64,000 bases of DNA, from assembly GCA_947177175.1 (NCBI GenBank), contig CAMWTK010000002.1, positions 1 to 64,000 of the forward strand, in the 5' to 3' direction. Source of the DNA: an uncultured Treponema sp. GTDB lineage: Bacteria; Spirochaetota; Spirochaetia; Treponematales; Treponemataceae. Positions 1-64,000 of the stretch are shown here, piece by piece (the stretch's first letter is position 1; each line of letters opens with the position of its first letter). Position numbers and translations under genes: made by a program. Below the pieces are notes generated by a model. That model had not been told where the DNA came from, ran no database searches, and saw only the letters and a list, made by a program, of their open reading frames with translations.

Positions 1-596
1 TAGACGTGGCAATGCGCAGCCAAGTCGCCCGCATCGTGCGCGTTTACCGTGCGCATGACCTACTCGCAAACGGCGTTCCCGTGGCAGAAGGCGCGGCAGA
101 GGCATTGACGGCGGAAGAAAAACGCACCGTGTATGAATCATGGAACGCGCTCTGGCACAGGTACGACTCTCCCTCAATGCCAAAATGGGCACAGGTTAAT
201 GATGTAGAAGATTTTGAGCAAACGTTCGGCTTTGACTTTGAAGAGGCGAAGTATGACGAAAAAACGAAGGCGCAATTCTATCTAAATGTCCCTGACGCAA
301 TAACGATCGACGTGTCCGCGTTCTCATATATGAAACGAATTGACTACCACAAATGCATCACAAACGAAAAAGGCATATTCGCAGAGGTAGAAGTAAACGG
401 AAAGAACCTTGACCTCACCGACGCGCTGACTCCTTTTATCCCGCAAGAAGACACAACACGTTACGAACCGCTCATCATACCCCTCAGCGGTGGCAAGACG
501 CTCATACTGACGTATATCGCCCTTACGTCGCATCTCCAACCGACGAGCGACTACGACAAGGTGGAGTGCTGGATAAGCGGGTATTTGTGTTGGTGA
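1..596 (+). CDS. hypothetical protein, probably 5' partial at window edge
   Basis: Open frame from the window edge to TGA at about 596; no family recognised. Confidence 0.5.
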   Translation, partial: DVAMRSQVARIVRVYRAHDLLANGVPVAEGAAEALTAEEKRTVYESWNALWHRYDSPSMPKWAQVNDVEDFEQTFGFDFEEAKYDEKTKAQFYLNVPDAITIDVSAFSYMKRIDYHKCITNEKGIFAEVEVNGKNLDLTDALTPFIPQEDTTRYEPLIIPLSGGKTLILTYIALTSHLQPTSDYDKVECWISGYLCW

Positions 597-614
597 GGGG
601 GCATCGCTACCGCC

Positions 615-644
615 TTGACAATCTTCTCCCGGATAGTATATAAT
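615..644 (+). promoter_or_regulatory. sigma70-like promoter for the VTC operon
   Basis: TTGACA (615-620) and TATAAT (639-644), 18-nt spacer, upstream of the ATG at 703. Confidence 0.45.
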
Positions 645-702
645 ATCTCTCAAGTTACCGAATGTTCGGAAACCGATTTTTCTTGAAGCGAACTGTTTTC
701 GC

Positions 703-1409
703 ATGGAATTGCACAAAAAGTACCGAAATGAGCACAAGTATGTTTCTCCCGGCTGTCTGCTCGCCGTTCAGCAAGCCCGCGTCGCTTCCGTGATGCGGCT
801 TGACCGCTTCGCTAATGGGGGGGGTATTCTATCAGGAGCGTCTATTTTGACGACCTGTACGACACCTGCTATTTTGAAAACGAAGACGGCACCGACCCCC
901 GCGAGAAATTCCGCATACGCATTTACAACTGCTCGGACAAGCGCATTTCACTTGAGCTGAAACAAAAGGAGCGGGGAATGTGCCGGAAAATTTCCTGCCC
1001 GATTTCGCGTGCCGTCTGCGAGCAGATATTGGGCGGTATCATTCCCGCATTCGACGGCGGCACTCCGTATCTCCTGAAAAAACTGATCATGCAGATGCAC
1101 ATGCGCGCGCTCAGGCCGGTGGTGATTGTCGCCTACGAGCGCGTGCCGTTCGTCTATGAGCAAGGAAACGTGCGCGTCACGTTCGACCGCAATCTCAGAA
1201 GTTCGGACAAAATAGAACGCTTCTTTGACGGAAACGCGCCGTTCCGCCCGGTGCTTCCCATTGGAACGGACATGATGGAAGTGAAATTCGACGGATTCCT
1301 GCCGGACTTCATAAACGAGGCGTTGCAGACAAGCGCGCTGCAATGGACTTCGTTCTCAAAATATTATCTTTGCAGAAAATACCGTATGAGAGGTGGCTAT
1401 GACTTTTAA
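703..1409 (+). pseudogene. VTC-domain (polyphosphate polymerase-like) protein, frameshifted at a G8 tract
   Basis: Frame from 703 gives RNEHKYVSPGCL; after the G tract at 817-824 the family sequence YSIRSVYFDDLYDTCYFENEDGTDPREKFRIRIYNC...LELKQKERG continues in another frame to 1409. Confidence 0.8.
817..824 (+). repeat. G8 homopolymer inside the VTC coding region
   Basis: aatGGGGGGGGtat read directly; the reading frame breaks exactly here. Confidence 0.95.
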
Positions 1410-2073
1410 AGACATTTTCAAGAAATCCTTTATCCAAGGATTCACCCGCTATGACGCGACTCCTGAGAACATCATCGTCGTGTTCCTGATTTCGGCGTTC
1501 TTCGCGCTGTACATTTTCTTTGCGTACCGGCTGCTCACGCGCAAGACGTTCTACCAAAAGTCGTTCAACATCGCGCTCCCCGCGCTCGTGCTGATTACGG
1601 CGGCGGTAATCCTTACAATTCAGTCGAGCGTCGTCATTTCGCTCGGTATGGTCGGCGCGCTTTCTATCGTCCGCTTCCGCACGGCAGTCAAAGACCCGAT
1701 GGACTTGGTGTTCCTGTTCTGGGCGATTTCGACCGGGATTATCTGCGGCGCAGGTCTCGCGCAGATTTCGTGTGTCCTCGCGTTCGTGCTGACAATCGCG
1801 CTGTTCGTGTTTGACCGGATTCCGGTTGCCCGCGCGCCGAAAATCCTCATGGTAAGCGGGGAAGGATACGCGCTTGAAGAAGAAATCATGGCGGCGGTGC
1901 GCAGGCACTGCAAGGTGTTCGCCGTAAAAAGCCGCACCCTTGCGGACAACAAAATCAACCTCGTCATTGAAGTGCGCGCGAAGGAAGACGCTCCGCTCGT
2001 GCAGGAAATCGCCGCGCTGAGTGCGGTCACTTCTTCGTCATTGCTTGCTCACGACGGGGAAGTTACGTACTAG
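1399..2073 (+). CDS. DUF4956 membrane protein
   Basis: Motif SLGMVGALSIVRFRTAVKDPMDLVFLFWAISTGI; overlaps the end of the VTC gene and precedes cotH. Confidence 0.85.
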   Translation: MTFKDIFKKSFIQGFTRYDATPENIIVVFLISAFFALYIFFAYRLLTRKTFYQKSFNIALPALVLITAAVILTIQSSVVISLGMVGALSIVRFRTAVKDPMDLVFLFWAISTGIICGAGLAQISCVLAFVLTIALFVFDRIPVARAPKILMVSGEGYALEEEIMAAVRRHCKVFAVKSRTLADNKINLVIEVRAKEDAPLVQEIAALSAVTSSSLLAHDGEVTY

Positions 2074-2074
2074 C

Positions 2075-3394
2075 ATGTTCATGCGAAGATATTCCGTCTT
2101 TTTCAGCCTGTTCCTGCTGCTGCTTTCGCTTGGCGCGGTATTCGCGTTCCTGACATCGGCAAAACGGAGCGTCACGGTGGAACAGTGCGAAAAGCTTGGC
2201 TTTCCCGTCCTCCTGATTGAGACCGACAAGAACAGCCCGATAAAGCGGAAAGACAAATACGTGAAGGCTTCGTATCGTTTTGGCGAATTTTCGGGGCGGT
2301 GCAAAATCCGCGGGCACGGGAATTCCACCTGGAAAACGCCGCTCACGCAGAAAAAGCCGTACCTCCTGAAGCTGGACGAGCCGCGTCCCCTTGCCGGCTT
2401 TCCGTCCTCGCAGAAATGGATTCTCATGGCAAACGCCCTCGACCGCTCAATGCTCCGCAACTATTATGCCGAGCACCTCGCGCACACGGTGTGGGACAGG
2501 ATGCCGTGGACGCCTTCTTCGGAATTCATCACACTTTTCGTGAACGGAAAATATCTTGGCCTATACGGGCTGACGGAAAAAATCGACATCGCGGAAAACC
2601 GCATTTCGTTCGCGGGCGAAGGCTTCCTCGCGGAAATCGACAGTCACGACGGGCGGCCGCACAGTTTCCGGGGAATTGACGGGCTTGATTTTCATATCCG
2701 CCAGCCGGAATCTTCCGAGGAGAACTACGCCCGCTGGGCGGAAAAAATCCTTGAGCTTGAACATATCCTGTATTCGGACGACGGCATCGGCTACAGGCGG
2801 CATTTCGACGAGGCATCTTTCGTGGACTGGTACCTGCTGGCAGAATTCTCCAAGAACTACGACGCGAAATTTTACAACTCGGTGTTCATGACGTATGACT
2901 ACGGCAAGCAGAAACTTTTTATGGGTCCGGCGTGGGATCATGACATCGCATTCGGGAACACGACAAAAGGCAGCACCGGCTGTGCCGGCGGCTACACTTC
3001 CCTGCTCAGCGACAGCGTGTGGATTTCGCACTTCCATTCTTTTGACCCCGAGGAGAATTCGACCGCCGCAAAAGACGCGGAGGGATTTCTCATCAATCAG
3101 GATTATTGGTACAACAAACTGTTCGGCGACGATCAGTTCGTGCGCGCCGTAAAGGAGCGGTACCGGGAAACGCGCCCCGCCCTAGAAGAGTCGCTCGTCT
3201 GGCTAAAAGCGCAGGCAGATCGCCTGACCGAAGCCGCCGAGCTGAACGATTCCGTCTGGCACATCATCGGAAGTTCCGTATGGCCGCGCGCACCCGGTTA
3301 CCGCAACCGAAAAACATATCAGAGCGAAACCGACTACCTAATACAGTGGTGCGAAAACCGCATGCAATGGCTTGACACCGTGTTTTTGGAGTAA
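2075..3394 (+). CDS. CotH kinase family protein
   Basis: CotH-like sequence: RGHGNSTW, KPYLLKLDEPRPLAGFPSSQKWILMANALDRSMLRNYYAEHL, GPAWDHDIAFGN. Confidence 0.85.
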   Translation: MFMRRYSVFFSLFLLLLSLGAVFAFLTSAKRSVTVEQCEKLGFPVLLIETDKNSPIKRKDKYVKASYRFGEFSGRCKIRGHGNSTWKTPLTQKKPYLLKLDEPRPLAGFPSSQKWILMANALDRSMLRNYYAEHLAHTVWDRMPWTPSSEFITLFVNGKYLGLYGLTEKIDIAENRISFAGEGFLAEIDSHDGRPHSFRGIDGLDFHIRQPESSEENYARWAEKILELEHILYSDDGIGYRRHFDEASFVDWYLLAEFSKNYDAKFYNSVFMTYDYGKQKLFMGPAWDHDIAFGNTTKGSTGCAGGYTSLLSDSVWISHFHSFDPEENSTAAKDAEGFLINQDYWYNKLFGDDQFVRAVKERYRETRPALEESLVWLKAQADRLTEAAELNDSVWHIIGSSVWPRAPGYRNRKTYQSETDYLIQWCENRMQWLDTVFLE

Positions 3395-3441
3395 AGTTGG
3401 ATGGCGGCGAAGCCCTGCGACACAAAATGCCGCCCTATTCG

Positions 3442-5310
<1,869 letters not shown>

Positions 5311-6435
5311 TTACGCTTCCTGCAAGAAATTCATAAACGCTTCTTTGTTTTCGATTGGCGTTGTTTTGGGACGACCCAAATCTTTTCTCGCGCCTTTCCG
5401 CACGATTACTTCGATAAAAGTCAACTTGTTTTCCAAATTCAAAAGCGAATTCTCAAGTTCGTCCAACGTCTCGACTTTTTTTACGCTTTCATAGCCGCAG
5501 GATTTTGCGATTCCGCACAAGTCGATTTTTCGCGCTACGGTCGGCTGGCCGCCAACGCTGTCATGCGCGCCGTTGTTCAGCACGATGTGGACAAGGTTTT
5601 TCGGAGCGCGAGTGCCAATCGTCGCAAGGCCGCCCATTTGCATAATAGTCGCCCCGTCGCCGTCGATGCAGAAAATTTTCCGCTCCGGCTTTTGGATCGC
5701 AATTGCAAGGGCGATTTGGCTTGCGTGTCCCATCGAGCCGACCGTAAGGAAGTCCTTTTCGTGCTTCATTCCATGCTTTTCGCGCAGCTCGTACAGTTCC
5801 CGGCTCGCCATTCCCGTTGTTGAAACGAAAGCCGCCTTTTTGTCCGCAAGCAGCATGATTTTTTCAATCGCCTCCTCGCGGCTCATGTCACCGGAAACAG
5901 TTTCGTTATTCTTCAAGGTGTAGGCGGCAAACGTGTCTTTTCGGATTACGAAAGCGTAGGGCGCGGAATTCTTGTGTATGCAGGAATACGCTTCGTCAAA
6001 CTGCTTTTCCAAATCTTCGGGATTCGCGCTCAAAATTTGGTACGGCACTTTCATTGCGTCGAGCAAATCGCAGGTGACTTTTCCTTGCTTCACATGCTGC
6101 GGCTCATCGTGCACACCCGGCTCGCCGCGCCATCCAATCAAAATCAGCGTCGGCACGGAATAAACATCGGGGTCTGCGAGCGAAAGAAGCGGATTTACCA
6201 TGTTGCCTTCGCCGGAATTCTGCATATAGATAAGCGGAATTTTTCCGGTGGAAAAATGGTAGCCAGCCGCCAAAGCCGTTGCGCTGCCTTCGTTTGCCGA
6301 AATGATGTGCTTTTCGGCCGGCGCATTGTCTGTTATGTACGCGCAAAAATTCTTCAATAAAGAATCCGGCACGCCCGCAAAGAAATCCGTTCCATGCGCC
6401 AAAGCCAAGTCGTAAAAATATTTTGGTTCTATCAT
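5311..6435 (-). CDS. aepY: phosphonopyruvate decarboxylase
   Basis: ThDP enzyme: GVPDSLLKNF N-terminus, GDGATIMQMGGLATIG...VLNNGAHDSVGGQPT; adjacent to aepX and pntC-aepZ. Confidence 0.92.
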   Translation of the reverse strand: MIEPKYFYDLALAHGTDFFAGVPDSLLKNFCAYITDNAPAEKHIISANEGSATALAAGYHFSTGKIPLIYMQNSGEGNMVNPLLSLADPDVYSVPTLILIGWRGEPGVHDEPQHVKQGKVTCDLLDAMKVPYQILSANPEDLEKQFDEAYSCIHKNSAPYAFVIRKDTFAAYTLKNNETVSGDMSREEAIEKIMLLADKKAAFVSTTGMASRELYELREKHGMKHEKDFLTVGSMGHASQIALAIAIQKPERKIFCIDGDGATIMQMGGLATIGTRAPKNLVHIVLNNGAHDSVGGQPTVARKIDLCGIAKSCGYESVKKVETLDELENSLLNLENKLTFIEVIVRKGARKDLGRPKTTPIENKEAFMNFLQEA

Positions 6436-6471
6436 AAATTTTTCCTTTTTGCCAAAAGTAAAACGGCAATT

Positions 6472-7770
6472 TCATTTTGTTCCCGGTATCAATTCCAGGA
6501 TCTGCTTTATCGGCATGCACAAATCGTTCACTTCCAAACTGCGCTCGGCCTTTAAAATTTCTTCGGCGCATTTTTGCATCGCGGGATAGCTTGCGCGGAG
6601 CATGTGGTTCGCATAAATGATGATGCTCGCGCCCCAGCTTGCAAGCTCGGTTTCCGTGAACTGATTATATGTCGTCGGCACAAGCACGATGGGAACGTTC
6701 TTGTATTCTGCGCGGAATTTTTGGCAGAATTCCTTTATGTCTTCGCCGCTTTTGTCTTTCGAGTGAATCATAACGCCGTCCGCGCCAGCCTTTACCGCAG
6801 CGAACGCCTTTTTTATCGCCTCGTCAACGCTGTAGCCCGCGATTATCTCTTCGATTCGGGCGATAATCATAAAGTCTTTCGTGACCTGCGCCTTTTTTCC
6901 CGCGCTGATTTTCTCGCAGAATTCCTCTTCCGTCGCAAGGACTTGTTTTGCTTCTGTTCCGAAAAGCGAATTCTTTTTCAATCCTTTTTTGTCTTCAATG
7001 ATTACTGCGCTCACGCCGTTGCGCTCAAGCGTCCTCACGGTAAAGACAAAATGCTCAGGAATGTCACCCGTGTCGCCGTCATAAATAATGGGCTTCGAGG
7101 TGCATTCCAAAATATCGGTGAGCGACTGCATTCTCGTCGTCAAATCGACCGCCTCAATGTCAGGCTTTCCCTTGCTCGTCGAGTCCGTAAGCGAAGACGA
7201 CCACATTCCGTCAAAAGCGTGCAGCCCGTCTTCTTTCATAACCTGCGTGTTTTCGACAATCAGGCCGCTCAAGCCCGAATGCGCTTCCATAATCCTGACG
7301 ATGGGCTTTGCGGCAAGCAGCCGTCGGAGCGTCGCGCGGCGAATGTCGGGCGTAGTGCCGATGGACTTTGCGTTGTCGGACAAAGCCGTTGAATTTATCC
7401 CTTGCGTGTAGGGAATTTCCACGACTTCACCACCCCATTCTTTCATCGTCTCAAAAACTTCGTCGCGGATTTTTGAAAGATAGTTTGACTTCCAGTCATC
7501 GCCGTGAATTATGTAGTCGGGCTTGTATTTTTTCAAGTTGGGAACATAGCTCCAGTCTTCTTGAGGAACAACACGCGAAACGCCTTTTATGTTTTCAATG
7601 ACTTTCTCGCGCTGCTCGTATGTTAGATAGGGAAGACGCTTGTGGGAAACTATCGCGCTGTCCGTCAAAAGACCAATCGTGAGTTCTCCGAGTTTTGCGC
7701 CCTCGTTTATTATGTTGATGATTCCAGGATGAATTATATCTCCCGTAATTCCAAGGTATACCGTTTTCAT
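6472..7770 (-). CDS. aepX: phosphoenolpyruvate mutase with N-terminal cytidylyltransferase-like domain
   Basis: PEP mutase motif EDK(X)5NS seen as EDKKGLKKNS; TagD-like N-terminus MKTVYLGITGDIIHPGIINI; start 7770 has a GGAGGA ribosome site. Confidence 0.92.
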   Translation of the reverse strand: MKTVYLGITGDIIHPGIINIINEGAKLGELTIGLLTDSAIVSHKRLPYLTYEQREKVIENIKGVSRVVPQEDWSYVPNLKKYKPDYIIHGDDWKSNYLSKIRDEVFETMKEWGGEVVEIPYTQGINSTALSDNAKSIGTTPDIRRATLRRLLAAKPIVRIMEAHSGLSGLIVENTQVMKEDGLHAFDGMWSSSLTDSTSKGKPDIEAVDLTTRMQSLTDILECTSKPIIYDGDTGDIPEHFVFTVRTLERNGVSAVIIEDKKGLKKNSLFGTEAKQVLATEEEFCEKISAGKKAQVTKDFMIIARIEEIIAGYSVDEAIKKAFAAVKAGADGVMIHSKDKSGEDIKEFCQKFRAEYKNVPIVLVPTTYNQFTETELASWGASIIIYANHMLRASYPAMQKCAEEILKAERSLEVNDLCMPIKQILELIPGTK

Positions 7771-7783
7771 GTCGTCCTCCCAT

Positions 7784-7824
7784 AAAAAGTCAAGAAGAAA
7801 GTTGGAACTTTCGATTGACTTTTT
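7784..7824 (-). terminator. terminator/attenuator-like hairpin just upstream of aepX
   Basis: AAAAAGTCAA...TTGACTTTTT outer stem, GAAAGTT/AACTTTC inner stem, T5 tail, 13 nt before the aepX start. Confidence 0.55.
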
Positions 7825-7898
7825 ACGCACATTCGCAACGCAGTGCTTCGCAACGAGCGCATCGCGCGAAGTTTCAAGCGGAATGTGCATTAAATATG

Positions 7899-7919
7899 CA
7901 AGTTTCCAACGGAAACTTG
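7899..7919. repeat. perfect hairpin in the aepX leader
   Basis: CAAGTTTCC-AAC-GGAAACTTG. Confidence 0.7.
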
Positions 7920-7921
7920 TC

Positions 7922-7962
7922 ATGATAAAAGTGCCGCGCTATTTGTGCGGTGCTTTTATCAT
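7922..7962. repeat. 16-bp inverted repeat downstream of the TagB/F-like gene
   Basis: ATGATAAAAGTGCCGC / GCGGTGCTTTTATCAT; two non-identical positions form G-U wobbles in plus-strand RNA. Confidence 0.75.
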
Positions 7963-7971
7963 AACTCCTTA

Positions 7972-9228
7972 TTATTTGCTTGAACCAGTAGTGTTCATCT
8001 GTTGCGTTTGCTCTTCAACGGTGCGCAGCATAAAATCTGCAATCCGCCGTCCTGCCTCGCCTTCGTGCATCCATGCAGTCCGTTTTGCTTCCTTTCTTTC
8101 CGCGGCAAGTACCGGGCTGTCGTTCGCATTGCGAATGACTGTCTTGATGTCCGCAAAATCCGCTTCGTTCAGTTTTATTCCCATCTTCTCAAGGACGGAG
8201 AACTGCCACAACTGCTTGTGCAAGTCGTAGGCATCATACGGGCGCAAATCCATATCGGCGTTCACGTACATGACAGGCTTGTCGCAGAGGAATGTATAGT
8301 CGAAGATAATGCCCGAAAAATCCGAAATCATAATGTCCGCACGTTTCATAGAATGAATGTTGTCGCGGTTGTAGTCCCATTCCACATTTGATTTGTCCGC
8401 ATAGCGTTGTTCAAGCCGTGCCAGCATATCCGCCTCAGACTTTTTCGATTGCGGGTGAGGACGGATAATGATGTGCCATCCTGTTTCTGCCAGCGGGTCG
8501 AGCAGGCGTTCGCCGTAACGCTTAAGAACGCCGACATCGCCCCAAGACGGCGAAACGAGCACAGTGAATGTATGTCCTTCTTCCGCAGGCAACGATTTGA
8601 TTTTCTCGGAAAGGACATCAAGATACGTGCAACCGACTGTCTCAAGAACTTTCGGCGCAAGACCCCGTTGTGTTTCCAGTGTCCGTATGTCTTCTTTTTG
8701 GTAGTCGCCAGTCAGAAGAACGGAGTCGAAATAATCCAAACCGAACAAGCGATATGTGGTGGCATCGTTCGGCATGTGAAGGACATGCGAATAGTGTTTC
8801 ACGTTTTTGCTGCGCTTCCACTGGTACACGCCAAGCCCCGGAGTGGTCGCGAGCACGAAGCCCGCCGAAAGCATATTGAGGCGCGCGAATGCTGTGTTCC
8901 CCTCGCCGATAAATTCAGGCTTGACATACGCATACTGTTGGGCAAATACGGGGTCATCTTTCGAGGAAGTCAGATAAGACAGTGAAATCTTTCGCCGTTC
9001 AAACTCATCGACCACTGGCTTAAAGACATTCCAATACTGTCCGCCCTCGCTGTAGATGACATAGGGGCGATAGGACGCATCCACTTGCGCCGCGCCTTTC
9101 TTTCCGCCCAAAATGAATTTCAGCTTCAAGATAACTGCCCGCGCAAGAAAATACAACGTCGCCGTCGCCCCAATCAAGACAGAAAAAAGCATGCTTCCCG
9201 TGCCCGGGTCAATGTACAAAAGTTCCAT
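7972..9228 (-). CDS. CDP-glycerol glycerophosphotransferase (TagB/TagF)-like family protein
   Basis: GVYQWKRSKNVKHYSHVLHMPNDATTYRLFGLDYFDSVLLTG, SPSWGDVGVL, IIIRPHPQSKKSE, ADIMISDFSGIIFDYTFLCDKPVMYV. Confidence 0.85.
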   Translation of the reverse strand: MELLYIDPGTGSMLFSVLIGATATLYFLARAVILKLKFILGGKKGAAQVDASYRPYVIYSEGGQYWNVFKPVVDEFERRKISLSYLTSSKDDPVFAQQYAYVKPEFIGEGNTAFARLNMLSAGFVLATTPGLGVYQWKRSKNVKHYSHVLHMPNDATTYRLFGLDYFDSVLLTGDYQKEDIRTLETQRGLAPKVLETVGCTYLDVLSEKIKSLPAEEGHTFTVLVSPSWGDVGVLKRYGERLLDPLAETGWHIIIRPHPQSKKSEADMLARLEQRYADKSNVEWDYNRDNIHSMKRADIMISDFSGIIFDYTFLCDKPVMYVNADMDLRPYDAYDLHKQLWQFSVLEKMGIKLNEADFADIKTVIRNANDSPVLAAERKEAKRTAWMHEGEAGRRIADFMLRTVEEQTQQMNTTGSSK

Positions 9229-9240
9229 TTTAATATTCTC

Positions 9241-11925
9241 CTATTTGATATCGGTATATGGCTTCCAGTTTTCGTTTACGAAAATGTCGTCCTTGACGGT
9301 TACCCATTCGTCTTTTTCAGCAGAAAACTGCGTATTTTTCTTTATTCGCGTGCTCTCCGGCGGATGCGTCAATATTTTTACGAATTCTGTTTTATCAGCT
9401 GGAGCAAGCGGAGCGCCCGTAAAAGGATTTTTCGCGTCTGGAATAATCCCTTCAACTGCGAGCGCAGGGGTGTCTGCGTTTGTCATAAATTCCATGCTCG
9501 TCATCACCCCCCCCCGTTTATCAAAATCTTTCACCAAAAGTGATGCAACATATTTTTCCTTTCCGTAAGAATCAAAAACAGGCAGGTCATTCACAAGTTC
9601 CGGCACACGAACAAATTGTCCGTGATCACTTACGATTATGATGCGCGTGTTGTCATAAACGTCAATTTTTTTAAGATAATCAAAGAACCGCGCAAAAGTT
9701 TTAAACGCTGACATCATAGAAGTAAAAAAAGGATTCCATGCGAATTCACTTTTGCCGAAAACCGTGACGGGCTTGTCAGACGGAACATAATCCGGAGCAT
9801 CCGACAAAAGCGCCTCATGAGCCATTTCATTGTCAATCATAATGAAGCTGTCGTTCGGCGCGTCCGTGTCGGTCAAAGCAGGAAGATAGTCAAATTCGGA
9901 ATAATTGTCCACAAAACGCGGAAATCCATCATAAGTAATAACCGATGTCCAATACTCACCGTGATAAACTGCGCGTCTAAAAATCGGCGGAACAATCTTG
10001 AACAGGCTGAACCAAATGAGATTTCTTTTGATATCATGCGCGAGATACAAGCCTTTTTCCACCCCATGTTCGCGATACCAAAGGTCGGAATACGCGCCGC
10101 GTGTCTCAACCCTATTAATGTATTCATACCCGTCATACATCCGCTCTATTGGGTATTCAAGAAAATTCTGATACGGCAACCATGTAATCGTCACGTCGAA
10201 GCCAGCCTCATGGAAAAGCACGGGCATTGTGAGCATTGCCTGATTTTGTTTTTCTTGAAGCGTCTGATCCGTCCGCGCATTGATTTCCCACGGCGTGAAA
10301 CTGTACCCTCCGAAAAGTCCCGGAGTTCCAGTCATCGTCCGCCCGGCGAGCGAAACCGTATTTTTGTAGAAAACAAAGCCGTCGAATTGTTCTTTCAAAT
10401 TTGGATCTTCGTCAAAACATCGCTCCACGAACGGCATAAAAAAAGCGTCCATCATAAAGACTATGACATTTCTGCCGTCCTTTGAAAGATGATACACAGG
10501 GGTTATCTCCGTCTTTTCTTGCGGCGGAGTCATCTTTGCGAACGCGCCCGCAATGCTTGCAGAATTCCGAATGCCGACCGTAAGCAAAGCAAATGACATA
10601 ATGGCACACACCGAAGCAACCACAGACGGCCGCAGTTTCATCAATAGAATTATAACGACAAAAATCGCGACAAGCAGAATGACGTTCGCCACGAATGAAA
10701 GCAAAGTCGGCATAAAAAATTGAGCGTTCATAAAAATGCATTCCGGCAGAATCGGACCATAGTCCCCGGAAAAAGCGAACGTGTTCAACAATGCGCACAT
10801 CGCCACAATTGGAAAGCCCACCGCAAACACTTTCTTCACTTTCGCAGAAAAAAGCGCGTAAAAGCACAGCGGCCATAGGACAAAGCAGCCAACCGCCTGA
10901 TAGAATGTGTAGCGCAAAAATACAAACGGCGACGCGTAATTTTCCACATAGCAGTAATTCTCCGGCTCACTTTCCATCAGCATTGACGGAATCACCAAGC
11001 CCGCAAGGAGCGCGAGCGTCACGGCGGAAAGCATGAATAACGCAAATCGCAGCCGCTTGTTTCCGTCAAGGACAGTAAAGCTTTTTTCAAGGAACGACGA
11101 AACTTTTTTTGCAAAAAAAGGCAACGTAGGCAAAACGATTGCCATTGCCACGACGAGCGCACGGAACGCCGTCTTTCGTCCCGAAAGCACCGTGAACGCC
11201 GCAATCAAGCCGAGCACACTGACCGCACACAACAGCGCAAAAATCACCCGCTTCGGATTTTTCAGTTTGTAGAAAATGTTCTTCACGAGCGAAAGGACAT
11301 TGTTCATCGTCCAGTACACGACAAGTCCCGCCGGAGAATTGTACAGGAGAACGAGGAATACCGCCGCGCAACCGAAAATCTGGACTTTTTCGCCCGCGCC
11401 GTGCCCTTTCGAATAAATCGCGCCCGAAACGCAGTTGATGACCGTCATCAAAATCGGAAGCACGTTCACCGCGAGCGAGCCGATTTTCAACGCGCCGTCC
11501 GGGCTTCCGAAGTCGTTGATGAAAAGAAAGCGATACCCGCGAAGCGGCTCAAGGTGCGAAAGAAACGTGTACGCCGCAATGAAAAACGGAATCTGTATCA
11601 GCAAACTGAACGACGAACGCAATGCCATCAGCGGATGGTAATGGTTCTGCCGATAGAACGTCGTCAAAATCATGTATTGCTCGTCGCCCTTGAACGTCGC
11701 CTTGATGCGCTTTACGCCGGGGCGGAGCAAGTCCTGTTTCCGACGCTCTTCTTCCTGCCACTTCTCGGCGACCATGTACAGCGGGAGCGTACAGATTGTC
11801 ACGACAAAACTCAAGCCCACGACCGCAATGCCGATGTTGCCTGTAATTTTGTCAAACAAGACATAGAAGAATTCTAGAATGTTGACAAGCGGTGTAATTA
11901 TCATCGCAAAAAGTATAGACCCCAT
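9241..11925 (-). CDS. YidC/Oxa1-like domain fused to alkaline-phosphatase/sulfatase-superfamily domain (paralog 1)
   Basis: N-term GDEQYMILTTFYRQNHYHPLMALRSSFSLLIQIPFFIAAYTFLSHL...LLYNSPAGLVVYWTMNNVLSLVKNIFYK; C-term NVIVFMMDAFFMPFVE...TRIIIVSDHGQF. Confidence 0.85.
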   Translation of the reverse strand: MGSILFAMIITPLVNILEFFYVLFDKITGNIGIAVVGLSFVVTICTLPLYMVAEKWQEEERRKQDLLRPGVKRIKATFKGDEQYMILTTFYRQNHYHPLMALRSSFSLLIQIPFFIAAYTFLSHLEPLRGYRFLFINDFGSPDGALKIGSLAVNVLPILMTVINCVSGAIYSKGHGAGEKVQIFGCAAVFLVLLYNSPAGLVVYWTMNNVLSLVKNIFYKLKNPKRVIFALLCAVSVLGLIAAFTVLSGRKTAFRALVVAMAIVLPTLPFFAKKVSSFLEKSFTVLDGNKRLRFALFMLSAVTLALLAGLVIPSMLMESEPENYCYVENYASPFVFLRYTFYQAVGCFVLWPLCFYALFSAKVKKVFAVGFPIVAMCALLNTFAFSGDYGPILPECIFMNAQFFMPTLLSFVANVILLVAIFVVIILLMKLRPSVVASVCAIMSFALLTVGIRNSASIAGAFAKMTPPQEKTEITPVYHLSKDGRNVIVFMMDAFFMPFVERCFDEDPNLKEQFDGFVFYKNTVSLAGRTMTGTPGLFGGYSFTPWEINARTDQTLQEKQNQAMLTMPVLFHEAGFDVTITWLPYQNFLEYPIERMYDGYEYINRVETRGAYSDLWYREHGVEKGLYLAHDIKRNLIWFSLFKIVPPIFRRAVYHGEYWTSVITYDGFPRFVDNYSEFDYLPALTDTDAPNDSFIMIDNEMAHEALLSDAPDYVPSDKPVTVFGKSEFAWNPFFTSMMSAFKTFARFFDYLKKIDVYDNTRIIIVSDHGQFVRVPELVNDLPVFDSYGKEKYVASLLVKDFDKRGGVMTSMEFMTNADTPALAVEGIIPDAKNPFTGAPLAPADKTEFVKILTHPPESTRIKKNTQFSAEKDEWVTVKDDIFVNENWKPYTDIK
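9507..9515 (-). repeat. G9 tract (C9 on plus strand) inside the fusion-protein ORF
   Basis: catcaCCCCCCCCCgttta; encodes part of DKRGGVMTSM on the minus strand. Confidence 0.95.
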
Positions 11926-12062
11926 TTTCTTCCTCGTTTCTAATAAAACTTTATATCAATCCTGTACCATGACAACATTCGAATGCCACCACATCTTTTT
12001 ATAATACCATAAAATTGAAAAAAGAAACATACCCATTAAATCGATATACAAAAACTGCCGCA

Positions 12063-14777
12063 TCATTCCACTTCCTCCACAATTTCTTGTTTCCAGTTTT
12101 CCGATTCAAAAATGCTTTCGCTCACGCGATACCAGTCTGTTGGCGGAGACGTGAATACATACTTGCTTTTCGTGTGATACGGCATGAAAAGGTTCGACGT
12201 ATTGATGAGTGCGCCGTCCGATTTTGACGCGTTCGTCACCGCATCTCCCGTGAACGGATTTTCCGGGCTTTCGACGAATCCTTCCAAAAGCATCGCAGGG
12301 CCGTCCGCGTTCGTCATGAATGCATCGCTTGTCGTAAAGTCGCCCGTATCTCCGAAATCCTTGAACATGAAAAGCGGATGGTATCTTCCCGGCCTGAGCA
12401 TTTCAAATTTTTCGTCCCACTGAAAGTCTTTTTCCCGCGCGGAACTGCCGTGGTCGGAAACGACGAGGATTCGGGTGTTGTCATACGCGCCGTTCTCTTT
12501 CAAATAATCGAAGAATTCCGCAAGGCGATGCATGACTCCCGCCATGGACGAGTACGCTTCATCGCCCGCGTATTCGGAATTGCCGTAATTGGTCACTTCC
12601 GCAGCCGGAACGTAATCCGGGGCTTGCAACATGAAACTTGTGTGCGTCGCATTGTTCGTAAAGCTCAAGAAATAATTTTCCGTCTCGCAGTCAAAGTCGG
12701 TAAGCCGGGGAAGATATTCCATCACGGAATAATTTGAAAGATACTTGTTCGCGTCCTCGACACCCGTGTCCGCAGACCAATACAGCCCCCGCTTGTAGAT
12801 GACCGGGCGTAAAACCACGGGCGCGGCGCGGAACATCGCGTACCAAAGGATATTGCGCTTGAGCACCGCGCTCGCCACCGTGAACGCCGCGCCGTCGTCG
12901 CGATGCTCATCATACCACAACGAAAGGTACGCGTTCTCCGTAACGTGCGCACTGATCTTCGGGTACGGCTTGAAAATCGAAATGTCAGGAATCCAGCTGT
13001 AGTTCGCCCAGGACGCGTCGCTTGACTCGGCGGAAAATCCTTCCGCCTGCTCCGTAAAAATCCGCGGCAAAAGCAAAATCGCCTCGTTGTGCTTTTCCAC
13101 GAGCGGAACATCGCTGCGTCTGTTCATCTCAAGCGGCGTGTATCCGTAGCCGCCGTGGACGGGCGGCGCGCCGATGAGCGTGTGCGAGTTGTATGAAACC
13201 GTGTTCTTGTAAAGCGTGAAGCCCGAAAACGAATCTTTCAGGCGCGGCGTTTCCGCAAGAATTGGCTCGACAAAACGGTTCTGCGCGCGGTCGAGGAAAA
13301 TCAGCACAACGTTTTTTCCCGTCCGCGTAAAATGGAAAATCGGTTCGATTGAATCAGCCTTTGTTCCTGCCGAAACGCGCAGATATTCGCGGTAGCCTGC
13401 CGAAATCTTGCGCCCCTGCACGAATGAAAGCATGACAAGCGACGCGCATGCAATTCCCATCACCGCGCAAGCCCCGCGCGAAAGCCCCAGCCGTATGACG
13501 GCAAGCACGGCGACAAAAATCGCGGCAATCACCGCAAGGTTCGCGACAACGTATGCCGCAGGAGACACCACATCCGAACGCTCCGTAAAAACCAAAAGCG
13601 TCGAAAGATAGCCGTAGTCGCCCTGAAAAAGAAACGCGTTCGCGAACGCAGTCAACGAAAGGAACAAAAACAGCGCGGAAAGAATCGTCTGCACGCGCTC
13701 CTTGAAAAGGAAGAACACGAGCGACGGCCAAAGAAAGCACAGCCCGAACGCCTGCACGAACGTGTTCCGCACGAAAAATCGCGGGTCGGGATAATTGTCA
13801 ATCCCCGAAAATTCGACCGGCGACGACGCGATGAGCAGCGACGGAATGACAAGCCCGACGAGCAACGTGAACGCGCCCGCTCCCGCAAAGAAAAGCCCCG
13901 TCCGAAGCCGCCTGTTGTCGCGCAACGGAAAAAGCAGCCTGTCCACCGCGGCATTCATCGCCCGCACAATCAGCGGAGATGCAATGATGACGAGGAACGC
14001 CACGATCATAAGACTTTTCGTCATAAAATTGAAATGCCGCGTAAAAATCACCCACACGATTGCGGCAGCGCACCCAAGCGCGCAGATACCGTAAAAGACT
14101 TTGAGCGGACTCTTGAATTTATAGAAAATGTTCTTTACGAGCGAAAAGACGTTGTTCATCGTCCAGTAGACGACAAGCCCCGCCGGAGAATTGTAGAGCA
14201 GCACCACGAAAAGCAGCGCGAGCAGATACACCTGCAATTTTTCGCGGAGCGGAAGCCCTTTCGTGTAAATCGCGCCCGAGACGCAGTTTATCGCCGTCAT
14301 CAAAAGCGGTAGCACGTTCACCGTAAATCCGCCTATCCTGAACAGCGCGTCGGGCTTTCCCAAATCCGCTATGAAAAGGAAACTGTGCCCATGCAAAGCC
14401 GCCATGTGCGAAAGACACGCATACGCCGCCGTAAAAAACGGAATCTGAATGAGGATTCCGAACGCGGATCGCAGCTGCATGATCGGGTGGTAATGGTTCT
14501 GGCGGTAGTACGTGGAAAGAATCATGTACTGCTCGTCGCCCTTGAAGCATTTCTTTATCCTGTCCGTCTGCGCCTTCATCTTGAGCTGGAGGTCGCGCTC
14601 CTCGTCCTCGAACTGCTTCGCCACCGCGTACAGCGGAAGCGTGAGCAAACTCACGGCAAGGCTCACGCCCACGAGCGCAAGCCCCGTGCTGTCCATAATC
14701 TTGTCGCTCAAAACGAACGCAAACTCAATTATCTGAGTGAGCGGATAAATGACCGCCGTAAAGAAAAGGTTTCCCAT
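12063..14777 (-). CDS. YidC/Oxa1-like domain fused to alkaline-phosphatase/sulfatase-superfamily domain (paralog 2)
   Basis: GDEQYMILSTYYRQNHYHPIMQLRSAFGILIQIPFFTAAYACLSHM; LLYNSPAGLVVYWTMNNVFSLVKNIFYK; NVVLIFLDRAQNRFVEPIL; ILVVSDHGSS; start at MGNLFFT aligns with paralog 1. Confidence 0.85.
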   Translation of the reverse strand: MGNLFFTAVIYPLTQIIEFAFVLSDKIMDSTGLALVGVSLAVSLLTLPLYAVAKQFEDEERDLQLKMKAQTDRIKKCFKGDEQYMILSTYYRQNHYHPIMQLRSAFGILIQIPFFTAAYACLSHMAALHGHSFLFIADLGKPDALFRIGGFTVNVLPLLMTAINCVSGAIYTKGLPLREKLQVYLLALLFVVLLYNSPAGLVVYWTMNNVFSLVKNIFYKFKSPLKVFYGICALGCAAAIVWVIFTRHFNFMTKSLMIVAFLVIIASPLIVRAMNAAVDRLLFPLRDNRRLRTGLFFAGAGAFTLLVGLVIPSLLIASSPVEFSGIDNYPDPRFFVRNTFVQAFGLCFLWPSLVFFLFKERVQTILSALFLFLSLTAFANAFLFQGDYGYLSTLLVFTERSDVVSPAAYVVANLAVIAAIFVAVLAVIRLGLSRGACAVMGIACASLVMLSFVQGRKISAGYREYLRVSAGTKADSIEPIFHFTRTGKNVVLIFLDRAQNRFVEPILAETPRLKDSFSGFTLYKNTVSYNSHTLIGAPPVHGGYGYTPLEMNRRSDVPLVEKHNEAILLLPRIFTEQAEGFSAESSDASWANYSWIPDISIFKPYPKISAHVTENAYLSLWYDEHRDDGAAFTVASAVLKRNILWYAMFRAAPVVLRPVIYKRGLYWSADTGVEDANKYLSNYSVMEYLPRLTDFDCETENYFLSFTNNATHTSFMLQAPDYVPAAEVTNYGNSEYAGDEAYSSMAGVMHRLAEFFDYLKENGAYDNTRILVVSDHGSSAREKDFQWDEKFEMLRPGRYHPLFMFKDFGDTGDFTTSDAFMTNADGPAMLLEGFVESPENPFTGDAVTNASKSDGALINTSNLFMPYHTKSKYVFTSPPTDWYRVSESIFESENWKQEIVEEVE

Positions 14778-14897
14778 GGTCGATATTATAGAACTATTCA
14801 GCGGCTTTGTCATCACATCGTCCCCACGGTAACCTTTCGCCCAAAGCGTTTCTTTATCAGTATAATTGAACATTCCCACTGCATACAGGAGATTTTT

Positions 14898-15839
14898 ATG
14901 GAACGATGTACGATACGTGCCGCCCGCGTGGCGCGGTTTGTTTTGGCGGGCGTGTGCCTGCTCGCGCTGGCTGCTTGCACAAAGAACAGCGTCGGCGGTA
15001 TGACAAAAGCAACGGTGATGCAGAACGCGTCGGCAAAGTTGCGGGCAAGCCGGGCACCAATGGCAGAAGCCGTCATGGACATGGCGGTAGCAATGGAAGC
15101 CCCGGTCCCGGCTCCGGCGGCGGGCAGCGAATCCGGCGTAAAAGCGGGACAGGAGCGCAAAATCATCTATAGCGGCAACCTCCGGCTTGAAGTGCGGAAT
15201 CTTGGCGAAGCAAAAGAAATGGTCGAAAGCTGGGTCAAGCGGTACGGCGGCTACATTTCCAACTCATCCGAAAGCGAAACCTCGGCAACTATCACGGTGA
15301 ACATTCCGAGCGCGTCATTCGCCCCGGCAATGGAAGAATGCGGAACGTTCGGTCGCCTCAAATCAAAGAATATCTACACCGACGACGTGACCGAGCGGTT
15401 TTACGACCTCAGCACGCGCCTTTCCACGCGAAAAGTGCTGCTCGAACGGCTCAAAGCTTACCTTGCCACCGCAAAAACGATGCAGGAACTGCTGCAAATC
15501 GAAACAAAAATCAATGACGTGACGGCGGAACTGGAACGAATGCAAGGGCAGATGAACCGCCTTTCCACGCAAATTGATTTTTCGCAGATTTCCGTCTATC
15601 TTGAACTGCCTGTAAACCAAAACGGCAACGGCGGATTCGTCCTGCCGAGCATACGGACGGCGGCGCGGGAATTCGTCGGCGACGTGGCGCGTTTCTTCGT
15701 GGCGTTCGGTTTTGTCGCGCTCAAAGTCGTGGTGTTCGGCGTGCCCTGCGTGTTGTTCCTCATGCTGTTGTTCTGGCTTTCGCTGGGCAAAGTGGGACTG
15801 TTGCGGCGGCTGTTCGCGCGAATACGGGCAGAAAAGTAG
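14898..15839 (+). CDS. DUF4349-type lipoprotein
   Basis: Lipobox LLALAAC; KIIYSGNLRLEVRNLGEAKEMVESWVKRYGGYISNSSESE; C-terminal TM segments. Confidence 0.8.
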   Translation: MERCTIRAARVARFVLAGVCLLALAACTKNSVGGMTKATVMQNASAKLRASRAPMAEAVMDMAVAMEAPVPAPAAGSESGVKAGQERKIIYSGNLRLEVRNLGEAKEMVESWVKRYGGYISNSSESETSATITVNIPSASFAPAMEECGTFGRLKSKNIYTDDVTERFYDLSTRLSTRKVLLERLKAYLATAKTMQELLQIETKINDVTAELERMQGQMNRLSTQIDFSQISVYLELPVNQNGNGGFVLPSIRTAAREFVGDVARFFVAFGFVALKVVVFGVPCVLFLMLLFWLSLGKVGLLRRLFARIRAEK

Positions 15840-15914
15840 CGGCGGCACTTGCAAAAATCGCCACTTTTCTTTATTATTGCGAAAATTCCTACTATAAAAT
15901 AACAGGAGATTTTT

Positions 15915-16673
15915 ATGAAACGATTTGCGACGCTCGCCCTTGCGGCGGCTTCATGCGGATTCTTGCTCTCATGCGCCTCCAAAACGGCAAAGGTCGATGC
16001 GCGCGGCGACTGGGAACTGGTCTCTTTTGAAAAAGACGGAACGGAAGTTGCCATTGTCACGGCGACGCTTTCCGTCACGGACAAAGGCGCGGGCGAATAT
16101 GACATTACGGGATTTTCCGGCGTGAACAATTACCGGGGAAGCCTGAACGCAAACGGAAACAAAATCACGTTTGCGCCCAACCTTGCTTCCACGCGCATGG
16201 CAGGGCCGCAGGACGCAATGGAATTTGAGACGCTGTACCTTGAACTGCTCGGCAATGCGGACACCTGGAGCGTGACGGATTCCGAACTCGTGCTTTCCGG
16301 CAGAACGGCAACCGCCCGATTCGTGAAGAAAACTTTGGACGGCACGTCATGGCAGCTTTCTGCGGCGAATACGGGCAACGCGGTCGTCTCACAGCCGGGC
16401 ACTATCACGCTGGCATTTACGGACGGCACGGCGGCAGGATTTACGGGAATCAATATTCTGAACCTCGGCTATACGGCGGACGAAAAGACACACGCGCTTT
16501 CATTTGCCGACGGACCGCTCACGCGCCGCGCGGGGTCGGAAGAAGAAATGGCGGCGGAACAATTGTTCATCGACAATCTTTTCAAGACGGCTTCGTACTC
16601 GCTCAACGGCGACGGGCTGACGCTGTATGACGCGGACGGCACGACGCTATTGCACTTTGTACAGGCGCAATAA
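15915..16673 (+). CDS. META-domain (HslJ-like) lipoprotein
   Basis: Lipobox LLSC; two META-like modules (GDWELVSFEKDG; DGTSWQLSA). Confidence 0.7.
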   Translation: MKRFATLALAAASCGFLLSCASKTAKVDARGDWELVSFEKDGTEVAIVTATLSVTDKGAGEYDITGFSGVNNYRGSLNANGNKITFAPNLASTRMAGPQDAMEFETLYLELLGNADTWSVTDSELVLSGRTATARFVKKTLDGTSWQLSAANTGNAVVSQPGTITLAFTDGTAAGFTGINILNLGYTADEKTHALSFADGPLTRRAGSEEEMAAEQLFIDNLFKTASYSLNGDGLTLYDADGTTLLHFVQAQ

Positions 16674-16692
16674 CACGCGCACTGCCCAAACA

Positions 16693-16725
16693 AAAGCCGA
16701 CGCATATTCCTGCGTCGGCTTTTTT
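16693..16725 (+). terminator. intrinsic terminator
   Basis: AAAGCCGACGCA-tattcc-TGCGTCGGCTTTTTT. Confidence 0.85.
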
Positions 16726-16735
16726 GCCAGCGTGA

Positions 16736-17176
16736 TTAAGTTTCATCAATGGCAAAGCGTTCCCAGTCGTCGCCCGCGTCGCATTCGTGTATGCCGTTTT
16801 GTATCGGTATGCCGGATTCCCGCACGGTTTCCGCGCGCCCCGAAACAAGCGGATGCCAGTCCGGCAGCGGGCGTTTGTAATAGCGCAAACGGTAGGCGCA
16901 CGTTTGGGGAAGCCAGTCGCATTTGCCCACGTTGTTTTTCGTCAGGCGAATGCAGTCTTTGTTCATTTTGAAGCGGTCGGCATACGCAGTACATTTTCCC
17001 GTCTGCATGTCAAGCAAATCGCAGGCAATGCGCGTCGCGACGTTTTTTTCGCGCTTTCCTCGCCCTATAACGAACGTTCGGTAGCAACATCTTCCGCACC
17101 CGTCGCACAGCCGTTCCCATTCTTCTGCGGACAATGCCGCAAGCGGCTTTGTTTCGTAAAAATCGGGGGAATCCAT
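16736..17176 (-). CDS. YkgJ/YcgN-family cysteine cluster protein
   Basis: LCDGCGRCCYRT...ACDLLDMQTGKCTAYADRF...GKCDWLPQTCAYRL...WHPLVSG. Confidence 0.85.
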   Translation of the reverse strand: MDSPDFYETKPLAALSAEEWERLCDGCGRCCYRTFVIGRGKREKNVATRIACDLLDMQTGKCTAYADRFKMNKDCIRLTKNNVGKCDWLPQTCAYRLRYYKRPLPDWHPLVSGRAETVRESGIPIQNGIHECDAGDDWERFAIDET

Positions 17177-17218
17177 GGCAACATAACGAACGAACGATCG
17201 TCATAAAACTATCGTTCG

Positions 17219-17488
17219 TTATCTTTCTTCCTCGTACTTTGCCTCGAATTCCTCGCGCTTGGCGACAAAAAAATCGCCTTTCGTGCCGCGCACCACGTAA
17301 TCGCCGATTTCCGCAGGAACGATATGATGCATCGTCTTTATTTTGAGCACGGCATCAAACGTTTTGCCGTCATGGTTGGTGTCCGCATAGTCGAACAGCG
17401 CAAACTGCCGCGCAAACGCCTTTACGTCCTCCTGATTCGTGCCGTCCCACTGCACCGCCTCAACGGTTTCTTTCCGACGATATTTCAC
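17219..17488 (-). CDS. small hypothetical, resembles phage-type MKYR(K)..VEAVQW proteins
   Basis: MKYRRKETVEAVQWDGTNQ; GTG start overlaps the fprA stop (GTGA). Confidence 0.55.
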   Translation of the reverse strand: MKYRRKETVEAVQWDGTNQEDVKAFARQFALFDYADTNHDGKTFDAVLKIKTMHHIVPAEIGDYVVRGTKGDFFVAKREEFEAKYEEER

Positions 17489-18654
17489 TGCTTTGTCTCC
17501 ATCAATTTGTCTGCCAACGCTTCCAATTGCCGCACTGTCTCGTCAGTCATCGCAATCTTGACGGTCACGCACGTGTCCACAATCGTGATGTCCTTGCACT
17601 TGGCGAACATTGCCGTCATACATTTTGCCGCCGTCGGTGCCCAGCTGCCGTTTTCGATGAGCGCGACCGTGCGCTTCTGATAATTCCGTGCCGTCAGATG
17701 CTCGATAAATTCGCGCATCGTGGGGAACACGTCGCCGTTGTACGTCGTGGTGGCAAGCACGAGCGTTCCGTAGCGGAACGCGTCTTCCACGCATTCGTAG
17801 GTGTCCGCACGAGCAAGGTCAGAAATCGCCACTTTGGGGCAGCCTTTCGCCTTCAGAATCTCCGCCAACTTTTCCGCGACCTGCTTGGTGTTCCCGTACA
17901 CCGACGTGTAGGCAATCGTCACGCCCTCGCTTTCCACGCCGTAGCTCGACCACGTGTCGTAAGCATTCAGATAATACGCAAGATTTTCGCGCAGAACCGG
18001 CCCGTGGAGCGGCGCAATCACGCTGATGTCAAGTTTTGCCGCCTTTTTGAGCACCGACTGCACGTCCGCGCCGAATTTGCCGACAATGCCAAAATAATAC
18101 CGCCGTGCCTCACACGCCCAGCCTTCGGGGTCGTCGTAATCGTTCGCGCCGAATTTGCCGAATCCGTCCGCGCTGAACAGCACTTTGTCTTTTGTGTCAT
18201 ACGTGAACAGCACTTCGGGCCAATGCACGCACGGCGCGCCCACAAACTGCAACGTGCGCGTACCCAGCTCCAGCGTTGAGCCTTCGGCAACGACTACCTG
18301 CCGGTCCGCAAAATCCGTGCCGAAATAATGCTTCATCATCATAAACGCCATTTTTGAGGAGACGATTTTTGCGTCCGGGTACGTTTCGGCAAACCGCTTG
18401 ATGTTCGCGCTGTGATCCATTTCCATGTGCTGCACGACCAGATAATCCGGCGACGCTCCGCGCAACACCGAGGCAACGTTCGCAAGCCACTCATCGCCAA
18501 ACCGCGCGTCCACCGAATCCATGACGGCCGTCTTTTCGTCAAGAATGACATACGAATTGTACGCCATGCCGTGGGGAACGACAAACTGCCCTTCAAAAAG
18601 ATCGATTTCGTGATCGTCAACGCCGACATATTTAATCGAATCGCTTATCTGCAT
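17485..18654 (-). CDS. fprA: flavodiiron protein (FprA family)
   Basis: Metallo-beta-lactamase half with HMEMDHSAN and CVHWPEVLFTYD; flavodoxin half with AYTSVYGNTKQVAEKL. Confidence 0.9.
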   Translation of the reverse strand: MQISDSIKYVGVDDHEIDLFEGQFVVPHGMAYNSYVILDEKTAVMDSVDARFGDEWLANVASVLRGASPDYLVVQHMEMDHSANIKRFAETYPDAKIVSSKMAFMMMKHYFGTDFADRQVVVAEGSTLELGTRTLQFVGAPCVHWPEVLFTYDTKDKVLFSADGFGKFGANDYDDPEGWACEARRYYFGIVGKFGADVQSVLKKAAKLDISVIAPLHGPVLRENLAYYLNAYDTWSSYGVESEGVTIAYTSVYGNTKQVAEKLAEILKAKGCPKVAISDLARADTYECVEDAFRYGTLVLATTTYNGDVFPTMREFIEHLTARNYQKRTVALIENGSWAPTAAKCMTAMFAKCKDITIVDTCVTVKIAMTDETVRQLEALADKLMETKQ

Positions 18655-18726
18655 GATGTTCTCCATATACATTTTCTGATTTTCATAGTATACTAAAGTC
18701 ACAGATTTTTCAATCAGAGGTATCTC

Positions 18727-20289
18727 ATGAGCAAAATTGCCATCAGAATCAACGCGGCGGATGTGGTCGCGGTCGCGCTCCAGCCGCTTTCCAAGGGAAC
18801 GCAGGTCACGCTTGAGGCAATGGACGACGTGCCGGAAGTCGTCGTGACGTTGCAGGAAGATATTACGGCGGGACACAAATTCGCAATCAAAGAGATAAAA
18901 AAAGGCGAGCCGATTATCAAATACGGCTACCCGATCGGCGAGGCGACGGAAGACATCGCGACGGGCAAGCACGTGCACACGCACAATATCCACACGCTGC
19001 TTTCGGGCGAGCTTGCCTACACCTACGACGGCGCAAAAGCAAAGGCCGCCTATGACGCCTGGTACAAAGACACCGAAAAACTCCGCGCCAACGTGCCGAC
19101 CGTCAACGTGTACAAGCGGAAAGACGGGCGCGTAGGCAGCCGCAATGAAGTGTGGGTCGTTCCGCTCGTGGGCTGCGTGAACAAAATCGCGGAAACGCTC
19201 GCCCAGTGGGCAAACGCGCAGTTCTGCGGCGGCGAGCCAAAGCCGAGCGAACAGGGCGGGCTGGAAGGATTCTTCACCTGGACGCACCCCTACGGCTGTT
19301 CGCAGATGGGCGGCGACAAAGAAACCACGGCAACTATCCTTGCTGATTTGGTTCATCACCCGAACGCGGGCGGCGTGCTTGTCGTCTCGCTCGGCTGTGA
19401 GGAAAACAACATTCCGTATTTCAAAGAATTCTTGGGCGCATACGACGAAAACCGCGTCAAATTCATGGTCGCGCAGAATTTTGAGGACGAACTCGCGGAA
19501 GGCAAAAAACTGCTGACCGAACTTGCCGAATACGCGGGCGCATTCAGACGCGAACCGGCTCCGCTCACCGACATCGTGCTCGGCATGAAGTGTGGCGGCT
19601 CGGACGGCATGAGCGGCATTACCGCGAACGCGCTCATCGGACGTATCTGCGACGCAATGACCGGCATGGGCGGGCGCGTCATGCTCACCGAAGTCCCCGA
19701 AATGTTCGGCGCAGAGCAGATGCTGATGAACCGCTGCGTGGACGAATCCCGCTTTGACAAGACCGTAAGCCTCATCAACGGATTCAAAGGCTACTACGCG
19801 CGTCACAACCAAGTCTGCTACGAAAATCCCTCACCGGGAAACAAGGCGGGCGGCATCACCACATTGGAAGACAAGTCGCTCGGCTGCGTACAGAAAGGCG
19901 GCAAAGCACCCGTCACCGGCGTATTGAAATACGGCGAACGCCTTACCGAAAAAGGGCTGACGCTCCTTGAAGGACCGGGCAACGACATCGTATCGACCAC
20001 GGGCATGACCGCCGCCGGTGCGAACATCATCCTGTTCTCGACCGGACGCGGCACGCCGCTCGGCGCACCCGTTCCCACCGTCAAAATCGCGACCAACCAT
20101 CCGCTTGCCCAAAACAAGCACGGCTGGATTGACTTTGACGCCGCCGATGTCCTTGACGAACCGAGCGACACCGTGCGCGACCGCCTGCTGCAACTGATTA
20201 TCGACATCGTTTCCGGCAGGAAAGTCACCAAAAACGAAAAGAACGGCTACCGCGAAATCGCCATTTTCAAAGACGGCGTGACGCTGTAA
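18727..20289 (+). CDS. uxaA: altronate dehydratase
   Basis: SAF domain N-term; GRVGSRNEVWVVPLVGCVN; THPYGCSQMGGD; GMKCGGSDGMSGITANALIG. Confidence 0.92.
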   Translation: MSKIAIRINAADVVAVALQPLSKGTQVTLEAMDDVPEVVVTLQEDITAGHKFAIKEIKKGEPIIKYGYPIGEATEDIATGKHVHTHNIHTLLSGELAYTYDGAKAKAAYDAWYKDTEKLRANVPTVNVYKRKDGRVGSRNEVWVVPLVGCVNKIAETLAQWANAQFCGGEPKPSEQGGLEGFFTWTHPYGCSQMGGDKETTATILADLVHHPNAGGVLVVSLGCEENNIPYFKEFLGAYDENRVKFMVAQNFEDELAEGKKLLTELAEYAGAFRREPAPLTDIVLGMKCGGSDGMSGITANALIGRICDAMTGMGGRVMLTEVPEMFGAEQMLMNRCVDESRFDKTVSLINGFKGYYARHNQVCYENPSPGNKAGGITTLEDKSLGCVQKGGKAPVTGVLKYGERLTEKGLTLLEGPGNDIVSTTGMTAAGANIILFSTGRGTPLGAPVPTVKIATNHPLAQNKHGWIDFDAADVLDEPSDTVRDRLLQLIIDIVSGRKVTKNEKNGYREIAIFKDGVTL

Positions 20290-20292
20290 AAG

Positions 20293-20325
20293 CAAGAACG
20301 CGCTCCACTACGAGGCGCGTTCTTG
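20293..20325 (+). terminator. intrinsic terminator-like hairpin
   Basis: CAAGAACGCGC / GCGCGTTCTTG after uxaA. Confidence 0.6.
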
Positions 20326-20391
20326 TTGCTTTCCGTCATTTTAACAATTGCCATCGCAAGTTTTGCCAAATAGAATAATCAATAATGTTAG

Positions 20392-20841
20392 TTATTGATT
20401 ATAGTATATTTTTTCATTTCTGTTCCAAAACGCGCCAAACTTATCAACGTTGCCCCAGTCACTTTCTGAGCCTTTATAATACACTGTTTTAAGTTCAGTG
20501 TTATAAAAAGCATATTGCTCAATATCTGTCACGCTTTTTGGAATTGTAACAGTTTTAAGGTTTGTACAGCCTGAAAAAGCCCACCACCCTATTTGTTTTA
20601 CTCCATCTTTTATTGTTACCTCTTCTATATTTTGATTATTCTCAAACGCCCTGTCAGCGATAATATCAATACGAGATGGAACGGTTACATGGGTGTCAGT
20701 ACCGTTGTACTTTACGAGCGTGTATACCCCATCGTCTCCTCTTTTAACCTCCATGTCATCTCCCCACTCATTGTCGCATCCCACGAACCCGACAATCAAT
20801 GCAAAGACCACAAAGAGCGCAACCAAAGGCTTCTTTTTCAT
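20392..20841 (-). CDS. BspA-like leucine-rich-repeat lipoprotein
   Basis: Signal/lipobox LIVGFVGC; LRR_5 repeats VTIPKSVTDIEQYAFYNTELKTVYYKG. Confidence 0.8.
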   Translation of the reverse strand: MKKKPLVALFVVFALIVGFVGCDNEWGDDMEVKRGDDGVYTLVKYNGTDTHVTVPSRIDIIADRAFENNQNIEEVTIKDGVKQIGWWAFSGCTNLKTVTIPKSVTDIEQYAFYNTELKTVYYKGSESDWGNVDKFGAFWNRNEKIYYNQ

Positions 20842-20877
20842 ACTGTTACTCCTTCAATGAAAAAAAGATAGTTTTAT

Positions 20878-20890
20878 CCGCTAATAGCGG
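20878..20890. promoter_or_regulatory. palindromic operator candidate
   Basis: CCGCTA-A-TAGCGG perfect inverted repeat in a divergent promoter region. Confidence 0.55.
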
Positions 20891-20900
20891 AGTTTATATC

Positions 20901-20915
20901 AACTCTATTAGAGTT
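20901..20915. promoter_or_regulatory. palindromic operator candidate
   Basis: AACTCTA-T-TAGAGTT perfect inverted repeat. Confidence 0.55.
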
Positions 20916-20974
20916 TTGCGCAAAAGTCAAGCCAATAGTATAATTTGTACCTCTCTATTAGCGGGTCAAACTAT

Positions 20975-21301
20975 ATGACAGAAATGGAAGTGCGAAAAAT
21001 TCTTGCACAGAATTTAAAAAACTTGAGAAAGCAACTCGGATTATCACAACAAAAACTTGCGAATGAGCTTCAAATGGCAATGACGTTTATCAACGACATT
21101 GAAAATTGCAAAAAATGGGTTTCGCCCGAAACGCTTGCAAAGTTTTCAATGTTTTTTAATGTGCCAGTCGGAGCGTTGTTTGCCGGGGAATCTTTTTCAG
21201 AAGACCCCCAATGTAACCCGCAAAAAGAAAATTTCATAAAAATCATAACAGAAGAACTGCATCGCACAATCGACAAAACTGCGGAAAAATTTTTAGCATA
21301 A
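20975..21301 (+). CDS. XRE-family HTH regulator
   Basis: NLKNLRKQLGLSQQKLANELQMAMTFINDIENCKKWVSPETLAKFSMFFNV. Confidence 0.85.
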   Translation: MTEMEVRKILAQNLKNLRKQLGLSQQKLANELQMAMTFINDIENCKKWVSPETLAKFSMFFNVPVGALFAGESFSEDPQCNPQKENFIKIITEELHRTIDKTAEKFLA

Positions 21302-21360
21302 AGACACGGAGAATAGGAACATAAACGAACCGATTGCTGACATTCGATTAAATCGGTATC

Positions 21361-21485
21361 GGCACTGCAAGAGTTTGTTTTATGGCACTACACAAACTCC
21401 TGTCTACGCACTACAGGACTTCGTGTATAGGCACTACAGGTGTTTGTTTTATAGCATGAAACGAACTCGTGTAGTGCCTATACAC
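21361..21485. repeat. 23-24 bp imperfect repeats with 16-bp inverted repeat
   Basis: Units beginning (G)GCACTRCA at 21361, 21384, 21408, 21431; GTGTATAGGCACTACA (21423-21438) inverted at 21470-21485. Confidence 0.75.
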
Positions 21486-21582
21486 AAAAAATTTCAGCGC
21501 ATACCGCAAAACAATATGATTTAAGGAAGAACAACCCGCTTGCCGATGATACAATCCCCGCATTCCCTGCCAATCAGATTAA

Positions 21583-21664
21583 AAAAACACGCCGTATTTT
21601 AAAAATTTTACGGCGTATTTTTAAAAAAGTACGGCGTATATTTTTTAAACACGCCGTACTTTTC
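21583..21664. repeat. palindromic element copy A (four TACGGCGT/ACGCCGTA sites)
   Basis: Sites at 21589(-), 21609(+), 21630(+), 21651(-); near reverse complement of 35387-35469. Confidence 0.85.
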
Positions 21665-21665
21665 C

Positions 21666-21694
21666 TTGACATTTTCCAAAAATCGGCTTATACT
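21666..21694 (+). promoter_or_regulatory. sigma70 promoter of tRNA-fMet
   Basis: TTGACA (21666-21671), 17-nt spacer, TATACT (21689-21694). Confidence 0.75.
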
Positions 21695-21709
21695 GTCCAA
21701 ACATTACGA

Positions 21710-21782
21710 CGCTGGGTAGAGCAGTTGGCAGCTCGTCGGGCTCATAACCCGGAGGCCGTTGGTTCAAGTCCAACCCCAGCTA
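21710..21782 (+). tRNA. initiator tRNA-Met (CAT anticodon)
   Basis: Cloverleaf 7/2/4/8/4/1/5/7/5/5/5/7/5/7/1; anticodon loop CTCATAA; GGG/CCC anticodon-stem pairs; A11:U24; unpaired C1/U72. Confidence 0.92.
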
Positions 21783-21791
21783 ACACAAAGG

Positions 21792-21822
21792 ACAACCCGC
21801 TTTGGCGGGTTGTTGTTTTTTT
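21792..21822 (+). terminator. intrinsic terminator after the tRNA
   Basis: ACAACCCGC-TTTG-GCGGGTTGT followed by a T-rich tract. Confidence 0.85.
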
Positions 21823-21888
21823 CGGGAAATAATTCCTTTTGGCCGTTCGTGTCATCAACATTACAGGCCGTAATATGCCAACTTTCTG

Positions 21889-22119
21889 TTAAAGGTCGTT
21901 CAGTTTTTCTTCGATAGTTCCCACGAATTCTGTCAGCGACATTCCAAAACAATGTGCTATATTGTAAAGAATCGTTATTGACGGTATTTTCTTTCCTTTT
22001 TCAATTTCAGATATATAAACTTGGTGCGAATCTATGGCGTCCGCAAGTTTTTCTTGTGAAATATGTTTCTTTTTTCGCAGTTCCTTTATAACCTGCGCAA
22101 CCGCCATATTCATTTCCAT
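21889..22119 (-). CDS. XRE-family HTH regulator (small)
   Basis: VIKELRKKKHISQEKLADAIDSHQVYISEIEKGKKIPSITILYNIAHCFGMSLTEF. Confidence 0.88.
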   Translation of the reverse strand: MEMNMAVAQVIKELRKKKHISQEKLADAIDSHQVYISEIEKGKKIPSITILYNIAHCFGMSLTEFVGTIEEKLNDL

Positions 22120-22136
22120 CGCAGAAAGAATAGAAA

Positions 22137-22173
22137 AATATAAGCAAAAACATTATAAGTTATTGCTTATATT
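22137..22173. promoter_or_regulatory. inverted repeat upstream of XRE gene, operator candidate
   Basis: AATATAAGCAA ... TTGCTTATATT, 11-bp perfect arms. Confidence 0.55.
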
Positions 22174-22221
22174 TTAAAATTGCTGTAATCTTCTTCTAAA
22201 ATTACATTAAAGGAGTTTTCT

Positions 22222-22731
22222 ATGAAAAAAATATTGGCACTTATTGCGTTATGCTTTTGCGGTTATCTTTGTTTTTCGGAATCTCTAGAAGGGAGTCTTG
22301 ATGGGAATGCGCATATATTTTCCTACAATACTTTGAAACGTATACATGAGCAAAAGAATACTATGTCAGAATATAGCGCGAATGGGTTAATTCAATGGTA
22401 CAACAGGGTAAAGGATTCTTGCGGGAACAATGAGCTTCTTTTCGAGCAGAAAAAAGAAACCGAATTTGCAAATAAAGGTATAGTAATTACTGGCTATGTT
22501 TATCAGGTTCGGAAAAGCTTTTTTGATGAGTATATTGTCGAGCTTGACACTTCGGACTCTTTTTATGTCGGAGTTGTGTACCCCAAAAAGATTTCGCAGG
22601 CAATGGTCAGCGAACTTATGAACTTAAAGCGAGACGATTATTTCAAAGCCATTGTGTGCACAAGGTCAACGTGTCGGTATGTCGATGTGCCTGTTTGGAA
22701 TCAGAACGGAGTTTACAGAACTGAGCCATAA
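22222..22731 (+). CDS. secreted hypothetical protein, possibly OB-fold-like
   Basis: Signal peptide MKKILALIALCFCGYLCFS; GIVITGYVYQV...; AAAGGAG ribosome site. Confidence 0.6.
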   Translation: MKKILALIALCFCGYLCFSESLEGSLDGNAHIFSYNTLKRIHEQKNTMSEYSANGLIQWYNRVKDSCGNNELLFEQKKETEFANKGIVITGYVYQVRKSFFDEYIVELDTSDSFYVGVVYPKKISQAMVSELMNLKRDDYFKAIVCTRSTCRYVDVPVWNQNGVYRTEP

Positions 22732-22752
22732 AATATAACGTAAGCCAGGAGT

Positions 22753-23361
22753 ATGAAAATGAAAAAAATCATTCAAATTTTTATTATTGTCGCAACTTTC
22801 GTTTCGTGCGCGTCAACGAAAAATGCGCCGAATGAAACAAGTGTTGAAAAAAAGCAGACTTCAAAAAATACGAGCGAAAAATGTATCCTGCCTTCAGATA
22901 TTTTTGACCGATTGCAACGTCCTTTAGGTCACAAAGTGTCAACTCAATTACAACCTGTTAGTCGAAAAAACTGGGAATATCACATGGCTGGAATTGGTTG
23001 GTGGGATATATATTTGCTAAGTGGCAAAAAATTAGGGAATGGTATATACGAAAAATCTGTTGAAACAACTGCCGACAACGAAATCATTGAACTGCACGGC
23101 ATAAAAAGTCCGTCTGACAATACAGTGAATATGGTAGAAATACTTTTTGTCGCACAAGACAAGAATTCTGTGGAAAACATACGGAATGAATTTCAGCAGG
23201 AAGCCACGAAATTTTTCGGAAAACAGGGAAAGCAATCTGTCGGCTCTACAGAGTGGGAGTCGGGCTGGTTTTCCTATGCTTCATACAGCATACAACAACA
23301 TGAAAGCGGAAAATGGATTTACCTTGTAAGTGCATTTGACGCTTCAAATTCTTTATATTAG
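22753..23361 (+). CDS. hypothetical lipoprotein
   Basis: Lipobox ATFVSC; AGGAG upstream. Confidence 0.65.
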   Translation: MKMKKIIQIFIIVATFVSCASTKNAPNETSVEKKQTSKNTSEKCILPSDIFDRLQRPLGHKVSTQLQPVSRKNWEYHMAGIGWWDIYLLSGKKLGNGIYEKSVETTADNEIIELHGIKSPSDNTVNMVEILFVAQDKNSVENIRNEFQQEATKFFGKQGKQSVGSTEWESGWFSYASYSIQQHESGKWIYLVSAFDASNSLY

Positions 23362-23369
23362 GAGTTTTT

Positions 23370-23642
23370 ATGGAAGAACAAAAAACAATAATTGACCAAG
23401 AAAAATTCATTTTTAACAATACGGCATATATTGCACGAACATATCATCCAAGCGGAAGAAGTTGCATATACGGCGAAATCGTCTATGCAGACAGCGGAGA
23501 ACGACCGTATAGAAAAATGCGGGCAATAGCACGAGAATACTTACGCCCCTATGGAATCATCATTCCAACGAAAGCAAGCAGCAACGTCACCCATGCCGCT
23601 GTACGCAAATTGATTGAAACTATCAAGGAGCATAAAAAATGA
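23370..23642 (+). CDS. hypothetical protein
   Basis: 90-aa ORF with AGGAG, coupled to flanking ORFs. Confidence 0.55.
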   Translation: MEEQKTIIDQEKFIFNNTAYIARTYHPSGRSCIYGEIVYADSGERPYRKMRAIAREYLRPYGIIIPTKASSNVTHAAVRKLIETIKEHKK

Positions 23643-24037
23643 TCGCAACGTATATAAAATGGAGCAAACGCGCGCTCTTGCTTGTGTGTATCGGGTTTTT
23701 TATGCCCATTTCATGCAACTGCAATGGCGTTACTTTGACAAAACAGTTTTGGAATGCAGACGAAAAAGGATCTGCCGTGTGCATGGCATTAGTTTTCATA
23801 GCCGCCGCAATCAGTATCATATATTCGCAATTTTATAGAGACGATTTGGAAGAAGAATCGCTTACCGCAGACCATGTTTTCCTTGCAATAAGTTTTTTTG
23901 GCGGGCTAGGGTCTATCGGTCGAATAGCAGCAGAATATAGTCTTTCAAGTTTTCAAATAGGCGCGATATTGATAATTATTGGCTGGATTCTGTCATTTTA
24001 TTTTTTACGATTGGCTTCCCAAAACAAGAAAACGTAA
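23639..24037 (+). CDS. hypothetical small membrane protein
   Basis: About four hydrophobic segments; overlaps the preceding stop. Confidence 0.55.
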   Translation: MIATYIKWSKRALLLVCIGFFMPISCNCNGVTLTKQFWNADEKGSAVCMALVFIAAAISIIYSQFYRDDLEEESLTADHVFLAISFFGGLGSIGRIAAEYSLSSFQIGAILIIIGWILSFYFLRLASQNKKT

Positions 24038-24168
24038 TCTCTCCATGCCCCCCATTTTTCCCCGCGTTCCTTGGCAAAAGAAAACACAAGACAAACCGCG
24101 CGAATTGTGCTATAATACTACGATACTACGGCGGCTTGTGCAGGGGGCCGTTCCTAAGGGAGTAAGAC

Positions 24169-25284
24169 ATGAAGTTTACCTTTGACCGCGACGCGATGAT
24201 CAGCGAGATTTCCATTGCGCAGGAGATTATCTCCACAAAAAGCGCGATTTCCATTCTTTCAAACGTGCTGCTCACGGCGCAGAACAACGCGCTTGTCATC
24301 AAGGCGACCGACATAAAAGTGAATTTTGAGACGAAAATTCCCGTTGACGTTCAGGAAGAAGGTTCGACGACGATTTTCTGCGATAAATTCATGGGAATCC
24401 TTGCGTCGCTCCCCGCAGGCGAGATTGAGTGCAACCTTGAGCAGAAAGACAACCAGACCGTCGCGATTATCCGCCACACGACGAAAAAAATCAAATTCCA
24501 GCTCAAATGTATGTCGCAGGACAAATTCCCGGAATTCCCCGAAGTGCAGGAAGTGCCGTTCTTTGAAGTGCCCGGCAAAGAGCTGAAGGCGATGATCGCG
24601 CAGACATCGTTTGCGGTGAGCGAGGACGAGACGCGCTACTTTATGAACGGCGTTTATTTTGAGAAAAAAGAGGACAACCTCGTGCTTGTCGCGACCGACG
24701 GCCGCCGCCTTGCGTATGCGTCAAAGACGGTGCTGGGCGGCGTGATGGATTTTCCGTCCGCAATCGTGCACCCAAAAGTGCTGAACATCGTGGCAAAACA
24801 CGCGTCCGACGAAGGCAATATTTCCGTCGCGATCGTGGACAAGATGATTTTCTTCCGCTTTGCAAACTACGAGCTTTCTTCGACCCTGCTTGACGGCCAG
24901 TTTCCCAATTATCAGCGCGTCATTCCCGAACATCAGCCGAACAGTTTTCAGGTGCAGAAAAGCGATTTGGTGGACGCGCTCAAGCGCACGTCGCTCATGG
25001 TGGACAAAAAGGCGGGGCGCATTTTCCTGACGGCAAGCCCCGGACTGCTCACCGTCACGTCGCAGGAATCGGACTTGGGCGACGCAAAGGAAGAATTCCC
25101 GTGCCAGTACGACGGGCAGGAAATCACGATCGCAATGAACTACCATTATGTGGAAGAGCCGCTCAAAGTGATTGCCGGAGACCGCATTACCTTTGCGTTC
25201 TCCGAGGCGATGAAAGCGGTGACGCTCCGCCCGGAACCGGCGGAAGATTATTTCCACATCATCATGCCCATGCAGATGGCGTAA
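24169..25284 (+). CDS. dnaN: DNA polymerase III beta subunit
   Basis: MKFTFDRDAMISEI...LATDGRRLAY...QFPNYQRVIP...MPMQM. Confidence 0.95.
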   Translation: MKFTFDRDAMISEISIAQEIISTKSAISILSNVLLTAQNNALVIKATDIKVNFETKIPVDVQEEGSTTIFCDKFMGILASLPAGEIECNLEQKDNQTVAIIRHTTKKIKFQLKCMSQDKFPEFPEVQEVPFFEVPGKELKAMIAQTSFAVSEDETRYFMNGVYFEKKEDNLVLVATDGRRLAYASKTVLGGVMDFPSAIVHPKVLNIVAKHASDEGNISVAIVDKMIFFRFANYELSSTLLDGQFPNYQRVIPEHQPNSFQVQKSDLVDALKRTSLMVDKKAGRIFLTASPGLLTVTSQESDLGDAKEEFPCQYDGQEITIAMNYHYVEEPLKVIAGDRITFAFSEAMKAVTLRPEPAEDYFHIIMPMQMA

Positions 25285-26376
25285 ATGCCCGTCCTTTCCG
25301 TCTCGTATTGCAATTACCGCAACCTCGCCGACGAAACAATCAGTCTTGTCTCCAAAGAAGTTTTTTTTGTGGGCGAAAACGGGCAGGGCAAAAGCAACCT
25401 GCTCGAATCGATATATTGCTCCGCCTATGGCGCGTCGTTCAGGACGCATACGGACGCGGAAATCGTCAGAAAAGGTGAGGCGGCGTTCAGCGTGCGCACG
25501 ATGTACCGGGACGAAACCGGCAACACGAGCAGCATTCTGGTCGCCTTGGAAAACGGAAAAAAACGAATCGAAAAAAACGGCAAGCGCGTGCAGGACCGCA
25601 AGGAGCTGATAAACACCATGCCGTGCGTCCTGTTCTGCCATGACGACTTGGATTTTGTGGTGGGCGAGCCGGAACGCCGCCGTTTTTTCATCGACCAGTC
25701 GCTTTCAATGTACGACGTGATGTATATCGACGTGATGCGCCGCTACAAGCGCGTCCTCAAAAGCCGCAATTTGTCGCTCAAAGAACACCGCTACGACATG
25801 CTCGACGCGTATGACGTACAGCTCGCGCAGAACGGCGTGGAAATCGAGCGCAAGCGGCGCGATGCAATCTTTCAGTTCAACCAGATTTTTGGCAGACGCT
25901 ACGAAGAAATCACGGGTATTGACGGGCTTGCGATCAAGTACGAACCGTCCTGGAGCATGAAAGACAATATCATTCCCCGGCAGGACGACGTGCTTGCCGT
26001 GCTGCACGAAAAACGCGAGACGGACAAACTGCTCGGCACAACGATGAGCGGCCCGCACCGCGACCGAATCCGATTTGTCCGCAACGGCACGAATTTCATT
26101 CCCGAAGCGTCTACCGGGCAACGGCGGCTGATTGCGATTTTGCTGCGCGTGGCACAGGCCCTGTTCTACACGCAGGCCGTCGGCAAAAATCCTATCCTGC
26201 TCATGGACGACGTACTCCTCGAACTTGACCCCGACAAACGGCAGAGCGTCACGCAGCACCTGCCCGCCTACGACCAGTTGTTCTGCACGTTCCTGCCGGG
26301 CGAACCTTACGAACGCTACCGCCACAGCACAACCAAAGTGTTCACCGTCGCGGGCGGCAACTGGCACGAAGCGTGA
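25285..26376 (+). CDS. recF: DNA replication/repair protein RecF
   Basis: Walker A GENGQGKSNLLESIY; GPHRDRIRF; STGQRRLIAILLRVAQA; DDVLLELDPDKR. Confidence 0.95.
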   Translation: MPVLSVSYCNYRNLADETISLVSKEVFFVGENGQGKSNLLESIYCSAYGASFRTHTDAEIVRKGEAAFSVRTMYRDETGNTSSILVALENGKKRIEKNGKRVQDRKELINTMPCVLFCHDDLDFVVGEPERRRFFIDQSLSMYDVMYIDVMRRYKRVLKSRNLSLKEHRYDMLDAYDVQLAQNGVEIERKRRDAIFQFNQIFGRRYEEITGIDGLAIKYEPSWSMKDNIIPRQDDVLAVLHEKRETDKLLGTTMSGPHRDRIRFVRNGTNFIPEASTGQRRLIAILLRVAQALFYTQAVGKNPILLMDDVLLELDPDKRQSVTQHLPAYDQLFCTFLPGEPYERYRHSTTKVFTVAGGNWHEA

Positions 26377-26594
26377 CGTGGCAGACAATCTAGCACAAAA
26401 AAACCGTAATAATAGATAAACTAGTCGGAATTATACTAGCGTTTTTGGAAAAAGGTATGTTATACTGGAAAAGATGGAGTATGGGCAAAATCCGTACTGA
26501 TGTCCTCATGCGCGCGAGCGCATACAAATAAGGCGGCTTGCTCGGCAAACTGCTGATTTATACACGGCTTTTATTTCTTTCATAGGAGGAAGAT

Positions 26595-28997
26595 ATGAAA
26601 AAGAATGAGAAGCTGCGGTGGCTTATGCCTGTCGTGGCGTTGTTGGCGTTATGGGGGGGGGTATTCCTGACCTCATGTTCGGGAGATGATGGGGATGGAA
26701 ATCTAGCGACCACAAACCGCGAGCCGCTCGGTGACGGAACAGTAACCGGGCGCGTTGCCACGACCGCCCCGAGTACGGCGGGAGCAATCACACTGTACAA
26801 AAACAACGAATCGCAAGGGAATAAAAACACCGTAGCCGAAGCACTCAAAGCAATTTCCACGACGGGGACTGACAACTGGACAATCGAGCTTGCGCCGGGA
26901 ACATACGAGGCAACGGGGCTGAACTACAAAGGCACCGCGAACATCACGATTGCCGGCAAAGGCAACGCTCAGTACGGAACGGACGTACTCATCGTCGGGC
27001 AAGGCTCAGACATGACCAAGGAGTCCACGCGCTCGCTCCTCTCCTTTGAGGGAAGCGCAAACGTCGTCATCAAGAACATCACGCTGAAAAACTCCCACGG
27101 CGAAACGAAGGGCGATGCACAGGCGGAGACAATCGGCGTTGGGTCGTCAAGCTTCACCGGCACGCTCGCCGCATACAACTGCTCGTTCCTGAGCGGGCAG
27201 GACACTATCTGCACCGAGGGAAAGGCATGGTTCTACAAATGCTATATCGAGGGCGACGTCGATTTCATCTGGATAGAGTCAAAAGACGGCAAGGTCGCGC
27301 TTTATGAAGAGTGCATTATCCGCGCAATCGGCTCACGCACGACCAAGGCATACTACACCGCCCCGCGACTCGCCCCCACCAATTCGGTGGGCAAAGGCGT
27401 AGTCATCTGGAAATCCAAGCTCGAAGCCGAGGACGCGCTAAAAGAAGTCTACCTTGGGCGCAACCCGTGGGACGAAGCGAACGATACCAAAAAGGGCACA
27501 AATTATTTCAAAGACTACTACGAGCAGGTCGCCGTTGTCGATACAAAATTCTACAGCAACAACGAGCTTAACAGCAATATATGGAGCGGAAGCGGCGCAC
27601 ACGGCACACCAAACCAGCAGTTCGTGGGCTTTAAGACATGCCAAAAGTTCCCCGCGCCGTCAAACGACTGCGGGGCGGCAGTGCTCACGGCGGAGCAGGT
27701 CGCGGCAGAGTATTCAAACCGCAACTACATTCTGAACCGCGTCTACAACGTTGCGGAAGAGACGTTCGAGAACGACTCCGCATCGAGCATTTGGAATCTC
27801 TCCGCGCTTGAGGAAGACTTCGGCGCGAATGCGTCACAGTCGTTGCCGACGAAAGCGTTTGACCCAACATCGGCAAAAGTTGTGTGGGATTTGGCTTCTG
27901 CCTGGAAAGATGACGACAATAAAACGAGCATTCAAAGTTCAACTCAAAAAGGCATTCTGAAAGGCGCGGTGGACGGAAGCGACGACTGCACGGTGAAAAT
28001 GCACATCAATGCTAACGTTAACGGTCAAAACGGAAAATTTGAGGCTCAAGCAACGGATAGCAGAACGCAGATAAACGCGGGAACTGTCCTCACCGTACCC
28101 GTCACGAACGGAGCGATTGTCTCTGTCACAAGGAATAGCGGAACATTCGGCATTGAAGGCACGGAAACCATTACTTACACCCACTCCGGCGCGGCGACGG
28201 GCATAGTCATCTACTGCACCGCCAACGGCTACCTTACGGAAGTGGCAGTGAGCAAACTGAACTTGGACGCGCTTCCAGACGATCTGAAAAACGCCACCAA
28301 GACAGGCGAAGTGCGGGCGATTGGGTTGGACATAAAAGAAGCAACCGTTATGAACGGGAAAACAACCTCTATAAAAGCAATTCCGTATGCAAGTTATGGC
28401 GCGTCCGCAGGGACGACCACTTGGACATCTAGCAACACATCTGTCGCAACTGTAGCCACAGGAGTTGTAACCGTAAAAGCAGGTACGGGAACGGCAGTAA
28501 TTACCGCAACCAACAACGGACATTCTGCATCATGTACGATTACCGCAAAAGCTGCGGCATCATGGGCAGTCCAAGCCGCCGAAGACGCAACTTGGACACC
28601 GAGCGCTACAACGCCAGAAGTTACAGGTGCAACTGCGGTATGGGAAAACATGGTCATCGTGGCTGCCACAGGAAATACATTCAAATGCCATGAAGCGGGA
28701 AAGTATTTCAAAGTAAATGCCTCTAACTCAATTGTTCTTTACATTCCAATGACGAAAGACGGAACAATAACCATAAACGGCGACGGTAACTGTACTCCTA
28801 CTGTGAAAGTTGGAACAAGCGGAACGAAACTTACAAAAAGCAACAATGTTTGGACATACAAGTACAAGACATCCGAAAGCGTTGCGGGAAGTACAATAGG
28901 CAGTATGGACGGCATAGAATCTAGTGGTACTTACGCAAAAATCGAATTCAGCGGTAATGAGAACACATATTGTCAAACCATTACACGAACGTACTAA
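26595..28997 (+). CDS. pectinesterase-like lipoprotein with Ig-like (BIG2) module
   Basis: Lipobox FLTSC; pectinesterase motifs FLSGQDTICTEGKAWFYKCYIEGDVDFIW and YLGRNPW; BIG2-like TTWTSSNTSVATVATGVVTVKAGTGTAVITAT. Confidence 0.88.
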   Translation: MKKNEKLRWLMPVVALLALWGGVFLTSCSGDDGDGNLATTNREPLGDGTVTGRVATTAPSTAGAITLYKNNESQGNKNTVAEALKAISTTGTDNWTIELAPGTYEATGLNYKGTANITIAGKGNAQYGTDVLIVGQGSDMTKESTRSLLSFEGSANVVIKNITLKNSHGETKGDAQAETIGVGSSSFTGTLAAYNCSFLSGQDTICTEGKAWFYKCYIEGDVDFIWIESKDGKVALYEECIIRAIGSRTTKAYYTAPRLAPTNSVGKGVVIWKSKLEAEDALKEVYLGRNPWDEANDTKKGTNYFKDYYEQVAVVDTKFYSNNELNSNIWSGSGAHGTPNQQFVGFKTCQKFPAPSNDCGAAVLTAEQVAAEYSNRNYILNRVYNVAEETFENDSASSIWNLSALEEDFGANASQSLPTKAFDPTSAKVVWDLASAWKDDDNKTSIQSSTQKGILKGAVDGSDDCTVKMHINANVNGQNGKFEAQATDSRTQINAGTVLTVPVTNGAIVSVTRNSGTFGIEGTETITYTHSGAATGIVIYCTANGYLTEVAVSKLNLDALPDDLKNATKTGEVRAIGLDIKEATVMNGKTTSIKAIPYASYGASAGTTTWTSSNTSVATVATGVVTVKAGTGTAVITATNNGHSASCTITAKAAASWAVQAAEDATWTPSATTPEVTGATAVWENMVIVAATGNTFKCHEAGKYFKVNASNSIVLYIPMTKDGTITINGDGNCTPTVKVGTSGTKLTKSNNVWTYKYKTSESVAGSTIGSMDGIESSGTYAKIEFSGNENTYCQTITRTY
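26653..26661 (+). repeat. G9 homopolymer in the lipoprotein signal peptide
   Basis: gttatGGGGGGGGGtattc; encodes WGGV just before the lipobox. Confidence 0.95.
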
Positions 28998-29025
28998 TGC
29001 AGATGCCGCTAATTTAATCGCACAC

Positions 29026-29059
29026 GGGGCTGCCTTCCATTCGGGGGCAGCCCCTTTTT
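29026..29059 (+). terminator. intrinsic terminator
   Basis: GGGGCTGCC ... GGCAGCCCC followed by TTTTT. Confidence 0.85.
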
Positions 29060-29226
29060 ATTTTTGACCTGAAAACCCACAAAACACGAAACAAGACAGA
29101 TTATTTTCACAATTGACTGCCCATCCTTCTCGCGGACAATCCGCCGTCTGTCCAAACACAATGCAGTTGACTTTTAACGGGCTATTTTTTACTCGTCGTC
29201 CTTATCAATATTCGTTTTATGCGATA

Positions 29227-29253
29227 GCCCATAGCACATACGTTGCTATGGGC
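29227..29253. repeat. perfect 10-bp hairpin upstream of dciA
   Basis: GCCCATAGCA-catacgt-TGCTATGGGC. Confidence 0.6.
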
Positions 29254-29274
29254 AATGCCTGCGCCCGCCATTCA

Positions 29275-29303
29275 TTGACAAAACCGCCGTGCGCGCCTAT
29301 AGT
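29275..29303 (+). promoter_or_regulatory. sigma70 promoter of the dciA-rpmH-yidC block
   Basis: TTGACA (29275-29280), 17-nt spacer, TATAGT (29298-29303). Confidence 0.65.
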
Positions 29304-29333
29304 TGAGTACGACCCCAAACCCGGAGACAAGCG

Positions 29334-29858
29334 ATGACAGACAACGACATCATGCATGCGTCGCAGATGATTACGCAGGTGTTCAAGCATATTTCGCCGC
29401 AGGACATGGAAAACGGAAACCGGCTGCTCAATTCGTGGCGGCAGACGGTGGAATCTGTCTCACGGAACGGGGCAAAACTGGCGGCGCACACCCACGTGGT
29501 CGATCTGAAAAACGGCGTGCTCCTGGTAGAAGCCGACCATTCCGGGTGGATTCAGCTGCTGCAACTGCACCAAAAATATATCCTGACGGGCTTGCGCCGC
29601 AAAAATCCCGCGCTTACGATTGCCTCGTTGGCGTTCCGTCTGGCGGGAAGCAACGCGCGGCTTGTGGACGGCGCGGCAATGGCGCAAAAAGAACGCGCGC
29701 GCCTGCAAAAACGCTATGACAGCGAGGACGCGCTGCTGAAAGAATCGGGGTTTGACGCGCCGCAGGGCGCGGGGCAGCCGGACGAAAAGCCGCTTCCCGC
29801 AGAATTGCAGCAATTGTTCGATAAATTCAAAAACGAAATCTTGACCAATCAGGCGTAA
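29334..29858 (+). CDS. DUF721 / DciA-like protein
   Basis: LLNSWRQTVESVSRNGAKLAAHTHVVDLKNGVLLVEADHSGWIQLLQLHQKYIL; position next to rpmH-rnpA. Confidence 0.85.
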   Translation: MTDNDIMHASQMITQVFKHISPQDMENGNRLLNSWRQTVESVSRNGAKLAAHTHVVDLKNGVLLVEADHSGWIQLLQLHQKYILTGLRRKNPALTIASLAFRLAGSNARLVDGAAMAQKERARLQKRYDSEDALLKESGFDAPQGAGQPDEKPLPAELQQLFDKFKNEILTNQA

Positions 29859-29898
29859 ATCTGCTAAAATGTATCCTACATTATCATAAGAAAATCTT

Positions 29899-29919
29899 CG
29901 GGCAGATATTTTCTGCCCG
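29899..29919 (+). promoter_or_regulatory. hairpin in rpmH 5' leader
   Basis: CGGGCAGA-tattt-TCTGCCCG, 20 nt before the rpmH start. Confidence 0.5.
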
Positions 29920-29939
29920 GTACGATAAGGAGATGTTCC

Positions 29940-30095
29940 ATGAAACGAACATATCAACCAAGCAGAGTCAAGAGAAATAGAAAATTCGGTTTCCGCGCCC
30001 GTATGGCAACCCGCGGTGGTCGTATGATTCTCGCCCGCCGCCGCGCAAAAGGTCGCAAAAAGCTCACGGTAGCTGACGAAAAGAAGAAGTACTAA
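29940..30095 (+). CDS. rpmH: 50S ribosomal protein L34
   Basis: [42 protein letters not shown] (51 aa; not in the ORF track). Confidence 0.97.
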
Positions 30096-30472
30096 TGCCG
30101 CATTTCCAGCGTTTTACGCGTGACGAACGGGTAAAACGAGCCGGAGAAATCAAGCATCTATTTAAAGACGGGTGCAGGGTGAGCGTTGCGGGGGCAAAAT
30201 TATTTTATCTGCCCAACAATCTGCCGTACAATCGGATTGGATTTCCCCTGCCCCGTGGCTTTGGCAATGCGGTTCAGCGGAATCATTCCAAGCGGCTGAG
30301 TCGCGAATCGTATCGTAGCCTGAAAGCGCACCTGAACATCGGATTTGATATGCTGCTTTTGGTGTATCCTGCTTCCGAAAAACCATCGTTCCATTCGCGG
30401 TGTGCCCAATTCCGTACTTTGTGTGAGAAGGCCGGACTAATAAACGAGCAGGACAGCAAACCGACGGCATGA
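30095..30472 (+). CDS. rnpA: ribonuclease P protein component
   Basis: Small basic protein directly after rpm[30 protein letters not shown]. Confidence 0.92.
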
Positions 30473-30690
30473 GACAGCTTCCGACAAAAATCGCGTGTTT
30501 TTTTATCCGTCTGTACCAATGGTGCATTTCGCCCTTGTTTCCGCCCTGTTGCCGGTATTATCCGACCTGTTCGCAATACGCGGCAGAAGCCCTGCAAAAA
30601 CACGGCGTCATAAAAGGCGGTGCGCTCGCTTTTAAACGCATTATGCGCTGTGCGCCGTATCACGCGGGCGGCTATGATCCCGTTCCGTAA
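30469..30690 (+). CDS. yidD: membrane protein insertion efficiency factor YidD
   Basis: [39 protein letters not shown]. Confidence 0.95.
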
Positions 30691-30705
30691 TGTGTGGAGA
30701 AAACT

Positions 30706-32490
30706 ATGGAAAAAAATACCCTGTGGGCAATCATTCTTTCAACCGTCGTGCTGGTCGTCTTTTTTGGCATTCAGACAAAATTCATGCCCAAACAGACCGA
30801 ACAGCCTGTTCCGACGCAAATCGCAGAATCTGCCGAGGACGCGACGATTGAGCAACCGGCAGAGAATCAGGCGGCGACACCGGCAGAAATGCTTCCCTTC
30901 TTGCAGGACGCGCCGGAATCTGGAAGCGAGCAGACGTTCACGATTACGACTGACAAGGTAAAGGTAACGTTCAGCAACCGTGGCGGCGACGTCATCGGCT
31001 ATGAGCTGCTGGAGCATTTGGACACCGATACGGGAAAAGGCGTGGAAATGGCGGACAATATTTCTGCCAGCAACCGTGCCTTTGCCGTTTCTTTGGGCGG
31101 GCCGAATGTTTTGCCCATCAGCACGATTTTTTCCGCGCATCAAATTGACGATTATACGATTGGTTTTTCGTACACCGTGGAAAAAATGGTGGACGGCGTA
31201 CTGCAAAAAGATTTTACGATTGCGAAAAAGTATTCGTTCAAGCCCGGCGACTATACGTTCCGCTTGGACATTACGATTGACGGAGAGCCTGCGTTTGCGG
31301 GATTGAATTTTGACGGCGTTTCTTATTCGCTCAGAACGTCGCCGCAGGTCGGGCCGCATTACAACCGCAAAGTTGACCGCTACGACGTGCGCCAGTTCAT
31401 GTCGTATAGCGGCGAAAAATATAAAAAAATCCTGCTCGGCGAAAATCAGCAGAAAACGTTCGACAAGCACTGGGTGTGGGCGGGCATTGCCGGAAAATAC
31501 TTTGAGATTTTGGTCATTCCCGAGGACAGCGCGAAAATGTCGGCTTCCGCAGAGTATTCCACGCTCATTGAGCACAACAATTATGCCAACGCACAGGCAC
31601 GGTTCAGCCGTCTGCCGGTGGGCGCGGGGCAGACGACCGACACCTATTATGTGTACGTCGGGCCGCGGAGCGAAAAGGAGCTGGCAAAATACGGTACGGC
31701 AGAACACAACGTCTGGGGGCTGAGCGGGCTTAAACTGGGCGAAAGCCTCGACACGTCCGGCTTTTTCAGCTGGCTGGAAGTCATCTTGAAATTCCTGCTC
31801 GAGCAGATTTACCGGGTCGTCAGAAACTGGGGCGTGGCGATTATCGTACTGACCGCGCTGCTTAAATTCGCGATGTTCCCGCTGACAAAAAAAACCGCGC
31901 TCGGCACGGCAAAAATGCAGCGGATTCAGCCGCAGATGCAGGCGTTGCAGACAAAATACAAGGACAACCCGCAGAAAATGCAGCAGGAAACGATGAAACT
32001 GTATAAAGAAATCGGCTACAATCCCATGGCGGGCTGTCTGCCAATGCTGTTCACGTTCGTCATTTTGTACGCGATGTACCGCCTGTTCAACAATTATTTT
32101 GAATTCCGCGGGGCAATGTTCATTCCGGGGTGGATTCCTGACTTGTCGAAAGGCGACAGCGTGGCGACGCTTTCGTTCAACCTGCCGTTCAACTTTGGAA
32201 ACCAGGTGCGCCTGTTGCCGATAATCTACGTCGTCTCGCAGATTCTGTTCAGCAAAATCACGCAGAACGGCGGCACGGCAAGCACGAACCAAACGCAGAT
32301 GAAAATGATGATGTACGGCATGCCGCTGATTTTCTTCTTTATTTTCTACAATGCGCCCGCAGGTCTGCTTATTTACTGGATCGTGAGCAACGTCATTCAG
32401 CTGGCACAGCAGCTGGTCATCAACCACACGATACGGAACAGACAGCCGATAGTCGTCGCAAAAACCAAAAACGGCAAAAAACAGAAATAA
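30706..32490 (+). CDS. yidC: membrane protein insertase YidC (housekeeping copy)
   Basis: Periplasmic P1 domain plus KMQRIQPQMQALQTKYKDNPQKMQQETMKLYKEIGYNPMAGCLPML. Confidence 0.96.
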   Translation: MEKNTLWAIILSTVVLVVFFGIQTKFMPKQTEQPVPTQIAESAEDATIEQPAENQAATPAEMLPFLQDAPESGSEQTFTITTDKVKVTFSNRGGDVIGYELLEHLDTDTGKGVEMADNISASNRAFAVSLGGPNVLPISTIFSAHQIDDYTIGFSYTVEKMVDGVLQKDFTIAKKYSFKPGDYTFRLDITIDGEPAFAGLNFDGVSYSLRTSPQVGPHYNRKVDRYDVRQFMSYSGEKYKKILLGENQQKTFDKHWVWAGIAGKYFEILVIPEDSAKMSASAEYSTLIEHNNYANAQARFSRLPVGAGQTTDTYYVYVGPRSEKELAKYGTAEHNVWGLSGLKLGESLDTSGFFSWLEVILKFLLEQIYRVVRNWGVAIIVLTALLKFAMFPLTKKTALGTAKMQRIQPQMQALQTKYKDNPQKMQQETMKLYKEIGYNPMAGCLPMLFTFVILYAMYRLFNNYFEFRGAMFIPGWIPDLSKGDSVATLSFNLPFNFGNQVRLLPIIYVVSQILFSKITQNGGTASTNQTQMKMMMYGMPLIFFFIFYNAPAGLLIYWIVSNVIQLAQQLVINHTIRNRQPIVVAKTKNGKKQK

Positions 32491-32521
32491 TCGCCCGGCG
32501 TTATGCCTGACGAAGGAGAAT

Positions 32522-33220
32522 ATGATGACATACGAATTTGAGGGAAAAAACGAAAAGGAAGCCATTGAAAAGGCTGCCACCGAACTCGGTCTGGAACGCG
32601 ATCAGTTTGACGTGGAGATTTTGGAGACGCAGAAAAACACGCTGTTCAAAAAAGGCTATGTGAAAATCCGCGTCCACACGCTGACCAACCAGCCGCACGC
32701 GCCCGAAAAAACCGTGCCGCATACGCCCGTGCACCGGACCGTGGCGAATCCGCTTCCGCAGGACGAATTCGAGCAGAAACTGCTGGCGTTTGTTGCGGAG
32801 ATGATTACGAAAATGGGCTACGAAGCGGGCGTGGAAGTGCTTTTCCGCGAAGAAAAGAAAATCGGCATCAAGCTGACTTCCGACTCGTCGTCCATTCTGA
32901 TTGGGCGCAAGGGCAAGAATTTGGACGCGATGCAGCTGCTCGCGAACGTGTACGCCGGCAAGCTCGGCCGCGAAGACATGCGCGTTATCCTTGACACCGA
33001 AAATTACCGCGTCCGCCGCGAGGAATCGCTCGTGCATCTTGCGTATACCACGGCAGACAAAGTGCGCTCGTCGCACTCATCAATCCTGCTGGAGCCGATG
33101 AATCCGTTTGAGCGGCGGCTTATCCACACGACGCTGAACGACATTCCCGACATCGAGACCAAATCCGAAGGCGACGGGCTGTACAAGCAAGTGCGCGTGT
33201 TGTACAAACGGGCGTACTGA
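32522..33220 (+). CDS. jag: Jag/KhpB RNA-binding protein (Jag-N, KH, R3H)
   Basis: EFEGKNEKEAIEKAATELGL; SILIGRKGKNLDAMQLL; MNPFERRLIHTTL. Confidence 0.92.
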   Translation: MMTYEFEGKNEKEAIEKAATELGLERDQFDVEILETQKNTLFKKGYVKIRVHTLTNQPHAPEKTVPHTPVHRTVANPLPQDEFEQKLLAFVAEMITKMGYEAGVEVLFREEKKIGIKLTSDSSSILIGRKGKNLDAMQLLANVYAGKLGREDMRVILDTENYRVRREESLVHLAYTTADKVRSSHSSILLEPMNPFERRLIHTTLNDIPDIETKSEGDGLYKQVRVLYKRAY

Positions 33221-33227
33221 TGATTTT

Positions 33228-33252
33228 CCCCCGCAACCGCGGGGGATTTTTT
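33228..33252 (+). terminator. intrinsic terminator after jag
   Basis: CCCCCGC-aacc-GCGGGGGATTTTTT. Confidence 0.85.
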
Positions 33253-33317
33253 ATGGGCAAGAATGAAGCGGCGCGCAGGAATGGAGCGGGAGCGTCGCAG
33301 CGCAATGCGCTGCTTAC

Positions 33318-33384
33318 CGAGTTTTGGCTTGCTTGCGAAACTCGCATTTTCGTCCGCTATGCTACCGAAAAACGCCAAAACTCG
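33318..33384. repeat. long-range inverted repeat in structured intergenic DNA
   Basis: CGAGTTTTGGC (33318-33328) vs GCCAAAACTCG (33374-33384). Confidence 0.6.
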
Positions 33385-33463
33385 ACAATGAGCGTAGCGA
33401 ACACGAACATAGGTTCTTAGGGCGGATATGGCGCAGGGCGGGGAATTGTGCTATAGTGAAAGC

Positions 33464-34240
33464 ATGAAAATGGTAAAAACGTGGTGCGTGGCGGGGGTAA
33501 TGGCGATGGCTGCGGCGGGATATGCGCGGGAGGCGGCGGATGTGGTTTCGCCGTTGGTGCTTGGCGCGCTGCGGGAACAGGGCAGGGTGCAGCAGGAGAC
33601 GCGGGAGTTTTCGTTGTTCCCGGACACACCGCTTGCACGGGCGGCGACCGGCACGTGGGAGCGGAACGACGCGCCGCTGTATTCGGCGGAAAGCCTGTAT
33701 TATCTGCCCAAGGAAACGCTGGCTGAAAACAGCAAAAATCCTGCGGGCGCGGACACGTCGATTGCGGCGGCGGCGAAAATCCTGCGCATGATTTCAAAAA
33801 TGCAGGGCATTCAGTATTATTCCAACGGCGACAAAAAATGGGAGACTTTGTACAAGCGCGCGTACATGGTGGAAAATGCCCGGTCAAAACAGGCGATTCC
33901 CGACCAGACTGAGGGCGATGCGGACGGCAAGACGTTTTTCTGCCTGCTTGACGACCATTCGTTCGGCGAGAACGTGTATCAGCTTGACTACCGGCAGAGC
34001 GCGGACGAAGTTTCGGTCTGTTTTACCAACACGGACGCGCTCAAAGTGGCGATGATTACGGGCGTAAAGCCGCGCGACTTGAAAATCAACCTTGTCGTCA
34101 CGGACTGCGGCGACGCGTTTTTGGTCTATCTGGTGGCGCAGGCAAAATATCCGCAGATTTCGTTTTTGGAAAAACGACTGCGCCGCTCGCTTGCCGCCCG
34201 CATGGACGCGATTTACGGCTGGTTTACCAATCAGTTCTGA
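33464..34240 (+). CDS. secreted protein of unknown function
   Basis: Signal peptide MKMVKTWCVAGVMAMAAAGYAREA; TATAGT -10 ends 6 nt before ATG. Confidence 0.7.
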   Translation: MKMVKTWCVAGVMAMAAAGYAREAADVVSPLVLGALREQGRVQQETREFSLFPDTPLARAATGTWERNDAPLYSAESLYYLPKETLAENSKNPAGADTSIAAAAKILRMISKMQGIQYYSNGDKKWETLYKRAYMVENARSKQAIPDQTEGDADGKTFFCLLDDHSFGENVYQLDYRQSADEVSVCFTNTDALKVAMITGVKPRDLKINLVVTDCGDAFLVYLVAQAKYPQISFLEKRLRRSLAARMDAIYGWFTNQF

Positions 34241-34315
34241 CGTGCGCGATTTGCGCGGGATGTATGGCACTTTTTGCCGCAATATGCTATGGTTAGGAAA
34301 TCGCGAGGTGTTGCT

Positions 34316-35368
34316 ATGAAAAAAAATCTGTTTGCGGCGGTTTTTTGCTGCATGACTATTGCATTTGGGGGTTGTAATCAAATGGACAAGGCATTACAGG
34401 CAATTCAGGGAAAAGACGGCGTGTTTGCGGTGCTGGAGACTGACCGCGGCACGGTCGTGCTTGAGTTGTTCTATAAGGAAACGCCGCTTACGGTGACGAA
34501 TTTCGTGGGTTTGGCGGAAGGAACGCTTGACGCGGCAAAGGGAAAGCCGTTCTATGACGGGCTGAAATTCCACCGCGTCATCAGCGTGGCGAACGGCGAC
34601 GGACAGGATTTTATGATTCAGGGCGGCGACCCGCAGGGAACGGGGTCGGGCGGTCCGGGCTATCGTTTTATCGACGAGATTGTGGACGGGCTGACCTTTG
34701 ACAAGGCGGGCTATCTTGCCATGGCGAACGCGGGCGCGGGAACGAACGGCAGCCAGTTTTTCATCACGATTGCGCCGACGGAATGGCTGAACGGAAAGCA
34801 CACGATTTTTGGCAGGGTCGTCGATTCGGACAGCCAGAACACGGTGAACAAAACCTTGCAGGGCGACACGATTAAGAAAATCACTATTATCCGGCAGGGC
34901 GACGAGGCAAAGGCGTTTACCGCAAGCCAGGACGACTGGAACGAACGTGAAGCCGCCGCCAAAAAATCTGCGGAAGAAAAGACGGCAAGGCAGCTGGCGG
35001 CGTTCACCGAGGGCTGCACAAAATCGCCCAACGGCATTTATTACAAAATCTTAAAAGAAGGCAAGGGAAACAAGGTCGGCAAAGGCAAGACTGCCAACGT
35101 GGAATACAAGGGCTATTTGCAAGACGGCAGCATTTTTGACGCATCAAAAGGCTTTCACCCGCAAGGGCACGACGGGCTTTCGTTCAGAATCGGCGCGGGC
35201 GAGATGATTCCGGGCTTTGACCTGATGGTGCAGGACATGAAAGTAGGCGAGACGCGCAAAATGGTCATTCCCCCGGAACTGGCATACGGCGCGCGCGGCG
35301 TTCCGCAGGCAGGCATTCCCGGCGGCGCGTATATTGCGTTTGACGTGACATTGACTTCGGTCAAATAA
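34316..35368 (+). CDS. dual-family immunophilin lipoprotein: cyclophilin domain followed by FKBP domain
   Basis: Cyclophilin FHRVI...[18 protein letters not shown]...[41 protein letters not shown]...[28 protein letters not shown]; lipobox AFGGC. Confidence 0.92.
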
Positions 35369-35386
35369 AACGGCTTTATCAACAAA

Positions 35387-35469
35387 AAAAGTACGGCGTA
35401 TTTTTCCCAAAAATACGCCGTACTTTTTTAAAAACACGCCGTAAATTTTTTAAAATACGGCGTGTTTTT
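35387..35469. repeat. palindromic element copy B (four TACGGCGT/ACGCCGTA sites)
   Basis: Sites at 35392(+), 35415(-), 35436(-), 35456(+); near reverse complement of copy A at 21583-21664. Confidence 0.85.
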
Positions 35470-35494
35470 TCTCAAAATTCACGTGACAACAAAT

Positions 35495-36904
35495 TTATGC
35501 CCCAAAATAGCGCAGCGCGTTGCCGAACGAAATGTCCTTGACCATTTTGGTGAGGCGTTCCATATCCTCAGGATATTCGCCGTTTTCCACCCAGCCGCCG
35601 ATGACGTTGCAGAGAATGCGGCGGAAATATTCGTGGCGCGAGTACGACAGGAAACTGCGGCTGTCGGTGAGCATGCCAACGAACGCGGGAATCATGCCGA
35701 GGTTGCCGAGCACTTTTATCTGCTGTTCCATGCCGTCGCGGTGATCGCAGAACCACCAGCCGGAGCCGAGCTGCACGCGGCCTTTAATGCCGCCGCCCTG
35801 GAAGCAGCCCATAATCGTGCCGATCGAATAATAATCCTTGGGATTGAGCGTGTACAGAATCGTCTTGGGCAGCCCGCCGTTCTCTTCAATCAGGTTGAGC
35901 AGGGCGGCAAGGTTTTCCGCGAGCGGCTTGTCATGGCTGCCGTCAAAGCCCGTGTCAGGGCCGAGCTTCTTGAACATCGCCTTGTTGTTGTCGCGGATTG
36001 CGTTCATGTGCCACTGCATGACAACATTCTTCTTTGCATATTCGCGTCCGAGCGCGAGCAGGATTTTCGTCTTGTACGCTTCTGCCTCCGCTTCGCTCAC
36101 CGCCTCGCCGGAAAGCGCCTTTTTGACCACCGCGTCAATTTCTTTGTCGCTCGCAATTTTGAACGGCGGGTATTCCAGCGCGTGGTCGGAAGCGCGGCAG
36201 CCGTTTTCAATGAAGAAATCAAGCCGCTTGATCAGCGCGGCGATAACATCGTCCGAAGTCTGAATGTCAATGCCGCTCACTTCGGAAAGTTTTTTGATGT
36301 ACGCGGGATAGGTGGGAAGGTTGATGTTGATTGCCTTGTCCGGGCGATACGACGGGCGCACTTTGGTGTCAATCGTGCCGATCGGTGCCGTGCCCGCCGC
36401 AATCGCCTTGTGGTATTCAAGCGAATCCGCCGGATCGTCTGTCGTGCCGACTGCGTACACGTGGAAATTCTTGAAAATACCCTTGACGCTCAAATCGTCG
36501 CCTTTGAGCAGCTCGTTCGCCGCCTTATAAATCTCCGGCGCACTTTTGACCGTGAGCGGCTCGTCAATGCCGAAATACCGCTGAAGCTCCAAATGCGTCC
36601 AATGGTACAGCGGATTTCCGATCAGGTTTTCAATCGTTTCTGCCCAGCGCACGAATTTCTCATACGGCTCTGCGTCGCCTGTGATATACTTTTCGTCAAT
36701 GCCATACGTGCGCATCTGCCGCCATTTGTAATGGTCGCCGCCCAGCCAGATGTCCGTAATCGAGCTGAACTTCTTGTTCTGGGCAATCTGCTCCGGCGGC
36801 AAGTGGCAGTGGTAGTCCCACAGCGGCTCGTCCTTGCACGCCTCAAACAGTTTCTGCGCGGTCTTTGTTTCCAAAAGGAAATTCTTGTCCATAAATTTCT
36901 TCAT
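35495..36904 (-). CDS. uxaC: glucuronate isomerase
   Basis: MDKNFLLETKTAQKLFEACKDEPLWDYHCHLPPEQIAQNKKFSSITDIWLGGDHYKWR. Confidence 0.95.
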   Translation of the reverse strand: MKKFMDKNFLLETKTAQKLFEACKDEPLWDYHCHLPPEQIAQNKKFSSITDIWLGGDHYKWRQMRTYGIDEKYITGDAEPYEKFVRWAETIENLIGNPLYHWTHLELQRYFGIDEPLTVKSAPEIYKAANELLKGDDLSVKGIFKNFHVYAVGTTDDPADSLEYHKAIAAGTAPIGTIDTKVRPSYRPDKAININLPTYPAYIKKLSEVSGIDIQTSDDVIAALIKRLDFFIENGCRASDHALEYPPFKIASDKEIDAVVKKALSGEAVSEAEAEAYKTKILLALGREYAKKNVVMQWHMNAIRDNNKAMFKKLGPDTGFDGSHDKPLAENLAALLNLIEENGGLPKTILYTLNPKDYYSIGTIMGCFQGGGIKGRVQLGSGWWFCDHRDGMEQQIKVLGNLGMIPAFVGMLTDSRSFLSYSRHEYFRRILCNVIGGWVENGEYPEDMERLTKMVKDISFGNALRYFGA

Positions 36905-37071
36905 ATACACTCCATAAGCGTTTGCGCGGAAAACCAAACGCCGTCATTATTGTACCACGAAAACGTCGCTTTGTCTTGTAAAATGATACGGCAGGAAATT
37001 ACTCCGTTGCGTCATTTTTAACTTGACAAAACCTGCCACTTCATCTAGAAATAGAGGCAAGGAGTTTTTTT

Positions 37072-37638
37072 ATGAGAAGTTTTACAACAATCGATTTACA
37101 GTACGCCCACCGATTCTACGGATTCAAGGGCGAAGCGCAGTATCTGCACGGGCACACCGGCATCCTGACCATCGAGGTCGAGGACACAATCGTCGATGGC
37201 GTGAACATGGTGTTTCCCTGCAATGAAATCAAGAAGACGGCGTGGTCGGTCTTGCAGAACTTTGACCACGCGCTCATCCTCCGTGAGGACGACCCGCTGC
37301 TCCCCGCAATCCTCGACGTGTACGAAAAACAGGGAATCAAAAACGGCGCTCCCACCAACAAGCAGAAAGGTCCCGCGTTCAAGACGGAACTCGCGACCGC
37401 CTACCCCGAATGCCGCCTGGTCGTCACCAAGGAAACGATGACCGTCGAGGGCATGATTAAAATCGTCTACGACTTACTGAAAGACAAGCTGAACATCGCC
37501 AAGCTCACGTTCACGAGCGGCGTAAACGGCGCGTCCCAGACCTACGAGCCGAAAAACGACATCGACCGCTGTCCCCTCTGCGGCATCGCCCTGAACGAAA
37601 ACGGCGTCTGCCCCAAGTGCGGGTACAAAAAACCGTAA
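37072..37638 (+). CDS. 6-pyruvoyl-tetrahydropterin synthase / QueD family protein with C-terminal zinc ribbon
   Basis: AHRFYGFKGEAQYLHGHTGILTIEVED; C-terminal RCPLCGIALNENGVCPKCGYKKP. Confidence 0.85.
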   Translation: MRSFTTIDLQYAHRFYGFKGEAQYLHGHTGILTIEVEDTIVDGVNMVFPCNEIKKTAWSVLQNFDHALILREDDPLLPAILDVYEKQGIKNGAPTNKQKGPAFKTELATAYPECRLVVTKETMTVEGMIKIVYDLLKDKLNIAKLTFTSGVNGASQTYEPKNDIDRCPLCGIALNENGVCPKCGYKKP

Positions 37639-37646
37639 GCAAGCAA

Positions 37647-37672
37647 AAAAGGCTCTGAAATAGAGCCTTTTT
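37647..37672 (+). terminator. intrinsic terminator
   Basis: AAAAGGCTCT-gaaat-AGAGCCTTTTT. Confidence 0.85.
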
Positions 37673-37746
37673 GTCGCCACAATCGCGCCCCGCAATGCGA
37701 ACTGCCGCAAGCGGGGCGGGAGTTATGTATTTGCCTTAATCATCGC

Positions 37747-38226
37747 CTACAGCGGCTTGCCGTCGAGCGATTTTTCGGTCAGTGTGCCGTTGCGGTATAC
37801 GAGTTTGAGCGAAAAAAACGGCGCGTTGTTTTGCAGTAGGCGAAAAAAAATCTTGTCGCCTTCCCACAGGTTAAGCGAATCAACGGCGACAATCGGTATC
37901 CATTCGAGCGTTCCTTCGTCGCAGTCAATCAGGCTGCCGGTGAATTCCGTGGCGGTGTAGAGACACATATATTCGGCGGGGTCGTTATCAGAAATGAACG
38001 TGACGATTCCGCGGAAATGCCATTTTGTGAGCGTCAGCCCGGTCTCTTCTTTTACCTCGCGCAGCAGGCAGTCTTCGGGGCTTTCTCCCGGCTCAAAATG
38101 TCCGCCCACGCCAATCCATTTGTCGCGGTTCACGTCGTTCTTTTTGGTCATGCGGTGAAGCATGAGATAGCAGTCGTCTTTCTGGATATAGCAGAGCGTG
38201 GTCAGCGGTGATTTTTTCGTGTCCAT
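37747..38226 (-). CDS. NUDIX hydrolase (MutT-like)
   Basis: Nudix box GGHFEPGESPEDCLLREVKEETGL. Confidence 0.9.
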   Translation of the reverse strand: MDTKKSPLTTLCYIQKDDCYLMLHRMTKKNDVNRDKWIGVGGHFEPGESPEDCLLREVKEETGLTLTKWHFRGIVTFISDNDPAEYMCLYTATEFTGSLIDCDEGTLEWIPIVAVDSLNLWEGDKIFFRLLQNNAPFFSLKLVYRNGTLTEKSLDGKPL

Positions 38227-38349
38227 GTGATTATTTTTGGCGAAAGCGATTTTTGTGTCAAGCGCAAAAATACCCGCGCCTTGCACCTAGTCAGACACGC
38301 CTTTTTATAGTATAATAAACATTACATTCACATGATGGGGAAGTGAAAC

Positions 38350-39141
38350 ATGAATACACCATTAGAGATTGCTGACATATATATTATGGTCGGCGATGGC
38401 AAGACGACCCAGCGGTTGTGGAAGCTGTTCTTGCTTGGATTCCTTGCGGGCGCGTATATCGGATTGGGCGCGTTGGCAAGCCAGATTGTATCTTGTGGCA
38501 TAGAAACGCCGGCCGCCGCTCGTTTGCTGAGCGCGCTCGTGTTTCCCATCGGTCTGGTAATGATTATCATTGCGGGCGGCGAGTTGTTTACGGGAAACTG
38601 TCTTATCTTTATTTCGGTGCTTTCCAAAAACACGTATCTTTCGGCAATGTTGCGCACTTGGCTCGTTGTTTTCTTGGGAAACTTTATGGGCTCAGTGTTT
38701 ATCGCGTTGATGGTGAATTTCGGGCACGTGCTCACATTGTTTGACGGCGCATTGGCAAGATCGGTCGTGGCGACGGCAACGGCAAAAGTGGATATTCCGT
38801 TTACCGACGCGCTGATAAAAGGTACGCTCTGCAACTTTATGGTGTGTATCGCCGTGTGGATTTCATTCGCGTCCGATGACATCATGGGAAAGATTTTGGG
38901 CTTGTACCTGCCCATCACACTTTTTGTCGTGTGCGGATTTGAACACTCGATTGCGAATATGTACTTTGTTCCCGCCGGAATTTTTGCACAGCACGTCTAT
39001 AACATTCCGAGCGAAGCCTTGCACTGGGGTTCGTTCCTGCTCAGAAACCTGCTCCCCGTTACGGTCGGCAATATCATCGGCGGTTCAGTGATGGTCGGTA
39101 TGGGCTACTGGCTCATCTATCTGACCGAGCGCGACGACTAA
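38350..39141 (+). CDS. formate/nitrite transporter family protein
   Basis: FLAGAYIGLGALA; GGELFTGNCLI; NFMGSVFIALMV; GFEHSIANMYFVPAGIF. Confidence 0.9.
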   Translation: MNTPLEIADIYIMVGDGKTTQRLWKLFLLGFLAGAYIGLGALASQIVSCGIETPAAARLLSALVFPIGLVMIIIAGGELFTGNCLIFISVLSKNTYLSAMLRTWLVVFLGNFMGSVFIALMVNFGHVLTLFDGALARSVVATATAKVDIPFTDALIKGTLCNFMVCIAVWISFASDDIMGKILGLYLPITLFVVCGFEHSIANMYFVPAGIFAQHVYNIPSEALHWGSFLLRNLLPVTVGNIIGGSVMVGMGYWLIYLTERDD

Positions 39142-39165
39142 TTTCACGTTATCCGCAAAACAAAC

Positions 39166-39199
39166 CGCGCAACGCTGATTCAGCCGTTGCGCGATTTTT
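39166..39199 (+). terminator. intrinsic terminator
   Basis: CGCGCAACG...CGTTGCGCG followed by ATTTTTA. Confidence 0.8.
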
Positions 39200-39214
39200 A
39201 TGTCCGCGTTTAAA
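39195..39214. repeat. 20-bp direct repeat copy 1
   Basis: TTTTTATGTCCGCGTTTAAA, identical at 45956-45975. Confidence 0.9.
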
Positions 39215-39221
39215 CACGTAA

Positions 39222-40409
39222 TCAAGCATTCACATTGCCGCCGAACGCCTCGCAAATCCGCGCAAGGGCATCTTCCAAAATCTTTCGCGGAGTCGCAACG
39301 TTTATGCGCTGGAATTTCTCGCCCTCTTTTCCGAACATCGTTCCTTCGTCAAGCCAGACTTTCGCCTCGTGCAAAATGCGTTCCGAAATCTGCTGGTCGG
39401 TCAGCTCGGTGAATGCGAAAAAATCCAGCCACACAAGATAGGTTCCCTCAGGCTCGTGCACGGTGATTTTCGGGCAGTGCTGCCGCAGATAGTCGCGCAA
39501 AAACTTGATGTTTTTTTGGATATATGACTTTGCCTCGTCAAACCACTGCCCGCCTTGCGAGTATGCGGCGGTGGCGGCGGCAATTCCCATCAGGTTTGGC
39601 TCGTCGTATCCCGTCTGCTCGATGGTGCGGCGGAACTCGCTGCGGATTTTTTCATCTGGAATGATGATGTTTGAGAATTGCAGGCCCGCAAGGTTGAAGG
39701 TCTTGCTCGGCGCGGTGCAGATGATTGCATGCCGAGCCGCCTCAGGCGAAAGCAAGGCATAGACGGTATGATGATTTTCGCCGAACGTGATGTCCGAATG
39801 AATCTCGTCGCTCACGACAAGGACACCGTGCTTGAGACAGATGCCGCTGATTCGTTCAAGTTCCTGCCGCGACCAAACGCGACCGACCGGATTGTGCGGC
39901 GAGCAGAGGATGAACAGCCTCACCTGTTCATCTACGATTTTCCGCTCGAAGTCGTCAAAATCAATCTCGTAGCGTCCGTTTTTTATGACCAGCGGATTGT
40001 TTACCACGCGGCGATTCAATGCCGCAATCGTGTTGGAAAATGGGTAGTACACCGGCCTTTGAATGAGGATGCCGTCACCTTCCTTAGTGAACGCGCGGAT
40101 TGCCGCACTGAGCGCGAACACAACGCCCGGCGTGTTCACGATCCATTCGTCCTTAATGACAAAACCGTGGCGTGTGCAAAACCAATTTTTTACCGCCTCG
40201 TAATACCGCGCGTCTGGGCGGCTGTAGCCGAAAATGCCATGGCGCGCAAAATCGGCGAGTGCGTCTTGGACGCACGGCGCGGTAGGAAAATCCATGTCGG
40301 CGACCCACAGTTTTATTGAATCGGCGGGCTTTTTCCGCGCGGCCGCCACATCGTATTTTATGGCGAATGTGTTGCTGCGGTCGATGATGCTGTCAAAATC
40401 GTATGGCAT
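39222..40409 (-). CDS. MalY/PatB-family aminotransferase (putative C-S lyase)
   Basis: MPYDFDSIIDRSNTFAIKYD; LWVADMDFPTAPCVQDAL; LCSPHNPVGRVWSRQEL; TAPSKTFNLAGLQFSN. Confidence 0.92.
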   Translation of the reverse strand: MPYDFDSIIDRSNTFAIKYDVAAARKKPADSIKLWVADMDFPTAPCVQDALADFARHGIFGYSRPDARYYEAVKNWFCTRHGFVIKDEWIVNTPGVVFALSAAIRAFTKEGDGILIQRPVYYPFSNTIAALNRRVVNNPLVIKNGRYEIDFDDFERKIVDEQVRLFILCSPHNPVGRVWSRQELERISGICLKHGVLVVSDEIHSDITFGENHHTVYALLSPEAARHAIICTAPSKTFNLAGLQFSNIIIPDEKIRSEFRRTIEQTGYDEPNLMGIAAATAAYSQGGQWFDEAKSYIQKNIKFLRDYLRQHCPKITVHEPEGTYLVWLDFFAFTELTDQQISERILHEAKVWLDEGTMFGKEGEKFQRINVATPRKILEDALARICEAFGGNVNA

Positions 40410-40424
40410 ATTTTCTCCTATTTT

Positions 40425-41594
40425 TTATGCGTTCAATGCCTGATGCAAATCGCGAATCAAATCATCCGCGTTTTCGATTCCCACTGAAAGGCGGAGCAGA
40501 TTGGGCGTGATTCCGTTTTTCAGCCGGATTTCTTCGGGCACTTCGGCGTGAGTCTGCGTCACCGGATAGGTGATGAGCGATTCCACCCCGCCCAGGCTTT
40601 CGGCGTACTGGATGAGGCGCACGTTGCCCAAAACAGAAAGGGCGCGTTCTGTCGTGTCGGTCGCAAAGGAAATCATCGCGCCGAATCCTCTTGCCTGTTT
40701 CCGCATGATTTCATATCCCGGATGCTCGCGAAGCCCCGGATACAGCACGTGCACGACATTTTTCTGCGTTTTCAGATACTCCGCGATTTTAAGGGCGTTT
40801 TCCTGCGATTTTTCCATGCGCACTGCGAGCGTCTTTATTCCGCGCAGGACGAGCCAGCTGTCAAACGGCGAAAGCGCGCTTCCCGTCGTCTTGTAAAGAT
40901 AGCGGATTTTCTGCTGAATCTCGTCGTTGTTCGTGACGATGAAGCCTGCCAGCACGTCGTTGTGTCCCGCAAGGTATTTCGTCCCCGAATGAATCACGAC
41001 ATCCGCTCCGAGCGAAAGCGGATTTTGAAAATAAGGCGACATGAACGTGTTGTCAACGATGAGCAGAAGATGGTGCTTTTTTGCGAGCGCGGACATTTTT
41101 GCGATGTCGGTCACGTTCATCATGGGATTGGTGGGTGTCTCAAGGTAGATTGCCTTTGTTTCAGGACGAACGAGCGGCTCTGCGTCCTCGGATGAAAGAT
41201 TCGCGCGTGTGAACGTGATGCCGTTTTTCTTTGACACCGCGTCAAAAAGCCGGATTGTTCCGCCATACAAATCCGAATCCACGATGATGTGGTCGCCGGG
41301 AGAAAAAATCTCCATCAGAAGCGATATTGCCGACATTCCGGTCGATACCGCGACCGCATCCTTTCCGTCCTCCAGCGCACGGACAATTTTTTCAAGCTGC
41401 AATCGCGTGGGATTCTGCATCCGCGAATAATCAAAGCCGGTACTTTTTCCCACGGCCGGATGGGCATACGTGGAAGTCTGGTAAATCGGAAAACTGATCG
41501 CGCCGTAATGGCTACAGTGCGTTATGTCATCGGAAAAAGAATCGTCCTCGTTCTTTTCAAGATGAAGGCATTTTGTCGCAAGTGAAAGTTCCAT
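40425..41594 (-). CDS. trans-sulfuration PLP enzyme (cystathionine gamma-synthase/lyase family)
   Basis: YQTSTYAHP; FDYSRMQNPTRLQLEKIVRALE; HSGTKYLAGHNDVLAG. Confidence 0.92.
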   Translation of the reverse strand: MELSLATKCLHLEKNEDDSFSDDITHCSHYGAISFPIYQTSTYAHPAVGKSTGFDYSRMQNPTRLQLEKIVRALEDGKDAVAVSTGMSAISLLMEIFSPGDHIIVDSDLYGGTIRLFDAVSKKNGITFTRANLSSEDAEPLVRPETKAIYLETPTNPMMNVTDIAKMSALAKKHHLLLIVDNTFMSPYFQNPLSLGADVVIHSGTKYLAGHNDVLAGFIVTNNDEIQQKIRYLYKTTGSALSPFDSWLVLRGIKTLAVRMEKSQENALKIAEYLKTQKNVVHVLYPGLREHPGYEIMRKQARGFGAMISFATDTTERALSVLGNVRLIQYAESLGGVESLITYPVTQTHAEVPEEIRLKNGITPNLLRLSVGIENADDLIRDLHQALNA

Positions 41595-41642
41595 ATATCC
41601 TACCTTGTCTTATAATGTGAAGTTTTGGAAAAACAGCCATCC

Positions 41643-42395
41643 CTAAATGACGTATTCCGGCGTTTTGAGTATGCGCTGCAAGAATTTCTTGGTGCGCTCC
41701 TCTTTGGGACGGTTGAAAATCTGTGAGGGCGAGCCTTTTTCCACGACAATGCCGCCGTCCATGAACACCACCTGCGAGGCAGCCTCCTCTGCAAAACTCA
41801 TCTCGTGCGTCACGACAATCATCGTCGTGCCTTCTTTCGCGAGTTCCTTGATGACGTTCAGCACCTCGCCCACGAGTTCCGGGTCAAGCGCGCTGGTCGG
41901 CTCATCGAACAGCACCACATCGGGATTCGGGGCAACGGCGCGCGCTATGCCCACGCGCTGCTGCTGGCCGCCGGAAAGTTCGGACGGATAATAGTTCATG
42001 CGGTCAAGAAGCCCCACTTTTTCCAACGCGCGCTCCGCGGTCTCTCGCGCTGTGTCCCGGGGAATTTTCCGTGCCGTCACAAGCCCTTCCATCACGTTCT
42101 CAAGCGCGGTCTTGTTCGCGAACAGATTGTAATTCTGATAGACAAAGCCTGTCTTGCGGCGAACGTTCAGAATCGTCTTTTTGTTCGCATGGGCAAGCGG
42201 CGTTTTTATGTCGTCAAATGCAAGCTCGCCCGAATCGGCAGTCTCAAGAAAATCAATCGTGCGCAGGAGCGTTGTCTTTCCCGACCCGGACGGCCCGAGG
42301 ATGACGACCACATCGCCTTTCTCCACGGTCAAATCCACGCCTTTGAGAATCTCGTTTTTCCCGAATGACTTGTGCACGTTTGTTACTTTCAGCAT
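41643..42395 (-). CDS. amino-acid ABC transporter ATP-binding protein
   Basis: Walker [51 protein letters not shown]. Confidence 0.94.
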
Positions 42396-42421
42396 ATTTT
42401 CTCCTTGATGAAAATTCCGTG

Positions 42422-43198
42422 TTACTGTTTTGCGGGCGCGGCAAGCGATGTGCGGCGCAACGGCGGAAATCGGCGCGTCTCCCCGGCAGCGGCGGAATGG
42501 CTGCCCGTCTTGAAAACGGAAGCCCGCTTTTCCCACCGTTTGAACAGTTGCTGCACGACGGAGCAGATAATGATATAGATGATGAATATATCAAGATACG
42601 CCTCGATATAATTGTAGCCGAACGAAGCCTCGATTTTTGCGACGGCGGTAACATCCTTCACCGTCATCATGAACGCGAGCGACGTGTTCTTTATGAGATT
42701 CACCGTGGCGTTGCAAAGATTCGGCAGCGCGGCCACCAGCGCCTGCGGAATGATAATCCTGCGGAATGTCTGCGCGTAGGTGAGACCGCTGGTGTAGCCC
42801 GCCTCAAGCTGGCCTTTGTTTATCGTCAACAACGCGGAGCGGAACACTTCGGAAAGAAGAGCCGCCATGCTCAACGAAAAAACGCCGAACGCGTAGAAAA
42901 TCGGATTGAGCGCGAAAATGTCGATACTGCTGCCAGTTTTTTTGAAGAACGCATTGAGCGCAGAAGGCACGAGCGAATAAATCACCAAAATCTGCAACAC
43001 GACCGGCGTTCCGCGTATGAGCGAGACATACACCGAGCAAATCTGACTGAGCACTTTGATTTTGTGAATCCGCGCAAGGGCAATCAAAAAGCCGAGTACG
43101 ACTCCAACCGCGAGCGACACCGCCGTGATTAAAAGCGTCGTGGGAACAGCCTTCCAAAGCGCAAGGAACGTCCTCAAGAAAAACGAAAGGTCAAACAT
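42422..43198 (-). CDS. amino-acid ABC transporter permease
   Basis: [41 protein letters not shown]. Confidence 0.92.
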
Positions 43199-43211
43199 AT
43201 CCACTCCTTTC

Positions 43212-43913
43212 TTATAGTGATTTTCTGCCCTTTGAAAAACGCCTCTCAAATCTCTTGAACAACTGCTCAAGCAGAAGCGTCAACGTCCAGTAAATGATTG
43301 CCTGCGAGATGTACGTCTCAAGCGCGTATGCTCCGTAATTCATGCTGATAAGCAGATTTCCCTTGCCCATCACGTCTATCAGCCCGATTGTGAACGCGAG
43401 CGAGCCTTCTTTCAAAAGCGCAATCATGCTGTTCCCAAGATTCGGAATTGAGACGACGAACGCCTGTGGCAGCAGAATCCGCAAAAAAGCCTGTTCCTCC
43501 GTCAGCCCGGATGTGAGAGCCGCCTCGCGCTGCCCCGCCGGAACGGCAAGGTAACTCGCCCGCATTATTTCCGCCATGTTCGCGCTGAAAAGCAAGCCGA
43601 GCGCGGCAATCACGTAGAAGCCCTTCGCCCAGTCGTTGATGTCTACGTGGAACAACGCCCAAAACAGATTGGGAAGCCCGTAGAAAATCATGAACAGCAT
43701 GACGATTGACGGCGTACAGCGGAACGCATTTATGATGAATCCCGCCGTGCGCCGCTTCCATGCGCGTTTTGAAAGCCTCGCCCTGGCAAGAAAGAAGCCG
43801 AGCACAATCCCCACAAGCATCGTTCCAAAAAGGATTTCAAACGTCACTAAAAGGTACGGCAGCAATGTCGGAATGCATTCTATTATTTTTGCTGGATAAA
43901 ACGGTCTATCCAT
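43212..43913 (-). CDS. amino-acid ABC transporter permease
   Basis: NAFRCTPSIVMLFMIFYGLP; EAALTSGLTEEQAFLRILLPQAF. Confidence 0.92.
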   Translation of the reverse strand: MDRPFYPAKIIECIPTLLPYLLVTFEILFGTMLVGIVLGFFLARARLSKRAWKRRTAGFIINAFRCTPSIVMLFMIFYGLPNLFWALFHVDINDWAKGFYVIAALGLLFSANMAEIMRASYLAVPAGQREAALTSGLTEEQAFLRILLPQAFVVSIPNLGNSMIALLKEGSLAFTIGLIDVMGKGNLLISMNYGAYALETYISQAIIYWTLTLLLEQLFKRFERRFSKGRKSL

Positions 43914-43971
43914 CGCCGCCTCCTTTTGCGTGTTGAACATTGCCGCGACATCTTGGCGGCAATGTTCGGCT

Positions 43972-44814
43972 TTAGTCCAAAAGCGCGGAAATATCCTCGC
44001 CAAAATATTTGATTGCCAAAGCCGAAATCGTTCTGTCGGCCTGAAGTTTTTCAATCGCCGTGTCGTATGCGTCCGCGAATTGCTGATGCTTTTTGTTGAA
44101 CAACGGCCAGGTGGGAATTCCCCTGTACGGAATGTAGGTCAGCTTATCTTTATAGTCCGCGTAAGGTGCGCCGTCCGCAAGCACATTGTTTTGAAACGAA
44201 AGTTTTATGTCAACATAGGCATCGTAGCGGCCTTCGTTCACCCAAATGTATCCGTCGGACGCGCCGAACTGGTCGCCCGCAATCAGGTTGATTTTCGCGT
44301 CGGGATTGGCGGCTTTGTTGTAGTCGTCGATGACCGTGTACTGCGCGTTGCTCGCACCGATTGGAACAAGTTTTCCCGAATACCGTGCAAAAGACGGCAG
44401 GTCGATAATTTGGTCGGCATTTTCACTCCTGATGACGATTCCGATGATGCTCGCGCCAATCGGATTTTTGGGGAAAACGTATTTCTGTTTGCGTTCCTCG
44501 GTGACCCAAACGCCCTTTGTTCCCACGTCGTATTTTCCTTGCAGCACGCCGATGAGCAAATCGTCGTCCGAAGTCGGATAATATTCGAACTCGTACTGCG
44601 GAAGAAGTTTGTCCACTTCTTTGAGGACTGCCACTTCAAATCCGTCCGATTCGCCCGCGTCGTTCACGAAATCATACGGCACGTAATAATTTGTGTGCGC
44701 CACGCGGATTTTCTGAACCGCCGCTTCGCCGCCATCCTTTTTCTTGTTGCAGCCGACTGCCAAAACCGACAGAACCGCCGCACCGATTAAACCAAACGCA
44801 TAATTCTTTTTCAT
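43972..44814 (-). CDS. amino-acid ABC transporter substrate-binding lipoprotein
   Basis: Lipobox VLAVGC; SBP_bac_3-like PYDFVNDAGESDGFEVAVLKEV. Confidence 0.9.
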   Translation of the reverse strand: MKKNYAFGLIGAAVLSVLAVGCNKKKDGGEAAVQKIRVAHTNYYVPYDFVNDAGESDGFEVAVLKEVDKLLPQYEFEYYPTSDDDLLIGVLQGKYDVGTKGVWVTEERKQKYVFPKNPIGASIIGIVIRSENADQIIDLPSFARYSGKLVPIGASNAQYTVIDDYNKAANPDAKINLIAGDQFGASDGYIWVNEGRYDAYVDIKLSFQNNVLADGAPYADYKDKLTYIPYRGIPTWPLFNKKHQQFADAYDTAIEKLQADRTISALAIKYFGEDISALLD

Positions 44815-44850
44815 TTTTTTTCTCCTATTTCTATAATTTAATTTTGATGA

Positions 44851-45837
44851 TTATCTTGCGGCCTCGCGCACCCACTCAAGCCGCTCGAACGGAATGTCCT
44901 TCGGGACGGTGCAGTCCGCGCCAAGGATGATGCCAGTCCTGCCCGCCTCGGCAATCAGCCTTTTCGTCTCGGCCTGAACTTCTTCCTTTGTCCCTTTGTA
45001 CAGAACGCCGTCTTTTGTGTGCTCAAATCCGCCTATGACAGGCTTTCCGCCGAAAATCTTCTTGCCTTCCGCGAGCGTAACGCCCTCAACCACGGAGGCG
45101 AAATTCACCACCGCTGCAGGATAGTGTACGAACAGCGAAAGATAGTTCCGCGCGCCCGCATAGCCGCACACGTGCAGAATATTCGTACCGCCCGCCGCGT
45201 TGGCCGCCGTAAGAACCGCAAGCTCCGTCGGAGCGACGACCTCGCCGTACAAGGCTGCGTCCACGCTCGCATCCTGAATTGTCTGCACGCTCAGGTAAAT
45301 GCCGTCCGCACCGCCTTCGGAAATGACCGCCCGCGCAAGCAACGCCGTATTCTGCGCAAGAACCGCAAGCACCTGAATGACCGCGCCTTTATCCTCTTTG
45401 ATGAACGCGGCAAGTTTTTTGTCTCCGCCGACCGCCCACTTGAACGCCGTAGCCGGAGCGAACACGTTGTAAAACGTAAGCACCTCGCTACCGAAATCGG
45501 AAGTCAGCTCTTTCACCAGCGAAACCTGATCGCGAATCCATTTGTCGTCGGCCGCGATGGGTTTTATATTTCGCAAATCTTTCGCGCTTGCCGCCTTTTT
45601 CAGAAGCGCGGCTGTCTCAGGCTCAAAGAAATAGCCGTCGCTCATCAGTTTTACAAAATCGGGCTTGAAAGTCCGCACAAAATTTTTGTGTCCGCTGATA
45701 TTCTGCTCCCTCATTTCGGGAACATCATACGCAAGGCGAAGTTCGTCCTGCGTGTAATGAAACCAAAATCCCACTGGCACCCTGCTTGTCGGCTTGTTGC
45801 TGAATGCAGCCAACACAAGGTCTCTTTTTTCTGACAT
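44851..45837 (-). CDS. uroporphyrinogen decarboxylase-family (methyltransferase-like) protein
   Basis: RVPVGFWFHY; FKPDFVKLMSDGYF; LHVCGYAG; GGKPVIGGFEHT; GIILGADCTVPKDIP. Confidence 0.82.
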   Translation of the reverse strand: MSEKRDLVLAAFSNKPTSRVPVGFWFHYTQDELRLAYDVPEMREQNISGHKNFVRTFKPDFVKLMSDGYFFEPETAALLKKAASAKDLRNIKPIAADDKWIRDQVSLVKELTSDFGSEVLTFYNVFAPATAFKWAVGGDKKLAAFIKEDKGAVIQVLAVLAQNTALLARAVISEGGADGIYLSVQTIQDASVDAALYGEVVAPTELAVLTAANAAGGTNILHVCGYAGARNYLSLFVHYPAAVVNFASVVEGVTLAEGKKIFGGKPVIGGFEHTKDGVLYKGTKEEVQAETKRLIAEAGRTGIILGADCTVPKDIPFERLEWVREAAR

Positions 45838-45955
45838 AATATGCCCCTTATTTTATATTCCCTATCGGAAAACTAGGATTTATAAGTGTATACATCTTAT
45901 AGCCTATTTAGTCAATAGGATTTGCGATTTTTTTTTAGTTTTTTTACAAAAGTGG

Positions 45956-45975
45956 TTTTTATGTCCGCGTTTAAA
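45956..45975. repeat. 20-bp direct repeat copy 2
   Basis: TTTTTATGTCCGCGTTTAAA, identical at 39195-39214. Confidence 0.9.
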
Positions 45976-46693
45976 TTTCCTCAATGTGATACACATAATC
46001 GAGCGTGCGCAGCGCTTCGATAATTTCTTTGTGCGTCTTGTACAATTTGAGTTCTGCGCTGCTGATTGAAATGGCAATGGAATACACGCTCAAGCCCGAA
46101 TTCGCATAGGCCGGGTTCATTTCTATCGCGTCAATGCGCAGTCCGAGTTTTCGGATTGTCGTGACGAAATTCTGCAAGTTCAGGCTGTTTTTCAGCTCCA
46201 GATGAATCTCAAAATGATTGGACCGATTTTTCAGGTAGAATTCCAGCACGGGCAGATACGACAGGCAGAACAGCAGAATCACAAATCCGACGGCGGTAAT
46301 CGTGTAGAATCCCGCTCCCAGCGCAAGCCCGATAATGCAGCTCGCCCACAGCGCGACGGCCGTGGTAAGCCCCATAATCTGATTGCGCGAAGTGAAAAAA
46401 AGCGTCCGGGTCGCAATCCGCGCCGCCGAGACAATCGCCGCCGCCGAAAGCAAAAACAGATGCCCCTGGAACAGCGTATTGATATACAAATCGAGCATCA
46501 TCACGAGCGTTCCAGCAAGCGTGACCACGATGAAGGTTCGGAATCCGGCAGAATGCCGTTTGCTCGACCGCTCCCAGCCCAAAATGGCGGAGATGAGCAG
46601 CGATGTCACAAAACGAAGGATGATAGAAGCCGCGTTCAAGCCGACTGACCATTCGCCGAGCAGCGACGCAATAGGATCTGAAATACCTGTCAT
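45971..46693 (-). CDS. MgtC/SapB-family membrane protein
   Basis: AILGWERSSKRHSAGFRTFIVVTLAGTLVMM; membrane domain plus ACT-like C-terminus. Confidence 0.88.
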   Translation of the reverse strand: MTGISDPIASLLGEWSVGLNAASIILRFVTSLLISAILGWERSSKRHSAGFRTFIVVTLAGTLVMMLDLYINTLFQGHLFLLSAAAIVSAARIATRTLFFTSRNQIMGLTTAVALWASCIIGLALGAGFYTITAVGFVILLFCLSYLPVLEFYLKNRSNHFEIHLELKNSLNLQNFVTTIRKLGLRIDAIEMNPAYANSGLSVYSIAISISSAELKLYKTHKEIIEALRTLDYVYHIEEI

Positions 46694-46718
46694 AGTGTTC
46701 TCCTGTAAAAAGCCACGC

Positions 46719-48170
46719 TTATCTTCTTCCCGACTTCTTGAGGTCGCCCCGATTCGCCTCGCCGGTCAGCACCGCCCGGTGATATTCCGCCGCCTCATTG
46801 AACGCCTGTTCCTCTTCGTTTATCGTGTGCGCCGGAAGTTCCTGCTGGATTTTTTGGATACGCTCAATCAGCAGTTCCAGCTGCGATTTTGTTTTGCCGT
46901 CGGGCGTACTTTCCGGCACGGTCACCAAGTCTTCCAACTTGTTGGAATAGGATTTGCTCAAGTACAGGGCAAGTTTTGCGCAACCCGGACCAATCAGCTC
47001 GTACAGGACGCTTGAAGCCAAAATGACCGTCAGCAATGCCGCGCCCGCCTCGCCCTGCAAAGTTCGCGCGCCCAGTTCCGCAAGGCCGATAGCAACGCCA
47101 GCCTGCGGAATAAGCGCAAGCCCAAGGTAATTGCGCGTTGTCTTGGGCTTTTTTGCGAGCAGGCAGCCAAAAAACGCCCCCGCGTATTTTCCGACAATAC
47201 GAACGACAAAGTACAGAATGCCGATAACCAACAGCGGAGTTGTCCCAATCGACCCGGACGGATTGACGAGCGCGCGCAAATCGAACGACATTCCGGAACG
47301 CACAAAAAACAGCAGCAGAATGGGCGGACTGAAATATCCCAGTTGCTTAAAAAGTTTGTCGTTGTCGGTCATATTGATGTAAACCGTTCCCATGGACATA
47401 CAGCCGAGGAGCGGCGACACCTCAAACACCGTGCACACGCCACAAAACGCAAACAACAGCGCAACCGCGATAATCAGCCGGTTGTCCGTGGAGCGCGTTT
47501 TGGGGCGTAGCAACAGCATCAGCAGAATGCCAAAAACACCGCCCAAAAGCAAAACCCCGGCGTTCGTCAGAAGCGGCGTGATAATGCCGCTCACAGAAAA
47601 CGCACTGCCCGCATACGAATGGAGCGCGACCGAAATCGCCACGCTGTACGCAAGCAACCCCACGATGTCATCAAGCGCGACCACTTGCAGCAGCGTCTCC
47701 ACAAAATCGCCTTTTGCGCCGGTCTGCCGTATGGTCATCATCGTGGACGCGGGCGCAGTGGCAGACGCGAGCGCGGCAAGCACGATAGAAAATGCCAGTT
47801 CCAAACGCAGCACAAAATAAGTGACGATGAACACAAGCACCGACGCGAGCAACGCCTCCAGCACGACGATAATCAGCACTTTTGCGCCGTTTTTTTTGAG
47901 CGTGTCCAAGCGGAAAAATTCGCCCGTGCTGAATGCAATGAATGCCAGCGCGATGTCAGGCAAAAAACTCGTGCCGTCAATAATCGACTGCGGAATCAGA
48001 TTCAGGCAGAACGGACCAATCAGTATGCCGGCGGTAATGTATGCCGTCACGTTGGGCAAGCGCAGACGCTTCGTCAGCCGCGTCATCAAAAACCCGGAAA
48101 GCAGTACGAGCGAAATAGAAATAATAGCGACTGCGGCAGGCGTACTGCCGTCATACAAATGCGCAAACAT
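46719..48170 (-). CDS. cation:proton antiporter (CPA2/Kef-like)
   Basis: RLRLPNVTAYITAGILIGPFCLNLI; ALASATAPASTMMTI; multiple TM segments. Confidence 0.88.
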   Translation of the reverse strand: MFAHLYDGSTPAAVAIISISLVLLSGFLMTRLTKRLRLPNVTAYITAGILIGPFCLNLIPQSIIDGTSFLPDIALAFIAFSTGEFFRLDTLKKNGAKVLIIVVLEALLASVLVFIVTYFVLRLELAFSIVLAALASATAPASTMMTIRQTGAKGDFVETLLQVVALDDIVGLLAYSVAISVALHSYAGSAFSVSGIITPLLTNAGVLLLGGVFGILLMLLLRPKTRSTDNRLIIAVALLFAFCGVCTVFEVSPLLGCMSMGTVYINMTDNDKLFKQLGYFSPPILLLFFVRSGMSFDLRALVNPSGSIGTTPLLVIGILYFVVRIVGKYAGAFFGCLLAKKPKTTRNYLGLALIPQAGVAIGLAELGARTLQGEAGAALLTVILASSVLYELIGPGCAKLALYLSKSYSNKLEDLVTVPESTPDGKTKSQLELLIERIQKIQQELPAHTINEEEQAFNEAAEYHRAVLTGEANRGDLKKSGRR

Positions 48171-48261
48171 ACGATGTGCCCTCAACGACCTCTTTTCTTG
48201 TGCCGTTCATTGTATCACACGATGTGCGAACCTGCAACAAAGCATGTTGGGAAAAACAAGA

Positions 48262-48936
48262 TCAATGCGTTCGCCTTTGCGAATATACACAGCCGCAATA
48301 ATCTTGCCGCCACAAACCGTATTCCGCGCTCAATTCCGTGCTGCGCAAAAAGCCGCCCTTCTTCTTGAAATCTGCGGGAAGAAATTGCGTGAGACACGAA
48401 GAAAAACTATCGTTCGTTTGTTTTTCATCTGAGGCCAATTCGCGCCCAATAACGTTGATTTTTTGGGCATCCTTATGCGGGCTGATAGAAAGGGTCGTCG
48501 TAAACCAGTCAAATTGCCGTGCGCAGGCGTATTCCCATGCTTTTTTCATGCGGAATGCGTAGCACCGTCGGCAACGCTCGCCTTTTTCGGGCTCCGTTTG
48601 CAAGGCTGTTTCAGAACGAACGTTCGTTTGTGTAAAGTAATCTTCAGGATTGTAATCCGCGACGACCAAGTTGACGGCATGGTGCAATGCGGGCGGAAAC
48701 TGCGTGAGGAATTTTTTCAATTCGGCTAACCGTCGTTCGTATTCGGCGCGCGGGTGAATGTTCGGGTTGTAATAAAAAATCGTTATGGCAAAATAGCCGG
48801 AAAGATATTCAATCACATACGAACTGCACGGCGCACAACACGCATGGAGCAATAACGTCGGCTTACGACCGTTCGTTTTTTGCCCCAACTTTTTGAGAAT
48901 TTCGTCCAGCTGTTTTTGATAGTCTGTCTTTTGCAT
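48262..48936 (-). CDS. queH: epoxyqueuosine reductase QueH
   Basis: LLLHACCAPCSSYVIEYL; YYNPNIHPRAEYERRL; GERCRRCYAFRMKKA; QDYCGCVYS. Confidence 0.92.
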   Translation of the reverse strand: MQKTDYQKQLDEILKKLGQKTNGRKPTLLLHACCAPCSSYVIEYLSGYFAITIFYYNPNIHPRAEYERRLAELKKFLTQFPPALHHAVNLVVADYNPEDYFTQTNVRSETALQTEPEKGERCRRCYAFRMKKAWEYACARQFDWFTTTLSISPHKDAQKINVIGRELASDEKQTNDSFSSCLTQFLPADFKKKGGFLRSTELSAEYGLWRQDYCGCVYSQRRTH

Positions 48937-48943
48937 CGATTTT

Positions 48944-48981
48944 CCAAAAAAACAGGCTGCCTCTAAAACTTATCGGCAGCC
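48944..48981 (-). terminator. terminator downstream of pheT
   Basis: GGCTGCC...GGCAGCC with an A-run on plus, hence U-run in minus transcript. Confidence 0.6.
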
Positions 48982-49136
48982 CGGCGAACACAAGGGAATC
49001 CTAGAAAGCCGTCAATTTTGTGTGGTATAGGCTTACGGACTCTTCTCTTGCGTCCTGTAAAAGTCTACACCACTTCGCGGAACGTACCACATATTCTCGT
49101 CAAGAATACGCGGAAAATTCTTGGCTCTGGCAAGCG

Positions 49137-50861
49137 CTACATCAGTGCCTCAAGGTTCACTTCGCCCGCCACACACGGAACGGCAATCTGCCAGTTTTCC
49201 AGCACCTGCGGATGCACTTCGCCAAAAATGCCGACCTGTTTGCCGCGCACCAGAATCGCCGCCTGCCGCCCGGGAATGAAGCGCGGGTCGGACACATCTT
49301 TCACCTCGTATTTGTGGTCGAGGAAATAAAGGAGCGACGAAACTTCGCTTGCAAGGTCGTTAAAATTCGCGTTGTTGGCAGCGGTCATAAATCCGAGTGA
49401 CTGAATGGTTTTTGTGCCCGTGTTTTCGTCCGGCGCGAGGAACGCCACTTTGCCGATTTCAAAAATCTTGTGCGGGAACAATGCGTTTGCCGCCGCGCTT
49501 TCTGCCCGGAGCAACGACGAAATAATTGACGGGCGCACGAACTGATAATTCTCGCTCATCGGGTTTTCAATTTCGATTACGTTCGTTGCGTCGCCGTTCA
49601 TGCGGTCGATGTAATCGCGCTTGCTGCCCAAATAATTGAAAATCATTTCCTGATAGCCCATGCCGACCATGATTTCCTTTGCCTTGCGGCTGAAAACCGT
49701 CACGTCGGAAAGCCTGCCCACCGTAAAATCGTTCGGACGCTGCGGCTTAAAATAATCCAGCCCCAAGCCAATCATCACGTCCTCGATGACATCCACTTCG
49801 TGCAGAAAGTCATTGCGGTATGCCGGCGGCGTAACCGCGAATTCCACGTCGTCTTTAGTGTCCGTCGCCGAAACGGCATTGTCCATGCGGGAAAGCGCGT
49901 CCAGCACCTGCGCTTTCGTCAGCTTTTCGCCGAGCAGTTTATTTATAGAAGAAAGCGTCGTTTTCGTGTCCTGCTGGAAGAAAAACGGCACGACGATTTC
50001 TTTGCCAAAGCCGGTCTCATACGGATGCACCACTTTTACCGGCAGGATTTCATAGCCCGCATCGGCAAAATCCCCGGCGACGATGTTGGCAGAAAGGATG
50101 AGCGATTCCATTTCGGTGCCGGTCAGCTCGACCATCAGGCCTTTGTCGCCGACTTTGACCGCGCCAAGCGTCGCGCTGTTGATAATCGGGGCCATGGACA
50201 TCACCTCGCCCTTGTCGTCCTTGAGCAGCGGGAACAATTTTGCGTCTTTCAAAATCCAGCCGTAATCGCGTCCTTTGGGATGGTCGGTCAGGATTTGGCG
50301 GCAGGTCATCGGCTCGGTGCACTGGAGCGGCACGAACGATGTCTTGTCGGGATCTACCGCCGTATAATGCACCGGCCAGGTGATGTTTTCCACGCGGTAC
50401 ACGCCCATTGAAATGGACTTGCGCTTGCGCCCGAAATTCCAGCAGAGTTTTTCCTGCGTCTGAATGATGTCCTTGAGCATGGGATCGTCCAACGCCTTTC
50501 CGCTGATAACGAAACTGACCATGAACGGGCGGACATCCTTGACGGAGGCATCAACGTACGCCACGCGCCCGCCGCAATCCTTGAGGTCGCCCGCGCGGGA
50601 AAGGAAACGCGAGAAGTCGGAACGTTTGCCGCCGCCATGTACGCGCAGCTGCCGCGCCACACCCGCCGTGGACCACAAATCCGGGCGGTTGGTGTCATTC
50701 AGTTCGATTTTGATGACGCGCTCGTCCGCGCTTTGGCTCATGTCCGGCTTTTCGTCAAGTTCCGCCTTGCCACAGACCAGTTTTTTCTCCAGCGTATCGT
50801 AATCGTATGTCGTTCCCAGCAGACTGAAAAACAGTTTTTCGTTCACTTCAATTTTTGGCAT
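49137..50861 (-). CDS. pheT: phenylalanyl-tRNA synthetase beta subunit, short archaeal-type
   Basis: MPKIEVNEKLFFSLLG; KIELNDTNRPDLWSTAGVARQLR; RPSIISSLLRAESAAANALFPHKIFEIGKV. Confidence 0.9.
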   Translation of the reverse strand: MPKIEVNEKLFFSLLGTTYDYDTLEKKLVCGKAELDEKPDMSQSADERVIKIELNDTNRPDLWSTAGVARQLRVHGGGKRSDFSRFLSRAGDLKDCGGRVAYVDASVKDVRPFMVSFVISGKALDDPMLKDIIQTQEKLCWNFGRKRKSISMGVYRVENITWPVHYTAVDPDKTSFVPLQCTEPMTCRQILTDHPKGRDYGWILKDAKLFPLLKDDKGEVMSMAPIINSATLGAVKVGDKGLMVELTGTEMESLILSANIVAGDFADAGYEILPVKVVHPYETGFGKEIVVPFFFQQDTKTTLSSINKLLGEKLTKAQVLDALSRMDNAVSATDTKDDVEFAVTPPAYRNDFLHEVDVIEDVMIGLGLDYFKPQRPNDFTVGRLSDVTVFSRKAKEIMVGMGYQEMIFNYLGSKRDYIDRMNGDATNVIEIENPMSENYQFVRPSIISSLLRAESAAANALFPHKIFEIGKVAFLAPDENTGTKTIQSLGFMTAANNANFNDLASEVSSLLYFLDHKYEVKDVSDPRFIPGRQAAILVRGKQVGIFGEVHPQVLENWQIAVPCVAGEVNLEALM

Positions 50862-50986
50862 TTCCAAACTCCACTAACAAGGAAAAAGTACCTCCAGTAT
50901 ACCGAATTGGCGACGCGGTGTCTATTGAGGAAAAGATTCTGACAGCTGACGGCAATCTGCTTTGGGACAGCCCAAAGCCGTGCCGT

Positions 50987-51631
50987 TTAGTCGATAAAAC
51001 TGACGACCTTAAAATTCAGTTCCGAAACGCCGAATTCGGCATCGTTGACGGGGAAAAGCACGGGGTCGTCTTCGGTTTCGTATTTCATGACGCGCCAGTT
51101 TGCGATGAATCCGGGCGCAAGGGAATGCAGTTTGAGCGCCATTTCCTGTGTGCCATCTCCGCGCGAGATATTGATGAATTCAGTGGAATCGTCAAAGCGG
51201 ATAATCATCGCGCCGAACGTGTCATTGGAAACGACGACGGCGGCGTGTTTCTTGAATTCTGCCAGCGTGGAAATCGTCTGTTTTTTGAGCATTGCGCCGG
51301 TGATTGCTTCGTCGGCGGCAGTATTCTTTACGATTGCGGGCACGACAATTTCGCCGCTGAAATCGGTCGGCTTGCCGTTTTCGTAAGGAGTTTCCAGAAT
51401 GATGACATCCCAGCCGTTGTCGTCCATGACTTTGAGGCAGCCTTCGGTCTGCTTGCCGCTTTCGTCGCGGTAGGTCACGAGCGCGCGTGTGTTGTTGTCA
51501 ACAAAAACCGGATCTTTGACAATCTCAAGCCCATGCAGTTTGGGGTTCGTCCAGTTTGGGGCTTTGTATTCTCCAGAAGTGATAATCAGCGCGCCGTTTT
51601 CGACCTTTTCTACGGGGATTTTTGTGAACAT
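50987..51631 (-). CDS. hypothetical protein
   Basis: 215-aa ORF with AGGAG-like ribosome site; no family recognised. Confidence 0.65.
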   Translation of the reverse strand: MFTKIPVEKVENGALIITSGEYKAPNWTNPKLHGLEIVKDPVFVDNNTRALVTYRDESGKQTEGCLKVMDDNGWDVIILETPYENGKPTDFSGEIVVPAIVKNTAADEAITGAMLKKQTISTLAEFKKHAAVVVSNDTFGAMIIRFDDSTEFINISRGDGTQEMALKLHSLAPGFIANWRVMKYETEDDPVLFPVNDAEFGVSELNFKVVSFID

Positions 51632-51743
51632 CCATTTTCTCCTCATCATGCGATTTGCACGATATTTATACTATTTTATCCCATTTCCGCAATTTTTGCA
51701 ACTTTTCTTTGCGCGCTTTCTATGCCATTTTGTCTTCCTTAAA

Positions 51744-51876
51744 AATTAAGTCCGCAGGAAATATTAATTTCCGAGGAACTTAATTTCGCCTGCGTGAGTA
51801 GGCAAGTGAATAAGCGAGTTTTTGCAAAAAACTCGGCGTTAAAGTCGGCAACGCTATTTCAGTTGCCGACTTTAAC
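51744..51876. repeat. three consecutive stem-loops upstream of pyrKD
   Basis: AATTAAGT...ACTTAATT with inner GGAAAT/ATTTCC; CGAGTTTTT-gc-AAAAAACTCG; GTTAAAGTCGGCAAC-gctatttca-GTTGCCGACTTTAAC. Confidence 0.75.
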
Positions 51877-51898
51877 CGTTTTATGCTACACTACGCAC

Positions 51899-53677
51899 AT
51901 GAAACAGATTACCGACTGCGCGGGCGTTCCTCTGCCCGTTTTTGGAAAGGGAACGGTTGTTTTTTGTGCGGAAGCGGCGGGCGCGCGGCCTGCGGGAAGC
52001 GTTTTTCTGCTCAAACTGCGGCTTGCGGCGGGCGCGGCAGAACCTGTTGCGGGGCAGTTCTATCTGCTCCGGGCGGAAAAATCGGGCGTGCTTTTGGGGC
52101 GACCGATCAGCGTGTATGCGGCAGAAACGTCTGCGGACGGCACGGAGCTGTCTTTTTTGATTTTGAAAAAAGGCGCGGGCACACAGGAATTGTGCGACTT
52201 GCGGAAAGACGACGGCATTGCCGTAATCGGTCCGCTCGGAAACACGTTTCCCGCCCCGCGGCCAGACGACACCGTGTGCATTGCGGGCGGCGGAATCGGC
52301 GTTGCTCCCGTGGCAGGATTTGCGACGACCCTGCCCGAACAATCCTATGACTTTTACGCGAGCTTCAAAAGCGGTGCTTACGGACTGGAGCACGTTGCGG
52401 CAAAAACGCTGACGATTACCACGGACGACGGCAGTGCGGGCATACGCGGCATGATTACGGCGGCACTGACGGCGGACGTGATAAAGCAGAAAGGCTACAC
52501 GGTGCTGTACGCATGCGGGCCGATGCCCATGCTCGCCTATTTGCAGGGCATTTGCGCGGAAGCGGGAATCCGTTCGTACTTGAGCATGGAAAACCGCATG
52601 GCGTGTGGCGTGGGTGCTTGTTTGGGCTGCACGATTGCGACGACGCAGGGAAACAAACGCTGCTGCAAGGATGGTCCCGTCTTTGACGGCGCGGTGCTCG
52701 ATTTTACGCCGCCCAAGGACAAGCCGATTTGTCTGCCGCCGCTTGCGTCAGAACCGAATTTGCGCGTGGACATTGCGGGTGTGTCGTTTGCCAATCCTGT
52801 TATTGCGGCGAGCGGCACATTCGGCTACGGTGCTGAATACGCGAGCGTCTTTGACGTGGAAAAACTGGGCGGCATTTGTTCCAAAGGACTGACCTTACAC
52901 GCGCGCGGCGGAAACACGGGCATTCGCCTTGTGGAAACGCCGTCGGGTCTCATCAATTCTATCGGGCTGGAAAATCCCGGCATCGAGCATTTCATTCAGC
53001 ACGAACTGCCGTCAATGCTCCGTCTCAAGCCCGTGACGATTGCGAATCTTTCCGGCTCGTCGCTGGAAACGTATGTGGAAGGTGCGCGGCTGCTGGATGC
53101 GACCGACGTTCCGATGATTGAGCTGAATATCAGCTGCCCCAACGTAAAGGCGGGTGGCATGTCGTTCGGCATGGACTGCGACGCGGCGGCAAGCGTGACC
53201 AAAGCCGTGCGCGCGGTGACCAAAAAGCCGCTCATGGTAAAGCTGACGCCAAACGCGCCCGACCTTATCGGCATTGCGCTTGCGGTACGCGCGGCGGGCG
53301 CGGATGCTATCAGTCTGGTAAACACGTTCCAGGCAATGGCGATAGACGTGAACACGGGTCGCCCGGTGTTTGATAACGTTCGCGCGGGATTCAGCGGACC
53401 TGCCGTCAAGCCGATTGCCCTGCGCATGGTGTACGACGTGGTGCAGGCAATCAACCGGCTGCCCGAAGCCGAGCGCATTCCCGTGGTGGGGCTGGGCGGC
53501 ATTGCCACCTGGCAGGACGCAGTGGAATTCCTGCTCGCAGGTGCGGCGGCCATTCAGGTGGGCACGGCGACCTTTGCCAATCCGCTCGCCATGACGCAGA
53601 TTGTGGACGGCATTGCGGCATGGATGAAAGCCAAAGGACTCAAGACGATTGCCGATTTCCGGGGCAAAGCGCAATAA
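51899..53677 (+). CDS. pyrKD: dihydroorotate dehydrogenase: PyrK electron-transfer domain fused to PyrD catalytic domain
   Basis: PyrK CGVGACLGCTIATTQGNKRCCKDGPVF; PyrD NPVIAASGTFGYGAEY, ELNISCPNVKAGG, VGLGGIATWQDAVEFLLAGA. Confidence 0.93.
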   Translation: MKQITDCAGVPLPVFGKGTVVFCAEAAGARPAGSVFLLKLRLAAGAAEPVAGQFYLLRAEKSGVLLGRPISVYAAETSADGTELSFLILKKGAGTQELCDLRKDDGIAVIGPLGNTFPAPRPDDTVCIAGGGIGVAPVAGFATTLPEQSYDFYASFKSGAYGLEHVAAKTLTITTDDGSAGIRGMITAALTADVIKQKGYTVLYACGPMPMLAYLQGICAEAGIRSYLSMENRMACGVGACLGCTIATTQGNKRCCKDGPVFDGAVLDFTPPKDKPICLPPLASEPNLRVDIAGVSFANPVIAASGTFGYGAEYASVFDVEKLGGICSKGLTLHARGGNTGIRLVETPSGLINSIGLENPGIEHFIQHELPSMLRLKPVTIANLSGSSLETYVEGARLLDATDVPMIELNISCPNVKAGGMSFGMDCDAAASVTKAVRAVTKKPLMVKLTPNAPDLIGIALAVRAAGADAISLVNTFQAMAIDVNTGRPVFDNVRAGFSGPAVKPIALRMVYDVVQAINRLPEAERIPVVGLGGIATWQDAVEFLLAGAAAIQVGTATFANPLAMTQIVDGIAAWMKAKGLKTIADFRGKAQ

Positions 53678-53736
53678 CGGTACTCCCGCTTTTCGCCCGG
53701 CGGATAAACGCAATTCGCCGCGGTGACGAAAATTTG

Positions 53737-53982
53737 GTCAGCGGACGAATTCGGCTCGTCGTATTGGCGGAAATTCAGTCAGCGGAATAATTCGACTTGC
53801 CGAAATGCCTGCTTTTTGGTCAGCGAGCGAATTCGGCTTGCCGAATGGCTTGTTTTTGGCTCAGCGGACGAATTCGATCTGCCGAATTTGCCGCTTTTGG
53901 GTCAGCGGACGAATTCGGCTTGTCGTGTTTGCGGAAATTCGCTCAGCAGAGCAATTCGACTCGTTGCATTCGTTATTTTTCG
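53737..53982. repeat. six-copy tandem repeat with 41-bp period
   Basis: YTCAGCGGACGAATTCGGCTTGCCGAAT-like units start at 53737, 53778, 53819, 53860, 53901, 53942. Confidence 0.92.
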
Positions 53983-54290
53983 GGTTTTGCCAGCAGTTTT
54001 TCGTACTGGCGGTCGGCGGGCTTTTCTGCCGGGCGATACAGAATCGCCACGTTTCCGATAATCCGCACGAGCGTCGCGTCGGTCTGCGCGGCAAGCTGTT
54101 CGGCGAGCGCGTGTTTGTCGTCCTTGAATTCGTTGAATTTCACCTTAATCAGCTCGTGGTCTGCCAGGCAACGGGCAACGTGCGCGGTCTGCGCTTCGGT
54201 CACACCCGCTCCGCCGATTTGTACCAGCGCGGGCAACGGGTGGGCGGATTTTTCCAGTATTTTTTGCTGTTTGCTTGAAAGTTCGGTCAT
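53973..54290 (-). CDS. YhbY-family (CRS1-YhbY/CRM) RNA-binding protein
   Basis: MTELSSKQQKILEKSAHPLPALVQIGGAGVTEAQTAHVARCLADHELIKVKF. Confidence 0.9.
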   Translation of the reverse strand: MTELSSKQQKILEKSAHPLPALVQIGGAGVTEAQTAHVARCLADHELIKVKFNEFKDDKHALAEQLAAQTDATLVRIIGNVAILYRPAEKPADRQYEKLLAKPEK

Positions 54291-54386
54291 ACCGAAAGTA
54301 TAGTTGAGGACGGCAAATTTTGCAACAATCCGCGTTTTACAAATCGACCGACTTATGCGATAATGAGACAACAATGGGGGTCGATT

Positions 54387-56132
54387 ATGGCAAAGACAAA
54401 AAAACTTCCCTGGGCGTTTTTGGACGATTTCCGGGGCGCGGATTTTTCGGGCGAATGGCCGACGCTGCCGGAACTGTTTACGATTACGACAAAACGATTC
54501 GGTACGCGGCCGTGCTTCACCGACTTTGAGGGCGAAGGCGGCGCAAAGCAGACGCTGACGTATGAGCAGGTGCTTTCCCGTGTGCAGACGCTCGCGGCGT
54601 GGCTGTGCGCGAACGGCGTGACCAAAGGCGACCGCGTGGCAGTGACGGGAAAGAATTCCCCCGAATGGGCGACGGTTTATCTTGCGGCAATGTTCGCGGG
54701 CGCGACGGTCTGCCCGATTGACTACGCGCTTTCCCCAGCAGAAACCGAAAACCTGCTGAACGCCGCCCAGCCAAAATTCCTGTTCGTTGACGAGGAAAAA
54801 TTCGCCCATTTTACGGAACGACCGTTTCCGTATCGTGTCTATTCGCTCAGCCCCAAACATGCGGACGTGTATGCGTACAACCTCAAAACGAACGATGTCG
54901 TGACGGCGCGGCTTGCCGCCAACAACGTGAAGGAAAACGACCTTGCGGTTATCCTGTTCACGAGCGGCACGACGGGCACGCCCAAAGGTGTCATGCTCAC
55001 GCATAAAAATTTGGTGAGCGATGCATATATCGCCACCACGCGCATGACGCTGTACGAAACGGACGTGTTCTATGCGCTCCTGCCGATTCATCACGCATAC
55101 ACGATGCTCGCCGTTTTTATCGAGGCGATTTCCGTGGGCGCGGAAGTCGTATTCGGCAAGAGCATGGCGGTCACGCGCCTGATGAAAGAACTCAAGGAAG
55201 GGCAGATTACGATGCTGCTGGGCGTGCCGCTGCTGTTCAACAAACTGCTCGCGGGCATTATGAAAGGCATCCGCGCAAAAGGCGCGGTCGTCTACGGTGC
55301 TATCCGCGCGCTGCTCGCGTTGTCCTATGCCGTCAAAAAAATCTTCCATGTGAATATCGGCAAGGTGCTGTTTAAGGCAGTCTTGCAGCAGGCGAACATT
55401 TATTCGCTGCGCATTGCCATTTGTGGCGGCGGTCCGCTCGCGGCGAGCGTGTTCAAAGTCTACAATGAAATGGGCATCGATTTTGTGCAGGGATACGGTC
55501 TGACCGAGACAAGCCCGATTATCACGCTGAATCCTGTTGACCATTTCAAGATTGAAAGCGTCGGCCAGTATTTTTTCCCGTGGATGGAAATGAAAATCCT
55601 TGACCCGGCAGAAGACGGCGTGGGCGAAGTGTGTGTCAAAGGCCCGATGGTTTTCCAGGGCTATTATAATCTGCCCGAAGAGACCGCGAAAGTCTTTACC
55701 GAAGACGGCTGGTTCAAAACGGGCGATTTGGGCTGGCTCGACGACGAAGGCTACCTGATGCTTGCGGGGCGCGCGAAAAACATGATTGTGACCGAAGGCG
55801 GCAAAAACGTCTACCCGGAAGAAATCGAAAACGCTTTCCAGCTTTACACCGATATTGAGCAGATTACCGTGCGGGGTTACATCGCCGACGCGGCGACTAA
55901 AAGCGAGCAGATCGAGGCACTTATTTATGCGGGCGAAGATGTTTTCAAGCGGCTGGGCATTGAGCGCTCCGGAAACGAAACCGCGCAATCCGTGCTCGCG
56001 CAGATTAAGCCGACAGTCGATGCCGTAAACAAAACGCTTCAGCCGTATGCACGAATCAGCAAGATCACGCTGCTCGAAAAACCGCTTGAAATGACGACCA
56101 CGCAGAAAGTAAAGCGCACGTACACAACCTAA
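54387..56132 (+). CDS. AMP-binding long-chain-fatty-acid-CoA ligase-like protein
   Basis: LFTSGTTGTPKGVMLTHKNL; GYGLTETSPII; FKTGDLGWLDDEGYLMLAGRAKNMIVTEGGKNVYPEEIE. Confidence 0.92.
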   Translation: MAKTKKLPWAFLDDFRGADFSGEWPTLPELFTITTKRFGTRPCFTDFEGEGGAKQTLTYEQVLSRVQTLAAWLCANGVTKGDRVAVTGKNSPEWATVYLAAMFAGATVCPIDYALSPAETENLLNAAQPKFLFVDEEKFAHFTERPFPYRVYSLSPKHADVYAYNLKTNDVVTARLAANNVKENDLAVILFTSGTTGTPKGVMLTHKNLVSDAYIATTRMTLYETDVFYALLPIHHAYTMLAVFIEAISVGAEVVFGKSMAVTRLMKELKEGQITMLLGVPLLFNKLLAGIMKGIRAKGAVVYGAIRALLALSYAVKKIFHVNIGKVLFKAVLQQANIYSLRIAICGGGPLAASVFKVYNEMGIDFVQGYGLTETSPIITLNPVDHFKIESVGQYFFPWMEMKILDPAEDGVGEVCVKGPMVFQGYYNLPEETAKVFTEDGWFKTGDLGWLDDEGYLMLAGRAKNMIVTEGGKNVYPEEIENAFQLYTDIEQITVRGYIADAATKSEQIEALIYAGEDVFKRLGIERSGNETAQSVLAQIKPTVDAVNKTLQPYARISKITLLEKPLEMTTTQKVKRTYTT

Positions 56133-56171
56133 ACGCTTCTCAACGCGGCAGAATTCTGCTACACTATGCGT

Positions 56172-57116
56172 ATGAAACATCTTATGGAACAATTGCAGGA
56201 AGCGGCGGCAGAACGCGGACCGCTGTGCGTGGGCTTGGACACTGACCCGTCATATCTGCCCGCGCCGCTGCTGTCAATTTTTGACGCGCCCGCCGATGCG
56301 GTTCTGGCGTACAACAAAGAAATCATCAAGCGCGTCGCTGCGGAAAAAACGGCGTGCTGCTGCAAAATCCAAATTGCCTATTACGAGGCGATGGGGCTTG
56401 CCGGACTGAAAGCATACGCGGAGACAATCCGCGCGGTAAAAGATGCCGGACTGATTGCCATAAGCGACATCAAGCGCGGCGACATTGCGGACACGGCAAA
56501 GGCATACGCCCGCGCGCATTTTACGGGCGAATTTGAAAGCGACATCATCACGGTGAATCCGTACATGGGCTTTGACACGCTCAAGCCGTTCACCGACTAT
56601 TGTATGCCGAACGGCGAGACCGGCGGAAAAGGCATTTTCGTCCTGTTGCGCACGTCAAATCCCGGCATGACCGACATTGAGCAGCAGGAACTCAAATCGG
56701 GCGGGCGCGTGTTGGATAGAACGGGCGAAGAACTGGAGCGCATCAACAAATCGTTTAAAAAAACGTACCCCGATCAGACATGTTCGCCTGTGGGCGCGGT
56801 CGTCGGCTGTACCGAAGAAAGCGACGCGCGCGCACTCCGCGATGCCTATCCTGAAATCTTCTTTTTAATTCCCGGTTACGGGGCACAAGGCGGCGCGGCG
56901 CGGATTGCGGCGACATTGCTCGACAAAGCGGGCGGTGTCGTCAATTCCTCGCGCGGAATTCTGTGCGCATGGAAAACCGCCCCTGAACTCGCCGACAAAG
57001 CAGCAAGCGGCAATCTGTGTCTCAAAGAAATTGCGGATGCGGCGGAAAATGCCGCCCGCGCGGCAAAAGAAGATTTGCTCGCCGCAAAAAAAGAACTGGA
57101 CGGTATCGGCGCATGA
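56172..57116 (+). CDS. pyrF: orotidine-5'-phosphate decarboxylase
   Basis: GPLCVGLDTDPSYLP; AISDIKRGDIADTAKAYARAHF; ORF also allows ATG at 56166. Confidence 0.93.
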   Translation: MKHLMEQLQEAAAERGPLCVGLDTDPSYLPAPLLSIFDAPADAVLAYNKEIIKRVAAEKTACCCKIQIAYYEAMGLAGLKAYAETIRAVKDAGLIAISDIKRGDIADTAKAYARAHFTGEFESDIITVNPYMGFDTLKPFTDYCMPNGETGGKGIFVLLRTSNPGMTDIEQQELKSGGRVLDRTGEELERINKSFKKTYPDQTCSPVGAVVGCTEESDARALRDAYPEIFFLIPGYGAQGGAARIAATLLDKAGGVVNSSRGILCAWKTAPELADKAASGNLCLKEIADAAENAARAAKEDLLAAKKELDGIGA

Positions 57117-57706
57117 TTCAAGCAATCCATGACCGGCGGAGCATCCGCGCTTTTTTGGACACGCCCGTAAATCGGCAGGACATTGAAGACATTCTGCAAA
57201 ATGCCGTGCTCGCGCCGTCGTCAAAAAATCGTCAGCCGTGGAAATTCGTCGTGGTGCAAGGCGCGGCAAAAACTGGGATGCTCGAAGCGTTCCGCACGGG
57301 CATTGCCCGCGAAGAATCAGGCAATGCGCTCCTACCGCAAAGCCGAAAATATATCGAAGCCGCAAAATATACGGTCAAGATTTTGGAACAAGCGCCCGTC
57401 GTCATCCTTGCGGTAAACCCGCTCGGAAAAGGTGTGCTTGCGGATTTGACCCCTGAAGAACGCATCTATGAGACGTGCAATATTCAGTCGTTGAGCGCAG
57501 CTGTGCAGAATCTGCTGCTTGCCGCCACGGAAAAAGGCTTGGGCAGCCTGTGGATATGTGATATTTTCTTTGCCTACCAAGAATTGTGCGCATGGCTCGG
57601 CGACCGAGGAGAACTGATTGCCGCCGTCGCCATCGGCCACCCGAACGAATCTCCCCACGCACGATCGCGCAAACCGTTTGCGGAAGTCGTTGAATGGCGT
57701 GAATGA
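57113..57706 (+). CDS. nitroreductase-family protein
   Basis: MIQAIHDRRSIRAFLDTPVNRQDIEDILQNAVLAPSSKNRQPWKFVVV; ATGA overlap with pyrF. Confidence 0.9.
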   Translation: MIQAIHDRRSIRAFLDTPVNRQDIEDILQNAVLAPSSKNRQPWKFVVVQGAAKTGMLEAFRTGIAREESGNALLPQSRKYIEAAKYTVKILEQAPVVILAVNPLGKGVLADLTPEERIYETCNIQSLSAAVQNLLLAATEKGLGSLWICDIFFAYQELCAWLGDRGELIAAVAIGHPNESPHARSRKPFAEVVEWRE

Positions 57707-57713
57707 GCCTGCG

Positions 57714-58331
57714 TCACATTACATGATAAAACGTGGGAAACAAAACACTTGCCTGCACTTCATTCAAATCAATGCATTTTATCTCTGAATCTATGTAGTT
57801 GTCAATATCAAAGAAATACGTCTCATCCAAAGTCTTGCATTCGGCTATGGAGCAGATGTTCCTGATGTTTTTATAAGCCTTCGCCAACAATTCATTTTTT
57901 CGTTCCTCATTTTCCTCAATCGCAGCTCGATCAAGGAAATTCGATACAAAGGGAATATCATATGAGATGGACTTGTCAAGGCATTCTTTTATTTTGTCAT
58001 GGGAAGATTTCTTGTTGCCGAAAAAGCTCAGTGCCTCCAGATAAAAAACCATAGCCATCATGTCAGGCGTAAGACGGTCAGATAATCTCTTCAAGACTGG
58101 GAGCATCTTGCTTTTGCAATATAATTGCGTAAAGCAAAGATATGCTTCCACGGACATAAGTTCCGGCGAGGCGAGCGCGATTTTTTCTTTTCGTATAATG
58201 TCCACCGCATTCCTATAATCCGCAATAGGAGCGTATATTTCGCTGAGGACATAGTTTTCAAGATTCTTGACCGTTCTGTCAGCAGAGAACGCCGCTTTGT
58301 ATTTCTGATTTAAAGCTTCAACATCCATCAT
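57714..58331 (-). CDS. hypothetical protein
   Basis: 205-aa helical ORF; no family recognised. Confidence 0.5.
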   Translation of the reverse strand: MMDVEALNQKYKAAFSADRTVKNLENYVLSEIYAPIADYRNAVDIIRKEKIALASPELMSVEAYLCFTQLYCKSKMLPVLKRLSDRLTPDMMAMVFYLEALSFFGNKKSSHDKIKECLDKSISYDIPFVSNFLDRAAIEENEERKNELLAKAYKNIRNICSIAECKTLDETYFFDIDNYIDSEIKCIDLNEVQASVLFPTFYHVM

Positions 58332-58508
58332 TAATCTATCAAATTGCCTATCTCTGATAAGAATCGCAAAAATTAAAGAAATTGAAAATCCCCATAGAAA
58401 TTCAAAACCTCATAGTTCATTTATAGCATAAACAATCGCGCTTTTCTATCGCCTTGAATCCCTATGGCATTTTGCGGTATTCTTATAATGTTTTTAAAGG
58501 AGTCATAT

Positions 58509-59141
58509 ATGCACGGACCAACCCCCAATGCCGTACACCCGAACGAACATATCCCCAGCGTGTGTTACATCAAAAACACAATCACACGACCCAGCATAAT
58601 CGTGGGCGACTACACCTATTACGACGACCCCGTGGATTCCGAACATTTTGAAAACCACGTCACTCATCACTACGATTTTGTGGGAGACAAACTTTTTATC
58701 GGCAAATTCTGCGCCATTGCACGAGGCGTTGAATTTGTCATGAATGGCGCAAATCATCGTATGAACAGCGTTTCCACCTATCCGTTCAATATCATGGGCG
58801 GCGGCTGGGAGAAAAGCACTCCCGAAATGGAAGAACTTCCTCTTAAAGGCGATACCGTTGTGGGAAACGACGTATGGATAGGCCAGAACGTCACCGTTAT
58901 GGCAGGCTCTCACATAGGCGATGGCGCAATAATCGGCGCGAATTCCACCGTTGCAGGAGACATTCCCCCATATTCGGTAGCCGTCGGAAATCCCTGCCGC
59001 GTGGTAAAAATGCGCTTCGACGAAGAAACGGTGAAATACCTCTTAAATCTGAAATGGTGGGACTGGGACGCAGAAAAGATTTTTGAAAATCTCGAAGCCC
59101 TGACATCCGCCGACATTGCAAAAATCAAGAGAATTATTTAA
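58509..59141 (+). CDS. Vat/CatB-like hexapeptide O-acetyltransferase
   Basis: FIGKFCAIARGVEFVMNGANHRMNSVSTYPF; GDTVVGNDVWIGQNVTVMAGSHIGDGAIIGANSTV. Confidence 0.92.
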   Translation: MHGPTPNAVHPNEHIPSVCYIKNTITRPSIIVGDYTYYDDPVDSEHFENHVTHHYDFVGDKLFIGKFCAIARGVEFVMNGANHRMNSVSTYPFNIMGGGWEKSTPEMEELPLKGDTVVGNDVWIGQNVTVMAGSHIGDGAIIGANSTVAGDIPPYSVAVGNPCRVVKMRFDEETVKYLLNLKWWDWDAEKIFENLEALTSADIAKIKRII

Positions 59142-59158
59142 AACGGACGGTAACTTTT

Positions 59159-60517
59159 ATGGAAGAACAGGCAATTTTCACGCGGGCGAAACATATCCGC
59201 GACGTTATTCGTTATATCGACCGATTTAAGGACGCGGCAGTGGTCATCTACCTCGACGACCGCATCATCGATTCGCCGCTGTGGGCAAGTCATATCCGCG
59301 ACATTTCGCTCATTCACAAAGCCGGATTGCGCGTTATGCTCGTGCCGGGATCGCACAAATATATCGACAAAATCCTTGCGGAAAACAACATTTCTTGGGA
59401 ACGCAAGAACGGATGCCGCATTACGAGCGACGACGCAATGCCGCTCATCAAAACCGCCGCCTTTGACGTGTCGAATATCGTCATGTCAAGCCTCGCCGGA
59501 GAACACCTAACCGCCGTCATCGGAAACTGGGTTCGCGCCCGGGCAAAAGGCGTGATTGACGGCATTGATTACGGCACGTCCGGCGAAATCGACCGAATCG
59601 ACAGCGACGCAATTCGCACCGTGCTTTCCGACGGCTTCATCCCGATTTTTCCCTGCATTGGCTGGAATCTCTCAGGAAAGCCGTACAATATTTCTTCCCT
59701 GCAACTGGCAACGCAAATTGCCATCCGAATGCAGGCCGACAAACTGTTTTTCCTCGTTCCCGGCGCAGAAATTTCGGCAGACTATTTTTCACTTCCCGCA
59801 GGAATCGGACTTTCGCCCGAAAGCTGTATTCCCGCAATGAATATCGACGAACTCGACAACTTTTTGGCATTGAACAAAACAGCCAACCGTTCGTTAGATA
59901 CCGACGAACAAGCACTGCACGAACATATTCTATCTATCGTTCGTTTGGGAAAAACAGCCTGTATGCAAGGCGTTACCCGCGTCCATATTTTGAACAGCTC
60001 ACTTAATGGCACGATTCCGTGTGAAATTTTTAGCGATTTGGGCTCTGGCACGATGATTTATTCCAGCAATTACGGGAAATTGCGCCCCATGGAACGCAGT
60101 GATATTGCAGCCGTCCTTACGCTCATACAACCGTTCGTTAGGAAAGGCTATCTGCTTCCCCGCACCGAAAATCAACTGGAAAGTCAATACCAAGATTACA
60201 TCGTCTATGAATTAGACGGCGGCATCCGCGCCTGTGCAGCACTTCATATCTATGACGACAAACAAGCAGAAATTGCCGCCGTCGCCGTAGATGAAACCTG
60301 TACACATATCGGCATTGGCCCAAAAATCATGGACTGCCTGATAACCCGCGCAAAGCGGCTGGCATTAGACAGCGTATTTGTTCTGACCACCCAAACGACC
60401 GATTGGTTTGAAAGTCTTGGCTTCCGCCCCGATGACATCGCGACACTTCCCGAAAAACGCAAACAACTATGGTCGCCCGCCCGCGGCTCAAAACTATTGC
60501 GGATGAAATTGCGCTAA
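59159..60517 (+). CDS. argA: amino-acid N-acetyltransferase (ArgA type: amino acid kinase fold plus GNAT)
   Basis: AAVVIYLDDRIIDSP; kinase-like domain; C-terminal GNAT AEIAAVAVDETCTHIGIGPKIMDCLI. Confidence 0.85.
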   Translation: MEEQAIFTRAKHIRDVIRYIDRFKDAAVVIYLDDRIIDSPLWASHIRDISLIHKAGLRVMLVPGSHKYIDKILAENNISWERKNGCRITSDDAMPLIKTAAFDVSNIVMSSLAGEHLTAVIGNWVRARAKGVIDGIDYGTSGEIDRIDSDAIRTVLSDGFIPIFPCIGWNLSGKPYNISSLQLATQIAIRMQADKLFFLVPGAEISADYFSLPAGIGLSPESCIPAMNIDELDNFLALNKTANRSLDTDEQALHEHILSIVRLGKTACMQGVTRVHILNSSLNGTIPCEIFSDLGSGTMIYSSNYGKLRPMERSDIAAVLTLIQPFVRKGYLLPRTENQLESQYQDYIVYELDGGIRACAALHIYDDKQAEIAAVAVDETCTHIGIGPKIMDCLITRAKRLALDSVFVLTTQTTDWFESLGFRPDDIATLPEKRKQLWSPARGSKLLRMKLR

Positions 60518-60553
60518 AAGATTTTCAAAAAGCAACCACGAACAAAGCAAGAT

Positions 60554-60569
60554 TGTTTCACGTGAAACA
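60554..60569. promoter_or_regulatory. parS-like site
   Basis: TGTTTCACGTGAAACA, perfect 16-bp palindrome. Confidence 0.85.
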
Positions 60570-60650
60570 AATTTATGAAAATACGGCATACTATCAAAGT
60601 ACGCTATTTCACGTCAATATAATTCTTCGGCAGGACTTCTCTATGGACTA

Positions 60651-60666
60651 TGTTTCACGTGAAATA
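60651..60666. promoter_or_regulatory. parS-like site, one mismatch
   Basis: TGTTTCACGTGAAATA. Confidence 0.7.
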
Positions 60667-60875
60667 TTTCTCTTTATTCGTGCACATGAAAACTTCCGCA
60701 AAAATCAGAAGAAATTTATTCACAGACTTTCCACAGACAGTATTTTCGTCAAAAACCCGCAAATTCTGCTAATTGCTTATATACCAATAATTTACGAATT
60801 CTTTTTAAATTGTGCGAATTTTCAATTGAGTTTTCCCAAAGTTTTCCACAAGCGCAGATTCTGTCATCATCAAAG

Positions 60876-60891
60876 TGTTTCACGTGAAACA
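60876..60891. promoter_or_regulatory. parS-like site
   Basis: TGTTTCACGTGAAACA, perfect 16-bp palindrome. Confidence 0.85.
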
Positions 60892-61025
60892 TTTTTTGCC
60901 ACATGAACAAAATCGAGTATAAAAAACAGCCGTACAAATAGCGCGGCTGTTTCTCGGTTTGTATGTAAACGGTTTATCAACTTGTCCGCTTGCACGGACA
61001 AATGCGACGTTTTCAGCAGAAAATA

Positions 61026-63542
61026 TTATTTTTCATCGTCTTTCGCAACCCGATCCAAGCCGACCACATAGTCAGGCGCTTCAATTTCAAGAATGCGAAC
61101 GCCGGACGATGCCCTGCCCTGCTTTGAAATAGAATCCGCCTGCACACGCAATGTCTTGCCTTGGCTCGTCATGCACACCACTTCATCGCTGTCAGCAACG
61201 GCAAGCGCGCCGATAATTTCGCCTTTGTCCTCTACATTGCCAAAGATTTTCTGTCCGCCCGTACCGCGACCGTGCGCGCTATATTCGTCAAAGTCCACAC
61301 GTTTGCCAAATCCTTTTTCTGTTATGACAAGCGCATTCATATTTGACTTAACGCAGATTGCGGCGGCCAATTCATCGCCGCTGGAAAGACGGATGCCCGT
61401 CACGCCACGGCTTGCCCTGCCCATTGGGCGCACGTCTTCTTCGGTAATACGCAATGCCTGACCGCGACGGGTAACTAACATTAGTTCGTCATTTCCCGTC
61501 GTCATAATCGATGACACCAAATGGTCGCCTTCCTCAAGTTTTATGGCAACAATACCGCGCGTCTTTGCGTTGGCGAATTCGGTAATCGGCGTTTTTTTGA
61601 CAACGCCGTTCGCGGTCGCCATAAAGACATTCAAATCTTCTTTAAATTCTTTCATCGTCACGATTGTCGTTATCTCTTCGTTTGCGGAAACAGAAAGCAA
61701 CGACTTGATATGCGAGCCACGGCTGTTCCTGCTGGCTTCGGGAATCTCGTGCACTTTGACCCAATATGCCTTGCCTTCGTTCGTGATAAAAGTAATATAC
61801 GAATGTGTAGTTGCTATAAAAATCTGATTGATGTAATCGTCCGCAACGAGGTTCGCGCTCAGGCTGCCTTTTCCGCCGCGGCTTTGGCTTTTGTACGCAG
61901 TCAGCGGCACACGCTTGATGTAACCGAGTTTGGAAATCATAACGACGACTTCTTCTTCTTTTATCATGTCCTCCATGTTGATTTCTTCGACTTCATCGGC
62001 AACGATGTCGGTGCGGCGGTCGTCGCCATATTTTGCGGCAAGCTCGTTCGTTTCGTCCTTGATGACTGCGAGGATTTTTTCGTTATGCGCGAGCAAATCT
62101 TCCAAATGGTCAATCAGCACTTGCAACTCGCGAATTTCTTTCTGCAAATCTTCAATCTGCAAGTGCGTGAGGCGTTTGAGCTGCATGTCCACAATCGCCT
62201 GCGACTGTTCGTCGTCAAAATCGAAACGTTTTTCAAGCGCGAGTTTTGCCGCTTCGGTGTTCAGACTTTCGCGGATAATCTTGATGACTTCATCGATATT
62301 ATTGATCGCCGTAATAAGCGCCTGCAAAATATGCATACGGTGCTTTGCGACTTTCAAATCGTAAATCGTACGCCGGGTAATAACTTCCACCCGATGATCC
62401 ACAAAATGCTGTATGAGCTGCTTCAGGTTCAGCACTTCCGGCTTCAGATAATTCTGCTTGAGCGTGAGCATTCCCGGCTCGTCGTAGCGAGGCTCGCCCT
62501 CTTTTTCCTGCGGAACGAGCGCGAGATTTATCACGCCAAAATTGGACTGCAAATCGGTCTTGGCAAACAACTGGTTCAGCACGAATTTCGTAATCGCGCC
62601 TTTTTTCAAGTCCACCACGATACGCATTCCAAAGCGGTCGGACGATTCGTCGTTCGCGTTTGAGATGCCTTCGATTTGCTTGTCGCGGATAAGCTCCTTA
62701 ATCCGGCGGATGATGTTGGTCGTGTTCACGCCATAAGGGACTTCGGTAAAGACGATAGATTCCCTGCCGTGGCGATCCGTCTCAATCGTGAACTTTGAGC
62801 GAATCGTGATTTTGCCACGCCCCGTTTTGTAGGCTTTCTTGATACCGCTGCGCCCGTAAATGATGCCGCCCGTCGGGAAATCCGGTCCTTTGAGGTGCTG
62901 CATCAAATCGTCAATGGAAAGGTCGGGATTGTCGATGTACGCGGCGATTGCCGCCGCCACTTCGCGCAGATTGTGCGTCGGCATATTGGTTGACATACCG
63001 ACGGCAATTCCCGTCGTGCCGTTGCAGAGCAGGAACGGAAATTTTGACGGAAGCACGCTCGGCTCTTCGGTCGTGTCGTCAAAGTTGCGCACCATATCCA
63101 CGGTATTTTTGGAAATGTCGGAGACCATTTCTTCCGTGACGCGGGACATCTTTGCCTCGGTGTAGCGGTAGGCCGCCGGCGGGTCGCCCGCAATCGTACC
63201 GAAATTTCCCTGCGCCGTGACCGTCGTATACCGCTGCGCAAAATCTTGTCCCAGACGGACGAGCGCGTCATACACGGAACTGTCGCCATGCGGATGGTAA
63301 TGACCAAGCACTTCACCGACAATCGTCGCACATTTTTTGGTCTTTCCGTTGCTCGCAAGGTGAAGCGTGTCCATGGCATACATAATGCGCCGGTGCACGG
63401 GTTTAAGCCCGTCGCGCACATCGGGAAGTGCGCGTTGCACGATGACCGACATCGAATAGTCGATGTATGCCTGCTTGACTTCGGTTTCAATCGGAATTTT
63501 TATAATCACGCCGCCTTCGGCTGTCTGTATTGTTTCTAACAT
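61026..63542 (-). CDS. gyrA: DNA gyrase subunit A
   Basis: IVQRALPDVRDGLKPVHRRIMYAM; YHPHGDSSVYDALVRLGQDF; beta-propeller C-term; immediately follows gyrB. Confidence 0.95.
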   Translation of the reverse strand: MLETIQTAEGGVIIKIPIETEVKQAYIDYSMSVIVQRALPDVRDGLKPVHRRIMYAMDTLHLASNGKTKKCATIVGEVLGHYHPHGDSSVYDALVRLGQDFAQRYTTVTAQGNFGTIAGDPPAAYRYTEAKMSRVTEEMVSDISKNTVDMVRNFDDTTEEPSVLPSKFPFLLCNGTTGIAVGMSTNMPTHNLREVAAAIAAYIDNPDLSIDDLMQHLKGPDFPTGGIIYGRSGIKKAYKTGRGKITIRSKFTIETDRHGRESIVFTEVPYGVNTTNIIRRIKELIRDKQIEGISNANDESSDRFGMRIVVDLKKGAITKFVLNQLFAKTDLQSNFGVINLALVPQEKEGEPRYDEPGMLTLKQNYLKPEVLNLKQLIQHFVDHRVEVITRRTIYDLKVAKHRMHILQALITAINNIDEVIKIIRESLNTEAAKLALEKRFDFDDEQSQAIVDMQLKRLTHLQIEDLQKEIRELQVLIDHLEDLLAHNEKILAVIKDETNELAAKYGDDRRTDIVADEVEEINMEDMIKEEEVVVMISKLGYIKRVPLTAYKSQSRGGKGSLSANLVADDYINQIFIATTHSYITFITNEGKAYWVKVHEIPEASRNSRGSHIKSLLSVSANEEITTIVTMKEFKEDLNVFMATANGVVKKTPITEFANAKTRGIVAIKLEEGDHLVSSIMTTGNDELMLVTRRGQALRITEEDVRPMGRASRGVTGIRLSSGDELAAAICVKSNMNALVITEKGFGKRVDFDEYSAHGRGTGGQKIFGNVEDKGEIIGALAVADSDEVVCMTSQGKTLRVQADSISKQGRASSGVRILEIEAPDYVVGLDRVAKDDEK

Positions 63543-63587
63543 AGTGTGTTCCTGTTTCCGTAATCTTTTTTTCGTCCGACCGACGAA

Positions 63588-64000
63588 CTAAATATCCAAA
63601 TTCGCATAGCTAGAATTTTCTTCGATAAATTGCCGCCGTGGCGCGACTTCTTCGCCCAGCAAAACGGAAAAAATCTGGTCAGCCGCTTCTGCGTCGGGAA
63701 TGGTGACGACGCGCATTTTACGATGCGCGGGATCCATTGTCGTTTCCCACAACTGCTTGCCGTCCATTTCGCCGAGGCCTTTGTATCGCTGCACATCGAC
63801 TTTTTTCCGCGTCTCTTCGTCAAACGCATTCAGCGCGGCATCGCGTTCTGCATCGGAATAGCAGTAAACCGGCTCTTTCTTTCCCAGCTGCACGCGGAAC
63901 AGCGGCGGCATGGCAAGGTAGACATATCCGTTCTCAATCAACTGCGGCATATAGCGGAAAAAGAACGTCAGCAGCAACGTGCGGATATGCGAGCCGTCAA
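63588..64000 (-). CDS. gyrB: DNA gyrase subunit B, C-terminal part (cut by window edge)
   Basis: DGSHIRTLLLTFFFRYMPQLIENGYVYLAMPPLF; QRYKGLGEMDGKQLWETTMDP. Confidence 0.93.
   Translation of the reverse strand, partial: DGSHIRTLLLTFFFRYMPQLIENGYVYLAMPPLFRVQLGKKEPVYCYSDAERDAALNAFDEETRKKVDVQRYKGLGEMDGKQLWETTMDPAHRKMRVVTIPDAEAADQIFSVLLGEEVAPRRQFIEENSSYANLDI

What the first reader, a model, noticed from the sequence alone, without database searches (positions are those of the whole stretch)
9241..14777. Two tandem paralogous fusions of a YidC/Oxa1-like domain to an alkaline-phosphatase/sulfatase-superfamily domain
Both about 900-aa ORFs begin with a recognisable YidC core (GDEQYMIL.T.YRQNHYHP, IQIPFF.AAY, LLYNSPAGLVVYWTMNN), continue through extra TM segments, then carry an AP-like domain (NV(I/V).F(M)LD..., SDHG). 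The housekeeping yidC is separate at 30.7 kb. An insertase scaffold fused to an extracytoplasmic transferase suggests a self-contained export and modification machine.
Basis: partly seen in the sequence, partly recalled or inferred. Interest (0 to 1): 0.85.

Follow-up and report, generated by a model that had tools for sequence, protein, structure and literature searches.

The report
YidC-fused transferases for surface headgroups
Many treponemes and some gut Clostridia carry a protein in which a membrane-insertase (YidC) fold is joined to an enzyme that probably attaches small phosphate or phosphonate groups to the cell surface, almost always alongside the same partner enzyme; this may be the missing step that puts phosphonates on these bacteria.

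Summary
The genes at 9241-11925 and 12063-14777 (- strand) encode full-length tandem paralogues (about 40% identical) with a YidC/Oxa1 core, then a five-TM bundle, then an alkaline-phosphatase (AP) domain; the AlphaFold2 model has pLDDT 91 and pTM 0.86. The C-terminal part is not a sulfatase. It resembles the 5TM+AP transferases (PbgA, EptA/MCR-1, LtaS), and its Thr nucleophile and metal ligands are invariant in 73/73 relatives. The fusion is a widespread family, unnamed in the papers searched, in Spirochaetota and Clostridia. It is phyletically inseparable from one partner: a PF04464 transferase whose N-terminal, probably extracytoplasmic YIDPGTG motif occurs in 104/104 copies (both present in 103 of 394 genomes; one alone in only 5). 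The pair sits beside interchangeable genes that make CDP- or CMP-activated headgroups; here, CMP-aminoethylphosphonate. Best explanation: a transmembrane relay. The partner uses the CMP-activated headgroup inside; the YidC-AP protein transfers it to an envelope acceptor outside. The YidC domain lacks the positive groove residue reported as strictly conserved and probably serves as lipid conduit and/or partner clamp. The transferase class is well supported; the relay and the YidC role are inferred. 'Protein export and modification machine' is not supported.

The parts
9241..11925 (-). YidC-AP fusion 1 (P0001, 894 aa)
   Evidence: Pfam 60KD_IMP + Sulfatase; AF2 pLDDT 91.1, pTM 0.86
11266..11925 (-). 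YidC/Oxa1-like core of fusion 1 (res 1-220); groove position T43 where canonical YidC has R/K; W205 at the E. coli Y517 position
10537..11073 (-). five-TM bundle (res 285-463) preceding the AP domain, N-in, as in EptA/LtaS/PbgA
   Evidence: helices of the AF2 models, charge pattern, Foldseek alignments over 635-683 columns to PbgA, MCR-1 and EptA
9244..10476 (-). extracytoplasmic AP-superfamily domain (res 484-894): N486, D493, T530 (nucleophile), H703, D767, H768, K799, D800, D818 invariant in 73/73
12063..14777 (-). YidC-AP fusion 2 (P0002; longest ORF from 14879), paralogue, about 40% identical, catalytic residues kept
7972..9228 (-). partner: PF04464 (CDP-glycerol glycerophosphotransferase-like) enzyme, 418 aa
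   Evidence: Pfam E=4e-8; only PF04464 gene in the genome; phyletically inseparable from YidC-AP
9196..9216 (-). YIDPGTG motif at the N-terminus of the partner, before its single TM helix; invariant in 104/104, unique in this genome
6472..7923 (-). cytidylyltransferase-like + phosphoenolpyruvate mutase fusion (C-P bond formation)
   Evidence: Pfam PF01467 + PF13714; TIGR02320 390.8 bits, over cut-off
5311..6435 (-). phosphonopyruvate decarboxylase
   Evidence: TIGR03297 510.7 bits, over cut-off
3442..5289 (-). PntC (CTP:2-aminoethylphosphonate cytidylyltransferase) - AEP transaminase fusion, making CMP-AEP
   Evidence: full-length homologue of T. denticola PntC 6pd1, E=6.5e-257; activity of that enzyme in PMC6697681

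Best explanation
Each YidC-AP protein is a membrane-embedded phospho-/phosphono-headgroup transferase of the PbgA/EptA/LtaS structural class (5TM + AP domain, Thr nucleophile, metal-dependent), with a modified YidC-fold domain fused in front. It works with the PF04464 enzyme whose N-terminal YIDPGTG motif is predicted to lie outside the membrane. Proposed cycle: (1) PEP mutase, phosphonopyruvate decarboxylase and PntC-AEP transaminase make CMP-aminoethylphosphonate (CMP-AEP); in relatives other enzymes make a CDP-ethanolamine-like donor [enzyme identities shown by homology]. (2) The PF04464 enzyme, anchored with its catalytic domain in the cytosol, moves the headgroup from the nucleotide onto a membrane lipid or glycolipid [inferred]. 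(3) The YidC-fold groove lets the loaded lipid reach the outer leaflet and/or clamps the partner's TM helix, holding the inside and outside enzymes together [inferred]. (4) The AP domain moves the headgroup via a covalent Thr530 intermediate onto a surface glycan or glycolipid [class of chemistry strongly indicated, acceptor unknown]. Sub-confidences: AP transferase class 0.85; functional partnership with the PF04464 enzyme 0.85; AEP as headgroup in this locus 0.65; lipid-linked relay 0.45; YidC domain as lipid conduit 0.35, as partner clamp 0.35.
For: Fold: AF2 pLDDT 91.1 / pTM 0.86 and 93.6 / 0.91 for res 284-894. Foldseek top hits PbgA 6xlp and 6v8q, MCR-1 9nww, EptA 5fgn, LtaS/LtaP; PbgA, MCR-1 and EptA are aligned over 635-683 columns, i.e. 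TM bundle plus AP domain. Active site: hhalign places T530 on the EptA nucleophile block (NTVSLAGRTMTGTP vs NTASCGTATAVSVP); D767/H768 lie in the SDHG block aligned to LtaS; D493, T530, H703, D767, H768 are 73/73, matching the LtaS/EptA ligand set described in PMC7576196. No sulfatase C/S-x-P-x-R motif. Partner: present or absent together in 389 of 394 genomes (both 103, fusion only 3, partner only 2; Fisher p=1e-88); within 3 genes for 131 of 178 distinct fusions, in Clostridia too. YIDPGTGSM is 95% identical pairwise against about 52% for the rest; five members carry a signal peptide ending right before it, so it should lie outside. Headgroup: of 45 genomes with PEP mutase and partner, the partner lies within 6 kb of PEP mutase in 26. 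The headgroup-module type follows the partner's tree (9 changes, shuffled 25.9) far better than the YidC-AP tree of the same 48 loci (19): the partner contacts the activated headgroup and the YidC-AP enzyme acts later. The genome has no LicD and only two CDP-alcohol phosphatidyltransferases, one of them beside PS decarboxylase, so the partner is the best candidate consumer of CMP-AEP. YidC domain: E. coli YidC scrambles lipids in vitro (PMC10491306).
Against: The genome also encodes a PS synthase/decarboxylase pair, so phosphatidylethanolamine could itself be the donor, as for EptA, and AEP genes could be neighbours for another reason. Many genomes with the pair lack PEP mutase. PF04464 enzymes of known function act on lipid-linked sugars, not simple lipids, so step 2 is conjecture. 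The lipid-conduit and clamp roles rest on analogy and conservation; no complex model could be run. Foldseek TM-scores are modest (TMt 0.32-0.35 against whole proteins, about 0.5-0.6 against AP domains), and the YidC match is supported by profiles, not listed among the top 50 structural hits.
Confidence: 0.55

Rival explanations
1. EptA-like enzyme that uses ordinary phosphatidylethanolamine: the AP domain takes phosphoethanolamine from PE and decorates a surface glycolipid, while the PF04464 enzyme independently adds AEP (or other groups) to the same glycan in the cytosol. The YidC domain is a structural relic.
For: PS synthase and PS decarboxylase are present; EptA and MCR-1 are among the closest folds; many genomes with the pair have no PEP mutase; the YidC-AP tree follows headgroup type only weakly.
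Against: Near-perfect co-occurrence with the partner (103 vs 5 discordant) argues for a sequential or physical partnership. The same pair is found in Clostridia.
Confidence: 0.25
2. Dedicated insertase: the YidC domain really inserts or assembles membrane proteins, chiefly the partner's TM helix with its short extracytoplasmic N-tail, and the AP domain modifies the inserted protein or nearby glycolipid.
For: YidC core recognisable end to end. The partner's short predicted N-out tail (last Met within 14 residues of the motif in 90 of 104) is the kind of segment YidC inserts (own knowledge). W at the E. coli 517 position in 73/73, and E. coli YidC with neutral 366 still works when 517 is aromatic (PMC8920935).
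Against: The positive groove residue, reported as strictly conserved in all YidC homologues, is T/S/N in 85/85 and 73/73. A separate complete yidC exists. Five partners carry their own signal peptide, so Sec can place them.
Confidence: 0.12
3. Polymerase: like LtaS, the AP domain polymerises a headgroup-phosphate chain (a teichoic-acid-like glycolipid) from units supplied by the partner.
For: LtaS/LtaP fold matches; PF04464 is the TagB/TagF family; pair also in monoderm Clostridia.
Against: The associated headgroups (AEP, ethanolamine-like) have no second hydroxyl for chain growth; amine headgroups usually decorate (established chemistry, not tested here).
Confidence: 0.08

Closest known systems
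EptA / MCR-1 phosphoethanolamine transferases, LtaS, PbgA/YejM (5TM + AP)
   Same: Five-TM bundle then extracytoplasmic AP domain; Thr nucleophile and Asp/His ligands; Foldseek top hits; nucleophile block aligned with EptA.
   Different: About 280 extra N-terminal residues with a YidC core and two linker helices; low sequence identity (10-16%); obligate PF04464 partner; conserved KDF / FMTNAD blocks.
YidC/Oxa1/Alb3 membrane insertases
   Same: Complete conserved core including TM5 motif, aromatic at position 517, cytoplasmic helical region.
   Different: Positive groove residue replaced by T/S/N in every member; fused to a transferase; co-exists with a housekeeping YidC.
Lic / Pnt surface decoration pathways (LicC/PntC + LicD)
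   Same: CTP-activated small headgroup (PntC fully homologous to T. denticola PntC) destined for the cell surface.
   Different: No LicD in this genome; PF04464 + YidC-AP stand where LicD would be.
PF04464 CDP-glycerol glycerophosphotransferases (TagB/TagF/TarL)
   Same: Partner enzyme matches the family's catalytic half.
   Different: Weak match (33 bits); invariant YIDPGTG motif before a TM anchor; associated with AEP or CobD-like modules rather than CDP-glycerol genes.

Membership tests
YidC/Oxa1 insertase | five-TM core recognised by family profile | tested here: met
   60KD_IMP E=1.5e-22 and 3.6e-21; TIGR03592 85.6 bits vs cut-off 84.3 for P0001, 82.8 (just below) for P0002; hhalign with E. 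coli YidC E=2e-13
YidC/Oxa1 insertase | positively charged residue in the hydrophilic groove (E. coli R366), described as strictly conserved (PMC8920935) | tested here: not met
   T41/S25/N19 of 85; T29/S26/N18 of 73; the housekeeping YidC keeps K there
YidC/Oxa1 insertase | membrane-protein insertion activity | not testable with these tools
   needs a YidC-depletion complementation assay
EptA/LtaS/PbgA-type 5TM-AP transferase | N-in 5TM bundle followed by extracytoplasmic AP domain | tested here: met
   AF2 helices, charge pattern, Foldseek alignments across TM and AP parts of PbgA, MCR-1 and EptA
EptA/LtaS/PbgA-type 5TM-AP transferase | Thr nucleophile with acidic/His metal ligands | tested here: met
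   D493, T530, H703, D767, H768 invariant; T530 aligned to the EptA block; ligand sets in PMC7576196. Geometry in the model was not measured.
EptA/LtaS/PbgA-type 5TM-AP transferase | transfer of a lipid headgroup to a glycolipid or glycan | not testable with these tools
   biochemistry needed
Sulfatase (formylglycine type) | C/S-x-P-x-R nucleophile motif | tested here: not met
   the nucleophile position is T530 in T-x-x-G-x-P, invariant Thr
Phosphonate (AEP) tailoring gene cluster | PEP mutase, phosphonopyruvate decarboxylase, AEP transaminase, PntC | tested here: met
   TIGR02320, TIGR03297 and TIGR03301 over their cut-offs; 6pd1 homologue E=6.5e-257
PF04464 glycerophosphotransferase (partner) | family profile over curated cut-off | tested here: met
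   33 bits vs 22.1, partial coverage 186-297 of 367
PF04464 glycerophosphotransferase (partner) | uses CDP-glycerol | not testable with these tools
   gene context indicates CMP-AEP or CDP-ethanolamine-like donors instead

The most novel reading that the evidence does not exclude
A new kind of surface-decorating machine. An insertase fold has lost the reported hallmark charge of its groove and been rebuilt as a dedicated lipid conduit and clamp that physically couples a cytosolic nucleotide-dependent headgroup transferase (through its invariant YIDPGTG N-terminus) to an extracytoplasmic AP transferase. A headgroup thus passes from CMP-AEP or CDP-ethanolamine inside to a glycan outside within one complex.
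Probability: 0.35. Interest if true: 0.9.

Novelty: new variant of a known kind. Interest (0 to 1): 0.72.

Why it matters
Rice et al. 2019 (PMC6697681) state that the steps after AEP formation in surface phosphonate pathways are enigmatic. They showed that T. denticola PntC makes CMP-AEP but did not identify the transferase that uses it. This two-gene unit is a concrete, testable candidate for that step across Spirochaetota and Clostridia. It also offers a natural test of whether a YidC fold can be repurposed to move lipids: purified YidC is known to scramble lipids, but no dedicated biological use of that activity turned up in the papers searched. P0001 exceeds the TIGR03592 YidC domain cut-off, so automatic annotation may call such proteins 'membrane protein insertase YidC' and hide the transferase.

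Tried and rejected
Sulfatase or phosphodiesterase hydrolase reading: rejected (no formylglycine motif, invariant Thr, 5TM bundle). Strict AEP specificity: rejected, since most genomes with the fusion lack PEP mutase and other CDP-X modules take its place. Mobile or viral origin: no full-length match on plasmids and none in viral contigs; viral Foldseek hits are generic sulfatases. 'Loss of the groove charge proves it is not an insertase': considered and withdrawn after PMC8920935, because a neutral residue is tolerated when position 517 is aromatic, and here it is Trp. Paper searches for a described YidC-sulfatase or YidC-transferase fusion, or for the DPGTG motif, found none, in open-licence papers only.

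Full report
1. What is there. On the minus strand, 14777 down to 3442, six consecutive same-strand genes lie with gaps of 12-137 bases: two YidC-AP fusions, a PF04464 enzyme, a cytidylyltransferase-PEP mutase fusion, phosphonopyruvate decarboxylase and a PntC-AEP transaminase fusion. The housekeeping yidC at 30694-32490 is distinct, and the genome holds only three 60KD_IMP genes, two Sulfatase-fold genes (the two fusions) and one PF04464 gene (the neighbour). The held genome is 90% complete.

2. Architecture. A 73-member alignment gave an AlphaFold2 model of the full 894 aa with pLDDT 91.1 and pTM 0.86. From the helices and charge pattern: YidC core (res 1-220), two linker TM helices (224-282), five TM helices (290-463) and an AP domain outside (484-894). 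Modelling res 284-894 alone gave pLDDT 93.6 and pTM 0.91. Foldseek hits for that part are led by PbgA and include MCR-1 and EptA, aligned over 635-683 columns, so the extra TMs are plausibly the usual membrane part of a 5TM-AP transferase. TM-scores are modest, probably because the domains sit in different relative orientations.

3. Active site. N486, D493, T530, H703, D767, H768, K799, D800 and D818 are invariant in 73/73. hhalign with E. coli EptA aligns exactly the nucleophile block, T530 facing the second Thr of CGTAT (single-comparison E=0.004). Published LtaS, EptA and YejM ligand sets have the same composition (PMC7576196). There is no formylglycine motif, so this is a Thr-type transferase or phosphatase, not a sulfatase.

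4. YidC domain. The homology is strong, but the groove position occupied by R366 in E. coli is T, S or N in 85/85 and 73/73, against K in the window's own YidC. PMC8920935 calls a positive charge there strictly conserved in YidC proteins; it also shows that neutral residues are tolerated when position 517 is aromatic. The equivalent residue here, W205, is invariant. Insertase activity is therefore neither shown nor excluded. Purified E. coli YidC scrambles lipids in vitro, and all Oxa1-family members tested did so in simulation (PMC10491306); this is the basis of the lipid-conduit proposal.

5. Distribution. The fusion is present in 106 of 394 genomes of the phylum (my cut E<=1e-40; plain YidCs score about 1e-20 to 1e-27). 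It also occurs in many Clostridia (Ruminococcaceae, Lachnospiraceae, Butyrivibrio, Saccharofermentans), where the same neighbour is found. A more diverged fusion (L093) and a split YidC + AP gene pair (L082) lie beside the same partner.

6. The partner. Across the same 394 genomes: both present 103, fusion only 3, partner only 2, neither 286. Within the own genus the sets are identical (44 of 49). The loci were fetched because they hold the fusion, so the adjacency count (131 of 178 within three genes) is one-directional; the genome-wide co-occurrence is not. The partner's N-terminal YIDPGTGSM segment is 95% identical pairwise, against 36-64% for the rest of the chain beyond the first four residues. 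Five members have a signal peptide ending exactly before the motif, and the TM helix is followed by lysines, so the motif should face outside while the catalytic domain stays inside. An extracytoplasmic motif more conserved than the catalytic domain suggests a specific contact; the YidC-AP protein is the obvious candidate [inference].

7. The headgroup module. Near the pair lie interchangeable modules: the AEP genes; a LicC-like cytidylyltransferase fused to a CobD-like PLP enzyme (predicted to give a CDP-ethanolamine-like donor) or to a HisC-like one; or a lone cytidylyltransferase-like protein. These predictions rest on family profiles. In 45 genomes with both PEP mutase and partner, the partner is within 6 kb of PEP mutase in 26. 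On trees of the same 48 loci, module type needs 9 changes on the partner tree and 19 on the YidC-AP tree (shuffled mean 25.9 for both). So the partner, rather than the YidC-AP protein, appears to carry the headgroup specificity. The trees are quick ones and related species inflate clustering, but the two trees share that bias.

8. Mechanism. In this genome CMP-AEP is very probably made (PntC homologue 6pd1, E=6.5e-257; activity in PMC6697681). LicD is absent and the two CDP-alcohol phosphatidyltransferases look like the housekeeping PG and PS enzymes (one beside PS decarboxylase). The PF04464 partner is then the best candidate user, and the AP transferase the best candidate for the outside step. 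The lipid-linked intermediate, the conduit role and the acceptor are inferred.

9. Novelty. Each part belongs to a known kind. The fusion, its obligate partner and its link to surface phosphonates were not found in the paper searches, which cover open-licence papers only. I rate it a new variant of a known kind, with a substantial chance that the combination is mechanistically new.

Noticed in passing
window 978-3394 (+): VTC domain, DUF4956 and CotH kinase genes in a row next to the operon. The same three neighbour clusters recur near YidC-AP genes in relatives (e.g. L037, L038) and could act on the same envelope polymer.
   Followed up: partly
window 3442-7923 (-): Two different cytidylyltransferase-type domains in one AEP operon: PF01467 fused to PEP mutase and a LicC-like domain fused to AEP transaminase. 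Why two are needed is unclear.
   Followed up: no
L039 1996-4056, L042 3729-5558 and relatives: LicC-like cytidylyltransferase fused to CobD-like or HisC-like PLP enzymes (some with an N-terminal extension) beside the pair; predicted CDP-ethanolamine-like donor synthesis, not described in the papers searched.
   Followed up: partly
L082 17218-19900; L093 11285-13837: A split YidC + AP gene pair and a much diverged YidC-AP fusion, each beside the YIDPGTG PF04464 partner, suggesting an older, wider family.
   Followed up: partly
L138 7998-10703: A contig labelled Tannerella sp. carries a treponeme-like YidC-AP gene; probably a binning error rather than transfer.
   Followed up: no
L074, L082, L086, L093 partner genes: Some partner enzymes carry a signal peptide directly before YIDPGTG while most have lost it and keep only a short N-tail.
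   Followed up: yes
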